Assembly (NCBI RefSeq): GCF_003003995.1
Contig: NZ_PVWF01000036.1
Location: 1-43,749 of the forward strand
Source: Pleurocapsa sp. CCALA 161
Lineage (GTDB): Bacteria; Cyanobacteriota; Cyanobacteriia; Cyanobacteriales; Xenococcaceae
Direction of reading: 5' to 3'
DNA length: 43,749 nt
The notes beneath the pieces were generated by a model. It was not told the DNA's origin. It ran no database searches and worked only from the letters and a program-made list of their open reading frames with translations. Positions 1 through 43,749 of the stretch are shown here, in pieces (the first letter of the stretch is position 1; every line of letters starts with the position of its first letter). Position numbers and translations under genes: made by a program.

Positions 1-180
1 AACATTCCCATCCTCATTTGTTAGTTCTAAACCATACTCTTCTGGCTCGTCCAAGTTCAAATCTTTAACCTGACAAGTACTGTGAAAGATAGCTTCGCCC
101 ATAAAATCAATATGATAAACATTAACCCACTGTTCGGGATGTAGTTTATCGGCTTCGTCTGCATAGATACCTTTAATCAC
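1..180 (-). CDS. Unknown protein, N-terminal part, runs off the window
   Basis: An open frame enters from the left edge on the minus strand; about 60 codons are visible. The likely start is a GTG at 180-178 (VIKGIYADEADK...), because its GTGA overlaps the TGA stop of the upstream gene. Such a 4-base overlap suggests translational coupling, so the two genes probably form one operon. An in-frame stop lies only a dozen codons further upstream. The visible part is acidic and soluble-looking (QWVNVYHIDFMGEAIF), with no signal peptide or membrane span. I do not recognise the family. Confidence 0.45.
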   Translation of the reverse strand, partial: MIKGIYADEADKLHPEQWVNVYHIDFMGEAIFHSTCQVKDLNLDEPEEYGLELTNEDGNV

Positions 181-836
181 TGACCTAGCCTCTTCCTCGC
201 ACCTCTAACATTCCCCAACTGCTTCAACGCCATCGCACTAACCAAACAAACACCACCAGTTATATACAAACCCTTATTTCCCGTACCCATCCCAATAAAC
301 CTAACTACTGCAAAACTAAACAGCATCGCGATAATCACGGGCATAATCACCACATACTGAGTATGTTCGGGTTTATCCTGCTTCAGTCCCAGCTTCTCAT
401 TTCTGATGATTTTCCTCGCCAACATTGGATTTCTACCAGCTAGAGGTTGGAGTTCAGCTAATTTAGATTTACTAATCTCTAACCCCTGTCTTTGGGCTTC
501 TGCTGCCATGACTAGGCGAATATGGGCATCACTAGGAAGCTCCAATTCAATCTCTAGCATCTCCAGAAAGATATCTCTGCCTGGATTAGCCACGGCAAAA
601 CAAACGACTCTCGCCCCAGCCGAAATCATATCTTCTAGCCAATATCTGATACTGGTAGTCAACCTTTTAGCTTCTGGCAGAATTAATAAAGTATCTTCAC
701 CATATGCGAAGCGGTATCCTTTAGGACAGTTATCTAAAATCTCTTGTTTTATCGCATCAACAGTTAAATCCTTCTCCCCTGTCGGATCACCATTCTTGTT
801 GTATTGGGTTTCCGTCGTCGGGATATCTAACTGCAT
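177..836 (-). CDS. Hypothetical membrane-anchored protein with an in-frame repeat peptide
   Basis: A 219-residue protein if started at the ATG at 836 (MQLDIPTTETQ). A start ten codons earlier is possible, but those codons (MRCPWRSLIA) come from a dispersed-repeat-like GC-rich stretch, so I prefer the inner one. The first ~160 residues are soluble and charged. Near the C terminus there are two hydrophobic stretches (VVIMPVIIAMLFSFAVV and GLYITGGVCLVSAMAL), so the protein is probably membrane-tethered by a C-terminal hairpin. Residues near position 45 read PKGYRFAY, which is exactly the translation of a 24-nt dispersed repeat found elsewhere in the window; it appears to have been inserted without breaking the frame. 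The downstream gene overlaps the stop by 4 bases. Function unknown. Confidence 0.6.
   Translation of the reverse strand: MQLDIPTTETQYNKNGDPTGEKDLTVDAIKQEILDNCPKGYRFAYGEDTLLILPEAKRLTTSIRYWLEDMISAGARVVCFAVANPGRDIFLEMLEIELELPSDAHIRLVMAAEAQRQGLEISKSKLAELQPLAGRNPMLARKIIRNEKLGLKQDKPEHTQYVVIMPVIIAMLFSFAVVRFIGMGTGNKGLYITGGVCLVSAMALKQLGNVRGARKRLGQ
702..725 (-). repeat. 24-nt small dispersed repeat, type A (copy 1)
   Basis: On the minus strand it begins CCTAAAGGATACC and ends CTTCGCATAT. It lies in frame in the hypothetical gene and translates as PKGYRFAY. Near-identical 24-mers lie at 2558-2581, 5604-5627 and 11139-11162. Confidence 0.85.
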
Positions 837-1059
837 AGCGATTAGGCTCCGCCAGGGGCAACGCATCTAAATCCCCAAAGCTAGACAGAAAAAGAACTTG
901 AAAAAGTTTTTAAGCCTCAAATTAAATTTAATATCTGCATAAAAACTTGTTAATAGTAAACATGACTTACTTTTATCTGAACAAAGAAAAGTTGAGATGC
1001 CAGAAATAAAGAAGAGTTGTTTTCTTCTTCATTCTAGATTGAATTTTGATGAGATATTT

Positions 1060-1359
1060 CTAAGTAAGCAATAGTTCTCGAAGATAATTATTATCCCACC
1101 CTGCTCTTTTTCGCTTGCCTTTAATACTGCCTTTAATGCTTTTATGCTGCTTGATCAAATTCAAGGCTATGTGTCTAATAACCGCCAAGTTTTCGGGAGC
1201 ATTATCTTTTCTTATTCTAGAATCATCTTCATTAAAACCTACGTCTAATACCCAATGAAGCTGATTTTCAATTCCCCAATGTCCTCGAATATATTCAGCT
1301 AATTGTTTAGCATTTTCAGACAAGCTAGTGATAAAATATCTACTCTCATGCTTTATCAA
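1060..1359 (-). pseudogene. ISAs1-family transposase, C-terminal fragment
   Basis: About 99 codons match the C-terminal third of ISAs1-family DDE transposases: HWGIENQLHWVLDVGFNEDDSRIR, then NLAVIRHIALNLIKQ. The glutamate in HWGIENQLHW is the usual third acidic residue of the catalytic triad. Full proteins of this family are roughly 370 residues, so the N-terminal two thirds, with the two catalytic aspartates, are missing. It is an inactive relic directly beside other gene fragments (1369-2146), so several insertions and deletions seem to have piled up here. Confidence 0.85.
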
Positions 1360-1368
1360 ACTACTCGC

Positions 1369-1690
1369 CTAGCTGTTGTTTCTTTGGCTTCTGTACTGAC
1401 TCAGAATGCTGTCGGCTAACTGTCCTGGTGTCCACTTTGGGTAGACTGCTTCCCTCACTGCTTCTACTTTCTGCTTTAAATCCTCTGGCAAATCTTCTTC
1501 AGTCATTCTATCGGCGATCGCTCTGATTGCTAGTTCAGGAGTTGCCAATTCACGAGCTTTTAATTGGGCTGCTTGGCGGAGCAGTTGATTGAGCTGGACT
1601 TTTATTTGAGATTGATCGCTCCCAAGCGCATTATTGGGTACACAAACTACAGCCGGTGTTGGAAACGACACTCGGTAATAAAATGGTCTT
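1369..1690 (-). pseudogene. Fragment of an unknown gene between two IS relics
   Basis: On the minus strand a frame with genuine-looking composition runs from about 1690 to the TAG at 1369. It includes an amphipathic stretch (QIKVQLNQLLRQAAQLKAREL) and ends PKWTPGQLADSILSQYRSQRNNS. Upstream of about 1690 the same frame runs antisense through an IS5-type transposase fragment, so the gene's 5' part was probably replaced by that insertion. Its 3' end abuts the ISAs1 relic. I do not recognise the family; the call that it is a remnant rather than a gene is inference from its position. Confidence 0.4.
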
Positions 1691-1935
1691 GCCAGCCCGA
1701 AAAATTCAGTGTATTGAGCCAGTTTATGGAGCAATTTCCTACCGTAAAACGAGTCATGATTGACGGTATAGAAAGACCAATTCAAAGACCAAAAGACCCT
1801 GAACAACAGAAATTAAATTATTTGGGAAAGAAGAAACGTCACACGAGAGAACATCTAGCAGCAGTTGACGATCAAAAAAGAGTTTTGATCTTAAGCCAAG
1901 CTCGAAATGGCAAAGTACACGACAAGCGCGAAAAG
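1690..1935 (+). pseudogene. IS5-type (DDE_Tnp_4-like) transposase fragment
   Basis: The plus strand reads FPTVKRVMIDGIERPIQRPKDPEQQ, then YLGKKKRHTREHLAAVDDQKRVLILSQARNGKVHDKRE. This is the DDE core of IS5-group transposases: the MIDGIERP aspartate, the KKRHTREH block and the KVHDKRE block. Only ~80 codons remain. The frame then enters a GC-rich dispersed-repeat-like segment (about 1925-1985) and dies. Both transposase ends are lost, so it is inactive. Confidence 0.8.
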
Positions 1936-1984
1936 CCGTTGCGCGGGCGACGCGAAGCTAGTACTTTAGTGTTCCCCGCGTTGA

Positions 1985-2146
1985 GGCTATTCTTTAGCTG
2001 AAAGACTAGAAAGGGAAAAAAACAAACAAATTACCCCTTTGCCCTTGCAACAAGAACTACTAACTATTGCTCAACGGTATCAAACCTTACCGACTTTCGA
2101 TAACCGAACAGAAGAAGAAATTTTAGGCTACAACGATGGTTATTGA
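1985..2146 (+). pseudogene. vapB: vapB antitoxin, 3' remnant
   Basis: In the frame ending TGA at 2144-2146 the sequence reads LAERLEREKNKQ, then ELLTIAQRYQTLPTFDNRTEEEILGYNDGY. The ending EEILGY is the typical C terminus of VapB (PSK-operon type) antitoxins, which sit directly upstream of and overlap vapC. Here the overlap with the vapC ATG is 11 bases, as expected. The N-terminal DNA-binding half is gone: an in-frame TGA lies at 1982-1984 and upstream there is only repeat and IS5 debris. No start codon is left in a sensible place, so a functional antitoxin is unlikely. Confidence 0.7.
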
Positions 2147-2513
2147 TACTTCAGCAATTATAGCGATTCTAAATCTTGAACCAGAAGCAACTATCTTGAC
2201 TAATGCGATCGCTTCGGACTCGGTGCGTCTGATGTCTATGGGAACTGCTTTAGAATTATCAATTGTAGTTAGAGCTAGAAAACAAGAGGCAGGAATCAGA
2301 GAATTAGAGTTCTCTTTGTATAAATCAGCCATTAATTTGGTCAGCTTTGATGAAAATCAATTACAAATGGCTTGTTACGCTTTTGAGCATTACGGTAAGG
2401 GTAGAAATTCTGCCAGTTTAAATTTTGGTGATTGTTTTGCCTATGCTCTTAGCAAAACTTCTGGACAACCCTTGTTGTTTAAAGGTAACGATTTTATCCA
2501 GACTGATGTGTAA
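2136..2513 (+). CDS. vapC: VapC-family PIN-domain toxin
   Basis: A 125-residue PIN-domain protein, a putative Mg-dependent RNase toxin of a VapBC module. All four acidic catalytic positions are visible: Asp4 (MVIDTSAI), Glu40 (ALELS), Asp99 (NFGDCFAYALS) and Asp119 (GNDF). The start ATG overlaps the vapB remnant, which fixes it. The antitoxin is broken, so the toxin is orphaned at this locus. Expression must be low, or an antitoxin must act from elsewhere, or the toxin is silent. The last codons (FIQTDV) run straight into the terminal repeat of the IS66-type element, whose GTAA supplies the stop codon, so a few C-terminal residues may have been lost to that insertion. Confidence 0.88.
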   Translation: MVIDTSAIIAILNLEPEATILTNAIASDSVRLMSMGTALELSIVVRARKQEAGIRELEFSLYKSAINLVSFDENQLQMACYAFEHYGKGRNSASLNFGDCFAYALSKTSGQPLLFKGNDFIQTDV

Positions 2514-2538
2514 CCGTTCATTCCCCCCAGTCAAAAAA
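2510..2538 (+). repeat. Left terminal inverted repeat of the IS66-type element
   Basis: Starts GTAACCGTTCATTCCCCCC and pairs with 3336-3364. The first 19 bases match the right end exactly and the rest nearly so. It contains the TAA that stops vapC. Confidence 0.75.
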
Positions 2539-2557
2539 GAGCCAATTGCGCCCTTGT

Positions 2558-2581
2558 CCTAAAGGATACCGCTCCGCATAT
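2558..2581 (+). repeat. 24-nt small dispersed repeat, type A (copy 2)
   Basis: Begins CCTAAAGGATACC and ends CTCCGCATAT, one base different from the copies at 702-725 and 11139-11162. It sits inside the IS66-type element, between its left end and the transposase start. Confidence 0.8.
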
Positions 2582-3330
2582 GGTGTATGTTAAAAACATG
2601 GCTGGATTAGATAAAGATGACTTGGCACAGATGAACGAAGACTACTTCAAGTCTCTCAAAAAAGAGAGATTGGTAGAAGTTGCCAAAAATCTACATATCT
2701 TAGCTACAGATTTATGGGAAAAGCAACAGCAGAATTCAGCCAATAGCTCCCAACCTCCATCTAATGATAATCCCTACAGTTCAAAAGCAACAACAGAAGA
2801 ATCAAGCCTCAGTTCAGAATCAGAATCCACGACAGTCAAAACTCAACAGAAGCAAATAGATGAGTCGCAGCAAGATTCAAGAATTTTTAAATGATTGGAC
2901 AAACACAGAGCTGAGCATCGCAACGATAGACAGATGTATCCGAGAAACAGGAATTGCTTGTGTGCCAGTGGTAGAAGAGTTAGTAGAGCAACTACAACAA
3001 GCAGATCTTCTACATTTAGACGAAACTCATTGGTACGAGAGTGGAAAACTCCATTGGCTCTGGGTCGCTATCACCAGCAAAACCGCAGTGTTCCATATTG
3101 GTTCTCGCAGAAAAGAAGAATTATCCCATCTGGTTCAAGAAGCTTTTCTGGGTTGGTTAGTAACTGATGGGTATGCAGCCTACCGCTCTCACCCGAAACG
3201 ACAGAGGTGTTTGGCACACCTGATTCGTAAGGCGGTCGCCATTACAGGTGCCATCAATCAAAAAGCTGCACAAATTGGACAATGGATTTTAGCTGATTTA
3301 AGAGATAGCGATCGCCATGTCCTAATTTTT
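2580..3330 (+). pseudogene. IS66-family transposase, deleted and frameshifted
   Basis: The first piece (2580-2894) has the N-terminal features of IS66 TnpC: a leucine/charged coiled segment and then NSANSSQPPSNDNPYSSK, the Ser/Pro-rich linker. The second piece (about 2860-3300, another frame) has the DDE domain start: LLHLDETHWYESGKLHWLWVA, with the catalytic Asp in HLDET, then LVTDGYAAYR and RQRCLAHLIRK, with the second Asp. The region between (zinc-finger part) and everything after the second Asp are missing. A full protein is about 450-530 residues. Inactive. Confidence 0.85.
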
Positions 3331-3335
3331 CCTTA

Positions 3336-3364
3336 CTTTTTTAAAGGGGGGAATGAACGGTTAC
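3336..3364 (-). repeat. Right terminal inverted repeat of the IS66-type element
   Basis: Read on the minus strand it starts GTAACCGTTCATTCCCCCC and continues with a T/A-rich tail, mirroring 2510-2538. Confidence 0.75.
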
Positions 3365-3722
3365 ATCTCAGTGTCTCATGCTGATTGCCCACTTTTTTAC
3401 GCCACTTCTACTTTTTAGCAACTTATGTCCATCAGTCAGCCTCAGCCCTCTCATAGCTTCTGCTCTAAAGTTTTTAATAGTCTCTTTTGTCAGTCAACCA
3501 GGTAATTTGTAGTCAGAAAAAAAGTCCATAATTAAGATTTGAAACTTGCTAATATTTGACTTTTTCTCTCATTAATTCCTGAATTAATTGAGTTTTTTAA
3601 TAATAATTAACAACAATTGGTATGTTCATAGTTATTTTGTACTGTTGATCGGGGCTTGAATTTGTTTTAAAAATCAACTTCGTAACTGGGAACCTAACTT
3701 TAAAGAGGGTTTTTGATGCTTG
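3365..3722. other. Non-coding stretch between IS relic and MscS gene
   Basis: No convincing gene. On the minus strand about 45 codons, ending at a TGA at 3368-3370, are open (KETIKNFRAEAMRGLRLTDG), directly against the IS66-type end. This could be the remnant of a gene cut by the insertion, but I do not recognise it. The rest is AT-rich. Confidence 0.4.
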
Positions 3723-5558
3723 TCACCCCAAAAATAAGTTATGTGAAGCATTACCATCTAAAGATGCGTTGTAAGTAATCCATTGTGGTCTGCCGATAAC
3801 TATCTTATGTTGGGCAAAAGCACGGCGTACCCGCAAACGATACTCTCGACCCACTAACCATTGTTGCAGGGGTGCGGTTTTAATCCAGACTCTAATTAAC
3901 ATTCCCGTATGGGATAGGCTATCGATCCCCAAAATTTCGGGAGAATCGGGAATTTTATCTTGCCATTGGGGGCTATGGTACATTTCCTGAGCTACTAACT
4001 CTAGTATTTCTAATACCTTATCGGGATCGTTTTCGTAAGCGACTTCGATAGTAAAATCGACTCGCGACCAAAGACGGGTTAAATTTCTGACCTCAGCGAT
4101 CGCACTATTAGGGATGGTAATTAGCTGTCCTTCAGGATTCCGCAACTGAGTCAAGCGCAGATTGAATTCTTCGACAAAACCATCCATGCCGTTAATGATA
4201 ATTACATCGCCCACCGCAAAGCGATCTTCTAAGAGAATCAAACAACCGTTAACCACATCTTTGACTAGGCTTTGTGTGCCAAAAGAGATTGCCAAACCAA
4301 TTACCGCACCCCCTGCTAAAATCGAACCTGCGGAAATGTTGAACAAGGCTAGAGTCAAAACAATTCCTATTGAAAAAGAAACAAAGGTCATAAATCCCTT
4401 TAAAGCTGTAGCAATAGTTGTCAACCGCAAAGATTTACGCTGTGATTCGCCAAAAGATAGATAAGGATTGTGTTTCCAGGCATTTATAGAGCGTTGAATA
4501 AAGGTTTTACTAATTTCCAGTAATAAAGTTATCAAAAACCAAATTGCTAAAAATTGTAAGGGGTGAGATGCTACCGCTTTGCTCCAGCGCATTAAAATTG
4601 GCAAACGAGTCGTAATCCCATAAGTTCCTATGTACCAGGTAAGGATAATCAGCCAGACTAATATCCAACGCCAAGATTTATAAGTACGCAAACGCTTTTC
4701 TAAAGAAGCTCGAACGGTAAAAAGATCGGGGTCATTAGTTTCCTCGGTTGCCGTTGCTTCAAATTCTACATCGTCGTTGGATACTTCAGTTTGCATTTTC
4801 GCAGTTGCCGACTTTAAAGCTTTAACCTCCGCTTCATATTTCATCTGTAATTTGACCAGTCGCCTACCCAACAACCAATAAATTAAGACTAAAACAACGC
4901 TGGTAACAAAAACGCCCGCCAAAATAGCGATCGCCTCTTTCAACCGATGTCGAATTACCTTCGAGGAATATAAATATTCAACTTCACTAATTTTTTGCTG
5001 TAGAGACTTTTGCCACTCGCGAGCAATTTGTTCGGGGTTCTGGCTGTAAAAATTAACATCTGCTGGAGTAACAGTAGCAATAGTAAGGGGACGCAAATCG
5101 CGATCGTATTGAATCTGAACTACAGGACGATTATTCAAGGTAGAAGTAATTACCTGAGCGGAAGTTTTAGGCTTTTGGTTGGCGATTTCGGGACGAAATA
5201 TTTTCGTAACGACATCACCTCTAATTCTGCTAGTGGTTAACCACAGTAAAGCTTCGATATTTTTCGCCCTCATTTCTACAGGCAGGCGATCTGATTCTAA
5301 ATTACTACGATCTATGACTGTAGGGGCTGCAATCTGAAATAACTCCCGATCGTCAAGGGGAAACTTGACCCAAGTTACCTCCAGACTGCCGTATCTAATT
5401 ACTTCTAAAGGGTGTAAATCATTGCTGTTGCCATTTGTATCCAAAGAAAATTGCCCGACCGCCGAAAATTGCCAGGTAATTACTAAGATAAATGCCAAAA
5501 AAAAGGTTACGAGAAAACGAATTGGGGGCTTACAGTAATTTTTGTTTAAATAGACCAT
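3723..5558 (-). CDS. MscS-family mechanosensitive channel, large cyanobacterial form
   Basis: A 611-residue membrane protein. An N-terminal signal/TM segment (residues ~12-32) is followed by a ~170-residue periplasmic domain, a TM segment near 208-230, a cytoplasmic coiled part, then further TM segments. The pore-lining helix and upper beta domain of MscS follow from about residue 405: AGSILAGGAVIGLAISFGTQ, then LVKDVVNG, DRFAVGDVI and the ITIPNSAI strand. The C-terminal ~100 residues form the alpha/beta cage. MscS channels open on membrane tension to release solutes during osmotic downshock; the large extra domain could adapt gating or location. E. coli MscS is 286 residues, so this belongs to the long subclass. 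It stands alone, with a heptamer array just upstream. Confidence 0.85.
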   Translation of the reverse strand: MVYLNKNYCKPPIRFLVTFFLAFILVITWQFSAVGQFSLDTNGNSNDLHPLEVIRYGSLEVTWVKFPLDDRELFQIAAPTVIDRSNLESDRLPVEMRAKNIEALLWLTTSRIRGDVVTKIFRPEIANQKPKTSAQVITSTLNNRPVVQIQYDRDLRPLTIATVTPADVNFYSQNPEQIAREWQKSLQQKISEVEYLYSSKVIRHRLKEAIAILAGVFVTSVVLVLIYWLLGRRLVKLQMKYEAEVKALKSATAKMQTEVSNDDVEFEATATEETNDPDLFTVRASLEKRLRTYKSWRWILVWLIILTWYIGTYGITTRLPILMRWSKAVASHPLQFLAIWFLITLLLEISKTFIQRSINAWKHNPYLSFGESQRKSLRLTTIATALKGFMTFVSFSIGIVLTLALFNISAGSILAGGAVIGLAISFGTQSLVKDVVNGCLILLEDRFAVGDVIIINGMDGFVEEFNLRLTQLRNPEGQLITIPNSAIAEVRNLTRLWSRVDFTIEVAYENDPDKVLEILELVAQEMYHSPQWQDKIPDSPEILGIDSLSHTGMLIRVWIKTAPLQQWLVGREYRLRVRRAFAQHKIVIGRPQWITYNASLDGNASHNLFLG

Positions 5559-5566
5559 ACGAACTT

Positions 5567-5659
5567 GAAGTAAAAAGTAAGAAGTAAGAAGTAAGAAGTA
5601 AGCCCTAAAGGATACCGCTTCGCATAAAGTAAGAAGTAAGAAGTAAGAAGTAAGAAGTT
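5567..5659. repeat. Heptamer array (AAGTAAG) interrupted by a 24-nt repeat
   Basis: Tandem 7-mers AAGTAAG run on both sides of a type A 24-mer (5604-5627). The 24-mer appears to have landed inside an existing array. The array lies upstream of the MscS gene and downstream of the AI-2E exporter gene. Confidence 0.85.
5604..5627 (+). repeat. 24-nt small dispersed repeat, type A (copy 3)
   Basis: Begins CCTAAAGGATACC and ends CTTCGCATAA, flanked on both sides by the heptamer AAGTAAG, so its edges are unusually clear. Confidence 0.8.
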
Positions 5660-5711
5660 TTACTCAACTATATATAGTTTGCTGTAAACATAATCAATCA
5701 ATGTTCAATGT

Positions 5712-6755
5712 TTAATGGTCAGTAGTTTGAGTGATTTTGCTGCTGTCGGCGATTCTTTTGATTGCCCCCGCCAGAGGGACAGCTAAAATTAAACCTAAAA
5801 CTCCGCCGAGTTTAGCTCCCAATAACAGAGAAATAATAATCCATACTGGATTAAGCCCGACTAAATTACCAAAAATACGCGGTGCTAAAGTATTATCGAT
5901 CGCTTGGTCTATTATTAGAGCTACTATCAATACTTCTACTCCTAACCCAACACTTTTAAGTCCTGTTAGTAAACTAACGCTTATAATACCGATAATATCT
6001 CCCAAAGGAATTAGTACCAAAGCCCCAATTGCCAGACCGAATAATAAGCCAAAGGGTACTTTTAACAATAAAAAAGCCGTAGTGATAGAAATACTCATTA
6101 GCAAAGCGATTGTAGCTTGACCGATAAAGTAATTTTCAAAACTTTGTTTGAGAGATGACTCAACCCGATCGCCCCAATCATCGGGCAACCACTGCCAAAT
6201 TCCTGACCAAAAGCGATCGCCATGAATCAGTAGGTAAAAGGTTAATACTAATGTTATCAAAAGCTCTAAACTGCTATCGAATACTCCGAGGGCAAAATTA
6301 ATTACGTATGCAGGTAAAGCTCTTACTTCCGTAGCAAAACGCTCGTCTAGCTGAAATATAAAAGCACTAACATCAAAGGGAAGATTTTTGTCAATTGCCC
6401 ATACTTCAAATGCCTGTAGCTGCACCTTACTAGAATCGATCCAGCTTGGTAAGCGACGGGGAAAATCGTATAACTGGCGGAGCAATACGGGTAGCAAAGT
6501 AAAAGTTATAGTGCCTAAAATTATTAATGCCAACAAGAAGACCAGAGCGATCGCATAACCACGTTTAAATTTCCACGTTACGAGCAATTTCACGGGATAA
6601 TTCAACAAGAAAGCAAGTAGTGCTGCTGTTACAATCAAAACCAGCGTGGGTTGTAAATAGCGAAATACGGGAAATAAATAATAACCATTGACGACAATAA
6701 AAGTTATTAATAATCCCCAATATAGCCAGCGCGGAAGCTTATTCTCGAACATCAT
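5712..6755 (-). CDS. AI-2E family transporter (PerM/YdiK-like)
   Basis: A 347-residue polytopic membrane protein with the layout of the AI-2E exporter family. There are two or three N-terminal TM segments (residues ~10-35 and ~60-90), a periplasmic loop, and a C-terminal bundle. The family-typical segment runs GLLFGLAIGALVLIPLGDIIG, then LIIDQAIDNTLAPRIFGNLVGLNPVWIIISLLLGAKLGGVLGLILAVPLAG. Members act as exporters or antiporters, and substrates differ between members, so no substrate can be named here. The gene upstream (91 aa) ends only 4 bases away, so they are almost certainly co-transcribed. Confidence 0.88.
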   Translation of the reverse strand: MMFENKLPRWLYWGLLITFIVVNGYYLFPVFRYLQPTLVLIVTAALLAFLLNYPVKLLVTWKFKRGYAIALVFLLALIILGTITFTLLPVLLRQLYDFPRRLPSWIDSSKVQLQAFEVWAIDKNLPFDVSAFIFQLDERFATEVRALPAYVINFALGVFDSSLELLITLVLTFYLLIHGDRFWSGIWQWLPDDWGDRVESSLKQSFENYFIGQATIALLMSISITTAFLLLKVPFGLLFGLAIGALVLIPLGDIIGIISVSLLTGLKSVGLGVEVLIVALIIDQAIDNTLAPRIFGNLVGLNPVWIIISLLLGAKLGGVLGLILAVPLAGAIKRIADSSKITQTTDH

Positions 6756-6759
6756 TTAC

Positions 6760-7035
6760 TTATTTCTTATTGCGGGAAATCTGTTGTTTTTTCAAGCGAT
6801 CGCGCAGCACCGATTCTTCTTCAAGATCTTGCCTTGCTTGAAGCTGACGTAGAGCTTCCTGGGTTGTGCCGACAATTAGTCCCCCAGTGCCACAGATTAG
6901 CATATAGGTTTGTTCTAAGTTCTGATAGTTTTTGCTGCTATAGGGAGACTCGACAATCTTTGCCAGCACCAAACCGATACCTACGCCTAATGCTGCGGTC
7001 ACTACCCCTGCAAACCAGATTTTACGTTGGTTCAT
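6760..7035 (-). CDS. Small membrane protein, conserved cyanobacterial type
   Basis: 91 residues. An N-terminal TM/signal segment (FAGVVTAALGVGIGLVLAKI), a glycine-rich second hydrophobic stretch (LICGTGGLIVGTTQEALRQL), then a charged, helical C-terminal tail rich in Arg, Glu and Lys. No known domain recognised. It precedes the AI-2E family exporter by 4 bases and probably forms an operon with it; a helper or structural role is possible but unproven. Confidence 0.7.
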   Translation of the reverse strand: MNQRKIWFAGVVTAALGVGIGLVLAKIVESPYSSKNYQNLEQTYMLICGTGGLIVGTTQEALRQLQARQDLEEESVLRDRLKKQQISRNKK

Positions 7036-7085
7036 AATTTATACTCTACGATGTGAGTTATCTTTTTCGTTCACTTTAATTTTTT

Positions 7086-7117
7086 AGCTATCAGCTATCA
7101 GCTATCAGCTATTAGCT
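7086..7117. repeat. Heptamer array (AGCTATC)
   Basis: Four to five tandem 7-mers AGCTATC/AGCTATT just upstream of the broken four-helix gene. The same AGCTA core recurs downstream of it (7552-7588) and around the second copy (10930-10957 and 11522-11577). Confidence 0.8.
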
Positions 7118-7137
7118 TCTTACCGTATAATGCTTTT

Positions 7138-7569
7138 ATGCAAGATTTTACTCAATTAAAAGTTTGGCGCAAAGGGCTTGGCACGCATGCAAGCGCATAG
7201 CTTTACAGTTAATTTGTATAAAATGACTGCTAATTTTCCGCCAGAAGAGAAGGCGAACGCGAATGCGTTCTAGTCGTCGTTGAGACGACGATCTGCGCGA
7301 ATGCGCTGCGACTAACCAATCAAATACGTCGCGCCTCTGTTTCCATTGAATCAAATTTGGCGGAGGGCTGTGGTCGTAATGGAGATAAAGAATTTAGTAG
7401 ATTCATAGATTTAGCTCAAGGTAGTGCCTATGAAGTTCGGTGTCAGTTATTCATAGCTCGCGATTTGGGTTTCTTATCAGTAGATAACTTTAACTTGCTT
7501 ATAAGCAAAATCGATGAAATATCTCGCATGATGATTGCTTTCCAAAAAAAGCTGAAAGCTGAGAGCTAA
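7138..7569 (+). pseudogene. Four-helix-bundle (S23/IVP-type) gene, broken by two repeat insertions
   Basis: Start MQDFTQLKVWRK is the family's usual N terminus, and the end reads ARDLGFLSVDNFNLLISKIDEISRMMIAFQKKLKAES. Two insertions kill it. At 7175-7193 a 19-nt piece (GGCTTGGCACGCATGCAAG) shifts the frame; removing it restores RKAHSFTVNLYKMTANFPPEEK. At 7253-7311 a 59-nt GC-rich piece with a GTCGTC...GACGAC hairpin adds stops. Downstream the frame is intact (NLAEGCGRNGDKEFSRF). Proteins of this family are encoded in 23S rRNA intervening sequences and at many other loci, and resemble the Avd protein of retroelements. A second, full-length copy lies inverted on the other side of the RND pump gene. 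Confidence 0.85.
7253..7311 (+). repeat. 59-nt GC-rich repeat (type C, copy 1)
   Basis: Starts GCGAACGCGAATGCGTTC and ends TGCGCGAATGCGCTGCGA, with a hairpin GTCGTC-GTTGA-GACGAC in the middle. The related 60-nt copy at 11328-11387 has a different central hairpin but the same edges, and sits at the same codon position of the homologous gene. Confidence 0.8.
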
Positions 7570-7588
7570 GAGCTGAGAGCTAAAAACT
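7552..7588. repeat. Heptamer-like array (AGAGCTA/AGAGCTG)
   Basis: Degenerate 7-mers AAAGCTG, AGAGCTA and AGAGCTG straddle the stop codon of the broken four-helix gene. Confidence 0.7.
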
Positions 7589-7627
7589 AATAAATCTGAA
7601 CTAAGCTAATTCATATTAAACGTACTC

Positions 7628-10600
7628 TTAAACTGGGTTGTCTCCTTCTTGAAAGCGAGATTGGGTGGGAGTATCGGTACGGCGATCGCCCGTTGCCGTA
7701 TTTTTGTAATTCTTGACACGACCGTTAGAATCATCACTATTGTTTTTAGGAGGTTTTTTATCGAAAAATCTTGCTTCTAAGCTTTTGATTACTACATAAA
7801 GGACTGGTACGACTAAGAAGCTAAGTATTGTCGATACTAGTAGTCCGCCCACTAAAGCCGTGCCAATTGAGCGACGGGAAGCCGAACCCGCTCCAGAAGC
7901 AATAACCAAGGGGAAGAAACCAACTAAGGAAGATACCGCAGTCATCAGGATAGGACGAAAACGTTCTTTAGCAGCTTCTTGAGCCGATTTGACAATCGAA
8001 ACTCCTGTCTCCCGCGTTTGGTTGGCAAGTTCCACAATCAAAATTGCGTTTTTACTGGCAAGACCAATCAACATCACCAGTGCCACCTGGACGTAAACGT
8101 TTCTGTCTAACCCTGCCAGGGCAATAAAAGATAAAGCACCTAAAACCGCCAGAGGTACAGTTAACAGAATGATTAGAGGATCGATATAGCTTTCGTACTG
8201 AGCCGAGAGAGTCAGAAAGACCATGATAATCCCGAAAAGAAATACCAAAGCCCCTAAACTTCCAGCAGCTAGTTCTTCTTTGGCTAAACCAATCCAATCT
8301 CCAGTAATTCCAGGTAAAGATGCTTCTGCTACTGCTTCATCAATAGCTGCGATCGCCTGACCGCTAGAGGAGTCTTCGGCTGCCTCTGCCTGAATTTTAA
8401 TCGAGCGATCGCCGTTGTAATGATAAATAATTTGCGGTCCAACAGTTCGAGAGACTGTGGCTATTTCTCCTAGAGGAATCATTTGTCCGCCTCGCGATCG
8501 CACGTAAAGACTTTCTAGATCGTCGGGAGAATTACGAGCCTCTCCTACCGCCTGTAAGAAGACCCGATAGCTGCGTCCCTCCAAAGTAAAGTCATTGACA
8601 TATTGCGAACCGACAAAAGCTCCAATAGTTTGCAGTGCCGATTGAAAATCAACATTCAAAGCTTCTAATTGGTCACGATTGATGTCTATTTGTAGTTGAG
8701 GTGTACTGGCTGTAAACTGAGTAAAAGCCGAGCCAACCGCAGGTGAGGAGTTGGCTTGAGCAATAATTTCTTGGGCATTGGCTAGAAAATTATCAATATC
8801 CAAGCTACCGCCACTTTGGTTTTGTAGCTGTAGTTCAATACCTCCAGTGGAGCTAAACCCAGGAATGGGCGGTAGGTTAAAAGCAGCAATAGTAGCGTCT
8901 TGGTTTGCATAAAATCTTTGGTTAAGCTGTTCGATGACTTTTTCGGCGGTTTGCTCTGCTCCAGTTCGCTCATCCCAAGGCTTAAGTTTGGCAAAGAACA
9001 CCCCTTTATTAGGGCCTGCACCCTCCAAACCAATACCGCTAGCAACAAAATAATCTTCTACTTCGGGAGTATTTTCAAAAGTCTCGGAGACAAATTTGGT
9101 AACTCGATCCGTATAGCTTAAGGATACGCCATCAGGAGCTTGGATGATTCCTAAGAAAACCCCCTGATCCTCTGGAGGAACAAAGCCTCCAGGCACGGCT
9201 TTAAATACCATATAAGTAGCAAACAGACCCAGAACAAATAAGCCAATGACAATATAGCGAAGGCGAATGAGAAACTTAACAAAAGCGGTGTATCGGTCTA
9301 GAACCCAGCTTAAGAAGCGATTAAAGGGCGTAAATATCTTATCTAAAAATCCTTTTTTGCCATTCTCTGACTGGGTTTCTTGCTGCGACCGCAATAAAAT
9401 CGCAGACATAGCGGGAGTAAAAGTAAGAGCGTTGAAGGTTGATACCAGTACGGAAAAGGCAATAATCAAGGCAAACTGCTGGTAAAGTATTCCAGTTGTT
9501 CCTGGGAAAAACGCTACGGGAATAAATACTGCCATCAGTACTACAGAGGTGGAAAGAACTGCTCCCGCGATCTCATCCATCGCTGCAAAAGATGCCTTTG
9601 TTGGTGTCATTCCTGACTCGATTTTGGCGGTAATTGCCTCAACAATAACGATCGCATCATCTACAACTAACCCCGTTGCTAGAATCAAACCAAACAAAGT
9701 CAAACTATTGAGTGAAAATCCGAAGATAAAGGCAAATCCTAATGCACCTATAAGTGAGACGGGAATTGCTACGGCGGGAATAACGGTAGTGCGCCAATCT
9801 TGGAGAAAGACAAAGATGATGATGATGACCAGAGCGATCGCTTGAAGTAAGGTAATGAAAACCTCTTTAATCGATACCTGAATAAAGTCAGTGGTGTCGT
9901 ACACTAACGATTTAACCAGTCCTGGGGGAAAATTCTGACTCAATTCCTCCATGGCATCTTTGACGTTGTTACCGACATCTAGGGCATTACTTCCAGGAAG
10001 TTGAGAGATAGCAATACCAATTCCTTCCTGTCCGTTGACGCGAGCATTGGCTGTATAGTTTTCCGCTCCTATTTCTGCATAGCCTACATCCCGTAAATGC
10101 ACTACAGACCCATTATCTAGGGTTTTGACTACCAAATTTTCAAACTCAGCTTTACTTTGAAGACGACCTTGAATCTTAACTGGTAGCTCATAATCTTGAT
10201 TTCCAGGAGTAGGCTCTTGACCGATAGAACCTGCACCTACTACTACGTTTTGCGAACTAACGGCTTGGGATACATCTAATACGCTTAATCCTCTCGCTGC
10301 TAAAGCTTGGGGGTCTAGCCAGAGTCGCATGGCATTTTGTTTTGCCCCGAATACGGTAACGTCTCCTACCCCCTCAATCCGCTTCAAAACGTTAGTGATA
10401 TTAGCATCGACATAGTTACTCACAAAAATGTCATTGTATGCTCCTGATTCACTATAAATACCAAAGATTAAGAGGATACTACTAGATGCTGCCTTGGTAG
10501 TAATACCCCTCTGTTGGACTGGACTGGGCAACTGTGGTAAAGCCTGTGCTACGCGGTTTTGAACGTTAACCTGAGCAATATCTTTGTCAGTTCCCGTAGG

Positions 10601-10894
10601 GAAATAGATTGAGATATTACTACTGCCAGCATAGCTTTCGGAGGTTGAGTAATCCATTCCTGGAACACCGTTAATTTCCTCTTCCAAAATTGTAGTGACA
10701 GTATCTTCAATAGTTTCTACGTCCGCTCCCGTATAGATACTGGACACCTGAATCTGAACGGGAGAAACATCAGGCAGATAGTTAATCGGTAGCAGGGGAA
10801 TACAGACCCCTCCCAGCAGGACGATGACAATAGTACAAACCGTAGTTAGTACTGGACGTTTAATAAAATTTCCAGCGATGGAGAATACACCCAT
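7628..10894 (-). CDS. RND efflux pump inner-membrane subunit (HAE1/AcrB type)
   Basis: 1088 residues, the usual size for AcrB/MexB-type pumps. It starts with FIKRPVLTTVCTIVIVLLGG (TM1), followed by a large periplasmic porter domain, TM2-6, a second periplasmic domain and TM7-12. The proton-relay pair is Asp412-Asp413 (GLVVDDAIVIVE), and the partner lysine is Lys948 (ASKNAILIVEL). These support a proton-driven drug/solute exporter of the hydrophobic and amphiphilic efflux class. The C-terminal ~45 residues are charged and low in complexity. The membrane-fusion partner is encoded upstream (11583-12854), separated by an inserted four-helix gene, so the pump operon is split. No outer-membrane channel gene is in the window. 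The substrate cannot be told. Confidence 0.95.
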   Translation of the reverse strand: MGVFSIAGNFIKRPVLTTVCTIVIVLLGGVCIPLLPINYLPDVSPVQIQVSSIYTGADVETIEDTVTTILEEEINGVPGMDYSTSESYAGSSNISIYFPTGTDKDIAQVNVQNRVAQALPQLPSPVQQRGITTKAASSSILLIFGIYSESGAYNDIFVSNYVDANITNVLKRIEGVGDVTVFGAKQNAMRLWLDPQALAARGLSVLDVSQAVSSQNVVVGAGSIGQEPTPGNQDYELPVKIQGRLQSKAEFENLVVKTLDNGSVVHLRDVGYAEIGAENYTANARVNGQEGIGIAISQLPGSNALDVGNNVKDAMEELSQNFPPGLVKSLVYDTTDFIQVSIKEVFITLLQAIALVIIIIFVFLQDWRTTVIPAVAIPVSLIGALGFAFIFGFSLNSLTLFGLILATGLVVDDAIVIVEAITAKIESGMTPTKASFAAMDEIAGAVLSTSVVLMAVFIPVAFFPGTTGILYQQFALIIAFSVLVSTFNALTFTPAMSAILLRSQQETQSENGKKGFLDKIFTPFNRFLSWVLDRYTAFVKFLIRLRYIVIGLFVLGLFATYMVFKAVPGGFVPPEDQGVFLGIIQAPDGVSLSYTDRVTKFVSETFENTPEVEDYFVASGIGLEGAGPNKGVFFAKLKPWDERTGAEQTAEKVIEQLNQRFYANQDATIAAFNLPPIPGFSSTGGIELQLQNQSGGSLDIDNFLANAQEIIAQANSSPAVGSAFTQFTASTPQLQIDINRDQLEALNVDFQSALQTIGAFVGSQYVNDFTLEGRSYRVFLQAVGEARNSPDDLESLYVRSRGGQMIPLGEIATVSRTVGPQIIYHYNGDRSIKIQAEAAEDSSSGQAIAAIDEAVAEASLPGITGDWIGLAKEELAAGSLGALVFLFGIIMVFLTLSAQYESYIDPLIILLTVPLAVLGALSFIALAGLDRNVYVQVALVMLIGLASKNAILIVELANQTRETGVSIVKSAQEAAKERFRPILMTAVSSLVGFFPLVIASGAGSASRRSIGTALVGGLLVSTILSFLVVPVLYVVIKSLEARFFDKKPPKNNSDDSNGRVKNYKNTATGDRRTDTPTQSRFQEGDNPV

Positions 10895-10929
10895 AGTTAA
10901 TTCAAATATTTAAAGTTTTCTTATTTTTA

Positions 10930-10957
10930 AAGCTATTAGCTATTAGCTGTTAGCTTC
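10930..10957. repeat. Heptamer array (AGCTATT)
   Basis: Three to four 7-mers AGCTATT/AGCTGTT between the RND gene and the four-helix gene. The stop codon of the four-helix gene falls inside it. Confidence 0.7.
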
Positions 10958-11483
10958 TTGATGCAGTCGCTCTTTGCTGGAAACCAACAAGACCGCGCTG
11001 CACCGCTTTTAGCTTTTGATTAAGAGAATTTATCATTCTGGAAATCTCATCTATTTTGTCTGTTAGCAATTGAGATTTGTTATTATCCAAATAACCTAAG
11101 TCTCTAGCAATTAGTATTTGGCATTTCACTTCATAAGCATATGCGAAGCGGTATCCTTTAGGACTACCTTGAGCTATATTTAGAAAACGGCTGAACTCTT
11201 TGTCTCCATTACGCCCGCATCCTTCGCTAATATTGCGAGTCAGCGCGATGGGCGGTTTCACCGACATAAAGCGACTGACGAGGGCGGATTCGATACTAAC
11301 TGAAGCTCGTCTAATTTGATTAGTTAGACGCAGCGCATTCGCGCAGATCGCCGCGCCAGCGCACGACTGGAACGCATTCGCGTTCGCTTTTTCATCATCA
11401 GGAAAGTCTTTAGTTATTTTGTATAAATTAACTGTAAAGTTGTGTGCCTTTTGCCAGACCTTGAGTTGTGTGAAATCCTGCAT
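10950..11483 (-). CDS. Four-helix-bundle protein lengthened by four in-frame repeats
   Basis: 177 residues, against roughly 115-125 usual for the S23/IVP-type four-helix family. Family blocks are all present: MQDFTQLKVWQKAHNFTVNLYK, LTNQIRRASVSIES, EGCGRNGDKEFSRFLNIAQG, AYEVKCQILIARDLGYL, IDEISRMINSLNQKLKA. Between them lie peptides missing from the family: about 20 residues (ANANAFQSC...) after FPDDEK; 17 residues (ALVSRFMSVKPPIALTR) in ES|NISEG; PKGYRFAY after AQGS; and a tail VQRGLVGFQQRATAS. Each is the translation of a repeat found elsewhere here. All keep the frame and most fall in presumed inter-helix turns. The protein may still fold, but this is unproven. Confidence 0.75.
   Translation of the reverse strand: MQDFTQLKVWQKAHNFTVNLYKITKDFPDDEKANANAFQSCAGAAICANALRLTNQIRRASVSIESALVSRFMSVKPPIALTRNISEGCGRNGDKEFSRFLNIAQGSPKGYRFAYAYEVKCQILIARDLGYLDNNKSQLLTDKIDEISRMINSLNQKLKAVQRGLVGFQQRATASRS
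10960..11003 (+). repeat. Hairpin repeat type B (copy 1)
   Basis: Contains CAGTCGCTC, a stem TTTGCTGG-AAA-CCAACAA and AGACCGCGCTG. Outer arms CAG(T)CGC and GCGCTG also pair. It forms the C-terminal coding tail of the four-helix gene on the other strand. Related copies at 11235-11285 and 24205-24264. Confidence 0.75.
11139..11162 (-). repeat. 24-nt small dispersed repeat, type A (copy 4)
   Basis: On the minus strand CCTAAAGGATACC...CTTCGCATAT, encoding PKGYRFAY. Compared with the sister gene at 7138-7569 (AQGSAYEV), exactly eight codons were added between AQGS and AYEV, which fixes the edges of the insertion. Confidence 0.9.
11235..11285 (-). repeat. 51-nt in-frame hairpin repeat type B (copy 2)
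   Basis: Coding strand contains CAGTCGCTTTATG, a stem around GGTGAAACC, then CGCGCTGACTCGC. It encodes the 17 residues ALVSRFMSVKPPIALTR. The copy in the patatin-like gene (24205-24264) also adds 51 nt. Confidence 0.8.
11328..11387 (-). repeat. 60-nt GC-rich repeat (type C, copy 2)
   Basis: Same edges as 7253-7311 (GCGAACGCGAATGCGTTC at one end, GCGCGAATGCGCTGCG at the other) but centre GCGCTGGCGC. Here it is 60 nt and keeps the frame; the other copy is 59 nt and does not. Confidence 0.8.
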
Positions 11484-11521
11484 TAAAACTAGTACCTACT
11501 ATCAACTGACATTATCTTAAA

Positions 11522-11577
11522 AAAGCTAAAAGCTAAAAGCTAAAAGCTAAAAGCTAAAAGCTAAGAGCTAAGAGCTA
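11522..11577. repeat. Heptamer array (AAAGCTA)
   Basis: About seven tandem AAAGCTA/AGAGCTA units between the four-helix gene and the membrane-fusion protein gene. Confidence 0.85.
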
Positions 11578-11582
11578 TCAAT

Positions 11583-12854
11583 TTAAGATTCTGATTCATC
11601 AGTTTCTAATTGAACGGGCGCACCATCTCGCAGCTTGAGGATGTTCGAGACAGCAATGCGATCGCCAGTTTCTAATCCTGAAATGACCTGATAACTATTG
11701 TCTTGAATATCTCCTAATTCCACGGGGGTTAAGTTAACCACCTCTTGACCGTTTTCGTTAGGTTTGTTGCTGACTTGGTAGACAAATTCCTTGCCCCCTG
11801 TCCGAGAAATTGCCCCAGTTGGAACTAAAATTCCTGGCTCGGTACCCCAAGTAAGACGTGCCTGTACGTATTGTCCATTTCGCAATTCACCCTCGTTATT
11901 AAAACGCGCTCTTGCTAAAATAGTTTGGTTTTCTCGATCGACCGTCGGGGAGATAAAGGTAAGCTCGCCTGTAGACAATTTTTCTTTGCTGGTAGGATCG
12001 ATTAAATCTAACGGCAAACCTAGCTTAAGCTGATTTGCTCGATTAGAAGGGACTTGAATATTTAAAAATAAATCGTCTGATTGGGTTATTCTCGCTACTA
12101 CAGATTGACCAGCACTAACATAAGCTCCCTCCTTCACGGGAAAATCATCTACAATTCCAGCGATAGGGGCTTTGATTGTCGTAAAATTTGCGCTTACTGA
12201 AGCAGCATCTGCCTGTGCCTGTGCCTGACGAATATTAGTTTGTGCTTGGTTTATTTGGACTTCAGCTGTAGCAACTTCTTGCTCTGCGCTAATTAAATCG
12301 TTCTTCGCTGCTTCGGCTTTCTGTAATGTTTCGTCTAAGCGAACCTGCGCCACTCCTCCTTGGTCAAACAACTCCTGTACGCGAGGTACATATTTACTAA
12401 CCAGATCGTAGTTAGTTTTGGCACTATCCCGTTTAGCTTTAGCAATGTCGAGTTGCTTAAGCGCATTTTGATAATCATCTTTGGCTACATTAACTCTTTC
12501 TACGGCTGCCTGATAATTAGGTGCGCTTTCACCAGGCTCAAGCTCCATAATAGTTTGCCCAGCTTCAACTCGATCCCCAGCCTCGACTAAGATCTTTTTA
12601 ATGCGTCCTTGAATTTCGGGATTAACCTCGACAACTTTAACCGCTTCTAAATTACCGACAAACTCCGAGCGATCGCCAATTAGATCGGACTGTAACTCTA
12701 CTACTTCAACAGGTATAGCATTTACCTTAGAACTTGCCTCAGCATCAGTGGCATCTAAGCTTGAATTGCAGGCAGTACTTAAAAATGAAATAGACAGGGT
12801 AGCTCCTAATAGGACAGGAGATAAACGCCTTTTAATAGTCGTTCTAACTTTCAT
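11583..12854 (-). CDS. RND membrane-fusion (periplasmic adaptor) lipoprotein
   Basis: 423 residues. The N terminus carries a lipoprotein signal with lipobox FLSTAC (Cys29), so the mature protein is anchored in a membrane facing the periplasm. Then comes a beta-barrel/lipoyl half (VVEVNPEIQGRIKKILVEAGDRVEAGQTIMEL), a long alpha-helical hairpin rich in Ala, Gln and Lys (residues ~110-220), the second lipoyl half (FTTIKAPIAGIVDDFPVKEGAYVSAGQSV), and a C-terminal barrel (ILVPTGAISRTGGKEFVYQV). This is the HlyD/AcrA adaptor family that links an RND pump to an outer-membrane channel. Its pump is encoded just downstream (7628-10894), with the four-helix gene in between. Confidence 0.93.
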   Translation of the reverse strand: MKVRTTIKRRLSPVLLGATLSISFLSTACNSSLDATDAEASSKVNAIPVEVVELQSDLIGDRSEFVGNLEAVKVVEVNPEIQGRIKKILVEAGDRVEAGQTIMELEPGESAPNYQAAVERVNVAKDDYQNALKQLDIAKAKRDSAKTNYDLVSKYVPRVQELFDQGGVAQVRLDETLQKAEAAKNDLISAEQEVATAEVQINQAQTNIRQAQAQADAASVSANFTTIKAPIAGIVDDFPVKEGAYVSAGQSVVARITQSDDLFLNIQVPSNRANQLKLGLPLDLIDPTSKEKLSTGELTFISPTVDRENQTILARARFNNEGELRNGQYVQARLTWGTEPGILVPTGAISRTGGKEFVYQVSNKPNENGQEVVNLTPVELGDIQDNSYQVISGLETGDRIAVSNILKLRDGAPVQLETDESES

Positions 12855-13197
12855 AAAAACTAAAATATTTTGAACATTGATACTTTTCTTTTTTAAAAAT
12901 TTGTTACCCCTTATTTTCTATAATTGCGTAGATAAGGCGATTAATAATCACGCTATTGATAGAGATCGTTTCTTTTGAGCGTATGTTAAGCATGAGCTAA
13001 TTATTGAGTCATGACAAATATATTGCATTCATGCATTTGAAAATAAGCGTTAGAGTGATCGCGATTTTGATTAGGGCATTGCTGAATTACGGTATGATTT
13101 TAAAATCTCAACCAAATAGCGGGTATTTAAAAAGCTAAAGGCTAAAGACTACGAACAAATTACTTTGTTAATTCACACTTTAAATCAGCAACGTCGA
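12855..13197. other. Intergenic region upstream of the efflux genes
   Basis: No gene seen. It must hold the promoter of the membrane-fusion gene. It is AT-rich, with a short AAAGCTA-like pair near 13130-13148. I see no clear operator palindrome. Confidence 0.4.
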
Positions 13198-13584
13198 TTA
13201 ACGATAATAAGTAACGCCACGATATTTTAATTTAGTTTTTTGTCTAGGTTGAAAAGCCTTGGTTTTTTCAATTTGTAAAGTTAAATCCCAACAGCGATCC
13301 TGAAGGCTAGGCGGAGCGTAATCGCATTCTATTTGGTCTAAACACCAACAATCTTCTAAGAATTCTTTTTTATGGTCGTACCAAAATGCGATCGGATCGA
13401 ATACAGTTTTTGCTCTAGATTTATACAACAGTTGCTGAATATATTTTATCCAGGGAAACTTAGGATTAATACCCGCTTCGGGAGAATTTCCTCGATAGAT
13501 AATCTCTTTGTTTGCTATGCCTGTTGATGTTAAAAAATTCTGTTTTTCTCGATCGTATTGTCTTCCGCGATAGGTTAGTTTCAT
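13198..13584 (-). CDS. DUF4278-type protein with paired YRG motifs
   Basis: 128 residues if started at [14 protein letters not shown] (an ATG three codons earlier is also possible). The opening KLTYRGRQY and the closing [10 protein letters not shown] both match the short KLxYRGxxY motif that opens DUF4278 proteins, a small cyanobacterial family of unknown function. Having the motif at both ends is less usual. The middle is soluble with several Trp and Cys residues ([12 protein letters not shown]). No signal peptide or membrane span. Neighbours (IS982 relic, efflux genes) do not suggest a role. Confidence 0.65.
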
Positions 13585-13604
13585 TTCCTTCACCTCTATT
13601 TTTG

Positions 13605-13886
13605 TGTCGATATGAGGTTCAGTTGATTACCCGTTACAAAAAAAACATGAAGCAAAAGCTGGTCAAACTGATTGACAAAATTCTTCTGCGTAAAAGAGCC
13701 TTAATTGAGACGGTTAACGACCAACTTAAAAATATATTTCAGATCGAACACTCAAGACACCGTAGTATCTGGAATTTCTTAGTCAATCTGATGGCTGGGT
13801 TGATTGCTTATGCCTATCTACCTAACAAACCTTCTCTCGATCTAGAGCCGAAAGAATTATTGGCACTACCTTCTGCTACTTTCTAA
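13605..13886 (+). pseudogene. IS982-type transposase, C-terminal fragment
   Basis: About 90 codons: [26 protein letters not shown], then [35 protein letters not shown]. This is the C-terminal end of IS982-family DDE transposases, including the catalytic Glu in [11 protein letters not shown]. Full proteins are about 290 residues; the N-terminal two thirds are missing. It ends 12 bases from the truncated end of the phospholipase gene on the opposite strand, so this insertion probably caused that truncation. Confidence 0.85.
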
Positions 13887-13897
13887 CTTTGTCGAAC

Positions 13898-14710
13898 TCA
13901 CGTTAAATAGAGTTCGCTGCGGTTGTCCATTAAGAAAATCATCTTTCCTCTAACTGAAGCTAGAGTAGGCCAGCCATCACTTTTAATAGCCTCTTTTAAA
14001 GTTGAATAATTACCGCGCAAATCGTCAGGAACGATTAATTCTTCGCGATTGAAGACAGCATTTATTTCTTTATCGATCTCGCTGATATTTTGAACGTTAA
14101 ACTTAACTGGTTTGGTCAGGTCTAAGGTCATTTTGTCTGGTATCACCATCCTAGGATAAGTTTTATTCGAGGCTTCAATTAGTACCACAATAGGTAGATG
14201 CTGAGGATTATTGTCCGACCAGGTTTTCGTCTCCTGCAAGCATTTGGTAAAGGTCAAACAGGTACTTCGGTAGTCAAAATCCTGCATATGGATTACTTTT
14301 AATCCTGGCTGCTGCATCTCTTCATCGGGATCGAAGCTGGGGTCAGCAGGTAGACCACTCTTCTCGACAAGGGAATCTCCCAAAGGTTTGGCATATAAAC
14401 CCCCTTCAGGATCTAACACCAGATCTAGCTCTATTTGCCGAACACCCATGTCGAACTGTTTGGATAATGGTAAATGAGTATATTCAAAAGTTCCTAATAA
14501 TAATCTTGCTAACCAGTTAGCATTTGATAAAGCCTTAGATAAATTAGGAGCAGGTTTTACGTGATAAGAGTTATGAGTACCAAGAGATTGTAGTTGATTG
14601 AGTTTTAAGTCTTGGGGTTGAAATTGAACTTCCGCCTTAATAGTGTTAGAAAACAGATTAATTAAAGTTATTACGCCGACTACAGCACTGCCCCAGATAA
14701 ATTTGTTCAC
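13898..14710 (-). pseudogene. Ca-dependent phosphoinositide phospholipase C-like protein, 3'-truncated
   Basis: 270 residues. A signal peptide (residues 1-26) is followed by the catalytic barrel start QSLGTHNSYH (putative catalytic His46), RQIELDLVLDPEGG, KVIHMQDFDYRSTC (second His) and LPIVVLIEASNKT. These match the Ca2+-dependent phosphoinositide-specific PLC family, secreted enzymes of usually 330-400 residues. The frame stops just after GKMIFLMDNRSELYLT, next to the IS982 relic. The last third of the barrel therefore appears lost. It may be expressed but is unlikely to be an active enzyme. Confidence 0.7.
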
Positions 14711-14736
14711 AGTTTATTGTTTAGAAGCTTAAATTA

Positions 14737-15627
14737 CTAATCGAGAAACAGCTCAGATGCTTCGATTAAGCCACGTGCATCTAGTAGTGCGCTGGCTGCA
14801 AATTCATTGGCTCTAATAAATAGAGCCAACTCAAGTTCATCTTTATCTGATTCCCATTCAATCACTCTAACTTGAATTCCTACTTCTTCTAAAGCCTTGA
14901 GAGTAACGGGTGCAACAACAAGTACCCCCTGTTCGGGTTCAACTTCTTCACCGTCAACGAATACCCGCTGCTCGGTTAATCTAAAACTAGCGCCATCAAT
15001 TACTTCCAAGGCAAACTCAAAATTCACATCTAATTCTTCATCCTTTCTACCATCTTTTCGATCGAAACCAGAAAGTTTCATTCTTAAAGCAATACGATTT
15101 TCGCCAATCAAATCCAGAGCCAAACTAGAAATTTCAAAATCTTTTCTTCTATAGTTATATTCGGCTATTCGATTGAGAGTTTGCTGTAATCGCCGTCTAA
15201 TAGTTCTATTGATAAACGGAGATTGCAGCATATTATCGAGTTGTTCTTGAGTCAAAACCGCCCTCGATGCGATATTGACTGGTTGTTCAAACAGTTGTCG
15301 CAGTCTCAGGGTAGGAACACCATCTATTTCGGTTAGTATATCTTGCTGTAACCACTCCTTAAGCCTAATATCAATGCCATCTACGTCCACTTCTAAGGTT
15401 TTAAAAGCGATCGCCTGACTAATTTCTAAATCGCGAGTAGCAACTCTAACACGCTGTACTTTACCTTTTGAAATATCATGATTGGGAGCATTATCGATCC
15501 GCACTGCCATAGTGTCTACTGACTTTATCTGAGATTCAAGCTTATTTTTCAAAACTTCATCTCCCACCGCATTAACGGAAGTTGCGATCGCCAGTATTCC
15601 CGATATAATACTTGTTAATAATTCCAT
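14737..15627 (-). CDS. DUF2993 (LmeA-like) protein
   Basis: 296 residues. The pattern AVRIDNAPNHDISKGKVQRVRVATRDLEI, then FKTLEVDVDGIDIRL, matches DUF2993, a family common in cyanobacteria and actinobacteria with a lipid-binding-like fold. The first ~20 residues are hydrophobic (LLTSIISGILAIATSVNAVG), so it is either a secreted or a membrane-anchored periplasmic protein. The rest is alternating beta strands. A role in envelope lipid handling is plausible from the family, not shown here. It lies 26 bases upstream of the truncated phospholipase gene on the same strand. Confidence 0.75.
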   Translation of the reverse strand: MELLTSIISGILAIATSVNAVGDEVLKNKLESQIKSVDTMAVRIDNAPNHDISKGKVQRVRVATRDLEISQAIAFKTLEVDVDGIDIRLKEWLQQDILTEIDGVPTLRLRQLFEQPVNIASRAVLTQEQLDNMLQSPFINRTIRRRLQQTLNRIAEYNYRRKDFEISSLALDLIGENRIALRMKLSGFDRKDGRKDEELDVNFEFALEVIDGASFRLTEQRVFVDGEEVEPEQGVLVVAPVTLKALEEVGIQVRVIEWESDKDELELALFIRANEFAASALLDARGLIEASELFLD

Positions 15628-15783
15628 TTATTTTCTAAGCCTGATGTTAATTAACTGCATTGGAAAGTTAACAGTTCGTAGCTCTAGGCTTTCAAATAAA
15701 AGATCGAACAACTCAATTTGCATAAAGATTAGTTGTGCTTGGGTTGAAGTTTTATTGTAAGTGCTTCATTCTGTGAAGGCTTA

Positions 15784-15810
15784 CAGCTTATAGCTTATGG
15801 CTTATAGCTT
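15784..15810. repeat. Heptamer array (AGCTTAT)
   Basis: Four units of AGCTTAT/GGCTTAT between the barrel protein and DUF2993 genes. Confidence 0.75.
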
Positions 15811-15811
15811 T

Positions 15812-16504
15812 CTAATACAACAACCACTCTAAATTTAGTCCAAAGCGACTATCTTTATCCTCAACTGAATTTTGCCTTTCGATATCCCCAGATAAACGTA
15901 AATGAGAAGTTAGAGCGTAACCAGCAGAAAAAGAGGTAATTGCCACTTCCTCACTACCTCCTGGACTTATAAAGCTTTGGGATACAGAAATATCACCGCC
16001 TCCCGTTCGCGAAAAAGTCAGCATCAATCTAACTCCTAGATGAACTCCATCGGTAGAAAAGTCGTTGCTTTGAACGTAGCGATAGCCAACCATCGGCGCA
16101 AAATTAAAATAGCCACCAAGAGGTAAGAGAAAATAGTGTAAGTCCGCACCAGCACCATTGCGATCGCCGTTAAATGCCGTTTGATAATCAGCACTAATAG
16201 TTAAACCAGTGCGCTTAATAAAAATATCTTCAATTCCCACATTGATTCCACTTGCATCATCGGTAGAGGGGAAGGCTGCAAAACCCAGTCGCAAACGGGT
16301 GACAAAAGCAGGAGCGTATTTTATTTCTTCTAATACATTTGGTACTTCCTCTAACCATTCCTGTAATACAGGACTTTGCTCGATCTCTTCTAAAGGAATA
16401 TCGATCTTGCTATCTTCTTCAAATTTCTCTTGAGCAGTGGCGGGGGAAACTAATAAATTTAGAAATAAACAGTTACCAATCAAAACTAACGGAAATAATC
16501 TCAT
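15812..16504 (-). CDS. Predicted outer-membrane beta-barrel protein
   Basis: 230 residues. A signal peptide cleaves after about residue 24 (LLVSPATAQ). An acidic periplasmic segment follows (EEDSKIDIPLEEIEQSPVLQEWLEEV). From about residue 65 the chain alternates polar and aromatic/hydrophobic residues in amphipathic strands (RLRLGFAAFP, GLTISADYQTAF, DLHYFLLPLGGYFNFAPMVGYRYV, LRLSGDIERQ) and ends in an aromatic residue (EWLLY), as outer-membrane barrels do. About eight strands fit. No named family recognised; probably a conserved cyanobacterial protein. Confidence 0.65.
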   Translation of the reverse strand: MRLFPLVLIGNCLFLNLLVSPATAQEKFEEDSKIDIPLEEIEQSPVLQEWLEEVPNVLEEIKYAPAFVTRLRLGFAAFPSTDDASGINVGIEDIFIKRTGLTISADYQTAFNGDRNGAGADLHYFLLPLGGYFNFAPMVGYRYVQSNDFSTDGVHLGVRLMLTFSRTGGGDISVSQSFISPGGSEEVAITSFSAGYALTSHLRLSGDIERQNSVEDKDSRFGLNLEWLLY

Positions 16505-16540
16505 ATAGGCTGATGCCGCTTTTAAAGTCTCCGAGACTAA

Positions 16541-17425
16541 CTATAGGTTAATTCTCCTAAACAAGTTTGAAAAAAGGTTATTGGTAATTGCTGTACCGAA
16601 TAAAATCAAGCCACAGCCAAAGATTATTGATGAAGTGACTGGCTCATGTAGGATAAGTCCACCCCAGATTACGCCGAATACGGGAATAAGATAAGCAACT
16701 GTTAGTGCTTTGGTCGAACCTACATTTTGAATCAATCGATAATAAAGAACATAGGCAAGTGCTGTTGAAAACAAGGCAAGAGCCAAAACTGCCAGCATAA
16801 CTGTAGGTGTAGGGATTGTCTTTGGTACGGTGAATGGTAAGGCTGGTAGCAGAAATATAGCTGCGCTCAGTAAGCTTACAGTTGTAATTACGAGGGGAGA
16901 AATACCAGACAATTGACGTTGGCTATAGGGAGCAGCAGTTGCATAGGAAAACGCAGCTAATAAACCAGCAGCGATCGCTACTAAAGTAGACGGCGTTGTC
17001 TCAAAGGTTCTCATTCCGACTAATACTGTGACTCCAGCAAATCCTAAAATCAAACCGCTCATCCGATTGAGGGTTAGTTTCTCCCTCAACCAAACAGCAG
17101 CCACCACTGTCCCAAATAGAGGCGATGTCGCATCCAAGATGGAGGTAAACCCAACGGGTAAAAATATAGATGCAAAGGCAAATAATAATAGTGGCAACGC
17201 TGAATTAAGACAGCCAACGATAAACAAGGGCATTAATTTATGACGAGCCTCACCCCAAAGCTTCGAGCGAATAAGAAATGGCAGTAAGGCTAACCCCGCC
17301 AGTAAGACTCTTATTTCGGCTAACCAAACTGGACCTAATACAGGTGCAGCAATTCGCATCAATAAAAACGAACCACTCCACAATGCTGCTATCAGCAGAA
17401 GCTCAATGATATCTGAAATCTTCAT
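16541..17425 (-). CDS. EamA/DMT-family transporter
   Basis: 294 residues with about ten TM segments in two EamA repeats: residues ~1-140 (IAALWSGSFLLMRIAAPVLGPVWLAEIRVLLAGLALLPF) and ~150-285 (ALALFSTALAYVLYYRLIQNVGSTKALTVAYLIPVFGVIWGGLILHEPV). This is the drug/metabolite transporter superfamily, with no predictable substrate (amino acids, drugs or nucleotides). The small secreted-protein gene upstream stops 3 bases before its ATG, so the two share a transcript and probably the operator at 17801-17833. Confidence 0.9.
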   Translation of the reverse strand: MKISDIIELLLIAALWSGSFLLMRIAAPVLGPVWLAEIRVLLAGLALLPFLIRSKLWGEARHKLMPLFIVGCLNSALPLLLFAFASIFLPVGFTSILDATSPLFGTVVAAVWLREKLTLNRMSGLILGFAGVTVLVGMRTFETTPSTLVAIAAGLLAAFSYATAAPYSQRQLSGISPLVITTVSLLSAAIFLLPALPFTVPKTIPTPTVMLAVLALALFSTALAYVLYYRLIQNVGSTKALTVAYLIPVFGVIWGGLILHEPVTSSIIFGCGLILFGTAITNNLFSNLFRRINL

Positions 17426-17428
17426 TCT

Positions 17429-17713
17429 TTAATCAAGATCTTCTCGTTTAGAGGTGATGTTAAAATCCTCGTCGAGATATACATCATACTCTTTACCATC
17501 GTTGCATTGGACATCTTCTGCTTCAAATCCCAGACTTGGTATATAATCTATATCGTCAACATCCGTACAACCATCTTGTTGTAACACTTCCATAACTTTG
17601 GCTCTTTCTTCTGGTGTAGCATCGCGATCGTCAACTGCGTAGGCAGATTCTAGAACTAAAAACGGTGCGAAAATTAAAACCAATCCAACAGTAAATTTCG
17701 AGATATTTTTCAT
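17429..17713 (-). CDS. Small secreted protein, PepSY-like
   Basis: 94 residues if started at MKNISKFTVGLVLIF. The longer frame adds seven codons, but the ATG at 17713 has the same upstream context (AAAGTTATGAAAAA) as psbO. A signal peptide ends at about AYA. The mature part is ~70 residues and very acidic: TPEERAKVMEVLQQDGC, then GFEAEDVQCNDGKEYDVYLDEDFNI. The alternating helix/strand layout resembles PepSY-type domains, with two cysteines that could form a disulphide. It is likely periplasmic. A decayed paralogue lies at 18805-18985. The direct-repeat promoter at 17801-17833 points at this gene. Confidence 0.65.
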   Translation of the reverse strand: MKNISKFTVGLVLIFAPFLVLESAYAVDDRDATPEERAKVMEVLQQDGCTDVDDIDYIPSLGFEAEDVQCNDGKEYDVYLDEDFNITSKREDLD

Positions 17714-17800
17714 AACTTTGATTTTTTCAAACACAACCGAGGTCGAAGAAGAGTGAGACTTTTTAAAAAGCGGTAGACACCCTTTAACCTCATGTGTAGA

Positions 17801-17833
17801 AGATTACCAAAAAACTTATGAGTAACTTATGAG
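17801..17833 (-). promoter_or_regulatory. Direct-repeat operator with -10 box (site 1)
   Basis: On the minus strand CTCATAAG-TTA-CTCATAAG (17833-17815, 11-bp period), then 7 bases, then GTAATCT, whose TAATCT can serve as the -10 element. The spacing fits an OmpR/PhoB-type activator in place of a -35 box. About 88 bases upstream of the small secreted-protein gene. The same layout recurs at 18726-18758, 20156-20188 and 33219-33250. Confidence 0.6.
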
Positions 17834-17878
17834 TAAGAAGCTCAGTAATATCTAAAATTCTTATTCCTCAGATAGAGC

Positions 17879-18673
17879 TTATGACCGAGCTTGAAAATTA
17901 TCGCTACCTAACTCAGAAGGAGCAACTCCTAGAACGATGGCTAATTGATTGTCTTCATAGCTAATTAGGCTATTGCGATCGCCAGTAATAGTTAGATCTC
18001 CATAGCTTATATTGTCGGATATACCTATTTTATCTTCACCAAGATTGAAGTCCGAAATATAGTCAATGTTCTGAAAATTTCGTAGATCGAATAGACCCGA
18101 ATTAATTACAAAGTCAGTGTTTTGAATATCTTCTTGCAGATAAAACAGATCCGCTCCTTCTCCGCCATATAGGAAGTCACCATCTTCACCACCAGTTAAA
18201 GTATCATCACCAGCATTGCCAAGAATTCGATCCTCTCCTTCACCACCAGTTAAAGTATCATTGCCAGAGTCTCCATAAAGAATGTCGTCGTCTTCACCAC
18301 CAGTAATACTGTCGTTACCTTCACCGCCATAAAGAAGATCTTCATCATCACCACCATAGAGAAAATCGTTACCTAGACCTCCATAGAGAGCGTCGCTATC
18401 ATCATTGCCAAAAAGACTATCATCACCTAGACCCCCGACAAAGGTATCATCTCCTTCTCCGCCATTTAAGGAGTCATTACCGTCTCCTGCAAATGCTAGA
18501 ACATCGACATCTTCGTCTCCATCGATGAGTAAAGTATCGTTGTCTGCACTACCGTTATATAGATCGACAAAATAGGTTTCAAAACCAGTCTCAAGAGTAA
18601 AACCGCTACTTCCCATTTCTAATTCGCTATTATCTGTTGTATTTTCCATAATTTCTCTATTTTCTTCATCCAT
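17879..18673 (-). CDS. RTX-type calcium-binding repeat protein
   Basis: 264 residues. Residues ~60-185 contain about a dozen nonapeptide repeats of the GGxGxDxLx type (LNGGEGDDTFVGGLGDDSLFG, LYGGLGNDFLYGGDDEDLLYG, ITGGEDDDILYGDSGNDTLTG), which form a Ca2+-binding parallel beta-roll. There is no N-terminal signal peptide, as expected for export by a type I system using a C-terminal signal. The last ~75 residues (NIDYISDFNLGEDKIGISD..) match the usual RTX end. There is no catalytic domain, so it may be a structural or surface protein. A later ATG (MENTTDNSE) is an alternative start. Site 2 of the direct-repeat operator lies 53 bases upstream. Confidence 0.85.
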   Translation of the reverse strand: MDEENREIMENTTDNSELEMGSSGFTLETGFETYFVDLYNGSADNDTLLIDGDEDVDVLAFAGDGNDSLNGGEGDDTFVGGLGDDSLFGNDDSDALYGGLGNDFLYGGDDEDLLYGGEGNDSITGGEDDDILYGDSGNDTLTGGEGEDRILGNAGDDTLTGGEDGDFLYGGEGADLFYLQEDIQNTDFVINSGLFDLRNFQNIDYISDFNLGEDKIGISDNISYGDLTITGDRNSLISYEDNQLAIVLGVAPSELGSDNFQARS

Positions 18674-18725
18674 TATTTTTAGCTATTTTTCAATAGTTCG
18701 ATAATATGTTTTCACTCTAAATAGA

Positions 18726-18758
18726 AGATTACAAAAAAACTTATGAGGAACTTATGAA
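18726..18758 (-). promoter_or_regulatory. Direct-repeat operator with -10 box (site 2)
   Basis: Minus strand TTCATAAG-TTC-CTCATAAG, seven T, then GTAATCT. The sequence between unit 2 and TTCTA is nearly identical to site 1. It faces the RTX gene. Confidence 0.6.
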
Positions 18759-18804
18759 GGCTTGGCTCCGTAATATTTAAAATTTTCATCTTTTAATCGA
18801 GATT

Positions 18805-18985
18805 TTATTGCCTAGAAGTGATGTTAAAATTCTTGTCTAAAAATACATCATATTCTTTGCCATTATCACATTGGACATCTTCTGCTTTAAATCCAATACC
18901 CTTAACATAATCTACATTGCCAACAACCGTGCAATCCTTTTGCTTTAATAAATCAACAAAAAGCAGATCGCGTGCTTCAATCTTT
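18805..18985 (-). pseudogene. Decayed paralogue of the small secreted protein
   Basis: Read on the minus strand, about 55 codons up to the TAA at 18807-18805 match the mature part of the protein at 17429-17713: LLKQKDCTVVGNVDYVKG, then GFKAEDVQCDNGKEYDVFLDKNFNITSRQ. The signal peptide and start codon are missing; an in-frame stop lies a few codons upstream. It is a clear 5'-truncated duplicate left between the RTX gene and psbO. Confidence 0.75.
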
Positions 18986-19209
18986 TATGTCAATAGAGGC
19001 GTTGCATATTTGCATATGCTTGCAGTTACCCTAAAGGACTTCCTGTGGGGCGCGAAGCAAGTCTCCATGTCCCCAAGTCCCCAGATATAGCGGTGCAAGA
19101 TTAGGTTAGGACATATTAAAGTTATTTGCTCATAAGTAACAAGTAACAAGTAACGAGTAATGATTGTCCTAATATAAGTGCGTATCGCTATATTTGATAA
19201 ATAAGCTAA
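18986..19209. repeat. Repeat-rich intergenic stretch
   Basis: Holds a divergent 24-mer-like piece near 19010-19070 (GCATATGCTTGCAG, CCTAAAGGACTTCC), a heptamer array AAGTAAC x3 at 19132-19161, and the 25-base motif CCTAATATAAGTGCGTA-TCGCTATA (19169-19193), which recurs with changes at 32984-33008. No gene seen. Confidence 0.6.
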
Positions 19210-20031
19210 CTAGGCATTATCTGTAATTCTGCCGTAGAAGTTGCCTTTGATTTTGATTTCTTGTGGTTCTCCTGCACCCAAGTCGGTCGCAGAAAACTGT
19301 TCGCTTTCAAATACTCCAGCAATTTCTCCTGTATCACTATCAATTTTCGTGACGTTCAAAGACATTTTACCTTTGCTAGAAACAAATTCTTTAACGTTGG
19401 AGAATTTTGGATCGTCGGCGCGTCCTGGCAAGGCTACAGCGTGGTCGTAACCTCTAGCAAAACTACGTCCTTTAGGATCGAGGAATACTGCTCCGCGATA
19501 GGAAGGAACATGAAATTCACCTACAAAGTCAGTTGAAGTATTAATGCTATCGGCACTAGCTGTAGTAGTTCCTTGGAATTGCTTGGCTGTAAACATCAAA
19601 GCAACCTCTTCGCCACCAGGCAAAAGAATCGTAACTGGTTGAAAATCAATTCCATCAATTTCGGTAAAAGTTAGAGTACCATCATCGTTGGTGTCAATAG
19701 TTCCCCGAATATGGTCGAGACTAGAAGTATACCTAGTTAACAGCTTTCCTTCAATAAACTCGGCTTTTTGACGCTTACTAACAGGTTCTTCTTTAACAAA
19801 GAATTCCCTAGGTTCAATACACATATCTTGAATTGCATACTGTTTGCCAGCCTCAATGGGAATCGTACCACGGCTACTATCGGGTAATGTTAAACAAGAG
19901 TTAGCGAGTCCTGTGTTTACAATGTCATCGTAGCTTAAGTCTCTTTTATCCACTTCACCAGAATTGCTACAGGCAGTTAGTACTGTTAAACATAAAGCAA
20001 GGAAGTAGGCAATAATCGCATGGTTTTTCAT
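19210..20031 (-). CDS. psbO: PsbO, photosystem II manganese-stabilising protein
   Basis: 273 residues from MKNHAIIAYF; I prefer this start because the longer frame puts 19 charged residues before the signal sequence. PsbO shields the Mn4CaO5 water-oxidising cluster on the lumenal side of photosystem II. Family blocks: LSYDDIVNTGLANSCLTLPDSSRG, FVKEEPVSKRQKAEFIEGKLLTRYTSSLD, TFTEIDGIDFQPVTILLPGGEE, STDFVGEFHVPSYRGAVFLDPKGR, SDTGEIAGVFESEQ, FYGRI. Cys46 and Cys71 are the conserved disulphide pair. The signal ends in a lipobox (VLTAC, Cys21), so it is probably lipidated; I recall this for some other cyanobacterial PsbO proteins. The direct-repeat promoter at 20156-20188 points at it. Whether it is the only psbO cannot be told. 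Confidence 0.95.
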   Translation of the reverse strand: MKNHAIIAYFLALCLTVLTACSNSGEVDKRDLSYDDIVNTGLANSCLTLPDSSRGTIPIEAGKQYAIQDMCIEPREFFVKEEPVSKRQKAEFIEGKLLTRYTSSLDHIRGTIDTNDDGTLTFTEIDGIDFQPVTILLPGGEEVALMFTAKQFQGTTTASADSINTSTDFVGEFHVPSYRGAVFLDPKGRSFARGYDHAVALPGRADDPKFSNVKEFVSSKGKMSLNVTKIDSDTGEIAGVFESEQFSATDLGAGEPQEIKIKGNFYGRITDNA

Positions 20032-20155
20032 AACTTTAATCTTTTTGAATTTAATAAAAATTGAATAGAGTGAAAGTCTTTCAAGCAATAGTCATTGCCA
20101 TATAACGAGGCTTTTATAGGCACGACAAAAAATCTTGGTTAGCACTCTACAAAAA

Positions 20156-20188
20156 ATATTACAAAAAAGCTTATGAGGAACTTATGAG
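20156..20188 (-). promoter_or_regulatory. Direct-repeat operator with -10 box (site 3)
   Basis: Minus strand CTCATAAG-TTC-CTCATAAG (20188-20170), seven bases, GTAATAT. About 125 bases upstream of psbO. The divergent esterase-fusion gene begins 150 bases on the other side. Confidence 0.6.
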
Positions 20189-20337
20189 GCAGAAACTCAA
20201 TAATACTTTTACTTTTTATTTTTCGCGATCGAGTCAAATTTTTTTAGTTGTCCAAGAGACAGAAGCTGAGATAATGAAATTCACTAAAGAAAAAATGCGA
20301 TCTGTGCTGTGCGATCGCGCCAAGATTTAAAATAAAA

Positions 20338-22860
20338 ATGATTCACAGGCTCTATCCAAAAAAAGTTTTCGCCACAATGCTGAGTCTTTTTGCTAGTTTA
20401 GGAGTAATGTCCATAGCACTCAAACCAAAGCCCAGTCTGGGAGCAGAGCGAATTAGTTTTTATTTACCTGTGTTTGGTGAGTTTCAGCTTTCGGTAGATT
20501 CATTAGAAATTTTTGCTAAAGAGGGGAAAGTCACAAAGGAGTTTGACTTTTATGCCAAACGCTTCGATCGCGAAACTTTAGATCGATTGCGCGGACTATT
20601 GCAGCAACAGTACGAAATTAGCCCTACCATTATTTACAGGCTAACAAATACTCCCCTGGGCGAAAGATTTCTGAGGCAGTTGGGAGAAGTAGTTTATACT
20701 CATCCAGAACGTAACGGTATTTATGCCATTCGCGCTGCTATGATTTTAGCTGCATCTGACCCCAAAGGTTTGACAGCAATTAATTTAATGCGTCAATTTC
20801 CTACCGAAGAGATTCAGATCGATAGCAAGCTAATTTTTTCTTTAGTTAAGGAAGCAAATAATTACTTGGCATATAATGAGTCTACCGTCAAAGCTATAGC
20901 TCAAATAGCCGAAGAAGAAATTACCTCTCAGTCTCAGGTAGATTTCGATCGCCTACCAGATGTCCGACAACCAGGTGATTATGGGGTTGAAAGAAAAGCG
21001 ATTAGTTTCGAGGTCGATCGATTACGCCAGACAGAAATAGGTTTGAGTGATTCTTTCGAGCTTGATACGGATGTCTATCTACCTCAAGGTCAGACTAAAC
21101 CCGCTCCTCTAGTGGTAATAACTCATGGATTTACTTCGAGCCGTGGCGATTTCCAGTATTTGGCGGAACATTTAGCTTCTCATGGCTACATTGTCCTCGT
21201 TCCCGAACATATAGGTAGTGATGCTATTTACAAAGAAGCCTTTTTGCGGGGGGAATTAAGTACTACCGTTAGCCCAATTGAGTTTTATAGCCGACCTCAA
21301 GATATTACTACCTTACTAGATGAAGTAGAAGAATCAGAATTAAACAGCTTAATAAATTGGCAGCAAGTGGGTATTTTCGGTCACTCTTTTGGCGGTAATA
21401 CGGCTTTAGTGGTTGCTGGTGCGCCGATTAATCAAGCGAGAATTAACCAAGAATGTCAAGAAAATGAACTTTCCCTCAACGCTTCGATGCTGCTTCAGTG
21501 TCGCGCCAGCTTTTTACCGCCCATTGATTTCGATCAAAGAGATTCCCGCATCAAGGCAGTAATCGCTATTAATCCTGTTACTAGCACGGCTTTAGGTCCA
21601 GAAAGCATGGGCAAGATCGAAATTCCGACAATGATGTTAGGAGGTAGCAAAGACATAGCTGCCCCTTTTGTTATCGAACAGGCTCATCCCTTCCTTTGGT
21701 TGAAGACTAAACACAAATATTTAGGAGTAATGGCTGGAGGTACTCACGGTTATGAAGACAATAAGGGTAAAAATAATAGCCCGTCGGGTTTATTTGCTAA
21801 TCCCCTGCCTGAGTTACGCAGAAGCTATCTCAAAGCAATGAGCCTAGCTTTTTTTGAATCTTATTTAGGCAATTCTCAAAGCGAGCGCACTAATTACCAA
21901 GCCTATCTCAGTAATGCTTATGCCCAATATATTAGCGATCGAAAGTTACCTCTACATCTGATCGAATCTTTAACTCCAGAACAGCTAGAACTAGCTTATG
22001 GTGATACTCCGCCAATACCGCCTATTCCTGAAGCGATAAGCCTAACGGCATCGCTTCGCAACGCGATTAGCCCTGAAACAGAAGAAAATGTCTTAGCCCA
22101 AATTCGCAAAACTAAGACTTTGAAAGTAGCGATGAGAAGCGATACTGCCCCTTTTAGCTATGTAGACGATCGCGAAAACGAATGGACGGGTTACTGTGGA
22201 GATTTGGCGGATTCTTTTGGCGAATACCTGGAACAGAGATTAAATATTGCTGCGGGAATTAAAGTAATTAAATTATCTTCCAGTCTAGAAAATCGTTTTG
22301 AATTAGTTCGCGATAATACGGTTCATCTTGAATGTGGACCCAACACGATTACACCAGACAAACAAGATATCGTTTTTTCTAATCCTTTTCTAATTAGCGG
22401 TACTCGGTTTTTGGTCGCCAAGAATAATGCTGCTAAAGTCGATCGCGAATTGACAGGGATTAGAGTAGGGGTGCTTTATGGTAGTACTAATGCCGACTTT
22501 TTGCAAGAAAATTATCCTCAAGCAGAAGCAGTCTATTTTCGGGGCAAAGAAGGAAGAGTTGATGCGATAGAAGCAACTGTCGATGGAAATATTGATGCTT
22601 TTATTAGTGATGGAGTATTGTTGCAAGGAGAAATTGAACAACAAAATTTACCCTTGAAAAACTACCTTTTGACACCAGAACAGCCTTTAACCTGCAATTT
22701 CTATGGTTTAATTTTGCCTGAAGGTCAAAGCAAGTGGAAGAGTCTAGTTAATGATTTTATTGCGCAAAAAAATAGAGAAATTCAGAACCGATGGTTGAGA
22801 GATTATTCGGCTCAAACTTTATCTGATGCTGATTATTGTCTAAATAGATTAACAGAATAA
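20338..22860 (+). CDS. DUF1400 alpha/beta-hydrolase fused to a family-3 solute-binding domain
   Basis: 840 residues. A signal peptide (to about residue 35) leads into a DUF1400 region (residues ~36-150: FQLSVDSLEIFAKEGKVTKEF). An alpha/beta-hydrolase/esterase follows (~235-520): PLVVITHGFTSSRGDF (oxyanion region), GHSFGGN with nucleophile Ser350, and AGGTHG as the likely catalytic-His region. From ~588 to the end is a periplasmic family-3 solute-binding domain: TLKVAMRSDTAPFSY, EWTGYCGDLADSF, IVFSNPFLISGTRFLVAK, GVLYGSTNADFLQENYP. The two functions are normally separate proteins, so this may bind the product or substrate of its own esterase. A 24-nt repeat lies in frame in the linker (22038-22061). 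A paralogue is at 30705-32909; a patatin-like gene follows 72 bases downstream. Confidence 0.85.
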   Translation: MIHRLYPKKVFATMLSLFASLGVMSIALKPKPSLGAERISFYLPVFGEFQLSVDSLEIFAKEGKVTKEFDFYAKRFDRETLDRLRGLLQQQYEISPTIIYRLTNTPLGERFLRQLGEVVYTHPERNGIYAIRAAMILAASDPKGLTAINLMRQFPTEEIQIDSKLIFSLVKEANNYLAYNESTVKAIAQIAEEEITSQSQVDFDRLPDVRQPGDYGVERKAISFEVDRLRQTEIGLSDSFELDTDVYLPQGQTKPAPLVVITHGFTSSRGDFQYLAEHLASHGYIVLVPEHIGSDAIYKEAFLRGELSTTVSPIEFYSRPQDITTLLDEVEESELNSLINWQQVGIFGHSFGGNTALVVAGAPINQARINQECQENELSLNASMLLQCRASFLPPIDFDQRDSRIKAVIAINPVTSTALGPESMGKIEIPTMMLGGSKDIAAPFVIEQAHPFLWLKTKHKYLGVMAGGTHGYEDNKGKNNSPSGLFANPLPELRRSYLKAMSLAFFESYLGNSQSERTNYQAYLSNAYAQYISDRKLPLHLIESLTPEQLELAYGDTPPIPPIPEAISLTASLRNAISPETEENVLAQIRKTKTLKVAMRSDTAPFSYVDDRENEWTGYCGDLADSFGEYLEQRLNIAAGIKVIKLSSSLENRFELVRDNTVHLECGPNTITPDKQDIVFSNPFLISGTRFLVAKNNAAKVDRELTGIRVGVLYGSTNADFLQENYPQAEAVYFRGKEGRVDAIEATVDGNIDAFISDGVLLQGEIEQQNLPLKNYLLTPEQPLTCNFYGLILPEGQSKWKSLVNDFIAQKNREIQNRWLRDYSAQTLSDADYCLNRLTE
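22038..22061 (+). repeat. 24-nt small dispersed repeat, type A' (copy 1)
   Basis: AAGCCTAACGGCATC...TTCGCAA, in frame in the linker of the esterase fusion. Left flank ends GCGAT and right flank begins CGCGAT, so excising exactly 24 nt rebuilds GCGATCGCGAT, a HIP1 octamer. The sister copy in the porin gene (28242-28265) behaves the same way. Confidence 0.8.
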
Positions 22861-22896
22861 ATTAATGTTATTTCACTTCTCAAACAATAGTATCTA

Positions 22897-22919
22897 CTAA
22901 TTACTTATTACTTATTACC
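22897..22919. repeat. Short heptamer array (TTACTTA)
   Basis: Two to three 7-mers TTACTTA between the esterase fusion and the patatin-like gene. Confidence 0.6.
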
Positions 22920-22932
22920 CAAACATTTTTCT

Positions 22933-24840
22933 ATGATCGACTTTACTATCAGACATCCCCTTCATTTTTTTTCGAGAAAACAGGCTGGGAACATCATCCA
23001 AAAGTCTGCGATTAAGCCGATTTCAATTGCTAGCTTAATTTTGGCAAGTATTTTCACTCAACCTACAATAGCTCAAGAAATAGAAGTTAAAGAAGATCTC
23101 GCAGAGAATATTGTTTGTCTCTCCGCATCGGGCAATGGTTATAACTGGGCATCTACTCTAACTTGGGCAGCAGAAATAGTTAGAGATGCAGCCAACAAAG
23201 CTGATGATGATGACAGGCTTAATGTCTCCTGCGTTTCGGGATCGAGTTCTGGTAGTGCTTTTGTATCTACCTATGGTTCGCTAATTCAAAATAAACAGTT
23301 ATTCGATCGCCCTGATTTTACGCCTCAAAGTATCACCAAACAAGAAGCTGAAGTTTTGGTCAATTCTTTATTGTTTATGGCTTTGGCTGCTGATTATCCT
23401 CATGACGTAGCCAGTTTTTATATCACTCTCGATGGAGACTCTCAACCCGATCCCCCTTGGTGGAAAGCACAATTTAGTTTAGAAAGGGTAATGCTCGACT
23501 TTGGTACTAGGGTAATGCTGGCACAGCATCTTACTCAATCGGATGTGAAGTTAGTCGATCGCTTAGAGCAGTTTGTTAAATACGATTCTTTAGATGAATT
23601 AAAATCCGTTGCGGGAGATTTGGAGCTTCGAGAAGATTATCGTCGCGTTACCTTTGGTATATGGGATCACTCTCAAGCTATTTTGGCACGACTATACAAA
23701 GATGCAAAATATAAAAGAAGCGATCGCCATAAGGATCGGGATGATTTTCGCGACAATCCCGAACATCCAGTGAGAAAAGCTTTAGCGCAAAAACCTGCCG
23801 ATGGAGTTTTCGCCTCAACCTATGCTGAATTGGCTTTTACAGAGTCAAGCGTAGACTACAAAAAAATGCGCTCCTCAGCTCCTCCAGCCGATGTTTTAGT
23901 ACCCTTTGTCTTTGCCAACGAAACAACTGCCAAAACTATTATTGAATCGCCATTTTATCAAGATCGAGTCAACCAGAACGATCCCTATGTCGGGCAGTAT
24001 GTAATTTGTGTCGTGCCAGATTATTACACTTTAATTCGCCATGGAGTGAAAGAGCCAGACATGATGCCACCTGGTTTGTATCGTTTTGCACCCTTACTTG
24101 AAGGAGCAACCACAGATTTAGCAGCGGGAATTAGTGATTTCTATCAACCTCTAGCAGAAAAAAATTGGCACGAGCAACCTCAATTTAAGCTAATCCCTAG
24201 CGATCGCTTCTTGAGACAGTCGCTCATGGGGGAAACCCCCAAGACCGCGCTGTCTCGCTTCTTGTTCAAAGGAGATAAGTTACTCAATGCGCGAATGGGC
24301 GTAGCAGGAGGGTGGATCGAGAGTCATGTTAGCGGAGAAGCTACTCTTTATTTGGGTTCTGCTTATGTAGCAGACGAACCCAATTCCAATTTGTACTTTT
24401 CAACTTTTTCTCGTCAAGATGGTATGAGTCAGTTTGCTAAAGACGTAGTTAAAAAATATTTTGCGCCTGAAAATCCCGAAAAAGCGATCTCCAAAATAGA
24501 AGAACATCGAGATTATTTACCGATTCTAATGGAACGCTATCGAGAATTTTATCCTGAGAGCGAACTTACTTGGCAACCTATGTTCGTAGATTACGAAGTT
24601 CGTTTTTATGCCGAGAATAAAGACTTATTACAGGGGATTCTTGGTTTGATTGATGATGTTATTCATGTCGGTTTAAATCATGCTCCCGTCGCTATTACCA
24701 GGGAATCAAACTATCTTTTAGCTAGAACAATGAACGTAGTGCGTCAAAGTCTGGGGACTGAAAAGGAGTTGGGTTATATTTACGATCGCTCTTACAAGGA
24801 TAAGTTTTATCAGCAGGGTGATGAGAAAGAGAATAATTAG
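22933..24840 (+). CDS. Secreted patatin-like protein (putative lipid acyl hydrolase)
   Basis: 635 residues. The N-terminal ~47 residues end in a signal-peptide-like stretch (ISIASLILASIFTQPTIAQE). Then ENIVCLSASGNGYNWAST gives a Gly-rich oxyanion-like turn, and NVSCVSGSSSGSAFVSTYGSL carries a GxSxG nucleophile elbow followed by a helix, the arrangement of patatin-type phospholipases. I cannot place the matching Asp-Gly motif with certainty, so activity is inferred. The remaining ~500 residues are not recognised. Residues RQSLMGETPKTALSRFL (24214-24264) are encoded by a hairpin repeat inserted with a 9-base duplication. The gene follows the esterase fusion by 72 bases on the same strand; co-transcription is likely. 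Confidence 0.6.
   Translation: MIDFTIRHPLHFFSRKQAGNIIQKSAIKPISIASLILASIFTQPTIAQEIEVKEDLAENIVCLSASGNGYNWASTLTWAAEIVRDAANKADDDDRLNVSCVSGSSSGSAFVSTYGSLIQNKQLFDRPDFTPQSITKQEAEVLVNSLLFMALAADYPHDVASFYITLDGDSQPDPPWWKAQFSLERVMLDFGTRVMLAQHLTQSDVKLVDRLEQFVKYDSLDELKSVAGDLELREDYRRVTFGIWDHSQAILARLYKDAKYKRSDRHKDRDDFRDNPEHPVRKALAQKPADGVFASTYAELAFTESSVDYKKMRSSAPPADVLVPFVFANETTAKTIIESPFYQDRVNQNDPYVGQYVICVVPDYYTLIRHGVKEPDMMPPGLYRFAPLLEGATTDLAAGISDFYQPLAEKNWHEQPQFKLIPSDRFLRQSLMGETPKTALSRFLFKGDKLLNARMGVAGGWIESHVSGEATLYLGSAYVADEPNSNLYFSTFSRQDGMSQFAKDVVKKYFAPENPEKAISKIEEHRDYLPILMERYREFYPESELTWQPMFVDYEVRFYAENKDLLQGILGLIDDVIHVGLNHAPVAITRESNYLLARTMNVVRQSLGTEKELGYIYDRSYKDKFYQQGDEKENN
24205..24264 (+). repeat. Hairpin repeat type B with 9-bp target duplication
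   Basis: CGCTTCTTG occurs at 24205-24213 and again at 24256-24264. Between them are 42 nt with outer arms AGACAG/CTGTCT, inner stem GGGGG-AAA-CCCCC, and the type B marks CAGTCGCTC and AGACCGCGCTG. The net addition of 51 nt keeps the frame. Confidence 0.85.
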
Positions 24841-25103
24841 TAACGAATTAGTTTTTTCCCATAAGAGATCGTTAATTTATCCATGCTGACACCTATTGAA
24901 GGATAAGTTTACTTGAACTTTTTCTCATATCCCCCTTTAACCACATTACTCGTCAATTCTTGAGTAGAGTTAAATTAGTTAGCGATCGCATATTAGAATT
25001 TATAGTAAAAACCTATATATTCCTCTGTAAAATCAAACTGGGTTCATAGTTGAGTACTTGTCTAATATATTTTCCCAAAATTATTCCCTGAAAAATCAAT
25101 CGA

Positions 25104-26012
25104 ATGAGGATACCAGAAAAGAAAGCTTTAATAGTCGATTTTGCTAAAGACGAGGATGTTCTTCAGCTTTATCCACAGCCACCTCTGTTTTCTAGCCAGC
25201 CAATTGGATGGAATGAAATTAAGCTACATTACCATTGTCATCCTCCCCATAAACTTTCGGAAAATTCTTCTCGGCAGCATCGCATTATTCTTCACGATCG
25301 CAGTCCTTCGTCTTTAATGATTGAAGAAACGATCGAGCATCGTTTACACAATAGTCAGCTTAGTAATACAAGTATTACTTTTGTACCGAACAATGTACTT
25401 AACTCTGCATATTGGGGCAAAGAATATCAATTTATCACCCTAAGTTTTGAGCCAAGTATACTGACTCGTCATACTTTCGATTTGGCAAATACAGCCAACA
25501 TTGAACTCATCCCTTGCTTCAGTAAGTCTGACCCATTAATTCACAGTCTAGGGTTAGCACTCAAGTCAGAACTTCAATCTAGTGGCTTTGGTAGCCGTCT
25601 CTATATTGATTCGCTGATTTCTGCTTTAATAACCCACTTGATACGACATTATTCAAACAAAGAGCAGTGTTCTCAATCCTTATCAAATCCTTTTTCTAAA
25701 CAGAAGTTGCAGCAAGTAGTTGACTATATTTATGGGCATCTCGATTGCGATTTAACTCTAGCTGAATTGGCAAAACTGGTACAAATAAGTCCGAGTTATT
25801 TTTCCATCTCATTCAAACAGAAGACTGGAATTACTCCCCATCAGTATGTGATTCAGTGTCGCATAGAGCGTGCCAAGGAATTACTTCAGCAAAACAATCT
25901 GGCGATTGCAGACATAGCTTTAAGACTTGGATTTTCTCATCAGAGTCACCTCAGCCGTCATTTTAAACGTTTAGTGGGAGTTACGCCTAAACAGTTTAGA
26001 CAACTTTTATAA
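25104..26012 (+). CDS. AraC-family transcriptional regulator
   Basis: 302 residues. The N-terminal ~190 residues are a sensor region with no clear cupin motif. The C-terminal ~100 residues (from about 204) are the double helix-turn-helix: LTLAELAKLVQISPSYFSISFKQKTGITPHQYVIQCRIERAKELL, then LAIADIALRLGFSHQSHLSRHFKRLVGVTPKQFRQ, a near-consensus AraC/XylS signature. It precedes, on the same strand, an azoreductase, an MFS exporter and a porin, and probably activates them in response to an aromatic or quinone-like compound. The inducer is not predictable. Confidence 0.93.
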   Translation: MRIPEKKALIVDFAKDEDVLQLYPQPPLFSSQPIGWNEIKLHYHCHPPHKLSENSSRQHRIILHDRSPSSLMIEETIEHRLHNSQLSNTSITFVPNNVLNSAYWGKEYQFITLSFEPSILTRHTFDLANTANIELIPCFSKSDPLIHSLGLALKSELQSSGFGSRLYIDSLISALITHLIRHYSNKEQCSQSLSNPFSKQKLQQVVDYIYGHLDCDLTLAELAKLVQISPSYFSISFKQKTGITPHQYVIQCRIERAKELLQQNNLAIADIALRLGFSHQSHLSRHFKRLVGVTPKQFRQLL

Positions 26013-26126
26013 GTTCTAGAAGAATGTGCTGAAAATTAGGAGATTGTGCAAGACAGCATCGGTTCAAACTCATACGATTACTTTATTGAAACAAATTTTT
26101 ATAAAGTAGTTCGGATATTGTAATTA

Positions 26127-26738
26127 ATGACTTGCATACTTCATCTAGATTCTAGTCCTAGAGGCGATCGCTCTTTATCTCGCGGTTTAACCAGTGAATT
26201 TAATCGTACTTGGCAACAAACCTATCCTGAAGACAAAATTATTTATCGCGACTTGGGACACAATCCCGTTCCTTTTGTTGATGAATCGTGGATTGCAGCA
26301 GCATTTAGTCAAGCAGGACAGCTAACGCCAGAGTTAAAGTCCGCGATAGAAATTTCCGACCGATTAATTGATGAGTTTTTGGCAGCGAAAATTTGCGTAT
26401 TTGGTATTCCCATGTACAACTACGGTGTACCTGCTAATTTTAAAGCCTACATCGACCAAATTGTTAGAGTCGGACGCACTTTTGCCGTAACATCTAGTGG
26501 CTATGAAGGTTTAGTTAAAGAACCGAAGAAAATCTTAGTTATAACAACTAGAGGTGGTAGCTACAAAGATAGCCCCCTTGATTTTCAAGAACCATACTTG
26601 CGGGCTGTTTTTGAACTTATTGGCATCGCAGATCTTACTTTTATTCATGCCGAGAATCTAGCGATGGGAGACGAAGCGCGTCAAAAGTCTCTTGCAGAAG
26701 CTCGTACAGCAATACAACAATTTATAGAAATCTGTTAG
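26127..26738 (+). CDS. azoR: FMN-dependent NADH azoreductase (AzoR-like)
   Basis: 203 residues, the normal AzoR length. Flavodoxin-like fold: HLDSSPRGDRSLSRGLTSEF binds FMN phosphate near the N terminus. FGIPMYNYGVPANFKAYIDQIVRVGRTF is the family's most conserved block (FMN isoalloxazine contact and dimer interface). TTRGGSYKDSPLDFQEPYLRAVFELIG corresponds to the ATGGxY region. These enzymes reduce azo dyes and quinones by two-electron transfer and protect against thiol/quinone stress. Lying between an AraC regulator and an MFS exporter, it fits an inducible detoxification set. Confidence 0.92.
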   Translation: MTCILHLDSSPRGDRSLSRGLTSEFNRTWQQTYPEDKIIYRDLGHNPVPFVDESWIAAAFSQAGQLTPELKSAIEISDRLIDEFLAAKICVFGIPMYNYGVPANFKAYIDQIVRVGRTFAVTSSGYEGLVKEPKKILVITTRGGSYKDSPLDFQEPYLRAVFELIGIADLTFIHAENLAMGDEARQKSLAEARTAIQQFIEIC

Positions 26739-26849
26739 CAGCGATAGCGATCGCATACGGAAAACTTTAATGTCGCACCTTAATTTTTTAGACAAAGGAG
26801 GGAGTTTTACATTGCCTTAAATAATTTAACTTTCATTCTTATAACAACT

Positions 26850-28010
26850 ATGAAACACAACACTGCCATAGATCGCAAAATTGTTTGGTTGATGGCAATT
26901 ACTAGCGGGGCTACTGCTGCTAATTTATATTACAATCAGCCTCTTCTGGCAATCATTGCCAAGAGCCTTGATGCTTCAACTCAAGACACGGGATTAATTC
27001 CCACATTAGGACAAATTGGTTACGCACTAGGAAACTTTTTGATTGTCCCTCTCGGCGATCTTCTAGAGAGAAGGCGGTTGATTGTCACCATGCTAATCGG
27101 AACTTCCCTAGCTTTAGCTACCGCAGCCGTTTCACCTACAATTGCTTGGTTGACAATTGCTAGCTTAATCATTGGAATAACTACGATTGTGCCTCAAATT
27201 GCAGTTCCTTTTGCTGCTGTGCTAGCTCCTCCAGTCGTTCGAGGTAAGGTAGTCGGTACTGTAATGAGTGGACTGCTTATTGGCATTCTCTTATCTCGTG
27301 TCACTAGTGGTTTTGTAGGTGTGGAGTTGGGCTGGAGGGCAATGTATTGGATTGCCAGTGGGCTTATGTTGGTCTTGGCGATCGCCGTCTGGAAAATTCT
27401 TCCTAAGAGCCAGCCAGCCGTAAGATTGACCTACCAGCAGTTGATTCGCTCCATGTTGAAATTGGTGAGAGAACCTGTATTACAAGAAGCCTCGATTGCA
27501 GGAGCGATGGTTTTTGGAGCATTTAGCGTTTTTTGGAGTACCTTAATATTTCTCTTAGAACAGCCACCTTATGAATATGGCAGTGAGGTAGCGGGACTAT
27601 TGGGTTTGATTGGAGTAGTAGGAGCAGCAGCAGCACCGCTAGCTGGCAAACTTGCCGATCGCCGAAATCCAAGACTTGCTTCAGTATTGGGCTTGATTAC
27701 AACTACTGTATCTTTTTTGCTGTTTTGGTTGTTTGGATATCGCCTATGGGGACTGATTGTGGGATTAATTTTATTGAGTTTGGGAGTTCAGGTAACAACA
27801 GTGTCCAACCAAGCATTGCTTTATAAGTTACCAGAAGATAAACACAGCCGTTTGAATGCGCTGTTTATCACATTTTATTTTGTTGGCGGTGCGGTTGGAT
27901 CGTTCCTCGGTGCTTATGGTTGGAGAGTCTGGCAATGGAATGGAGTTTGCGCTGTCGGATTATTACTGTCGATTATCGCTTTCTCTTCCTTTCTCACCAG
28001 ATCGGAGTAG
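26850..28010 (+). CDS. MFS exporter (DHA1-like)
   Basis: 386 residues, 12 TM segments. Motif A between TM2 and TM3 is IVPLGDLLERRRLIV, and the later repeat contains GKLADRRNPRLASVLG. The opening (TSGATAANLYYNQPLLAIIAKSL) is typical of small drug/arabinose-type effluxers. It starts 111 bases after the azoreductase gene and ends 6 bases before the porin gene, so it is probably in the same transcript. Likely role: export of a toxic aromatic or its reduced product; substrate unknown. Confidence 0.88.
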   Translation: MKHNTAIDRKIVWLMAITSGATAANLYYNQPLLAIIAKSLDASTQDTGLIPTLGQIGYALGNFLIVPLGDLLERRRLIVTMLIGTSLALATAAVSPTIAWLTIASLIIGITTIVPQIAVPFAAVLAPPVVRGKVVGTVMSGLLIGILLSRVTSGFVGVELGWRAMYWIASGLMLVLAIAVWKILPKSQPAVRLTYQQLIRSMLKLVREPVLQEASIAGAMVFGAFSVFWSTLIFLLEQPPYEYGSEVAGLLGLIGVVGAAAAPLAGKLADRRNPRLASVLGLITTTVSFLLFWLFGYRLWGLIVGLILLSLGVQVTTVSNQALLYKLPEDKHSRLNALFITFYFVGGAVGSFLGAYGWRVWQWNGVCAVGLLLSIIAFSSFLTRSE

Positions 28011-28016
28011 ATTAAT

Positions 28017-29582
28017 ATGCTTACAAATAACTCTTTATTATGCTTGAGAAAATTATTTTTATCCTTCTCGATCGCTTTTAATTTTATTAGCCTTTTTCCC
28101 TCTGTAGCCTTTGCTTCGTATCCTTCAGTGTCAGAACTAAAAGATGTTGCTTCGACCGACTGGGCATATGAAGCACTTCAGGTTTTAATCGAGCGTTATG
28201 GTGTAATGACAGGCTACCCAGATGGCACATTCAAAGGCGATAAGCCTAACGGCATGGCTTCGCTACGCCCCCTGACTCGTTATGAATTTGCAACAGCATT
28301 AAATGAGGTACTTCAGCAACTTGAAGAATTAATAGCCGAAGAAAAAATATCAGTAGAGAGCGAAGATTTATCTACATTACAAAGGTTGAGACGGGATTTT
28401 GCTAATGAATTAGTCACTCTAGAAAGTCGTGTTGACAAATTAGAAAAACGAACTGCTTTAATTGAAGCAAATCAGTTTTCCACCACTACTAAACTAACAA
28501 CTTTAGTTGTTTCAGGGGCAACAGGAGGAGGTTTTGATGGCGACAATATTGTTGGCGTGACGGGTGACGAAATTACTACCGATGACCCAAATGCTACCCT
28601 GTTTTATCGAACTACTTTGGCTTTCAATACAAGTTTTAATGGTACTGATGCTTTAGTAACTTGGCTAGAAATTGGTAGCAATGGGATTGATGATAATACA
28701 GGTGGATTCCTAGAACCTACTTTTGGCAGTGTTTTAGACTATTCGGCAAAACCACCAGTAGAAGAATTGGGCGTTTCTCGTCTTTACTATACCTTTTCTC
28801 CGTCCGAGCGACTCAATCTAACCTTTGGTTCGACTCTTGCTCTAACCGATTATATAGATACAAATAGTTATATTACCCCAAGCTTTTTAAATTTTTCCAC
28901 CTTAGCATTGGCGCAAAATTACATTCTTTTTCCCATTCAAGGTTTAGGTGCGGGTGCTGCGGTTGAATGGAATCCTGTTGAAAGGATTAAAGTTAAGGCT
29001 GCTTATGTCGCTGCATCGGCAGACGAACCGAGTTCAGATAATTCTTCGTTCACTCCTGGTATTTTTCCCATCGGCTATATTCTTTATCCTGACGGTGAAA
29101 GCAAAGGTGGACTATTTGGCGATCCCTATCAAGGCGCAGTGGAAATAGAATTTACCCCCGTCAATCCTGTTATAATCCGTTTTCAATATACTGGTGGCGA
29201 GATATTGGGAAAACGGTTTGATGTAGTAGGAGCAAATTTTGAGTGGGCAATTTCCGAGCGAGTTGCTGTTTTTGGACGTTATGGCTATGGCAGCTACAAC
29301 AATACAGTTTTTGGAGATATCAATCCTAACTACTGGATGGTAGGAATCTCTTTTCCCGATTTATTTGTATCTGGTGTGATAAGTGGTGTTGCTGTCGCTC
29401 AACCTTTTATTGCTGATGAAATTGGCGATGCTACTCAGACTAATATCGAAGCATTTTACAACTTCCCCATCAATGATAATATTCGCATTACGCCTTTAGT
29501 TCAAATAATTACTAACGCTGCCAACCAGAATAGTAATGGCGCAATTTTTTCTGGTACTTTGCGAACGGTTTTTTCTTTTTAG
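28017..29582 (+). CDS. SLH-domain OprB-type porin
   Basis: 521 residues. A signal peptide (to about residue 32, ...VAFA) is followed by one SLH domain (residues ~38-100: VSELKDVASTDWAYEALQVLIERYGVMTGYPDGTF ... RPLTRYEFATALNEVL), a short coiled coil (~100-155) that spans the periplasm, and a C-terminal OprB-like beta barrel ending in Phe. This is the main cyanobacterial outer-membrane porin type, implicated in uptake of iron and other inorganic ions. The SLH domain is interrupted by eight extra residues (KPNGMASL) from a 24-nt repeat, between GD and RPLTRYEF. It starts 6 bases after the MFS gene. Confidence 0.92.
   Translation: MLTNNSLLCLRKLFLSFSIAFNFISLFPSVAFASYPSVSELKDVASTDWAYEALQVLIERYGVMTGYPDGTFKGDKPNGMASLRPLTRYEFATALNEVLQQLEELIAEEKISVESEDLSTLQRLRRDFANELVTLESRVDKLEKRTALIEANQFSTTTKLTTLVVSGATGGGFDGDNIVGVTGDEITTDDPNATLFYRTTLAFNTSFNGTDALVTWLEIGSNGIDDNTGGFLEPTFGSVLDYSAKPPVEELGVSRLYYTFSPSERLNLTFGSTLALTDYIDTNSYITPSFLNFSTLALAQNYILFPIQGLGAGAAVEWNPVERIKVKAAYVAASADEPSSDNSSFTPGIFPIGYILYPDGESKGGLFGDPYQGAVEIEFTPVNPVIIRFQYTGGEILGKRFDVVGANFEWAISERVAVFGRYGYGSYNNTVFGDINPNYWMVGISFPDLFVSGVISGVAVAQPFIADEIGDATQTNIEAFYNFPINDNIRITPLVQIITNAANQNSNGAIFSGTLRTVFSF
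28242..28265 (+). repeat. 24-nt small dispersed repeat, type A' (copy 2)
   Basis: AAGCCTAACGGCATG...TTCGCTA inside the SLH-coding part of the porin gene. Left flank GGCGAT and right flank CGCCCC: removing 24 nt gives GGCGATCGCC, a HIP1 core, and restores the normal GDRPLTRYEF peptide. Confidence 0.85.
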
Positions 29583-29631
29583 ACGAGAAGATCAAGAATA
29601 GTTTTGAACTGCTGAGAAATTGTTGTACTTA

Positions 29632-29760
29632 TAGCCAGTTTTGCGGACAGCTTGTGGGTAAAGTGACAATTAGCCATAGATCGCGCTTATTGCTGCCAAT
29701 ATTCACTATTCAAAAAATCACTATATCTAGCCAAGAGCGATCGCATTGTGTCGGTAGTAA
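29632..29760 (-). repeat. Remnant copy of the esterase-paralogue 3' end
   Basis: Aligns over its length with 30651-30779 (the end of the 734-residue gene and its downstream DNA). Shared words include AAAGTGACAAT and GCCAAGAGCGATCGC. The minus-strand translation starts DRSWLDIVIF, like DRSWQETIDNFF, then hits a stop. With 30651-30779 it brackets the higBA pair as a direct repeat. Confidence 0.75.
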
Positions 29761-29883
29761 TGAGCTTCTCACGTACCGTCTCGATCTTCAAAGGTTGCTG
29801 AAGTTGTTCTGTTTTATTAAATAATCTTTTAAAAATTCTAGTATGATCGATCATCTGAAGACATAAGATGAACTCAGATTAAA

Positions 29884-30180
29884 TTACGAGATTGGTACGA
29901 GATCGATCTTTACTTCTCTGCCTAAAGCTTGAGCGATCCGACTTAACATTGAAAGGGAATGACCTTCATAATCTGCATCCTCTAGACGAGAAATTACTGA
30001 TTGAGTAGTACCAATCAGTTTGGCTAATTCTGTCTGACTCAATCCTGCTAAGGTGCGAGCGTCATAAATCAACTGCGCTACATGAGCATTGACTGTCGCC
30101 TCATTATGCATTTGCTGTAATTGTGGATCGTCGCCAATCATATCTTTCATGATTTCTACTGCATCCGTTGTTTTCTTCAT
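29884..30180 (-). CDS. higA: HigA-type XRE-family antitoxin
   Basis: 98 residues with a C-terminal Cro/CI-type helix-turn-helix: TLAGLSQTELAKLIGTTQSVISRLEDADYEG, then SLSMLSRIAQALG. Its start overlaps the toxin stop by 4 bases (ATGA), giving the toxin-first order of HigBA-type modules. The antitoxin binds the toxin and represses the operon, probably at the 18-bp palindrome upstream of the toxin (30587-30604). Confidence 0.9.
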   Translation of the reverse strand: MKKTTDAVEIMKDMIGDDPQLQQMHNEATVNAHVAQLIYDARTLAGLSQTELAKLIGTTQSVISRLEDADYEGHSLSMLSRIAQALGREVKIDLVPIS

Positions 30181-30566
30181 TTGCTAATTGCTCCTTCAAA
30201 AGTATGTTGTGTGGGATTCTGTTCAAATTTTTTCTTGCGATTTAATGCTCTTGTTATTTCTTTCGGTGGAACAGCAGATTGCTTTTTGATAATTCCGTGG
30301 TCTATTACGGCAATATTTTCGCCATGAAAAAAATACAATAATCGATATTGGACATTTCGATGCTTTGCTCTTAATTCGTAAATACCGTCCTGCAAATAAT
30401 CGGCTGCGGGTCGTCTAAGTTCATAACCAGACATTTGTAGTTGTTCTACTCTTGCTAAACAGTTTACAAAACCCTTGGGATCTTTTTTCCTCAACTCACG
30501 AAGCCAGTCAACAATAGGAGAGTCATTTTCTTCTTCTTGATAGAACAAGACTTTCGTTGCTGGCAC
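30177..30566 (-). CDS. higB: HigB/RelE-type toxin (Gp49 family)
   Basis: 129 residues. The pattern SPIVDWLRELRKKDPKGF, then GYELRRPAADYLQDGIYELRAKHRNVQYRLLYFFHGENIAVIDHGIIKKQSAVPPKEITRALNRK, matches the phage-derived Gp49-like HigB branch of the RelE superfamily (putative ribosome-dependent mRNA interferases). The start is GTG at 30566, supported by a strong GAGGAG ribosome-binding site 8-10 bases upstream. The C-terminal ~20 residues are a charged tail beyond the usual end. Confidence 0.88.
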   Translation of the reverse strand: MPATKVLFYQEEENDSPIVDWLRELRKKDPKGFVNCLARVEQLQMSGYELRRPAADYLQDGIYELRAKHRNVQYRLLYFFHGENIAVIDHGIIKKQSAVPPKEITRALNRKKKFEQNPTQHTFEGAISK

Positions 30567-30586
30567 TATTTACTCCTCAAATTCAA

Positions 30587-30604
30587 TATAGCAATATTGC
30601 TATA
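30587..30604. promoter_or_regulatory. Perfect 18-bp palindrome, likely HigA operator
   Basis: TATAGCAATATTGCTATA, fully symmetric, 21 bases upstream of the toxin start. Position and symmetry fit autoregulation by the helix-turn-helix antitoxin. Confidence 0.6.
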
Positions 30605-30650
30605 AAATATTTTAGCTTTGACTGCTTGTTTGTACAAGATCTGCCCCTAT

Positions 30651-30779
30651 TAGCTGTTTTGTAGTCAGCTTATGGATAAAGTGACAATCAACCATCAATC
30701 GCTTTTACTGCTGCCGATGTTTACTACTGAAAAAATTATCAATCGTCTCCTGCCAAGAGCGATCGCCTGCTGGAAGTAT
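30651..30779 (-). repeat. Right-hand copy of the segment duplicated around higBA
   Basis: Covers the last ~25 codons of the 734-residue gene and 54 bases after its stop; matches 29632-29760 in the same orientation. Confidence 0.75.
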
Positions 30780-32909
30780 CATTCCATTATAGTTACAGGC
30801 TGAATCAAGATCGCAAGCAGAAACTCTTTCAGTATCGCTATCGATCGGGTTTGAACCACACCCTAAATGCGCTCGATCTTCGTTTATCATGCGATCGCTA
30901 TTCTCTGAGTCAGAAGGTAGCTTAACAACTTGAATTCCATGAGGGCGATCGAGCTTTATTTCTAGATAATCTTCCAAAGTATTAATTGTTCTGGCACAGT
31001 AGCCAGTCCAATTATAATTCTCGTTTAAAGCACTAATCGGTGCTGCATCGCTTCGGAGTGCCACTTTCAAAATTCCTGTGCGTCCGATTTCAGCTAAAAT
31101 TGATTCTTCTTTCGATGGTTTTGCTGATGCGATCGGTTTGGGGTTGAGAGGAATCGGGGGATTTTTACCGTAGGCTGCTGCTAGTTGTTCGGGTTGGAGA
31201 GATTGAGTCAGATAGATGTTTAAATTCTCTTGAGAGATACTTTTGGCATAGTCAGCCGTTAGATAAGGTTCATATTCCTCTAATCCTTGAAGGTGGCGGT
31301 TAAAAAAGGCTACAGACAAGCTTTTTAAGTAGTTAATCGCAATATCTCCTTGAGGATCTGTTTTGGGAGTTTCTTCTACTTGGGGAATCCCTTCTATACC
31401 CCGATCTTTCGGTTTTACAGTGGTTAAATGACCTCCTTGAGATATTAATGCTAAATATTTATCGGGAGTTTTTAGCCATAGCCAAGGATGAATCTGATTT
31501 TGTACGGGAGGGGAAACGTTATCTTTACCACCTGCAATAATCGCGGTAGGAATATCGATCTGGCTCATTCCTTCTTTGCCAAAAATGGGATTAGTCAACG
31601 GATAGACAGAGAACACTGCTTTAATACGCGGATCTTTCAGCTTGCCACTATGAGGAGCAAGATATTTTGCTTGGCATTGAAAAGTAAAACTAACGACAGG
31701 GTTTAATCCTTCTGTACTACATTCCTCTTCTAGTCTGGGAAAATTAATTTCTGCTCCTGCGATCGCCAAAGCACTATAACCCCCAAATGAATAGCCAAAC
31801 ACTCCTACTCGATCAAGGTCTAGCCGATTTGTCCAGGCGCGATTATTGGCTACTAAGTCTTCAAACTTATCTAATAAATGAGTAACATCCAGGGGACGAC
31901 TAACAAATTCACTGGGAGTAATCCAACTGGTTAATTCTGTATTGGGATACTCTAAACGCTTTGCTAAGTTTGTTCCACGATGTTCGATGGATGCCACAAC
32001 ATAACCGTAAGACGCTAACTGTTGGGCAATATAACCATAAGTATCAGGAGTTGCCCCAAAACCCTGCGTGATAAAGATTAGGGGGGCAGGTTTAGATATC
32101 CCTTGGGGTTCGTAAAGCTCAAAATTAAGATTGTAGGGAACTGATACAATATCTTTGGTGCGCGGGCGATCTATCTTAAAAGACATGGCTTTCTTTTGAA
32201 CTTCAAAAGTACCAGGTTGACTTAAATCTGGTAGGCGATCGCTTTCTTGATGAGCGTTCCCTTGCGCCGTAAAACGACGCGGGGTCTCATCGCTATTCAC
32301 TTGAGACGTTGATGCTTCGATATTCGACTGGCGTATAACTTCTGCCACTGCTGCTTTTTTGTATTTGGTCATACTTCTTAAATTTAAACCTAATTCTAAT
32401 AACGAGTCTGAGTCTAAATAGATATTTTGACTGGGGAAACGACGTAAAACATTGATGATAGTTAAACCTTCTTTCTTATCGGCTGCTGCTAGAATTGTTG
32501 CCGATCGCATTGCCAAAATACCGTTAATTCCTGGCTGGGGTTGAACTATCTTGCCTATTTGATGCAATATTCCTTCTGCTATAGTCAGGCGACTATAGCG
32601 GGAAATAAAATCGGGACTAATATTATCGAAGCGTTGCTGTAGCAATTCTCTAAGTTTAGCTCGTGCAGGCTCATCAAGGCGATTGACAATTAGACCCAGA
32701 TCCGACTCTATTTTTCCTTTATCGGCAAAAGTTTCAATTGAATCAACGGCGATCGAGATTTGTAGAGGACCTATAAAAGTAGTAATTTTCTCCGCAGCTA
32801 AACTCGGTTTGACTTTTAACCAAAATGGCAAAATACTCAGCCACAAAAATAAACGGCAAAAGTGGACAAAGAATGGAAATTTCTTGGAAGGCATCCGATC
32901 GTAGTACAT
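30705..32909 (-). CDS. DUF1400 alpha/beta-hydrolase with a collapsed solute-binding domain
   Basis: 734 residues, paralogue of the protein at 20338-22860. Same order: signal segment, DUF1400 (LQISIAVDSIETFADKGKIES), hydrolase (PLIFITQGFGATPDTYGY; nucleophile Ser374 in VFGYSFGGYSALA; SQGGHL as likely His), then the start of a family-3 solute-binding domain (ILKVALRSDAAPIS, NWTGYCARTINTLEDYL, AHLGCGSNPIDSD). Where the paralogue goes on to NPFLISGTRFLVAK, this one jumps to CNYNGMILPAGDRSWQETIDNFF, missing roughly 120 residues of the binding domain, including its second lobe. The esterase part looks intact; the binding domain cannot be functional in the normal way. Divergent from glcP, with a direct-repeat site between them. 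Confidence 0.82.
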   Translation of the reverse strand: MYYDRMPSKKFPFFVHFCRLFLWLSILPFWLKVKPSLAAEKITTFIGPLQISIAVDSIETFADKGKIESDLGLIVNRLDEPARAKLRELLQQRFDNISPDFISRYSRLTIAEGILHQIGKIVQPQPGINGILAMRSATILAAADKKEGLTIINVLRRFPSQNIYLDSDSLLELGLNLRSMTKYKKAAVAEVIRQSNIEASTSQVNSDETPRRFTAQGNAHQESDRLPDLSQPGTFEVQKKAMSFKIDRPRTKDIVSVPYNLNFELYEPQGISKPAPLIFITQGFGATPDTYGYIAQQLASYGYVVASIEHRGTNLAKRLEYPNTELTSWITPSEFVSRPLDVTHLLDKFEDLVANNRAWTNRLDLDRVGVFGYSFGGYSALAIAGAEINFPRLEEECSTEGLNPVVSFTFQCQAKYLAPHSGKLKDPRIKAVFSVYPLTNPIFGKEGMSQIDIPTAIIAGGKDNVSPPVQNQIHPWLWLKTPDKYLALISQGGHLTTVKPKDRGIEGIPQVEETPKTDPQGDIAINYLKSLSVAFFNRHLQGLEEYEPYLTADYAKSISQENLNIYLTQSLQPEQLAAAYGKNPPIPLNPKPIASAKPSKEESILAEIGRTGILKVALRSDAAPISALNENYNWTGYCARTINTLEDYLEIKLDRPHGIQVVKLPSDSENSDRMINEDRAHLGCGSNPIDSDTERVSACDLDSACNYNGMILPAGDRSWQETIDNFFSSKHRQQ

Positions 32910-33387
32910 TAATTGGTTAGTACAAGTTTATTAAGTTGTTCGTCCCCATTCGGAGATAAAGACAAGTGATGAGTAATAAGTGACCTAATCTAAGTGCGTA
33001 TTGCTATACCCTGGTTCATCTTGCTAGCAATAGCTAATTGAAAGAGAGTTATTATAGCTATTTATCGTCTCTGTGAGTTCTGTCTAAAGTAGTGGGCTAG
33101 CTGAGTCTTCGACTTGATCTAGCAACCGCATCGTGCGATCGCTTTAAATACTTTATTTAATTTTTTCATAAGTACAATTATCAACAGAAATAGCGTTCAA
33201 TATAGAAGAATATATTTCCTCATAAGTTCCTCATACCATTTCTGTAATTTAAGAACCTATCAAAATTTAGTTTTCAATTAAAAAGCACTCTTATAATAAC
33301 GAGCTTCTCATTCTAGGAGAAACAGATAAGTAACTTCAAATCTGTTGTAAAAAATGAAGCTAATAAAATACTTATGAAATACAACTT
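32910..33387. other. Divergent intergenic region, esterase paralogue / glcP
   Basis: 478 bases without a gene. It holds a copy of the CCTAATCTAAGTGCGTA-TTGCTATA motif (32984-33008), heptamer-like AAGTGAT/AAGTGAC pieces before it, and operator site 4 (33219-33250). Confidence 0.6.
33219..33250 (+). promoter_or_regulatory. Direct-repeat operator with -10 box (site 4)
   Basis: Plus strand CTCATAAG-TTC-CTCATACC (33219-33237), six bases, TGTAATTT. The second unit has two mismatches. It faces glcP, whose ATG is 138 bases downstream. Confidence 0.5.
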
Positions 33388-34788
33388 ATGTCAGACATTA
33401 CTTCTCATCGTAAATCTAATACTTTTTATGTAGTTTTAATTGCTGCTGCTGCTGCTCTAGGTGGTTTTTTATTCGGTTTTGATACCGCAGTAATTAATGG
33501 TGCGGTTGCAGCTCTAACTACAAGTTTTAACGCCAACAGTGTATTCGTCGGTCTTGCCGTATCTCTAGCCTTGTTGGGGTCGGCACTGGGAGCTTTCTAT
33601 GCAGGGAAAATTGCCGATCGCTATGGTCGTGTCAAAGCAATGATAGCTTCCTCTGTATTATTTACCATTAGTGCAATCGGTTCTGGTGCAGCAGTAGGTA
33701 TCTGGGACTTTACCTTTTGGCGGATGTTGGGAGGAATTTCCGTCGGTGCAGCTAGTGTCATTGCCCCAGCCTATATCGCCGAATGTTCCCCCTCTCACTT
33801 ACGTGGCAGATTAGGTTCGCTTCAGCAGCTAGCAATTGTAATTGGTATTTTTATTGCCTTACTCTGCGACTATTTTATTGCCGTATCGGCAGGTTCGGCT
33901 GAGTTACCTTTTTTATTCGGTATAGCAGCTTGGCGGTGGATGTTTTGGACGGAAATTCCGCCAGCAGTTTTCTATGGAATATCGGCTCTGATGATTCCCG
34001 AATCACCGCGATATTTAGTTGCTAAAGGAAAAGAGCTTGAGGCAACCAAAGTTCTCTCTAAAATCTTAAAAGGTAACGTTCGAGAAAAAATAGCCGAAAT
34101 TCGCCAGACAGTTTCACGAGAGCGTCAACCTAAGTTTTCCGATCTTTTGGCTAGAAGTGGCGGACTTTTGCCCATCGTTTGGATCGGAATTGGCTTATCG
34201 GTATTCCAGCAATTTGTTGGGATTAACGTCATCTTTTACTACAGCAGCATTTTGTGGCGTGCCGTTGGCTTTTCCGAACAAGATTCTCTAACAATCACGG
34301 TAATTACAGGAGCGGTAAATATTGTTACGACCTTGATTGCGATCGCCTTTGTAGATAAATTTGGTCGCAAACCCTTACTCGTTCTCGGCTCGATCGGCAT
34401 GACCGCTACTTTGGGAACGATGTCGGTAATTTTTAGCAATGCTCCTGTAAATGCTGCTGGGAGTCCCACCTTGAGCGGAACGCCAGGGATTGTCGCCCTT
34501 GTGGCAGCCAATCTCTTTGTATTTTGCTATGGATTTTCTTGGGGTCCAGTAGTTTGGGTACTGTTAGGCGAAATGTTTAATAACAAAATTCGTGGGGCTG
34601 CTCTTTCTGTTGCTGCGTCGATGCAGTGGGTAGCAAACTTCGCTATTTCTACTACCTTTCCGCCAATACTGCAATATTTTGGACTGGGTACAGCCTACGG
34701 TATTTACACAGTTGCAGCAGCAATTTCTTTATTTTTCGTTCTCTTCTTTGTTAAGGAAACCAAGGGAATGGAATTAGAACAAATGTAA
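33388..34788 (+). CDS. glcP: Glucose/sugar-proton symporter, GlcP type
   Basis: 466 residues, 12 TM segments, MFS sugar-porter family. Signature motifs: GGFLFGFDTAVINGAVAAL (TM1), DRYGRVKAM (motif A), PESPRYLVAKGKELEA (end of TM6), FQQFVGINVIFYYSS (TM7, hexose-binding QQ), DKFGRKPLL and FVKETKGMELEQM (C terminus). It is close throughout to the Synechocystis GlcP/Gtr glucose transporter as I remember it (same length, same SLQQLAIV and GPVVWVLLGEMFNNKIR blocks). It would allow import of glucose or fructose for mixotrophic growth or sugar recovery. Operator site 4 lies 138 bases upstream. Confidence 0.92.
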   Translation: MSDITSHRKSNTFYVVLIAAAAALGGFLFGFDTAVINGAVAALTTSFNANSVFVGLAVSLALLGSALGAFYAGKIADRYGRVKAMIASSVLFTISAIGSGAAVGIWDFTFWRMLGGISVGAASVIAPAYIAECSPSHLRGRLGSLQQLAIVIGIFIALLCDYFIAVSAGSAELPFLFGIAAWRWMFWTEIPPAVFYGISALMIPESPRYLVAKGKELEATKVLSKILKGNVREKIAEIRQTVSRERQPKFSDLLARSGGLLPIVWIGIGLSVFQQFVGINVIFYYSSILWRAVGFSEQDSLTITVITGAVNIVTTLIAIAFVDKFGRKPLLVLGSIGMTATLGTMSVIFSNAPVNAAGSPTLSGTPGIVALVAANLFVFCYGFSWGPVVWVLLGEMFNNKIRGAALSVAASMQWVANFAISTTFPPILQYFGLGTAYGIYTVAAAISLFFVLFFVKETKGMELEQM

Positions 34789-34848
34789 TTAGGAGTACTT
34801 TTACGTCAAGACAAGAGTTTGCTTTGCAAACCTGGATGCTTTGCGTTC

Positions 34849-34868
34849 GCAGATGACGATCTGCTTTT
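34849..34868 (+). terminator. Possible Rho-independent terminator of glcP
   Basis: Stem GCAGAT-GACG-ATCTGC followed by TTTT, 60 bases after the glcP stop. The stem is short and the T run brief, and the segment also resembles local dispersed repeats, so the call is weak. Confidence 0.3.
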
Positions 34869-35010
34869 GTCCTTTAATCGCTACTTATACCATTTCTCTA
34901 TGAAGTTGCACTAAATAAAGCTGAGATGATATAGTCCCATCCACAAATTGAAGCAATTGCTTCAGACGAAATTGAATTAAGAACCTGCTTCAATTTGGCT
35001 CTTAATTGGT

Positions 35011-35205
35011 CTAAACTCGGGCAATATTCCCAGGATAATTGGCTTCTAACTGAGCATTTAATCTACCAAATACCAACGCGGCAGTATCATCAAAAGGCAA
35101 AGATACAAAAAGATTCAGAAATTGCTGCTGTTTTCGGTAAGTGCGGTCGGGATTAAGACTTTTAAACGCACCATAAGCAAGCTCTGACTTGACAATTGAA
35201 CAGGC
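35011..35205 (-). pseudogene. VapC-type PIN toxin fragment
   Basis: The minus strand reads CSIVKSELAYGAFKSLNPDR, then FLNLFVSLPFDDTAALVFGRLNAQLE. This is the middle of a VapC-family PIN domain (the Glu in SELAYGA and the LPFDDTAA..YGRIRAQLE block). The N-terminal Asp motif and the C-terminal catalytic part are missing; the frame ends at a stop just after NIARV. It abuts the TonB receptor fragment near 35200. Inactive relic. Confidence 0.75.
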
Positions 35206-35658
35206 AAAAACTTGAGGAAGCTGGTAATTATAATTTGTATGAACCCAGTATCGATCTTTCAGGCCCATTGACTGAAGATGAAAGTAAATTATATCGCTTC
35301 ATTGCTGCCTATCAAGGTGGAGGGGATTTTAAAGACACAAATACGTTTGAGGAAGATCGCATTATATCCATTGCACCCTCATTTACATTTAGATTTAGCG
35401 ATCGCACTAACCTAAATCTTTACTATGACCTATGGGCTTTATCTTCAAGATCAAATCGCCTTTACCGATAATCTGAAAATGCTCATTGGTGGTCGCTATG
35501 ATTGGTTATCTAATGAAACTGGATCGCTTGATGATGATAGGTCATCTCAAGATGACGCAGCTTTTAGCCCCCGAATTGGCTTGGTCTATCAGCCTAGTAA
35601 AAATGTTTCACTCTACACCAGCTACAGTCAATCCTTGCGTCCGTCGATAGTTAGGAAC
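35196..35658 (+). pseudogene. TonB-dependent siderophore receptor, two remnants
   Basis: Piece 1 (about 35196-35430): NLYEPSIDLSGPLTEDESKLYRFIAAYQ, then RIISIAPSFTFRFSDRTNLNLYYD. Piece 2 (35425-35658, another frame): YGLYLQDQIAFTDNLKMLIGGRYDWLSNET, then SPRIGLVYQPSKNVSLYTSYSQSLRPS. These are early and middle barrel parts of FhuA/FpvA-type ferric-siderophore receptors. The plug with TonB box, several barrel strands between the pieces, and the C-terminal strands are missing. The second piece runs into the binding-protein gene at about 35650-35658. Confidence 0.85.
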
Positions 35659-36472
35659 AGTTTGTATTCCGATTGAACCAAAACGCATCGTCGCATTAGA
35701 TTCTATGCTTCTCGCAGATCCTTTACTTGCTCTTGGTATTCGACCCATTGGAATGGCTGTTCATCACCTTGAGGAAAAAGAAGATTTAGCTGGTTTAACT
35801 TCAGATAAAGCTGAGGGAATTACAAGGGTTGGAGATGTATATTCTCCTTCATTAGAAGGGATTCTCAAGCTCAAGCCAGATTTAATTATAGGAATGTTTT
35901 TTCATGAACAAATTTACAAACAACTATCAGCGATCGCGCCGACAGTTTTAGTAGAAGAGCAAAAATATGACTGGATTAAGAAAAACTTGCGGTATCTTGC
36001 TCGAGTTCTTAATAAAGAAGCAGAAGCGGAGAGAGTGCTTTCACACTATCAAGCTCGGATTGCAAAATTGCAAGACAAATTGAATCGTCAGCCACAAGAA
36101 ATAAAAGTTACCGTACTCGAACACCATAATGGTAGTTTCTTCATTCCTGGCTCTGCGGATGCTCCTCACGAAGTTTTTTCTGACATAAGCTTAATCCATA
36201 ACATTTCACATACTGATACTGAGGAGCGGCAAATTAGTATCGAAATTTTAGATCAATATGATGCTGATATTTTATTTATTATGGATTATGATGGAAAACC
36301 AAAATCTTTACTTAAAAACCCGTTGATAGCTTCGCTAAATGTCGTCAAAAATAACCGAGTGTACTTCGTCGAAACATCTCTATGGCATACTGGTGGAATT
36401 TTGGGACTAAATAGGCTATTGGATAATATTATAGCTAAACGATATTTTGAATATCTCTCAAAAGATAAATAA
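35653..36472 (+). pseudogene. Fe-siderophore binding protein, 5'-truncated
   Basis: The frame is homologous from about 35656 (GTVCIPIEPKRIVALD, the usual start of the mature domain). The first ATG is at 35705 (SMLLADPLLALGI), giving 255 residues. FecB/FhuD-type features: SLEGILKLKPDLIIGMFFHEQIYKQLSAIAPTVLV, and LIASLNVVKNNRVYFVETSLWHTGG near the end. The signal peptide/lipobox and the first residues are absent, because a deletion joined this gene to the receptor remnant. Without export it could not serve the permease encoded 208 bases downstream; it may still be translated. Confidence 0.75.
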
Positions 36473-36680
36473 AATCTTCTTTTGAAATGAAAGATTTAAC
36501 ATTGCTTATAAAATTCTCTTGGCAGTTGAGGAAGGGCGATCGCATCGAGAAAATTCAAAGTATTAAACTAAATCAGAACTTAACTATAAATATTCTCATT
36601 AAACAGGTAAAATACGAAAGCAGAAGGAGGAGATAAACATTGCTTTTAGAACTAACGTTTGATGGCTGACAACTAACAAT

Positions 36681-37724
36681 ATGACAAAACAATGGCTAAT
36701 TATTCGCCCTAAAGTATTACCAATATCATTTCATCTCGATCGCCGAGTGCCAGTAATTTTATTAATTCTCACTCTGGTGACAATAGTGGCAATGATAATT
36801 AGCATTGGCTATGGAGAATATCCTATTTCACCAATAGATGTAGTCAAGACTCTATTGGGTTTGCCCACAGCTAACGATGATTATACCTTTATTATTAATA
36901 CCCTGCGTTTACCGCGAACTATTGCCGCTTTTTTGGTCGGGGCAGGACTAGCGATCGCCGGTACGATTACCCAAGGCATCACTCGTAATCCTTTAGCGGC
37001 TCCCAGTATTGTTGGAGTGAATGCAGGGGCAACTTTAGCTGCGGTTACTTTACTAATTTTACTGCCCAATACTCCCATATCTCTACTTCCCTTTGCTGCT
37101 TTTGTCGGTGCGTTAATAGTGTCATTGTTAATCTACCTGTTGGCTTGGCAGGGGGGTAGTTCGCCAGTCAGACTTATTTTAGTCGGCATTGGTTTTAGTT
37201 TGATTGCTGATGCTTTGACCGATATTATGACGACCTTTGGGGAGATTAATACCGTATCTCAGGCTTTAGTTTGGTTGGCAGGTAGTGTTTATGGACGTAG
37301 TTGGTCGCAGGTATTGGCTTTGATTCCCTGGATTGTTATTTTTGGCTTAATGGCATTACTACTGACTAGAGAATTAAATACTTTAAACTTGGGAGACGAA
37401 GTAGCTCGCAGTTTGGGGAGTCGAATTGAATGGCAGCGAGGTTTACTACTGTTAACCAGTGTAGCTTTAGCAGGAGCTTCGATCGCCACAGCAGGTGCAG
37501 TAGGTTTTGTAGATTTAATGTCGCCTCACTTAGGCAGAAAGTTAGTTGGGGCTTCTCATGAAGGACTGTTGCCAGTAGCAGCCATGCTTGGAGGAATGTT
37601 GGTAGTAGTTGCCGATCTATTAGGCAGAGTATTATTTGCGCCAAATGAACTGCCCTGTGGCATCATCACCGCAGCCATTGGTGCGCCATATTTTGTCTAT
37701 CTATTAATTAACCAGCAAAAATAA
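36681..37724 (+). CDS. FecCD-family iron-siderophore ABC permease
   Basis: 347 residues, about ten TM segments. Family blocks: LRLPRTIAAFLVGAGLAIAGTITQGITRNPLAAPSIVGVNAGA (strictly typical of BtuC/FecCD/FhuB permeases), VWLAGSVYGRSW, ATAGAVGFVDLMSPHLGRKLVGASHEGLLPVAAMLGG (coupling-helix region) and LPCGIITAAIGAPYFVYLL at the end. It would form the membrane channel with the ATPase encoded 69 bases downstream. Such systems usually have two different permeases or a homodimer; only one gene is present here, so it must dimerise with itself or use a partner encoded elsewhere. Confidence 0.93.
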   Translation: MTKQWLIIRPKVLPISFHLDRRVPVILLILTLVTIVAMIISIGYGEYPISPIDVVKTLLGLPTANDDYTFIINTLRLPRTIAAFLVGAGLAIAGTITQGITRNPLAAPSIVGVNAGATLAAVTLLILLPNTPISLLPFAAFVGALIVSLLIYLLAWQGGSSPVRLILVGIGFSLIADALTDIMTTFGEINTVSQALVWLAGSVYGRSWSQVLALIPWIVIFGLMALLLTRELNTLNLGDEVARSLGSRIEWQRGLLLLTSVALAGASIATAGAVGFVDLMSPHLGRKLVGASHEGLLPVAAMLGGMLVVVADLLGRVLFAPNELPCGIITAAIGAPYFVYLLINQQK

Positions 37725-37734
37725 TGAATATTAG

Positions 37735-37765
37735 CTCTAAGCTCTAAGCTCTAAGCTCTAAGCAA
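37735..37765. repeat. Heptamer array (CTCTAAG)
   Basis: Four tandem CTCTAAG units between the permease and ATPase genes, inside a presumed operon. Confidence 0.8.
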
Positions 37766-37793
37766 ATAATACTGAATTATATTTTAAAAACCT

Positions 37794-38687
37794 ATGTATC
37801 GCGATCGCAATAATTCTCAGTCTCCCCAGATCCCAGTACCACAAGGGCACATTGTCCCCTTGTGGGATAATATCTCCCCATCCCCCAGTCTCTCCAATCA
37901 TCGCCTAGAAGCCGAACAGCTTACCCTAGCATACGACAATGCGACAATTATACGGAATTTGAATTTAGGAATTCCCGCCGGCAAGACGACTGTGCTGATA
38001 GGTGCTAACGGTTGTGGTAAGTCTACCCTGCTGCGAGGGTTAGCAAAACTATTAAAGCCCAAGTCAGGCATTGTTTACTTAGACGGCAAAAATATTTCTC
38101 AACTCAAAGCCAAAACCGTGGCCAAGAAAATGGGAATGCTGCCCCAAAGTCCCGTCGCTCCAGAAGGACTAACTGTGCGGGATTTAGTAGCTATGGGTCG
38201 TTATCCCTATCAAAGCTGTTTACAGCAGTGGTCAACGGGCGATGAAAAAAAGGTAGCAGAAGCCTTAGACATCGCTACCATGACTGAACTAGCAGATCGC
38301 CCATTGGATAGTCTTTCAGGAGGACAAAAGCAACGAGCTTGGATTGCGATGATACTGGCGCAGGATACGGATATTTTATTGTTAGATGAACCAACGACGT
38401 TTCTTGATTTATCTCATCAAGTAGAATTGTTGGATTTATTGGATGAACTCCAAGCAAGTCAAGGAAAAACCATTGTGATGATTCTGCATGACCTTAATCT
38501 CTCCTGTCGCTATGCCGATTATTTAGTAGCAGTACAGCAGGGTAAAGTCTACGCTACAGGGACTCCCCAACAGGTAATGACTGAAGAGATGGTACGAGAT
38601 GTATTTGACCTAGAATGCCGTATTGTTCTCGATCCTTTAGCTGATACTCCGATGTGTATTCCGATGGGGCGTAAGGCGCGGAGGTGA
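37794..38687 (+). CDS. FecE-type siderophore ABC ATPase
   Basis: 297 residues. Walker A GANGCGKST, Q-loop region MLPQSPVAPEGLTVRDLVAMGRYPYQ, signature LSGGQKQRAWIAM, Walker B ILLLDEPTTFLD and H-loop MILHDLN are all intact. It ends MCIPMGRK, like other FepC/FecE proteins. The first ~40 residues (MYRDRNNSQSPQIPVPQGHI...) precede the usual start (LEAEQLTLAYDN) and are low in homology. They derive partly from a repeat-like stretch with an inverted repeat (CACAAGGGCACATTGTCCCCTTGTG), so the true N terminus is uncertain. Partner of the permease upstream. Confidence 0.92.
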   Translation: MYRDRNNSQSPQIPVPQGHIVPLWDNISPSPSLSNHRLEAEQLTLAYDNATIIRNLNLGIPAGKTTVLIGANGCGKSTLLRGLAKLLKPKSGIVYLDGKNISQLKAKTVAKKMGMLPQSPVAPEGLTVRDLVAMGRYPYQSCLQQWSTGDEKKVAEALDIATMTELADRPLDSLSGGQKQRAWIAMILAQDTDILLLDEPTTFLDLSHQVELLDLLDELQASQGKTIVMILHDLNLSCRYADYLVAVQQGKVYATGTPQQVMTEEMVRDVFDLECRIVLDPLADTPMCIPMGRKARR

Positions 38688-38763
38688 TTAGGGGACTGGG
38701 AGATTGGGAGATAGTAGTATAGCAGTCCTATTTGATTCGTGAAACTACATTGATCGGTTTTTA

Positions 38764-39057
38764 GGTAGTAGGTAGTAGGTAGTAGGTAGTAGGTAGTAGG
38801 TAGTAGGTAGTAGGTAGTAGGTAGTCCTAAAGGACAAAGGCACTTTGCCGCATGTAGCTTCGCAAATAGGTAGTAGGTAGTAGGTAGTAAGTAGTAGGTA
38901 GTAGGTAGTAGGTAGTAGGTAATAGGTAGTAGGTAATAGGTAGTAGGTAGTAGGTAGTAGGTAGTAGGTAGTAGGTAGTAGGTAATAGGTAGTAGGTAGT
39001 AGGTAGTCCTAAAGGACAAAGGCACTTTGCCGCATGTAGCTTCGCAAATAGGTAGTA
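38764..39057. repeat. Large heptamer array (GGTAGTA) with two copies of a 45-nt insert
   Basis: About 29 units of GGTAGTA (a few GGTAATA and AGTAGTA) in three blocks, interrupted at about 38823-38867 and 39005-39049 by the same piece: TCCTAAAGGACAAAGGC, ACTTTGCCGCATGTAGC, TTCGCAAATA. The piece shares the CCTAAAGGA and CTTCGCA words with the 24-mers. It lies between the siderophore ATPase gene and a small EamA gene. Confidence 0.9.
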
Positions 39058-39119
39058 GAAATTTCTCATCTCATTTGGGATTGCTATATAACAAGAGTTA
39101 TCAATAGGATAGTTTTAGT

Positions 39120-39548
39120 ATGAATGATGGTGAGAGTTGGTGGATTTTTGCGGTGTTGTCGGCGTTCTTTGCTGCCCTGACTACCATCTTTGCCAAGGTT
39201 GGCGTGGAGGGAGTTAATTCTAATTTAGCGACGGCAATACGGACGGTGGTAATTTTAGCGATCGCCTGGGGATTAGTCTATGCTGAAGGTACGTTTCAGG
39301 GATTATTTGAATTAAATCGTAAAACACTGCTGTTTTTAGTATTATCGGGAATGGCAACAGGGCTATCTTGGCTGTGCTATTTCAGAGCCTTGCAAATTGG
39401 TCCTGCTTCATTGGTTGCGCCAATTGATAAGTCGAGCTTGGTATTGATTTCGGTGCTTTCGGTGCTGTTTTTAGGAGAGCCATTGACGATTAAAATGATT
39501 ACGGGTACAGGGTTGATTTTGCTAGGAACGCTAGTGTTGATACGATAG
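39120..39548 (+). CDS. Half-size EamA transporter
   Basis: 142 residues with five TM segments and one EamA repeat: AVLSAFFAALTTIFAKVGVEGVNSNLATAIRTVVILAIAW, then FLVLSGMATGLSWLCYFRALQIGPASLVAPIDKSSLVLISVLSVLFLGEPLT. Half-size members exist in the DMT superfamily and act as dimers, so this is not a truncation. Substrate unknown. Nothing in the context (repeats on both sides) suggests a role. Confidence 0.88.
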   Translation: MNDGESWWIFAVLSAFFAALTTIFAKVGVEGVNSNLATAIRTVVILAIAWGLVYAEGTFQGLFELNRKTLLFLVLSGMATGLSWLCYFRALQIGPASLVAPIDKSSLVLISVLSVLFLGEPLTIKMITGTGLILLGTLVLIR

Positions 39549-39585
39549 TTGGTTGAGGGGGTTGATTTTAGAGCGGCAATTGCCT

Positions 39586-39858
39586 TTATTCTTGAGATCC
39601 CCTATTGTCCAGCCGATTTAGTTGAGGTAATTGATAGCCAACTGTACCAATTAAAACCATGGCGATCGCACAAGATACATATAGTAATGCCATCCCCGCA
39701 CCTGCACCGTTACCAAACATAGGTGCAAACAGAGAACTCAGGATAGTTTCTGACTGCATGGCTGGTTCTAAAATGCGATCGCTCAATGGTTCTGCGATTA
39801 AAGTAGCGATCGCACTTGCTAATTCCAAAACCAAAGAAAACGAAGTAGCAAGTAACAA
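39586..39858 (-). pseudogene. MFS transporter, C-terminal fragment
   Basis: About 90 codons on the minus strand: IATLIAEPLSDRILEPAMQ, then FGNGAGAGMALLYVSCAIAMVLIGTVGYQLPQLNRLD. This matches the last two TM segments of larger MFS exporters of the siderophore/macrolide exporter type (PLADR...EPAM and GAGAGMAL blocks). The upstream ~300 codons are gone; the 5' side ends in an AAGTAAC heptamer array. Given the siderophore locus nearby, it could be a lost siderophore exporter (inference). Confidence 0.7.
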
Positions 39859-39876
39859 GTAACAAGTAACAAGTAA
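39848..39876. repeat. Heptamer array (AAGTAAC)
   Basis: Four units of AAGTAAC/AAGTAGC at the broken end of the MFS fragment. Same unit as at 19132-19161. Confidence 0.75.
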
Positions 39877-40060
39877 AATTCACCATCATCATTAATACAA
39901 AGTAACCATAGGGAAACTAATTAAAATGACTATAATCTTGAAGGAAGCCAAGCGAATACTCAACGTCTTACTAATTTAATTCTACTTATAGCGATCGCTT
40001 ATACCGCAAGTTGTTTGACAGGATTAAAGATTAGAAATACTGGTTATCAAGAGCGGGCGT

Positions 40061-40083
40061 AAATCAGATTTTAAATCTGATTT
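40061..40083. repeat. AT-rich palindrome
   Basis: Arms AAATCAGATTT and AAATCTGATTT separated by one base; could form a hairpin or bind a dimeric regulator. Confidence 0.6.
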
Positions 40084-40146
40084 TAACGCAGCTCGCGCAT
40101 TCCGCGTATATTAATCGTCTAAAAATAGAAGGAAAAAATAGGCCAA

Positions 40147-40262
40147 GACATATGCGAAGCGGGACGCGATATGCGGAGCGGTGACGGGAGCGAAGCGAGC
40201 TAATCCTTTAGGAATCCTTTAGGACGTAAGGAGCTAATCCTTATGCGAAGCGGCTTGCACTC
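40147..40262. repeat. Cluster of dispersed-repeat fragments
   Basis: Repeated words ATATGCGAAGCGG, ATATGCGGAGCGG, GAGCGAAGCGAGC, AATCCTTTAGGA (twice) and TTATGCGAAGCGG: several partial type A 24-mers in both orientations packed in 120 bases. Confidence 0.75.
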
Positions 40263-40387
40263 TTGTCCTTAAGCCAATGAGGATATCGCATTGAGTGTAT
40301 CTATATCCTTAGAATACCTGAGTTTTTCCCCTGGTATTGATCGATTACGTGTTGCAAGATAAAAGTCCAGTGTCAATAGGTTTTAGG

Positions 40388-41962
40388 ATGAGATTTGACT
40401 TTCCCAAGAAAAAAACATCTAATTGGCAACCAGAAAATCCAGAATTTTGGCAAACACGAGGAGCGAAAATAGCAAATCGAAATCTTTGGTCTTCAATTCC
40501 CTGTTTGTCCTGCGCCTTTGCTATTTGGCTTTATTGGAGTGTTATCACAGTTGAAATGAAGAACTTAGGTTTTCCATTTGATGACAATCAATTGTTTACC
40601 TTAAGTGCAGTGGCAGGACTGACTGGAGCAACTTTACGCATCCCCAATTCATTCTTAATCGCCATTTCTGGAGGAAGAAATGTAATCTCTTTAACTACAG
40701 CTTTACTAATTATACCTTCATTGGGAACAGGAATTGCCTTACAAAATCCCGATACGACCTATAGCGTTTTTGTGGTTTTAGCCTATTTATCTGGTATTGG
40801 AGGGGGAAATTTTGCCTCATCTATGTCTAACATCAGTTTCTTTTTCCCTAAGAAAAATCAAGGTATAGCTTTGGGTTTAAACGCTGGCTTGGGAAATGTG
40901 GGTGTTAGTGTAATGCAGGTTTTGTTACCCTTCATCATAACTTTTTCATTTGGCTCTTTTAGTGGTCAGGGAATGCCTTTACCCGCAAATGTGGGAGATA
41001 AAGCTGCTGGAACTTTAATTTGGCTACAAAATTGCGGACTAGTTTGGCTACCAATTTTAGTTATTTTGGTAATTAATGCTTGGGTTAATATGAATAATTT
41101 GCCCACTGCAAGTCCTGATGTGGGTTCAACCTCAAAAGATACTCTAACAGCTTTTTTTAAGTCTTTAGTCCTGATTTGCTGCGCTTTTTCAACTTCTGCA
41201 ATTGGTTTATATCTGCTGATTAAATTAGAGATTAATATGTGGATTGTTTTACCCGTAACTATTGCTTTAACTGTCGTAATTATGGACATAATGCAAGCAC
41301 CATTTAATATTTCTCTTACTCCCCAATATCAAATTTTCAAGAATAAACACAACTGGATTATGACCTGGTTATATACCATGACTTTTGGTTCATTTATTGG
41401 TTATTCGGCTGCTTTTCCTTTGTTAGTTAAAATTATCTTTGGTGAATTACCTGATGGCTCGGTAAATCCCAATGCCATTAATCCTTTTGCTTACGCCTGG
41501 TTAGGCCCTTTAGTGGGTTCTTTAATTCGTCCAGTGGGTGGTTGGTTATCAGATAAACTTGGTGGTGCTAATGTGACTCATTGGGTCACTATTGTGATGA
41601 TTGGTTCGGTTTTAGGAGTTGCTTATTATGTTAAACAAGCTACTGTTTCTCTAACTCCTGAAATCTATTTCATTCCCTTTCTGATTCTGTTCCTAATTCT
41701 TTTCATTACCAGTGGGATTGGTAATGGTTCGACTTTTCAGATGATTCCTATTATTTTTGAACCAGATCGAGCAGGACCAGTTTTGGGTTGGACTTCAGCC
41801 GTTGCTGGTTATGGTGCTTTTATTATTCCTCAAACTTTTGGCGATCGCCTTAAAGCTGGTCATCCTGAATATGCACTCTATGGCTTTGCCCTATATTACT
41901 TTAGTTGTTTAATCATTAATTGGTGGTTTTATGCCAGGAAAAATGCAGAGACTCCTTGTTAA
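40388..41962 (+). CDS. narK: NarK-type nitrate/nitrite MFS transporter
   Basis: 525 residues from the ATG at 40388, which has AGG just upstream; a longer frame from a TTG at 40337 is less likely. N terminus NWQPENPEFWQTRGAKIANRNLWSSIPCL is the hallmark of the E. coli NarK/NarU branch. Substrate-site arginines appear in LRIPNSF (TM2) and LIRPVGGWLSDKLGG (TM8). The nitrate signature GGNFASSMSNISFFFPKKNQGIALGLNAGLGNVGVSVMQ is complete. About 12 TM segments, plus extra residues in the central region (~240-300) compared with the 463-residue E. coli protein. Cyanobacteria mostly use NrtABCD or NrtP for nitrate, so a NarK-branch nitrate/nitrite exchanger is notable. It leads a likely operon with the GAF (36-base gap) and nos genes. 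Confidence 0.92.
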   Translation: MRFDFPKKKTSNWQPENPEFWQTRGAKIANRNLWSSIPCLSCAFAIWLYWSVITVEMKNLGFPFDDNQLFTLSAVAGLTGATLRIPNSFLIAISGGRNVISLTTALLIIPSLGTGIALQNPDTTYSVFVVLAYLSGIGGGNFASSMSNISFFFPKKNQGIALGLNAGLGNVGVSVMQVLLPFIITFSFGSFSGQGMPLPANVGDKAAGTLIWLQNCGLVWLPILVILVINAWVNMNNLPTASPDVGSTSKDTLTAFFKSLVLICCAFSTSAIGLYLLIKLEINMWIVLPVTIALTVVIMDIMQAPFNISLTPQYQIFKNKHNWIMTWLYTMTFGSFIGYSAAFPLLVKIIFGELPDGSVNPNAINPFAYAWLGPLVGSLIRPVGGWLSDKLGGANVTHWVTIVMIGSVLGVAYYVKQATVSLTPEIYFIPFLILFLILFITSGIGNGSTFQMIPIIFEPDRAGPVLGWTSAVAGYGAFIIPQTFGDRLKAGHPEYALYGFALYYFSCLIINWWFYARKNAETPC

Positions 41963-41998
41963 TTTAGATCGATTACATCAATTAGAAGAAGTTTAGTT

Positions 41999-42493
41999 AT
42001 GAAAAATTTAATTAAAAATAAATCTTCAGACAATTTAAAATTAATTCTTAATAAAATCTGCCAATTGACCAACTTTCCTTATGGTGAAATTTGGTTTCCT
42101 AATGACGAAAACAACTTTATAGAACTGAGTTCTAATTACTATATTGCAAACGATATTCATCAATATGACCTAGAGCTTTTCTATGAATGTAGCCAAGAAT
42201 TTATTATGTCAAAAGGTGAAGGATTGCCTGGACGAGTTTTCTTAAATCAGAAACCAGAATGGATGCTAGATGTCTCCTCGGCTGAATCTGAAGATTCTTT
42301 TCTAAGAAATACAATTGCTGGAGTTTGTGGAGTTAAAACAGGCTTTGCTGTTCCTGTAAAGATAGAAAAAGAAGTTTTGATGATTATGGTTTTTTTCACC
42401 TGCGAGCTACGCTCTTATTCTGCTGAATGTTTGGCATTAGCAGATTTAGTAATAAAACATTCAACTTCAAAAGTCTACTTTGATAATAATTAA
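41999..42493 (+). CDS. Stand-alone GAF-domain protein
   Basis: 164 residues, essentially one GAF domain: CQLTNFPYGEIWFPNDENNFIELSS, then SQEFIMSKGEGLPGRVFLNQKPEWMLDVSSAESEDSFLRNTIAGVCGVKTGFAVPVKIEKEVLMIMVFFTCE. This subtype (GEGLPGRV, then W..DVS, then FLR, then GVK.GFAVP) is common in cyanobacterial sensor proteins, where it is joined to kinase or cyclase domains; here it has no output domain. No obvious bilin-binding Cys. It sits between narK and nos on the same strand, so it may bind a small ligand (NO, nitrate or another) and modulate a partner. This is inference. Confidence 0.8.
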   Translation: MKNLIKNKSSDNLKLILNKICQLTNFPYGEIWFPNDENNFIELSSNYYIANDIHQYDLELFYECSQEFIMSKGEGLPGRVFLNQKPEWMLDVSSAESEDSFLRNTIAGVCGVKTGFAVPVKIEKEVLMIMVFFTCELRSYSAECLALADLVIKHSTSKVYFDNN

Positions 42494-42574
42494 AGTTTTT
42501 GCTCAGAAAAGATAATTCAAAGCACCTTCTTTCGTCAAAAACTGGCATCAAAGTATTGTGTATCTTTCTTTAAA

Positions 42575-43720
42575 ATGAAACCTCAAAACATTAATTTACA
42601 AGAAGTAACTGATTATTTAACCCTTTTTGCTAGGGAACAGAATCTTTCGGCTGAGGATTTGAAGCAACGTCTAGAGAGGATTTACGTTGAATGTGAGCAA
42701 ACAGGTATATATTGGCAGACTACTACAGAACTAAACTATGGTGCTAAAGTCGCATGGCGTAATAGTGTTAATTGTATAGGGCGGATAAGTTGGCAAAGTT
42801 TAACTGTGCGCGATCTACGACATCTAACTACTGCTGTAGATATTTTTGCTGCCCTGGTCGAACATATTGAAGTGGCTACTAATCGGGGTAAGATTCGTCC
42901 AACAATCAGCATTTTTGCCCCTCAAACAGCAGAAGAGGGAATTCGCATCTGGAATTCTCAGTTAATTCGTTATGCTGGATATCGCCAGCCTGATGGTAGA
43001 GTAATTGGAGATCCAGACCGAGTAGAACTTACTAAAATCTGTCAAAGTATGGGCTGGAAAGGCGCAGGTACGTCCTTTGACATTTTACCTGTGATTATTA
43101 AAATGCCTAATCAACCTCCCGAAATGTTCGATCTTCCCAAAGAAATAATAATGGAAGTACCCATAACTCATCCCAATTATCCTTGGTTGGCAGATTTGGG
43201 GTTAAAGTGGCACGCACTACCCGTAGCTTCTGACTGGCGACTGGAAATTGGGGGGATTTCTTATCCTGCCGCCCCTTTCAATGGTTGGTATATGAGTGCA
43301 GAAATTGGCGCTCGCAACTTTGGTGATGCTCATCGTTACAACATGCTTCCGATTGTGGCAAAAAAAATGGGCTTAAATACTAGTTCTAAACTTTCTCTTT
43401 GGAAAGATCGTGCCTTGGTAGAGCTGAATGTAGCCGTCTTACATTCTTTTGCCGAATGTGGTGTAAAAATTGTAGACCACCATACAGCTTCAAAACAGTT
43501 CATGCAGCATTGGAAACAAGAAGCAGCAGCTAATCGGATGGTTCCAGCAGATTGGGGGATGACCATACCTCCTATTTCTCCTTCTACGACTGAAGTGTTT
43601 CATCAACCAATGGAAAATGTCTGTTTAAAACCGAATTTATTTTTTCAGTCTGCTGCTTGGCACAGGGAAAACGACGTTGTTCAAACGAGGGTTACAGTTG
43701 GAGGAAAAATCACTTGTTAA
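42575..43720 (+). CDS. nos: Nitric oxide synthase, oxygenase domain (bacterial type)
   Basis: 381 residues. Makes NO and citrulline from arginine using haem and a pterin cofactor, with electrons from an external flavoprotein. Haem thiolate: Cys67 in WRNSVNCIGRISW (B. subtilis NOS also has it at 67). Substrate Glu243: FNGWYMSAEIGARNFGD. Pterin/dimer region: VELNVAVLHSFAECGVKIVDHHTASKQFMQHW, then VPADWGMTIPPISPSTTEVFHQPM. All core blocks are present, so it is probably active. There is no N-terminal zinc hook, calmodulin site or reductase domain, so the length fits the oxygenase-only bacterial class rather than the multi-domain cyanobacterial NOS with reductase and globin. Lies 81 bases after the GAF gene. 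Confidence 0.95.
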   Translation: MKPQNINLQEVTDYLTLFAREQNLSAEDLKQRLERIYVECEQTGIYWQTTTELNYGAKVAWRNSVNCIGRISWQSLTVRDLRHLTTAVDIFAALVEHIEVATNRGKIRPTISIFAPQTAEEGIRIWNSQLIRYAGYRQPDGRVIGDPDRVELTKICQSMGWKGAGTSFDILPVIIKMPNQPPEMFDLPKEIIMEVPITHPNYPWLADLGLKWHALPVASDWRLEIGGISYPAAPFNGWYMSAEIGARNFGDAHRYNMLPIVAKKMGLNTSSKLSLWKDRALVELNVAVLHSFAECGVKIVDHHTASKQFMQHWKQEAAANRMVPADWGMTIPPISPSTTEVFHQPMENVCLKPNLFFQSAAWHRENDVVQTRVTVGGKITC

Positions 43721-43749
43721 ATAGTACATATGTTTTAAATTCCCTACGA

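Follow-up and report, generated by a model that had tools for sequence, protein, structure and literature searches.

An NO synthase gene next to nitrate transport and GAF genes in the cyanobacterium Pleurocapsa sp. CCALA 161

The best known cyanobacterial NO synthase (NOS), SyNOS of Synechococcus PCC 7335 (globin-NOS-reductase), has been reported to turn arginine nitrogen into nitrate, and the same paper already describes oxygenase-only cyanobacterial NOS, including those of cluster I (PMC6104048). Among nitrogen-oxide receptors, staphylococcal NreA is reported as a nitrate-binding single GAF protein that regulates NreBC (PMC8199190). Among transporters, E. coli NarK carries the annotation nitrate:nitrite antiporter. 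Staphylococcal NreA also lies near a nitrate transporter. No paper on a linkage of NOS, nitrate transporter and GAF genes in cyanobacteria was found in the open-licence PMC literature, as judged mostly by titles and the starts of abstracts. Such a linkage would tie the enzyme to nitrate use in a testable way.

Layout of the locus

The window (43,749 nucleotides) is the entire contig G000:C133 of Pleurocapsa sp. CCALA 161. The contig looks cyanobacterial from its excess of GCGATCGC sites (45 versus 0.28 expected), which makes contamination an unlikely source. Its right end carries the following features:

40388..41962, + strand: narK, 524-aa nitrate/nitrite transporter (MFS) belonging to the branch of NarK2 and E. 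coli NarK; its central insert has no counterpart in E. coli NarK
41999..42493, + strand: stand-alone GAF protein of 164 aa; carries Cys64 (CSxxF), the hallmark of its family
42575..43672, + strand: native part of nos, NO synthase oxygenase residues 1-366, with heme Cys67, substrate Glu243 and an unusual Ala at the NO-release gate
43673..43720, + strand: final 15 codons and stop of nos, contributed by a repeated element
43673..43749, no strand assigned: end of an element present in several copies (probably an insertion sequence); the contig stops here

The original prediction of a three-gene, same-strand unit was borne out, with gaps of 36 and 81 bases (an alternative in-frame TTG start of narK is possible at 40337). 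Terminators between the genes, which it had named as evidence against such a unit, were seen in neither gap when 39500-43749 was scanned; the two terminator-like sites in that interval both lie inside narK, and promoter-like sites were at chance level (11 found versus 11.5 expected). No NtcA site (GTAN8TAC) preceded narK, the window total being 9 against 7.2 expected, and no RNA element was detected in 39500-43749 at gathering scores.

The nos reading frame (42575-43720, 381 codons) is interrupted at codon 367 by a repeated element. The last 77 bases of the contig (43673-43749) are identical at the ends of contigs C168, C117 and C67 and at the right end of C234 of the same genome, while a fifth contig end, the left one of C234, repeats the first 76 of these bases without change; the final 15 codons of nos, together with its stop, therefore derive from this element, a finding new here. 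A diverged copy (83%) lies inside C18, where the three ORFs beside it had no Pfam match at 0.01. Residues 1-366, including the whole Pfam match (8-362), precede the element, so this NOS can be called intact in its catalytic core only, and with its 3' end cut the gene may be decaying. Broken NOS genes occur elsewhere, for example in G131.

The three proteins and their described relatives

The NOS matches Pfam NO_synthase over the full domain (2.8e-159, 530 bits; residues 8-362 against positions 6-361 of 362 in the model), its best PDB match is 2flq (2e-128), and heme Cys67 and substrate Glu243 are both where they had been predicted. Its domain content is that of oxygenase-only bacterial NOS, among them cyanobacterial cluster I (PMC6104048), but it falls with the other transporter-linked oxygenase-only NOS in a cyanobacterial clade of its own (support 99/93) with a nitrate transporter upstream, which in the other members is of the NrtP type (named by resemblance; it matches the NarK family model). 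No globin or reductase domain was found in the frame, which the element cuts on its 3' side; the lack of a reductase noted earlier would not set the protein apart, since oxygenase-only forms were described before (PMC6104048). SyNOS, too, is cyanobacterial, and a role in passing arginine nitrogen to nitrate has been proposed for it (PMC6104048), but it has an N-terminal globin and a C-terminal diflavin reductase and belongs to another clade, whereas here the link to nitrate comes through the neighbors. At the NO gate, SyNOS-type and most bacterial rows have Ile, while the window NOS has Ala and three of its kin Val, both smaller than Ile, which argues that NO rather than nitrate may leave the enzyme.

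The narK product matches Pfam MFS_1 (4.4e-12), and the only solved structures matched at 0.001 were NarK (1.8e-97) and nitrite extrusion proteins 1 and 2. Its score against NCBIfam TIGR00886 was below the cut-off (293.3 versus 311.7 bits); nonetheless, the tree (27 rows in all) places it inside the family, grouped with E. coli NarK/NarK2 (support 100/100 for the branch of 14 rows and 97/99 for a subgroup of 6) and apart from NarK1 or NrtP; for the NrtP branch, the tree program gave a warning about long branches. The substrate-site positions of E. coli NarK, which we take to be R89, F147, N175, Y263, F267 and R305, are conserved in 6/6 cases in the alignment, so that tree and site residues both agree with the branch originally predicted. 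Differences from E. coli NarK/NarU and proteobacterial NarK2 are the long central insert and the genome, in which narG had no match; nitrate respiration by a narG enzyme therefore does not explain this transporter. The branch had been called unusual for cyanobacteria, and it is: at an E value of 1e-30 it was found in 5 of 386 genomes (its own plus four outside its class), and in three more cyanobacteria a NarK of this branch was found beside the GAF gene.

The GAF protein matches Pfam GAF_2 (6.3e-8), and its AlphaFold2 model (mean pLDDT 91.9) has a single GAF fold by Foldseek comparison. PDB matches include NitrOFF1 (rank 13), reported as an NreA-based sensor (PMC13125280), and NreA itself (rank 22); plant MYC/EGL3 domains rank above NreA among 338 matches at 0.001, and the fold is therefore generic. 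The window protein shares with staphylococcal NreA this fold and the character of a small, soluble single GAF linked to nitrate transport, but sequence likeness is weak and no sensor kinase adjoins it in the window. Assignment as a plain NreA orthologue was rejected: the protein scored 12.9 bits against NCBIfam NF038250 (cut-off 175), the NreA profile gave an E value of 1.3 (NifA-like GAFs were better, at 0.2), and at E 1 the NreA model matched 4 of 28 family members (best 0.024), a lower number than with any of three other models. At 0.001, 19 of the 28 stand-alone GAFs were matched by the Pfam model for the NLP GAF domain of plants, a model that also matches multidomain cyanobacterial GAFs.

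Neighborhoods in other genomes and origin of the trio

The exact order narK-GAF-nos was met in the window genome alone, and its expected conservation did not hold: the NOS of same-genus G478 and G558 is another, multidomain one, and the stretches examined around it contain neither narK nor GAF, and ten other same-genus genomes searched had no NOS. What does recur, in several genomes, is a link among nitrate transport, the GAF family and NOS. In a sample of 388 genomes of the order, 8 oxygenase-only NOS loci are intact; a nitrate MFS gene lay directly upstream or one gene away at 5 of them and at 0 of 38 other NOS loci searched, loci of one clade not being independent counts. Cyanobacterial NrtP, a deeply separate branch of the family, here occupies the position of the window NarK, in the order NrtP-GAF-NOS in G376 and NrtP-NOS in G506 and, twice, in G497. 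Between NrtP-NOS and a GAF gene in G497 lie transposase-like ORFs, recognized by eye. Oxygenase-only NOS without an adjoining transporter were found in G410, G598, G619:C126 and two Nostoc records, and most NOS loci have neither a nitrate transporter nor a GAF beside them.

Stand-alone GAF and NOS genes occurred together in 9 of 388 genomes (hypergeometric P = 0.0007, a statistic that ignores kinship; 42 genomes with NOS, fragments included, and 26 with a stand-alone GAF by the chosen cut). NOS genes of three architectures have the GAF beside them: oxygenase-only in G000 and G376, N-terminal reductase in G619 and globin-NOS-reductase in G468. The G619 gene is cut by a contig end. Overall, 18 of 28 stand-alone GAF loci stand beside NarK, NrtP, nirA, CLC or NOS genes, and five genomes have nirA-GAF or nirA-CLC-GAF without NOS. 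None of the seven CLC proteins of interest showed the proline motif that we take to be that of plant CLCa. The proline rule for nitrate-selective CLC proteins (PMC13125280) was therefore inapplicable as a test.

The trio had been thought to have arrived together by transfer. Import of the whole set from a heterotroph was rejected, because the NOS clade is cyanobacterial, its other members have NrtP-type partners, and the NarK-GAF pair stands without NOS in three cyanobacteria (G575, G589 and G595). What the sequences point to is a NarK-GAF pair that met a cyanobacterial NOS.

Possible functions

The best reading, to which we give a probability of about 0.5, is that the genes form an NO synthase unit linked to nitrate and equipped with a soluble receptor for nitrogen oxides. 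NOS would make NO and citrulline by oxidizing arginine, drawing electrons from the cell's general reductases, as known oxygenase-only bacterial NOS do; NO would become nitrite or nitrate via globins or autoxidation; and NarK, judging by its branch and conserved site, would swap nitrate and nitrite across the membrane. The GAF protein, whose sensing role we infer, would act as a soluble receptor, with nitrate or some related nitrogen oxide as its ligand, and may adjust the transporter and/or NOS by protein contact, as staphylococcal NreA does. Support for the unit comes from gene order, the complete core and site residues, and the recurrence of transporter-NOS pairs and of GAFs with nitrate genes. 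Counting against it are the single occurrence of the trio, the NarK-GAF pairs and nirA clusters without NOS, the oxygenase-only NOS that lack an adjoining transporter, the weak likeness to NreA on a generic fold, the small gate residues, the number of NtcA-type sites at chance level and the element in nos. Tentatively, the CSxxF GAFs as a whole may be cyanobacterial soluble receptors for nitrate or nitrogen oxides that pair with three kinds of NOS as well as with NarK, NrtP, CLC and nitrite reductase, which would place this NOS clade in nitrate metabolism, with transport, sensing and NO production as one regulated unit. Because two distant transporter branches are involved, along with a GAF that also occurs in nitrate assimilation clusters, the return of arginine nitrogen as nitrate becomes a three-gene test, and the GAF family, most members of which match the NLP GAF model, would be a bacterial candidate for a counterpart to nitrate sensing by plant NLPs.

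It is unlikely, but deserves weight, that the genes instead handle NO for signaling or detoxification rather than nitrogen supply, with the GAF sensing NO via Cys64 (nitrosation or a metal) or a cofactor and the transporter exporting NO-derived nitrite or nitrate. Cys64 is present in 28/28 stand-alone GAFs versus 1/24 multidomain rows, the small gate residues and the antiporter annotation of E. coli NarK fit, and respiration through narG offers no other explanation of the transporter. However, this GAF family also keeps company with nirA, NrtP and CLC genes where the genome gave no NOS match, a pattern more in line with nitrate than with NO, and His is absent from its invariant or nearly invariant columns.

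We consider it rather improbable that NarK-GAF is a real nitrate pair with NOS behind it by chance, as the pairs without NOS, the single sighting of the exact trio, the element at the nos end and the transposase-like ORFs of G497 might suggest; against this, sister NOS genes in three other genomes follow a different nitrate transporter, once with a different GAF between, and the GAF adjoins two further NOS architectures. Improbable to a greater degree is a mere remnant whose function was abolished by insertion of the element, despite the element-derived codons and the broken NOS genes elsewhere: narK and GAF are complete, the catalytic core of NOS is complete and open, and three clade members end naturally ∼5, 11 and 26 residues past the Pfam match, where the window NOS retains 4 native residues.

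Anatomy of the trio and its contig

Three same-strand genes, separated by 36 and 81 bases, were found where the original prediction had placed them, by ORF and domain searches that agreed:

40388-41962, + strand, narK, nitrate MFS transporter
41999-42493, + strand, single-domain GAF protein
42575-43720, + strand, nos, oxygenase-only NO synthase (NOS)

The NOS core is complete, and both residues predicted to be intact, Cys67 and Glu243, are present. Neither gap contains a terminator-like site, and promoter-like sites around the genes showed no excess over chance. The window is one complete contig out of 249 in the genome, and its 45 GCGATCGC sites (0.28 expected) make it look cyanobacterial. 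Contigs C168, C117 and C67 share its final 77 bases, without a mismatch, at their ends, as does C234 on the right; on its left, C234 has 76 of the 77, and a diverged copy (83%) occurs in the interior of C18. The window contig therefore breaks off within an element present in several copies, probably an insertion sequence. The stretch in common starts at 43673, where codon 367 of NOS begins, and supplies the last 15 residues and stop codon of the nos frame; the NOS Pfam match (residues 8-362) lies outside the element, untouched. Elsewhere in the window, a 7-base unit forms a tandem array of 35 copies (38762-39007) between iron-transport genes and an EamA gene, with shorter 7-base arrays at other places. 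At 35011-36472, broken-looking pieces that by eye resemble a TonB receptor precede a siderophore-binding-protein-like ORF and transport genes.

NO synthase loci, neighbors and kinship

Two overlapping genome samples were searched with PF02898, one from the phylum (386 genomes, 13 above the cut-off) and one from the order (388 genomes, 42 above it, counting fragments). Judged by frame length, with NOS fragments (G131, G074, G155 and others) excluded, the order sample held eight intact oxygenase-only loci in seven genomes: the window's own (G000), G376, G497 (two copies), G506, G410, G598 and contig C126 of G619. At five of the eight, a nitrate MFS gene lay upstream on the same strand, either adjacent or with only GAF between:

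G000: NarK, GAF, NOS
G376: NrtP, GAF, NOS
G497, both NOS copies: NrtP upstream
G506: NrtP upstream

G410, G598 and G619:C126 lacked such a gene upstream of NOS, as did two Nostoc records taken from other collections (L004 and L152; by ORF list and annotation). Of the NarK-GAF-NOS order in the window, the nitrate MFS gene before NOS recurred, but outside G000 it was of the distant NrtP branch (named by resemblance) and not NarK. The G376 transporter scored 347.7 bits, over the NarK family cut-off, and in the tree grouped with the two other transporters of G000. A screen of the surroundings of 38 other NOS loci, 35 of them multidomain and the remaining three G410, G598 and G619:C126, took in up to about 10 kb per side, less where a contig stopped; none of the genes there matched NarK, NrtP, narB, nirA or cynS at 1e-10; one locus (G352, L141) had an NrtB-like permease behind NOS and one (G468, L264) an adjoining GAF. 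The reductase-NOS locus of G619 (L183), outside this screen, had a GAF, and neither NarK nor NrtP was found there. Behind a globin-NOS-reductase-type gene of G408 (L287, 2712-9557) comes a LysR gene that by eye looks like that of the L132 nitrate cluster, and the gene after it is similar too, a possible further nitrogen link.

In a tree of 57 NOS domains (rows thinned, 23 of 82 named-record rows kept; duplicates L101, L102 and L180 removed), NOS of the window, G376, G497 and G506 formed one group (99/93), with G410 as the next branch (92/89). All five carriers are cyanobacteria, which does not support the suggested arrival of the three genes together by transfer. At the NO-release gate, reported as Val in eNOS and Ile in SyNOS, the globin-NOS-reductase of Synechococcus PCC 7335 (PMC6104048), the window enzyme has Ala, unique among 119 rows except for its own duplicate; its three kin have Val and SyNOS-type enzymes Ile. 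The adjoining residue is changed too (PVA versus PAV in kin). The smaller gate residue should let NO leave faster.

Oxygenase-only cyanobacterial NOS has been published (PMC6104048). The genes in L152 (14956-16125) and L004 (1867-3036), which come from a conjugative plasmid of Nostoc sp. C052 and from a Nostoc MAG, are embedded in what looks like a biosynthesis cluster with SDR, desaturase, aminotransferase and acyltransferase genes; L152 also has DevABC-type export genes. A second multidomain type in cyanobacteria carries EF-hands, a BFD-type iron-sulfur domain and an FNR-like reductase ahead of NOS (all present in both complete proteins scanned, L135 5096-8761 and L136 3897-7541; L183 and L185-L191 by tree), in reverse order to SyNOS and like the Sorangium enzyme mentioned in PMC6104048. 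In the fusion protein of G018 (L134, 7357-10623), NOS is preceded by cyclic-nucleotide-binding domains, a BFD iron-sulfur domain and a reductase. Remnants occur in G131 (L137, a match with stops) and G074 (L139, 8805-9302), the latter a 165-aa piece beside a reductase frame carrying an LCIB carbonic-anhydrase domain.

NarK and the stand-alone GAF family

The predicted E. coli-type affiliation of the transporter was recovered in a 27-row tree (two rows partial or over-long; long-branch warning), where it shared a branch (100/100) with E. coli NarK and proteobacterial NarK2, well apart from NrtP. Its subgroup (97/99) also contained G353, G240 and G050, from the same phylum but other classes, as well as Shewanella and Variovorax plasmid genes. 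The transporter scored below the NCBIfam NarK cut-off (293 versus 311.7 bits). Six substrate-site residues of E. coli NarK are all conserved in it. The branch was unusual in the phylum sample, where 5 of 386 genomes matched at 1e-30: the window's own and four outside its class, one of these at only ~40% identity and split in two. Besides narK, the window's genome has two transporter genes of NrtP type; a narB-like gene (by eye) comes after one of them and a CLC gene after the other. It also has nirA; narG gave no match, and none of its globin-type ORFs reached the flavohaemoglobin cut-off.

A profile of six stand-alone GAF members, searched against 388 genomes (frame ≤204 aa, ≥183 bits), found 27 loci in 26 genomes, or 28 with G185 from another search; among the matches listed, the 27 scored above all but one multidomain match. 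Cys64 is present in 28/28 members versus 1/24 multidomain rows. The first same-strand upstream neighbor was NarK at four loci (G000, G575, G589, G595), NrtP at one (G376), nirA at four (G308, G553, G549, G522), NOS at two (G619, G468) and CLC at seven (G538, behind nirA; G530, behind NrtP; G601; G609; G555; G597, 887 bases away; G446, truncated where the contig stops and with an NrtA-like gene following GAF), five of the CLC calls being by Pfam scan and G609 and G555 by likeness. These 18 of 28 loci are not independent cases, as the 28 fall by eye into about eight contexts. Seven loci had none of these genes beside them (G497, where NrtP-NOS lies ~7.4 kb away, G185, G506, G541, G634, G417, G661), and in three cases GAF stood where the contig stops (G548, one G595 copy, G641). 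In one cyanobacterial family (L255, L256, L257, L261 and L265, the last with its CLC side cut off), GAF lies between CLC and ndhA-I-G-E-like ORFs (by eye).

The window pair matches those of G575, G589 and G595 (NarK 82-86%, GAF 56-65% identical), genomes with no NOS among the order-sample matches, and its GAF groups with theirs (100/99), apart from that of G376. The transporter-GAF-NOS order thus came about with two different transporters and with GAFs from two subgroups. Stand-alone GAF and NOS co-occur in nine genomes (p = 0.0007, kinship ignored).

Possible function and what the GAF may sense

No published account of this linkage was found in open-licence literature. NOS would convert arginine to NO with outside electrons, oxidation would yield nitrite or nitrate, NarK may act in exchange and GAF in sensing. 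SyNOS reportedly turns arginine into NO and nitrate, the latter mainly via its globin (PMC6104048, PMC7554344, PMC12922734); the window NOS has no attached globin. The nitrate reading of the GAF draws mainly on neighboring genes. Its likeness by sequence to NreA, the staphylococcal nitrate-binding GAF protein, reached only E = 1.3. The AlphaFold2 model is a confident single GAF domain, for which Foldseek against the PDB (338 matches at 0.001) placed plant EGL3/MYC3 domains on top, NitrOFF1, a sensor built on NreA (PMC13125280), 13th, and NreA 22nd and lower. Plant NLP7 reportedly depends on its GAF domain to respond to nitrate (PMC9310391). The Pfam model of the NLP GAF domain matched 19/28 stand-alone members at 0.001, and multidomain cyanobacterial GAFs too; the bHLH-MYC model matched 28/28.
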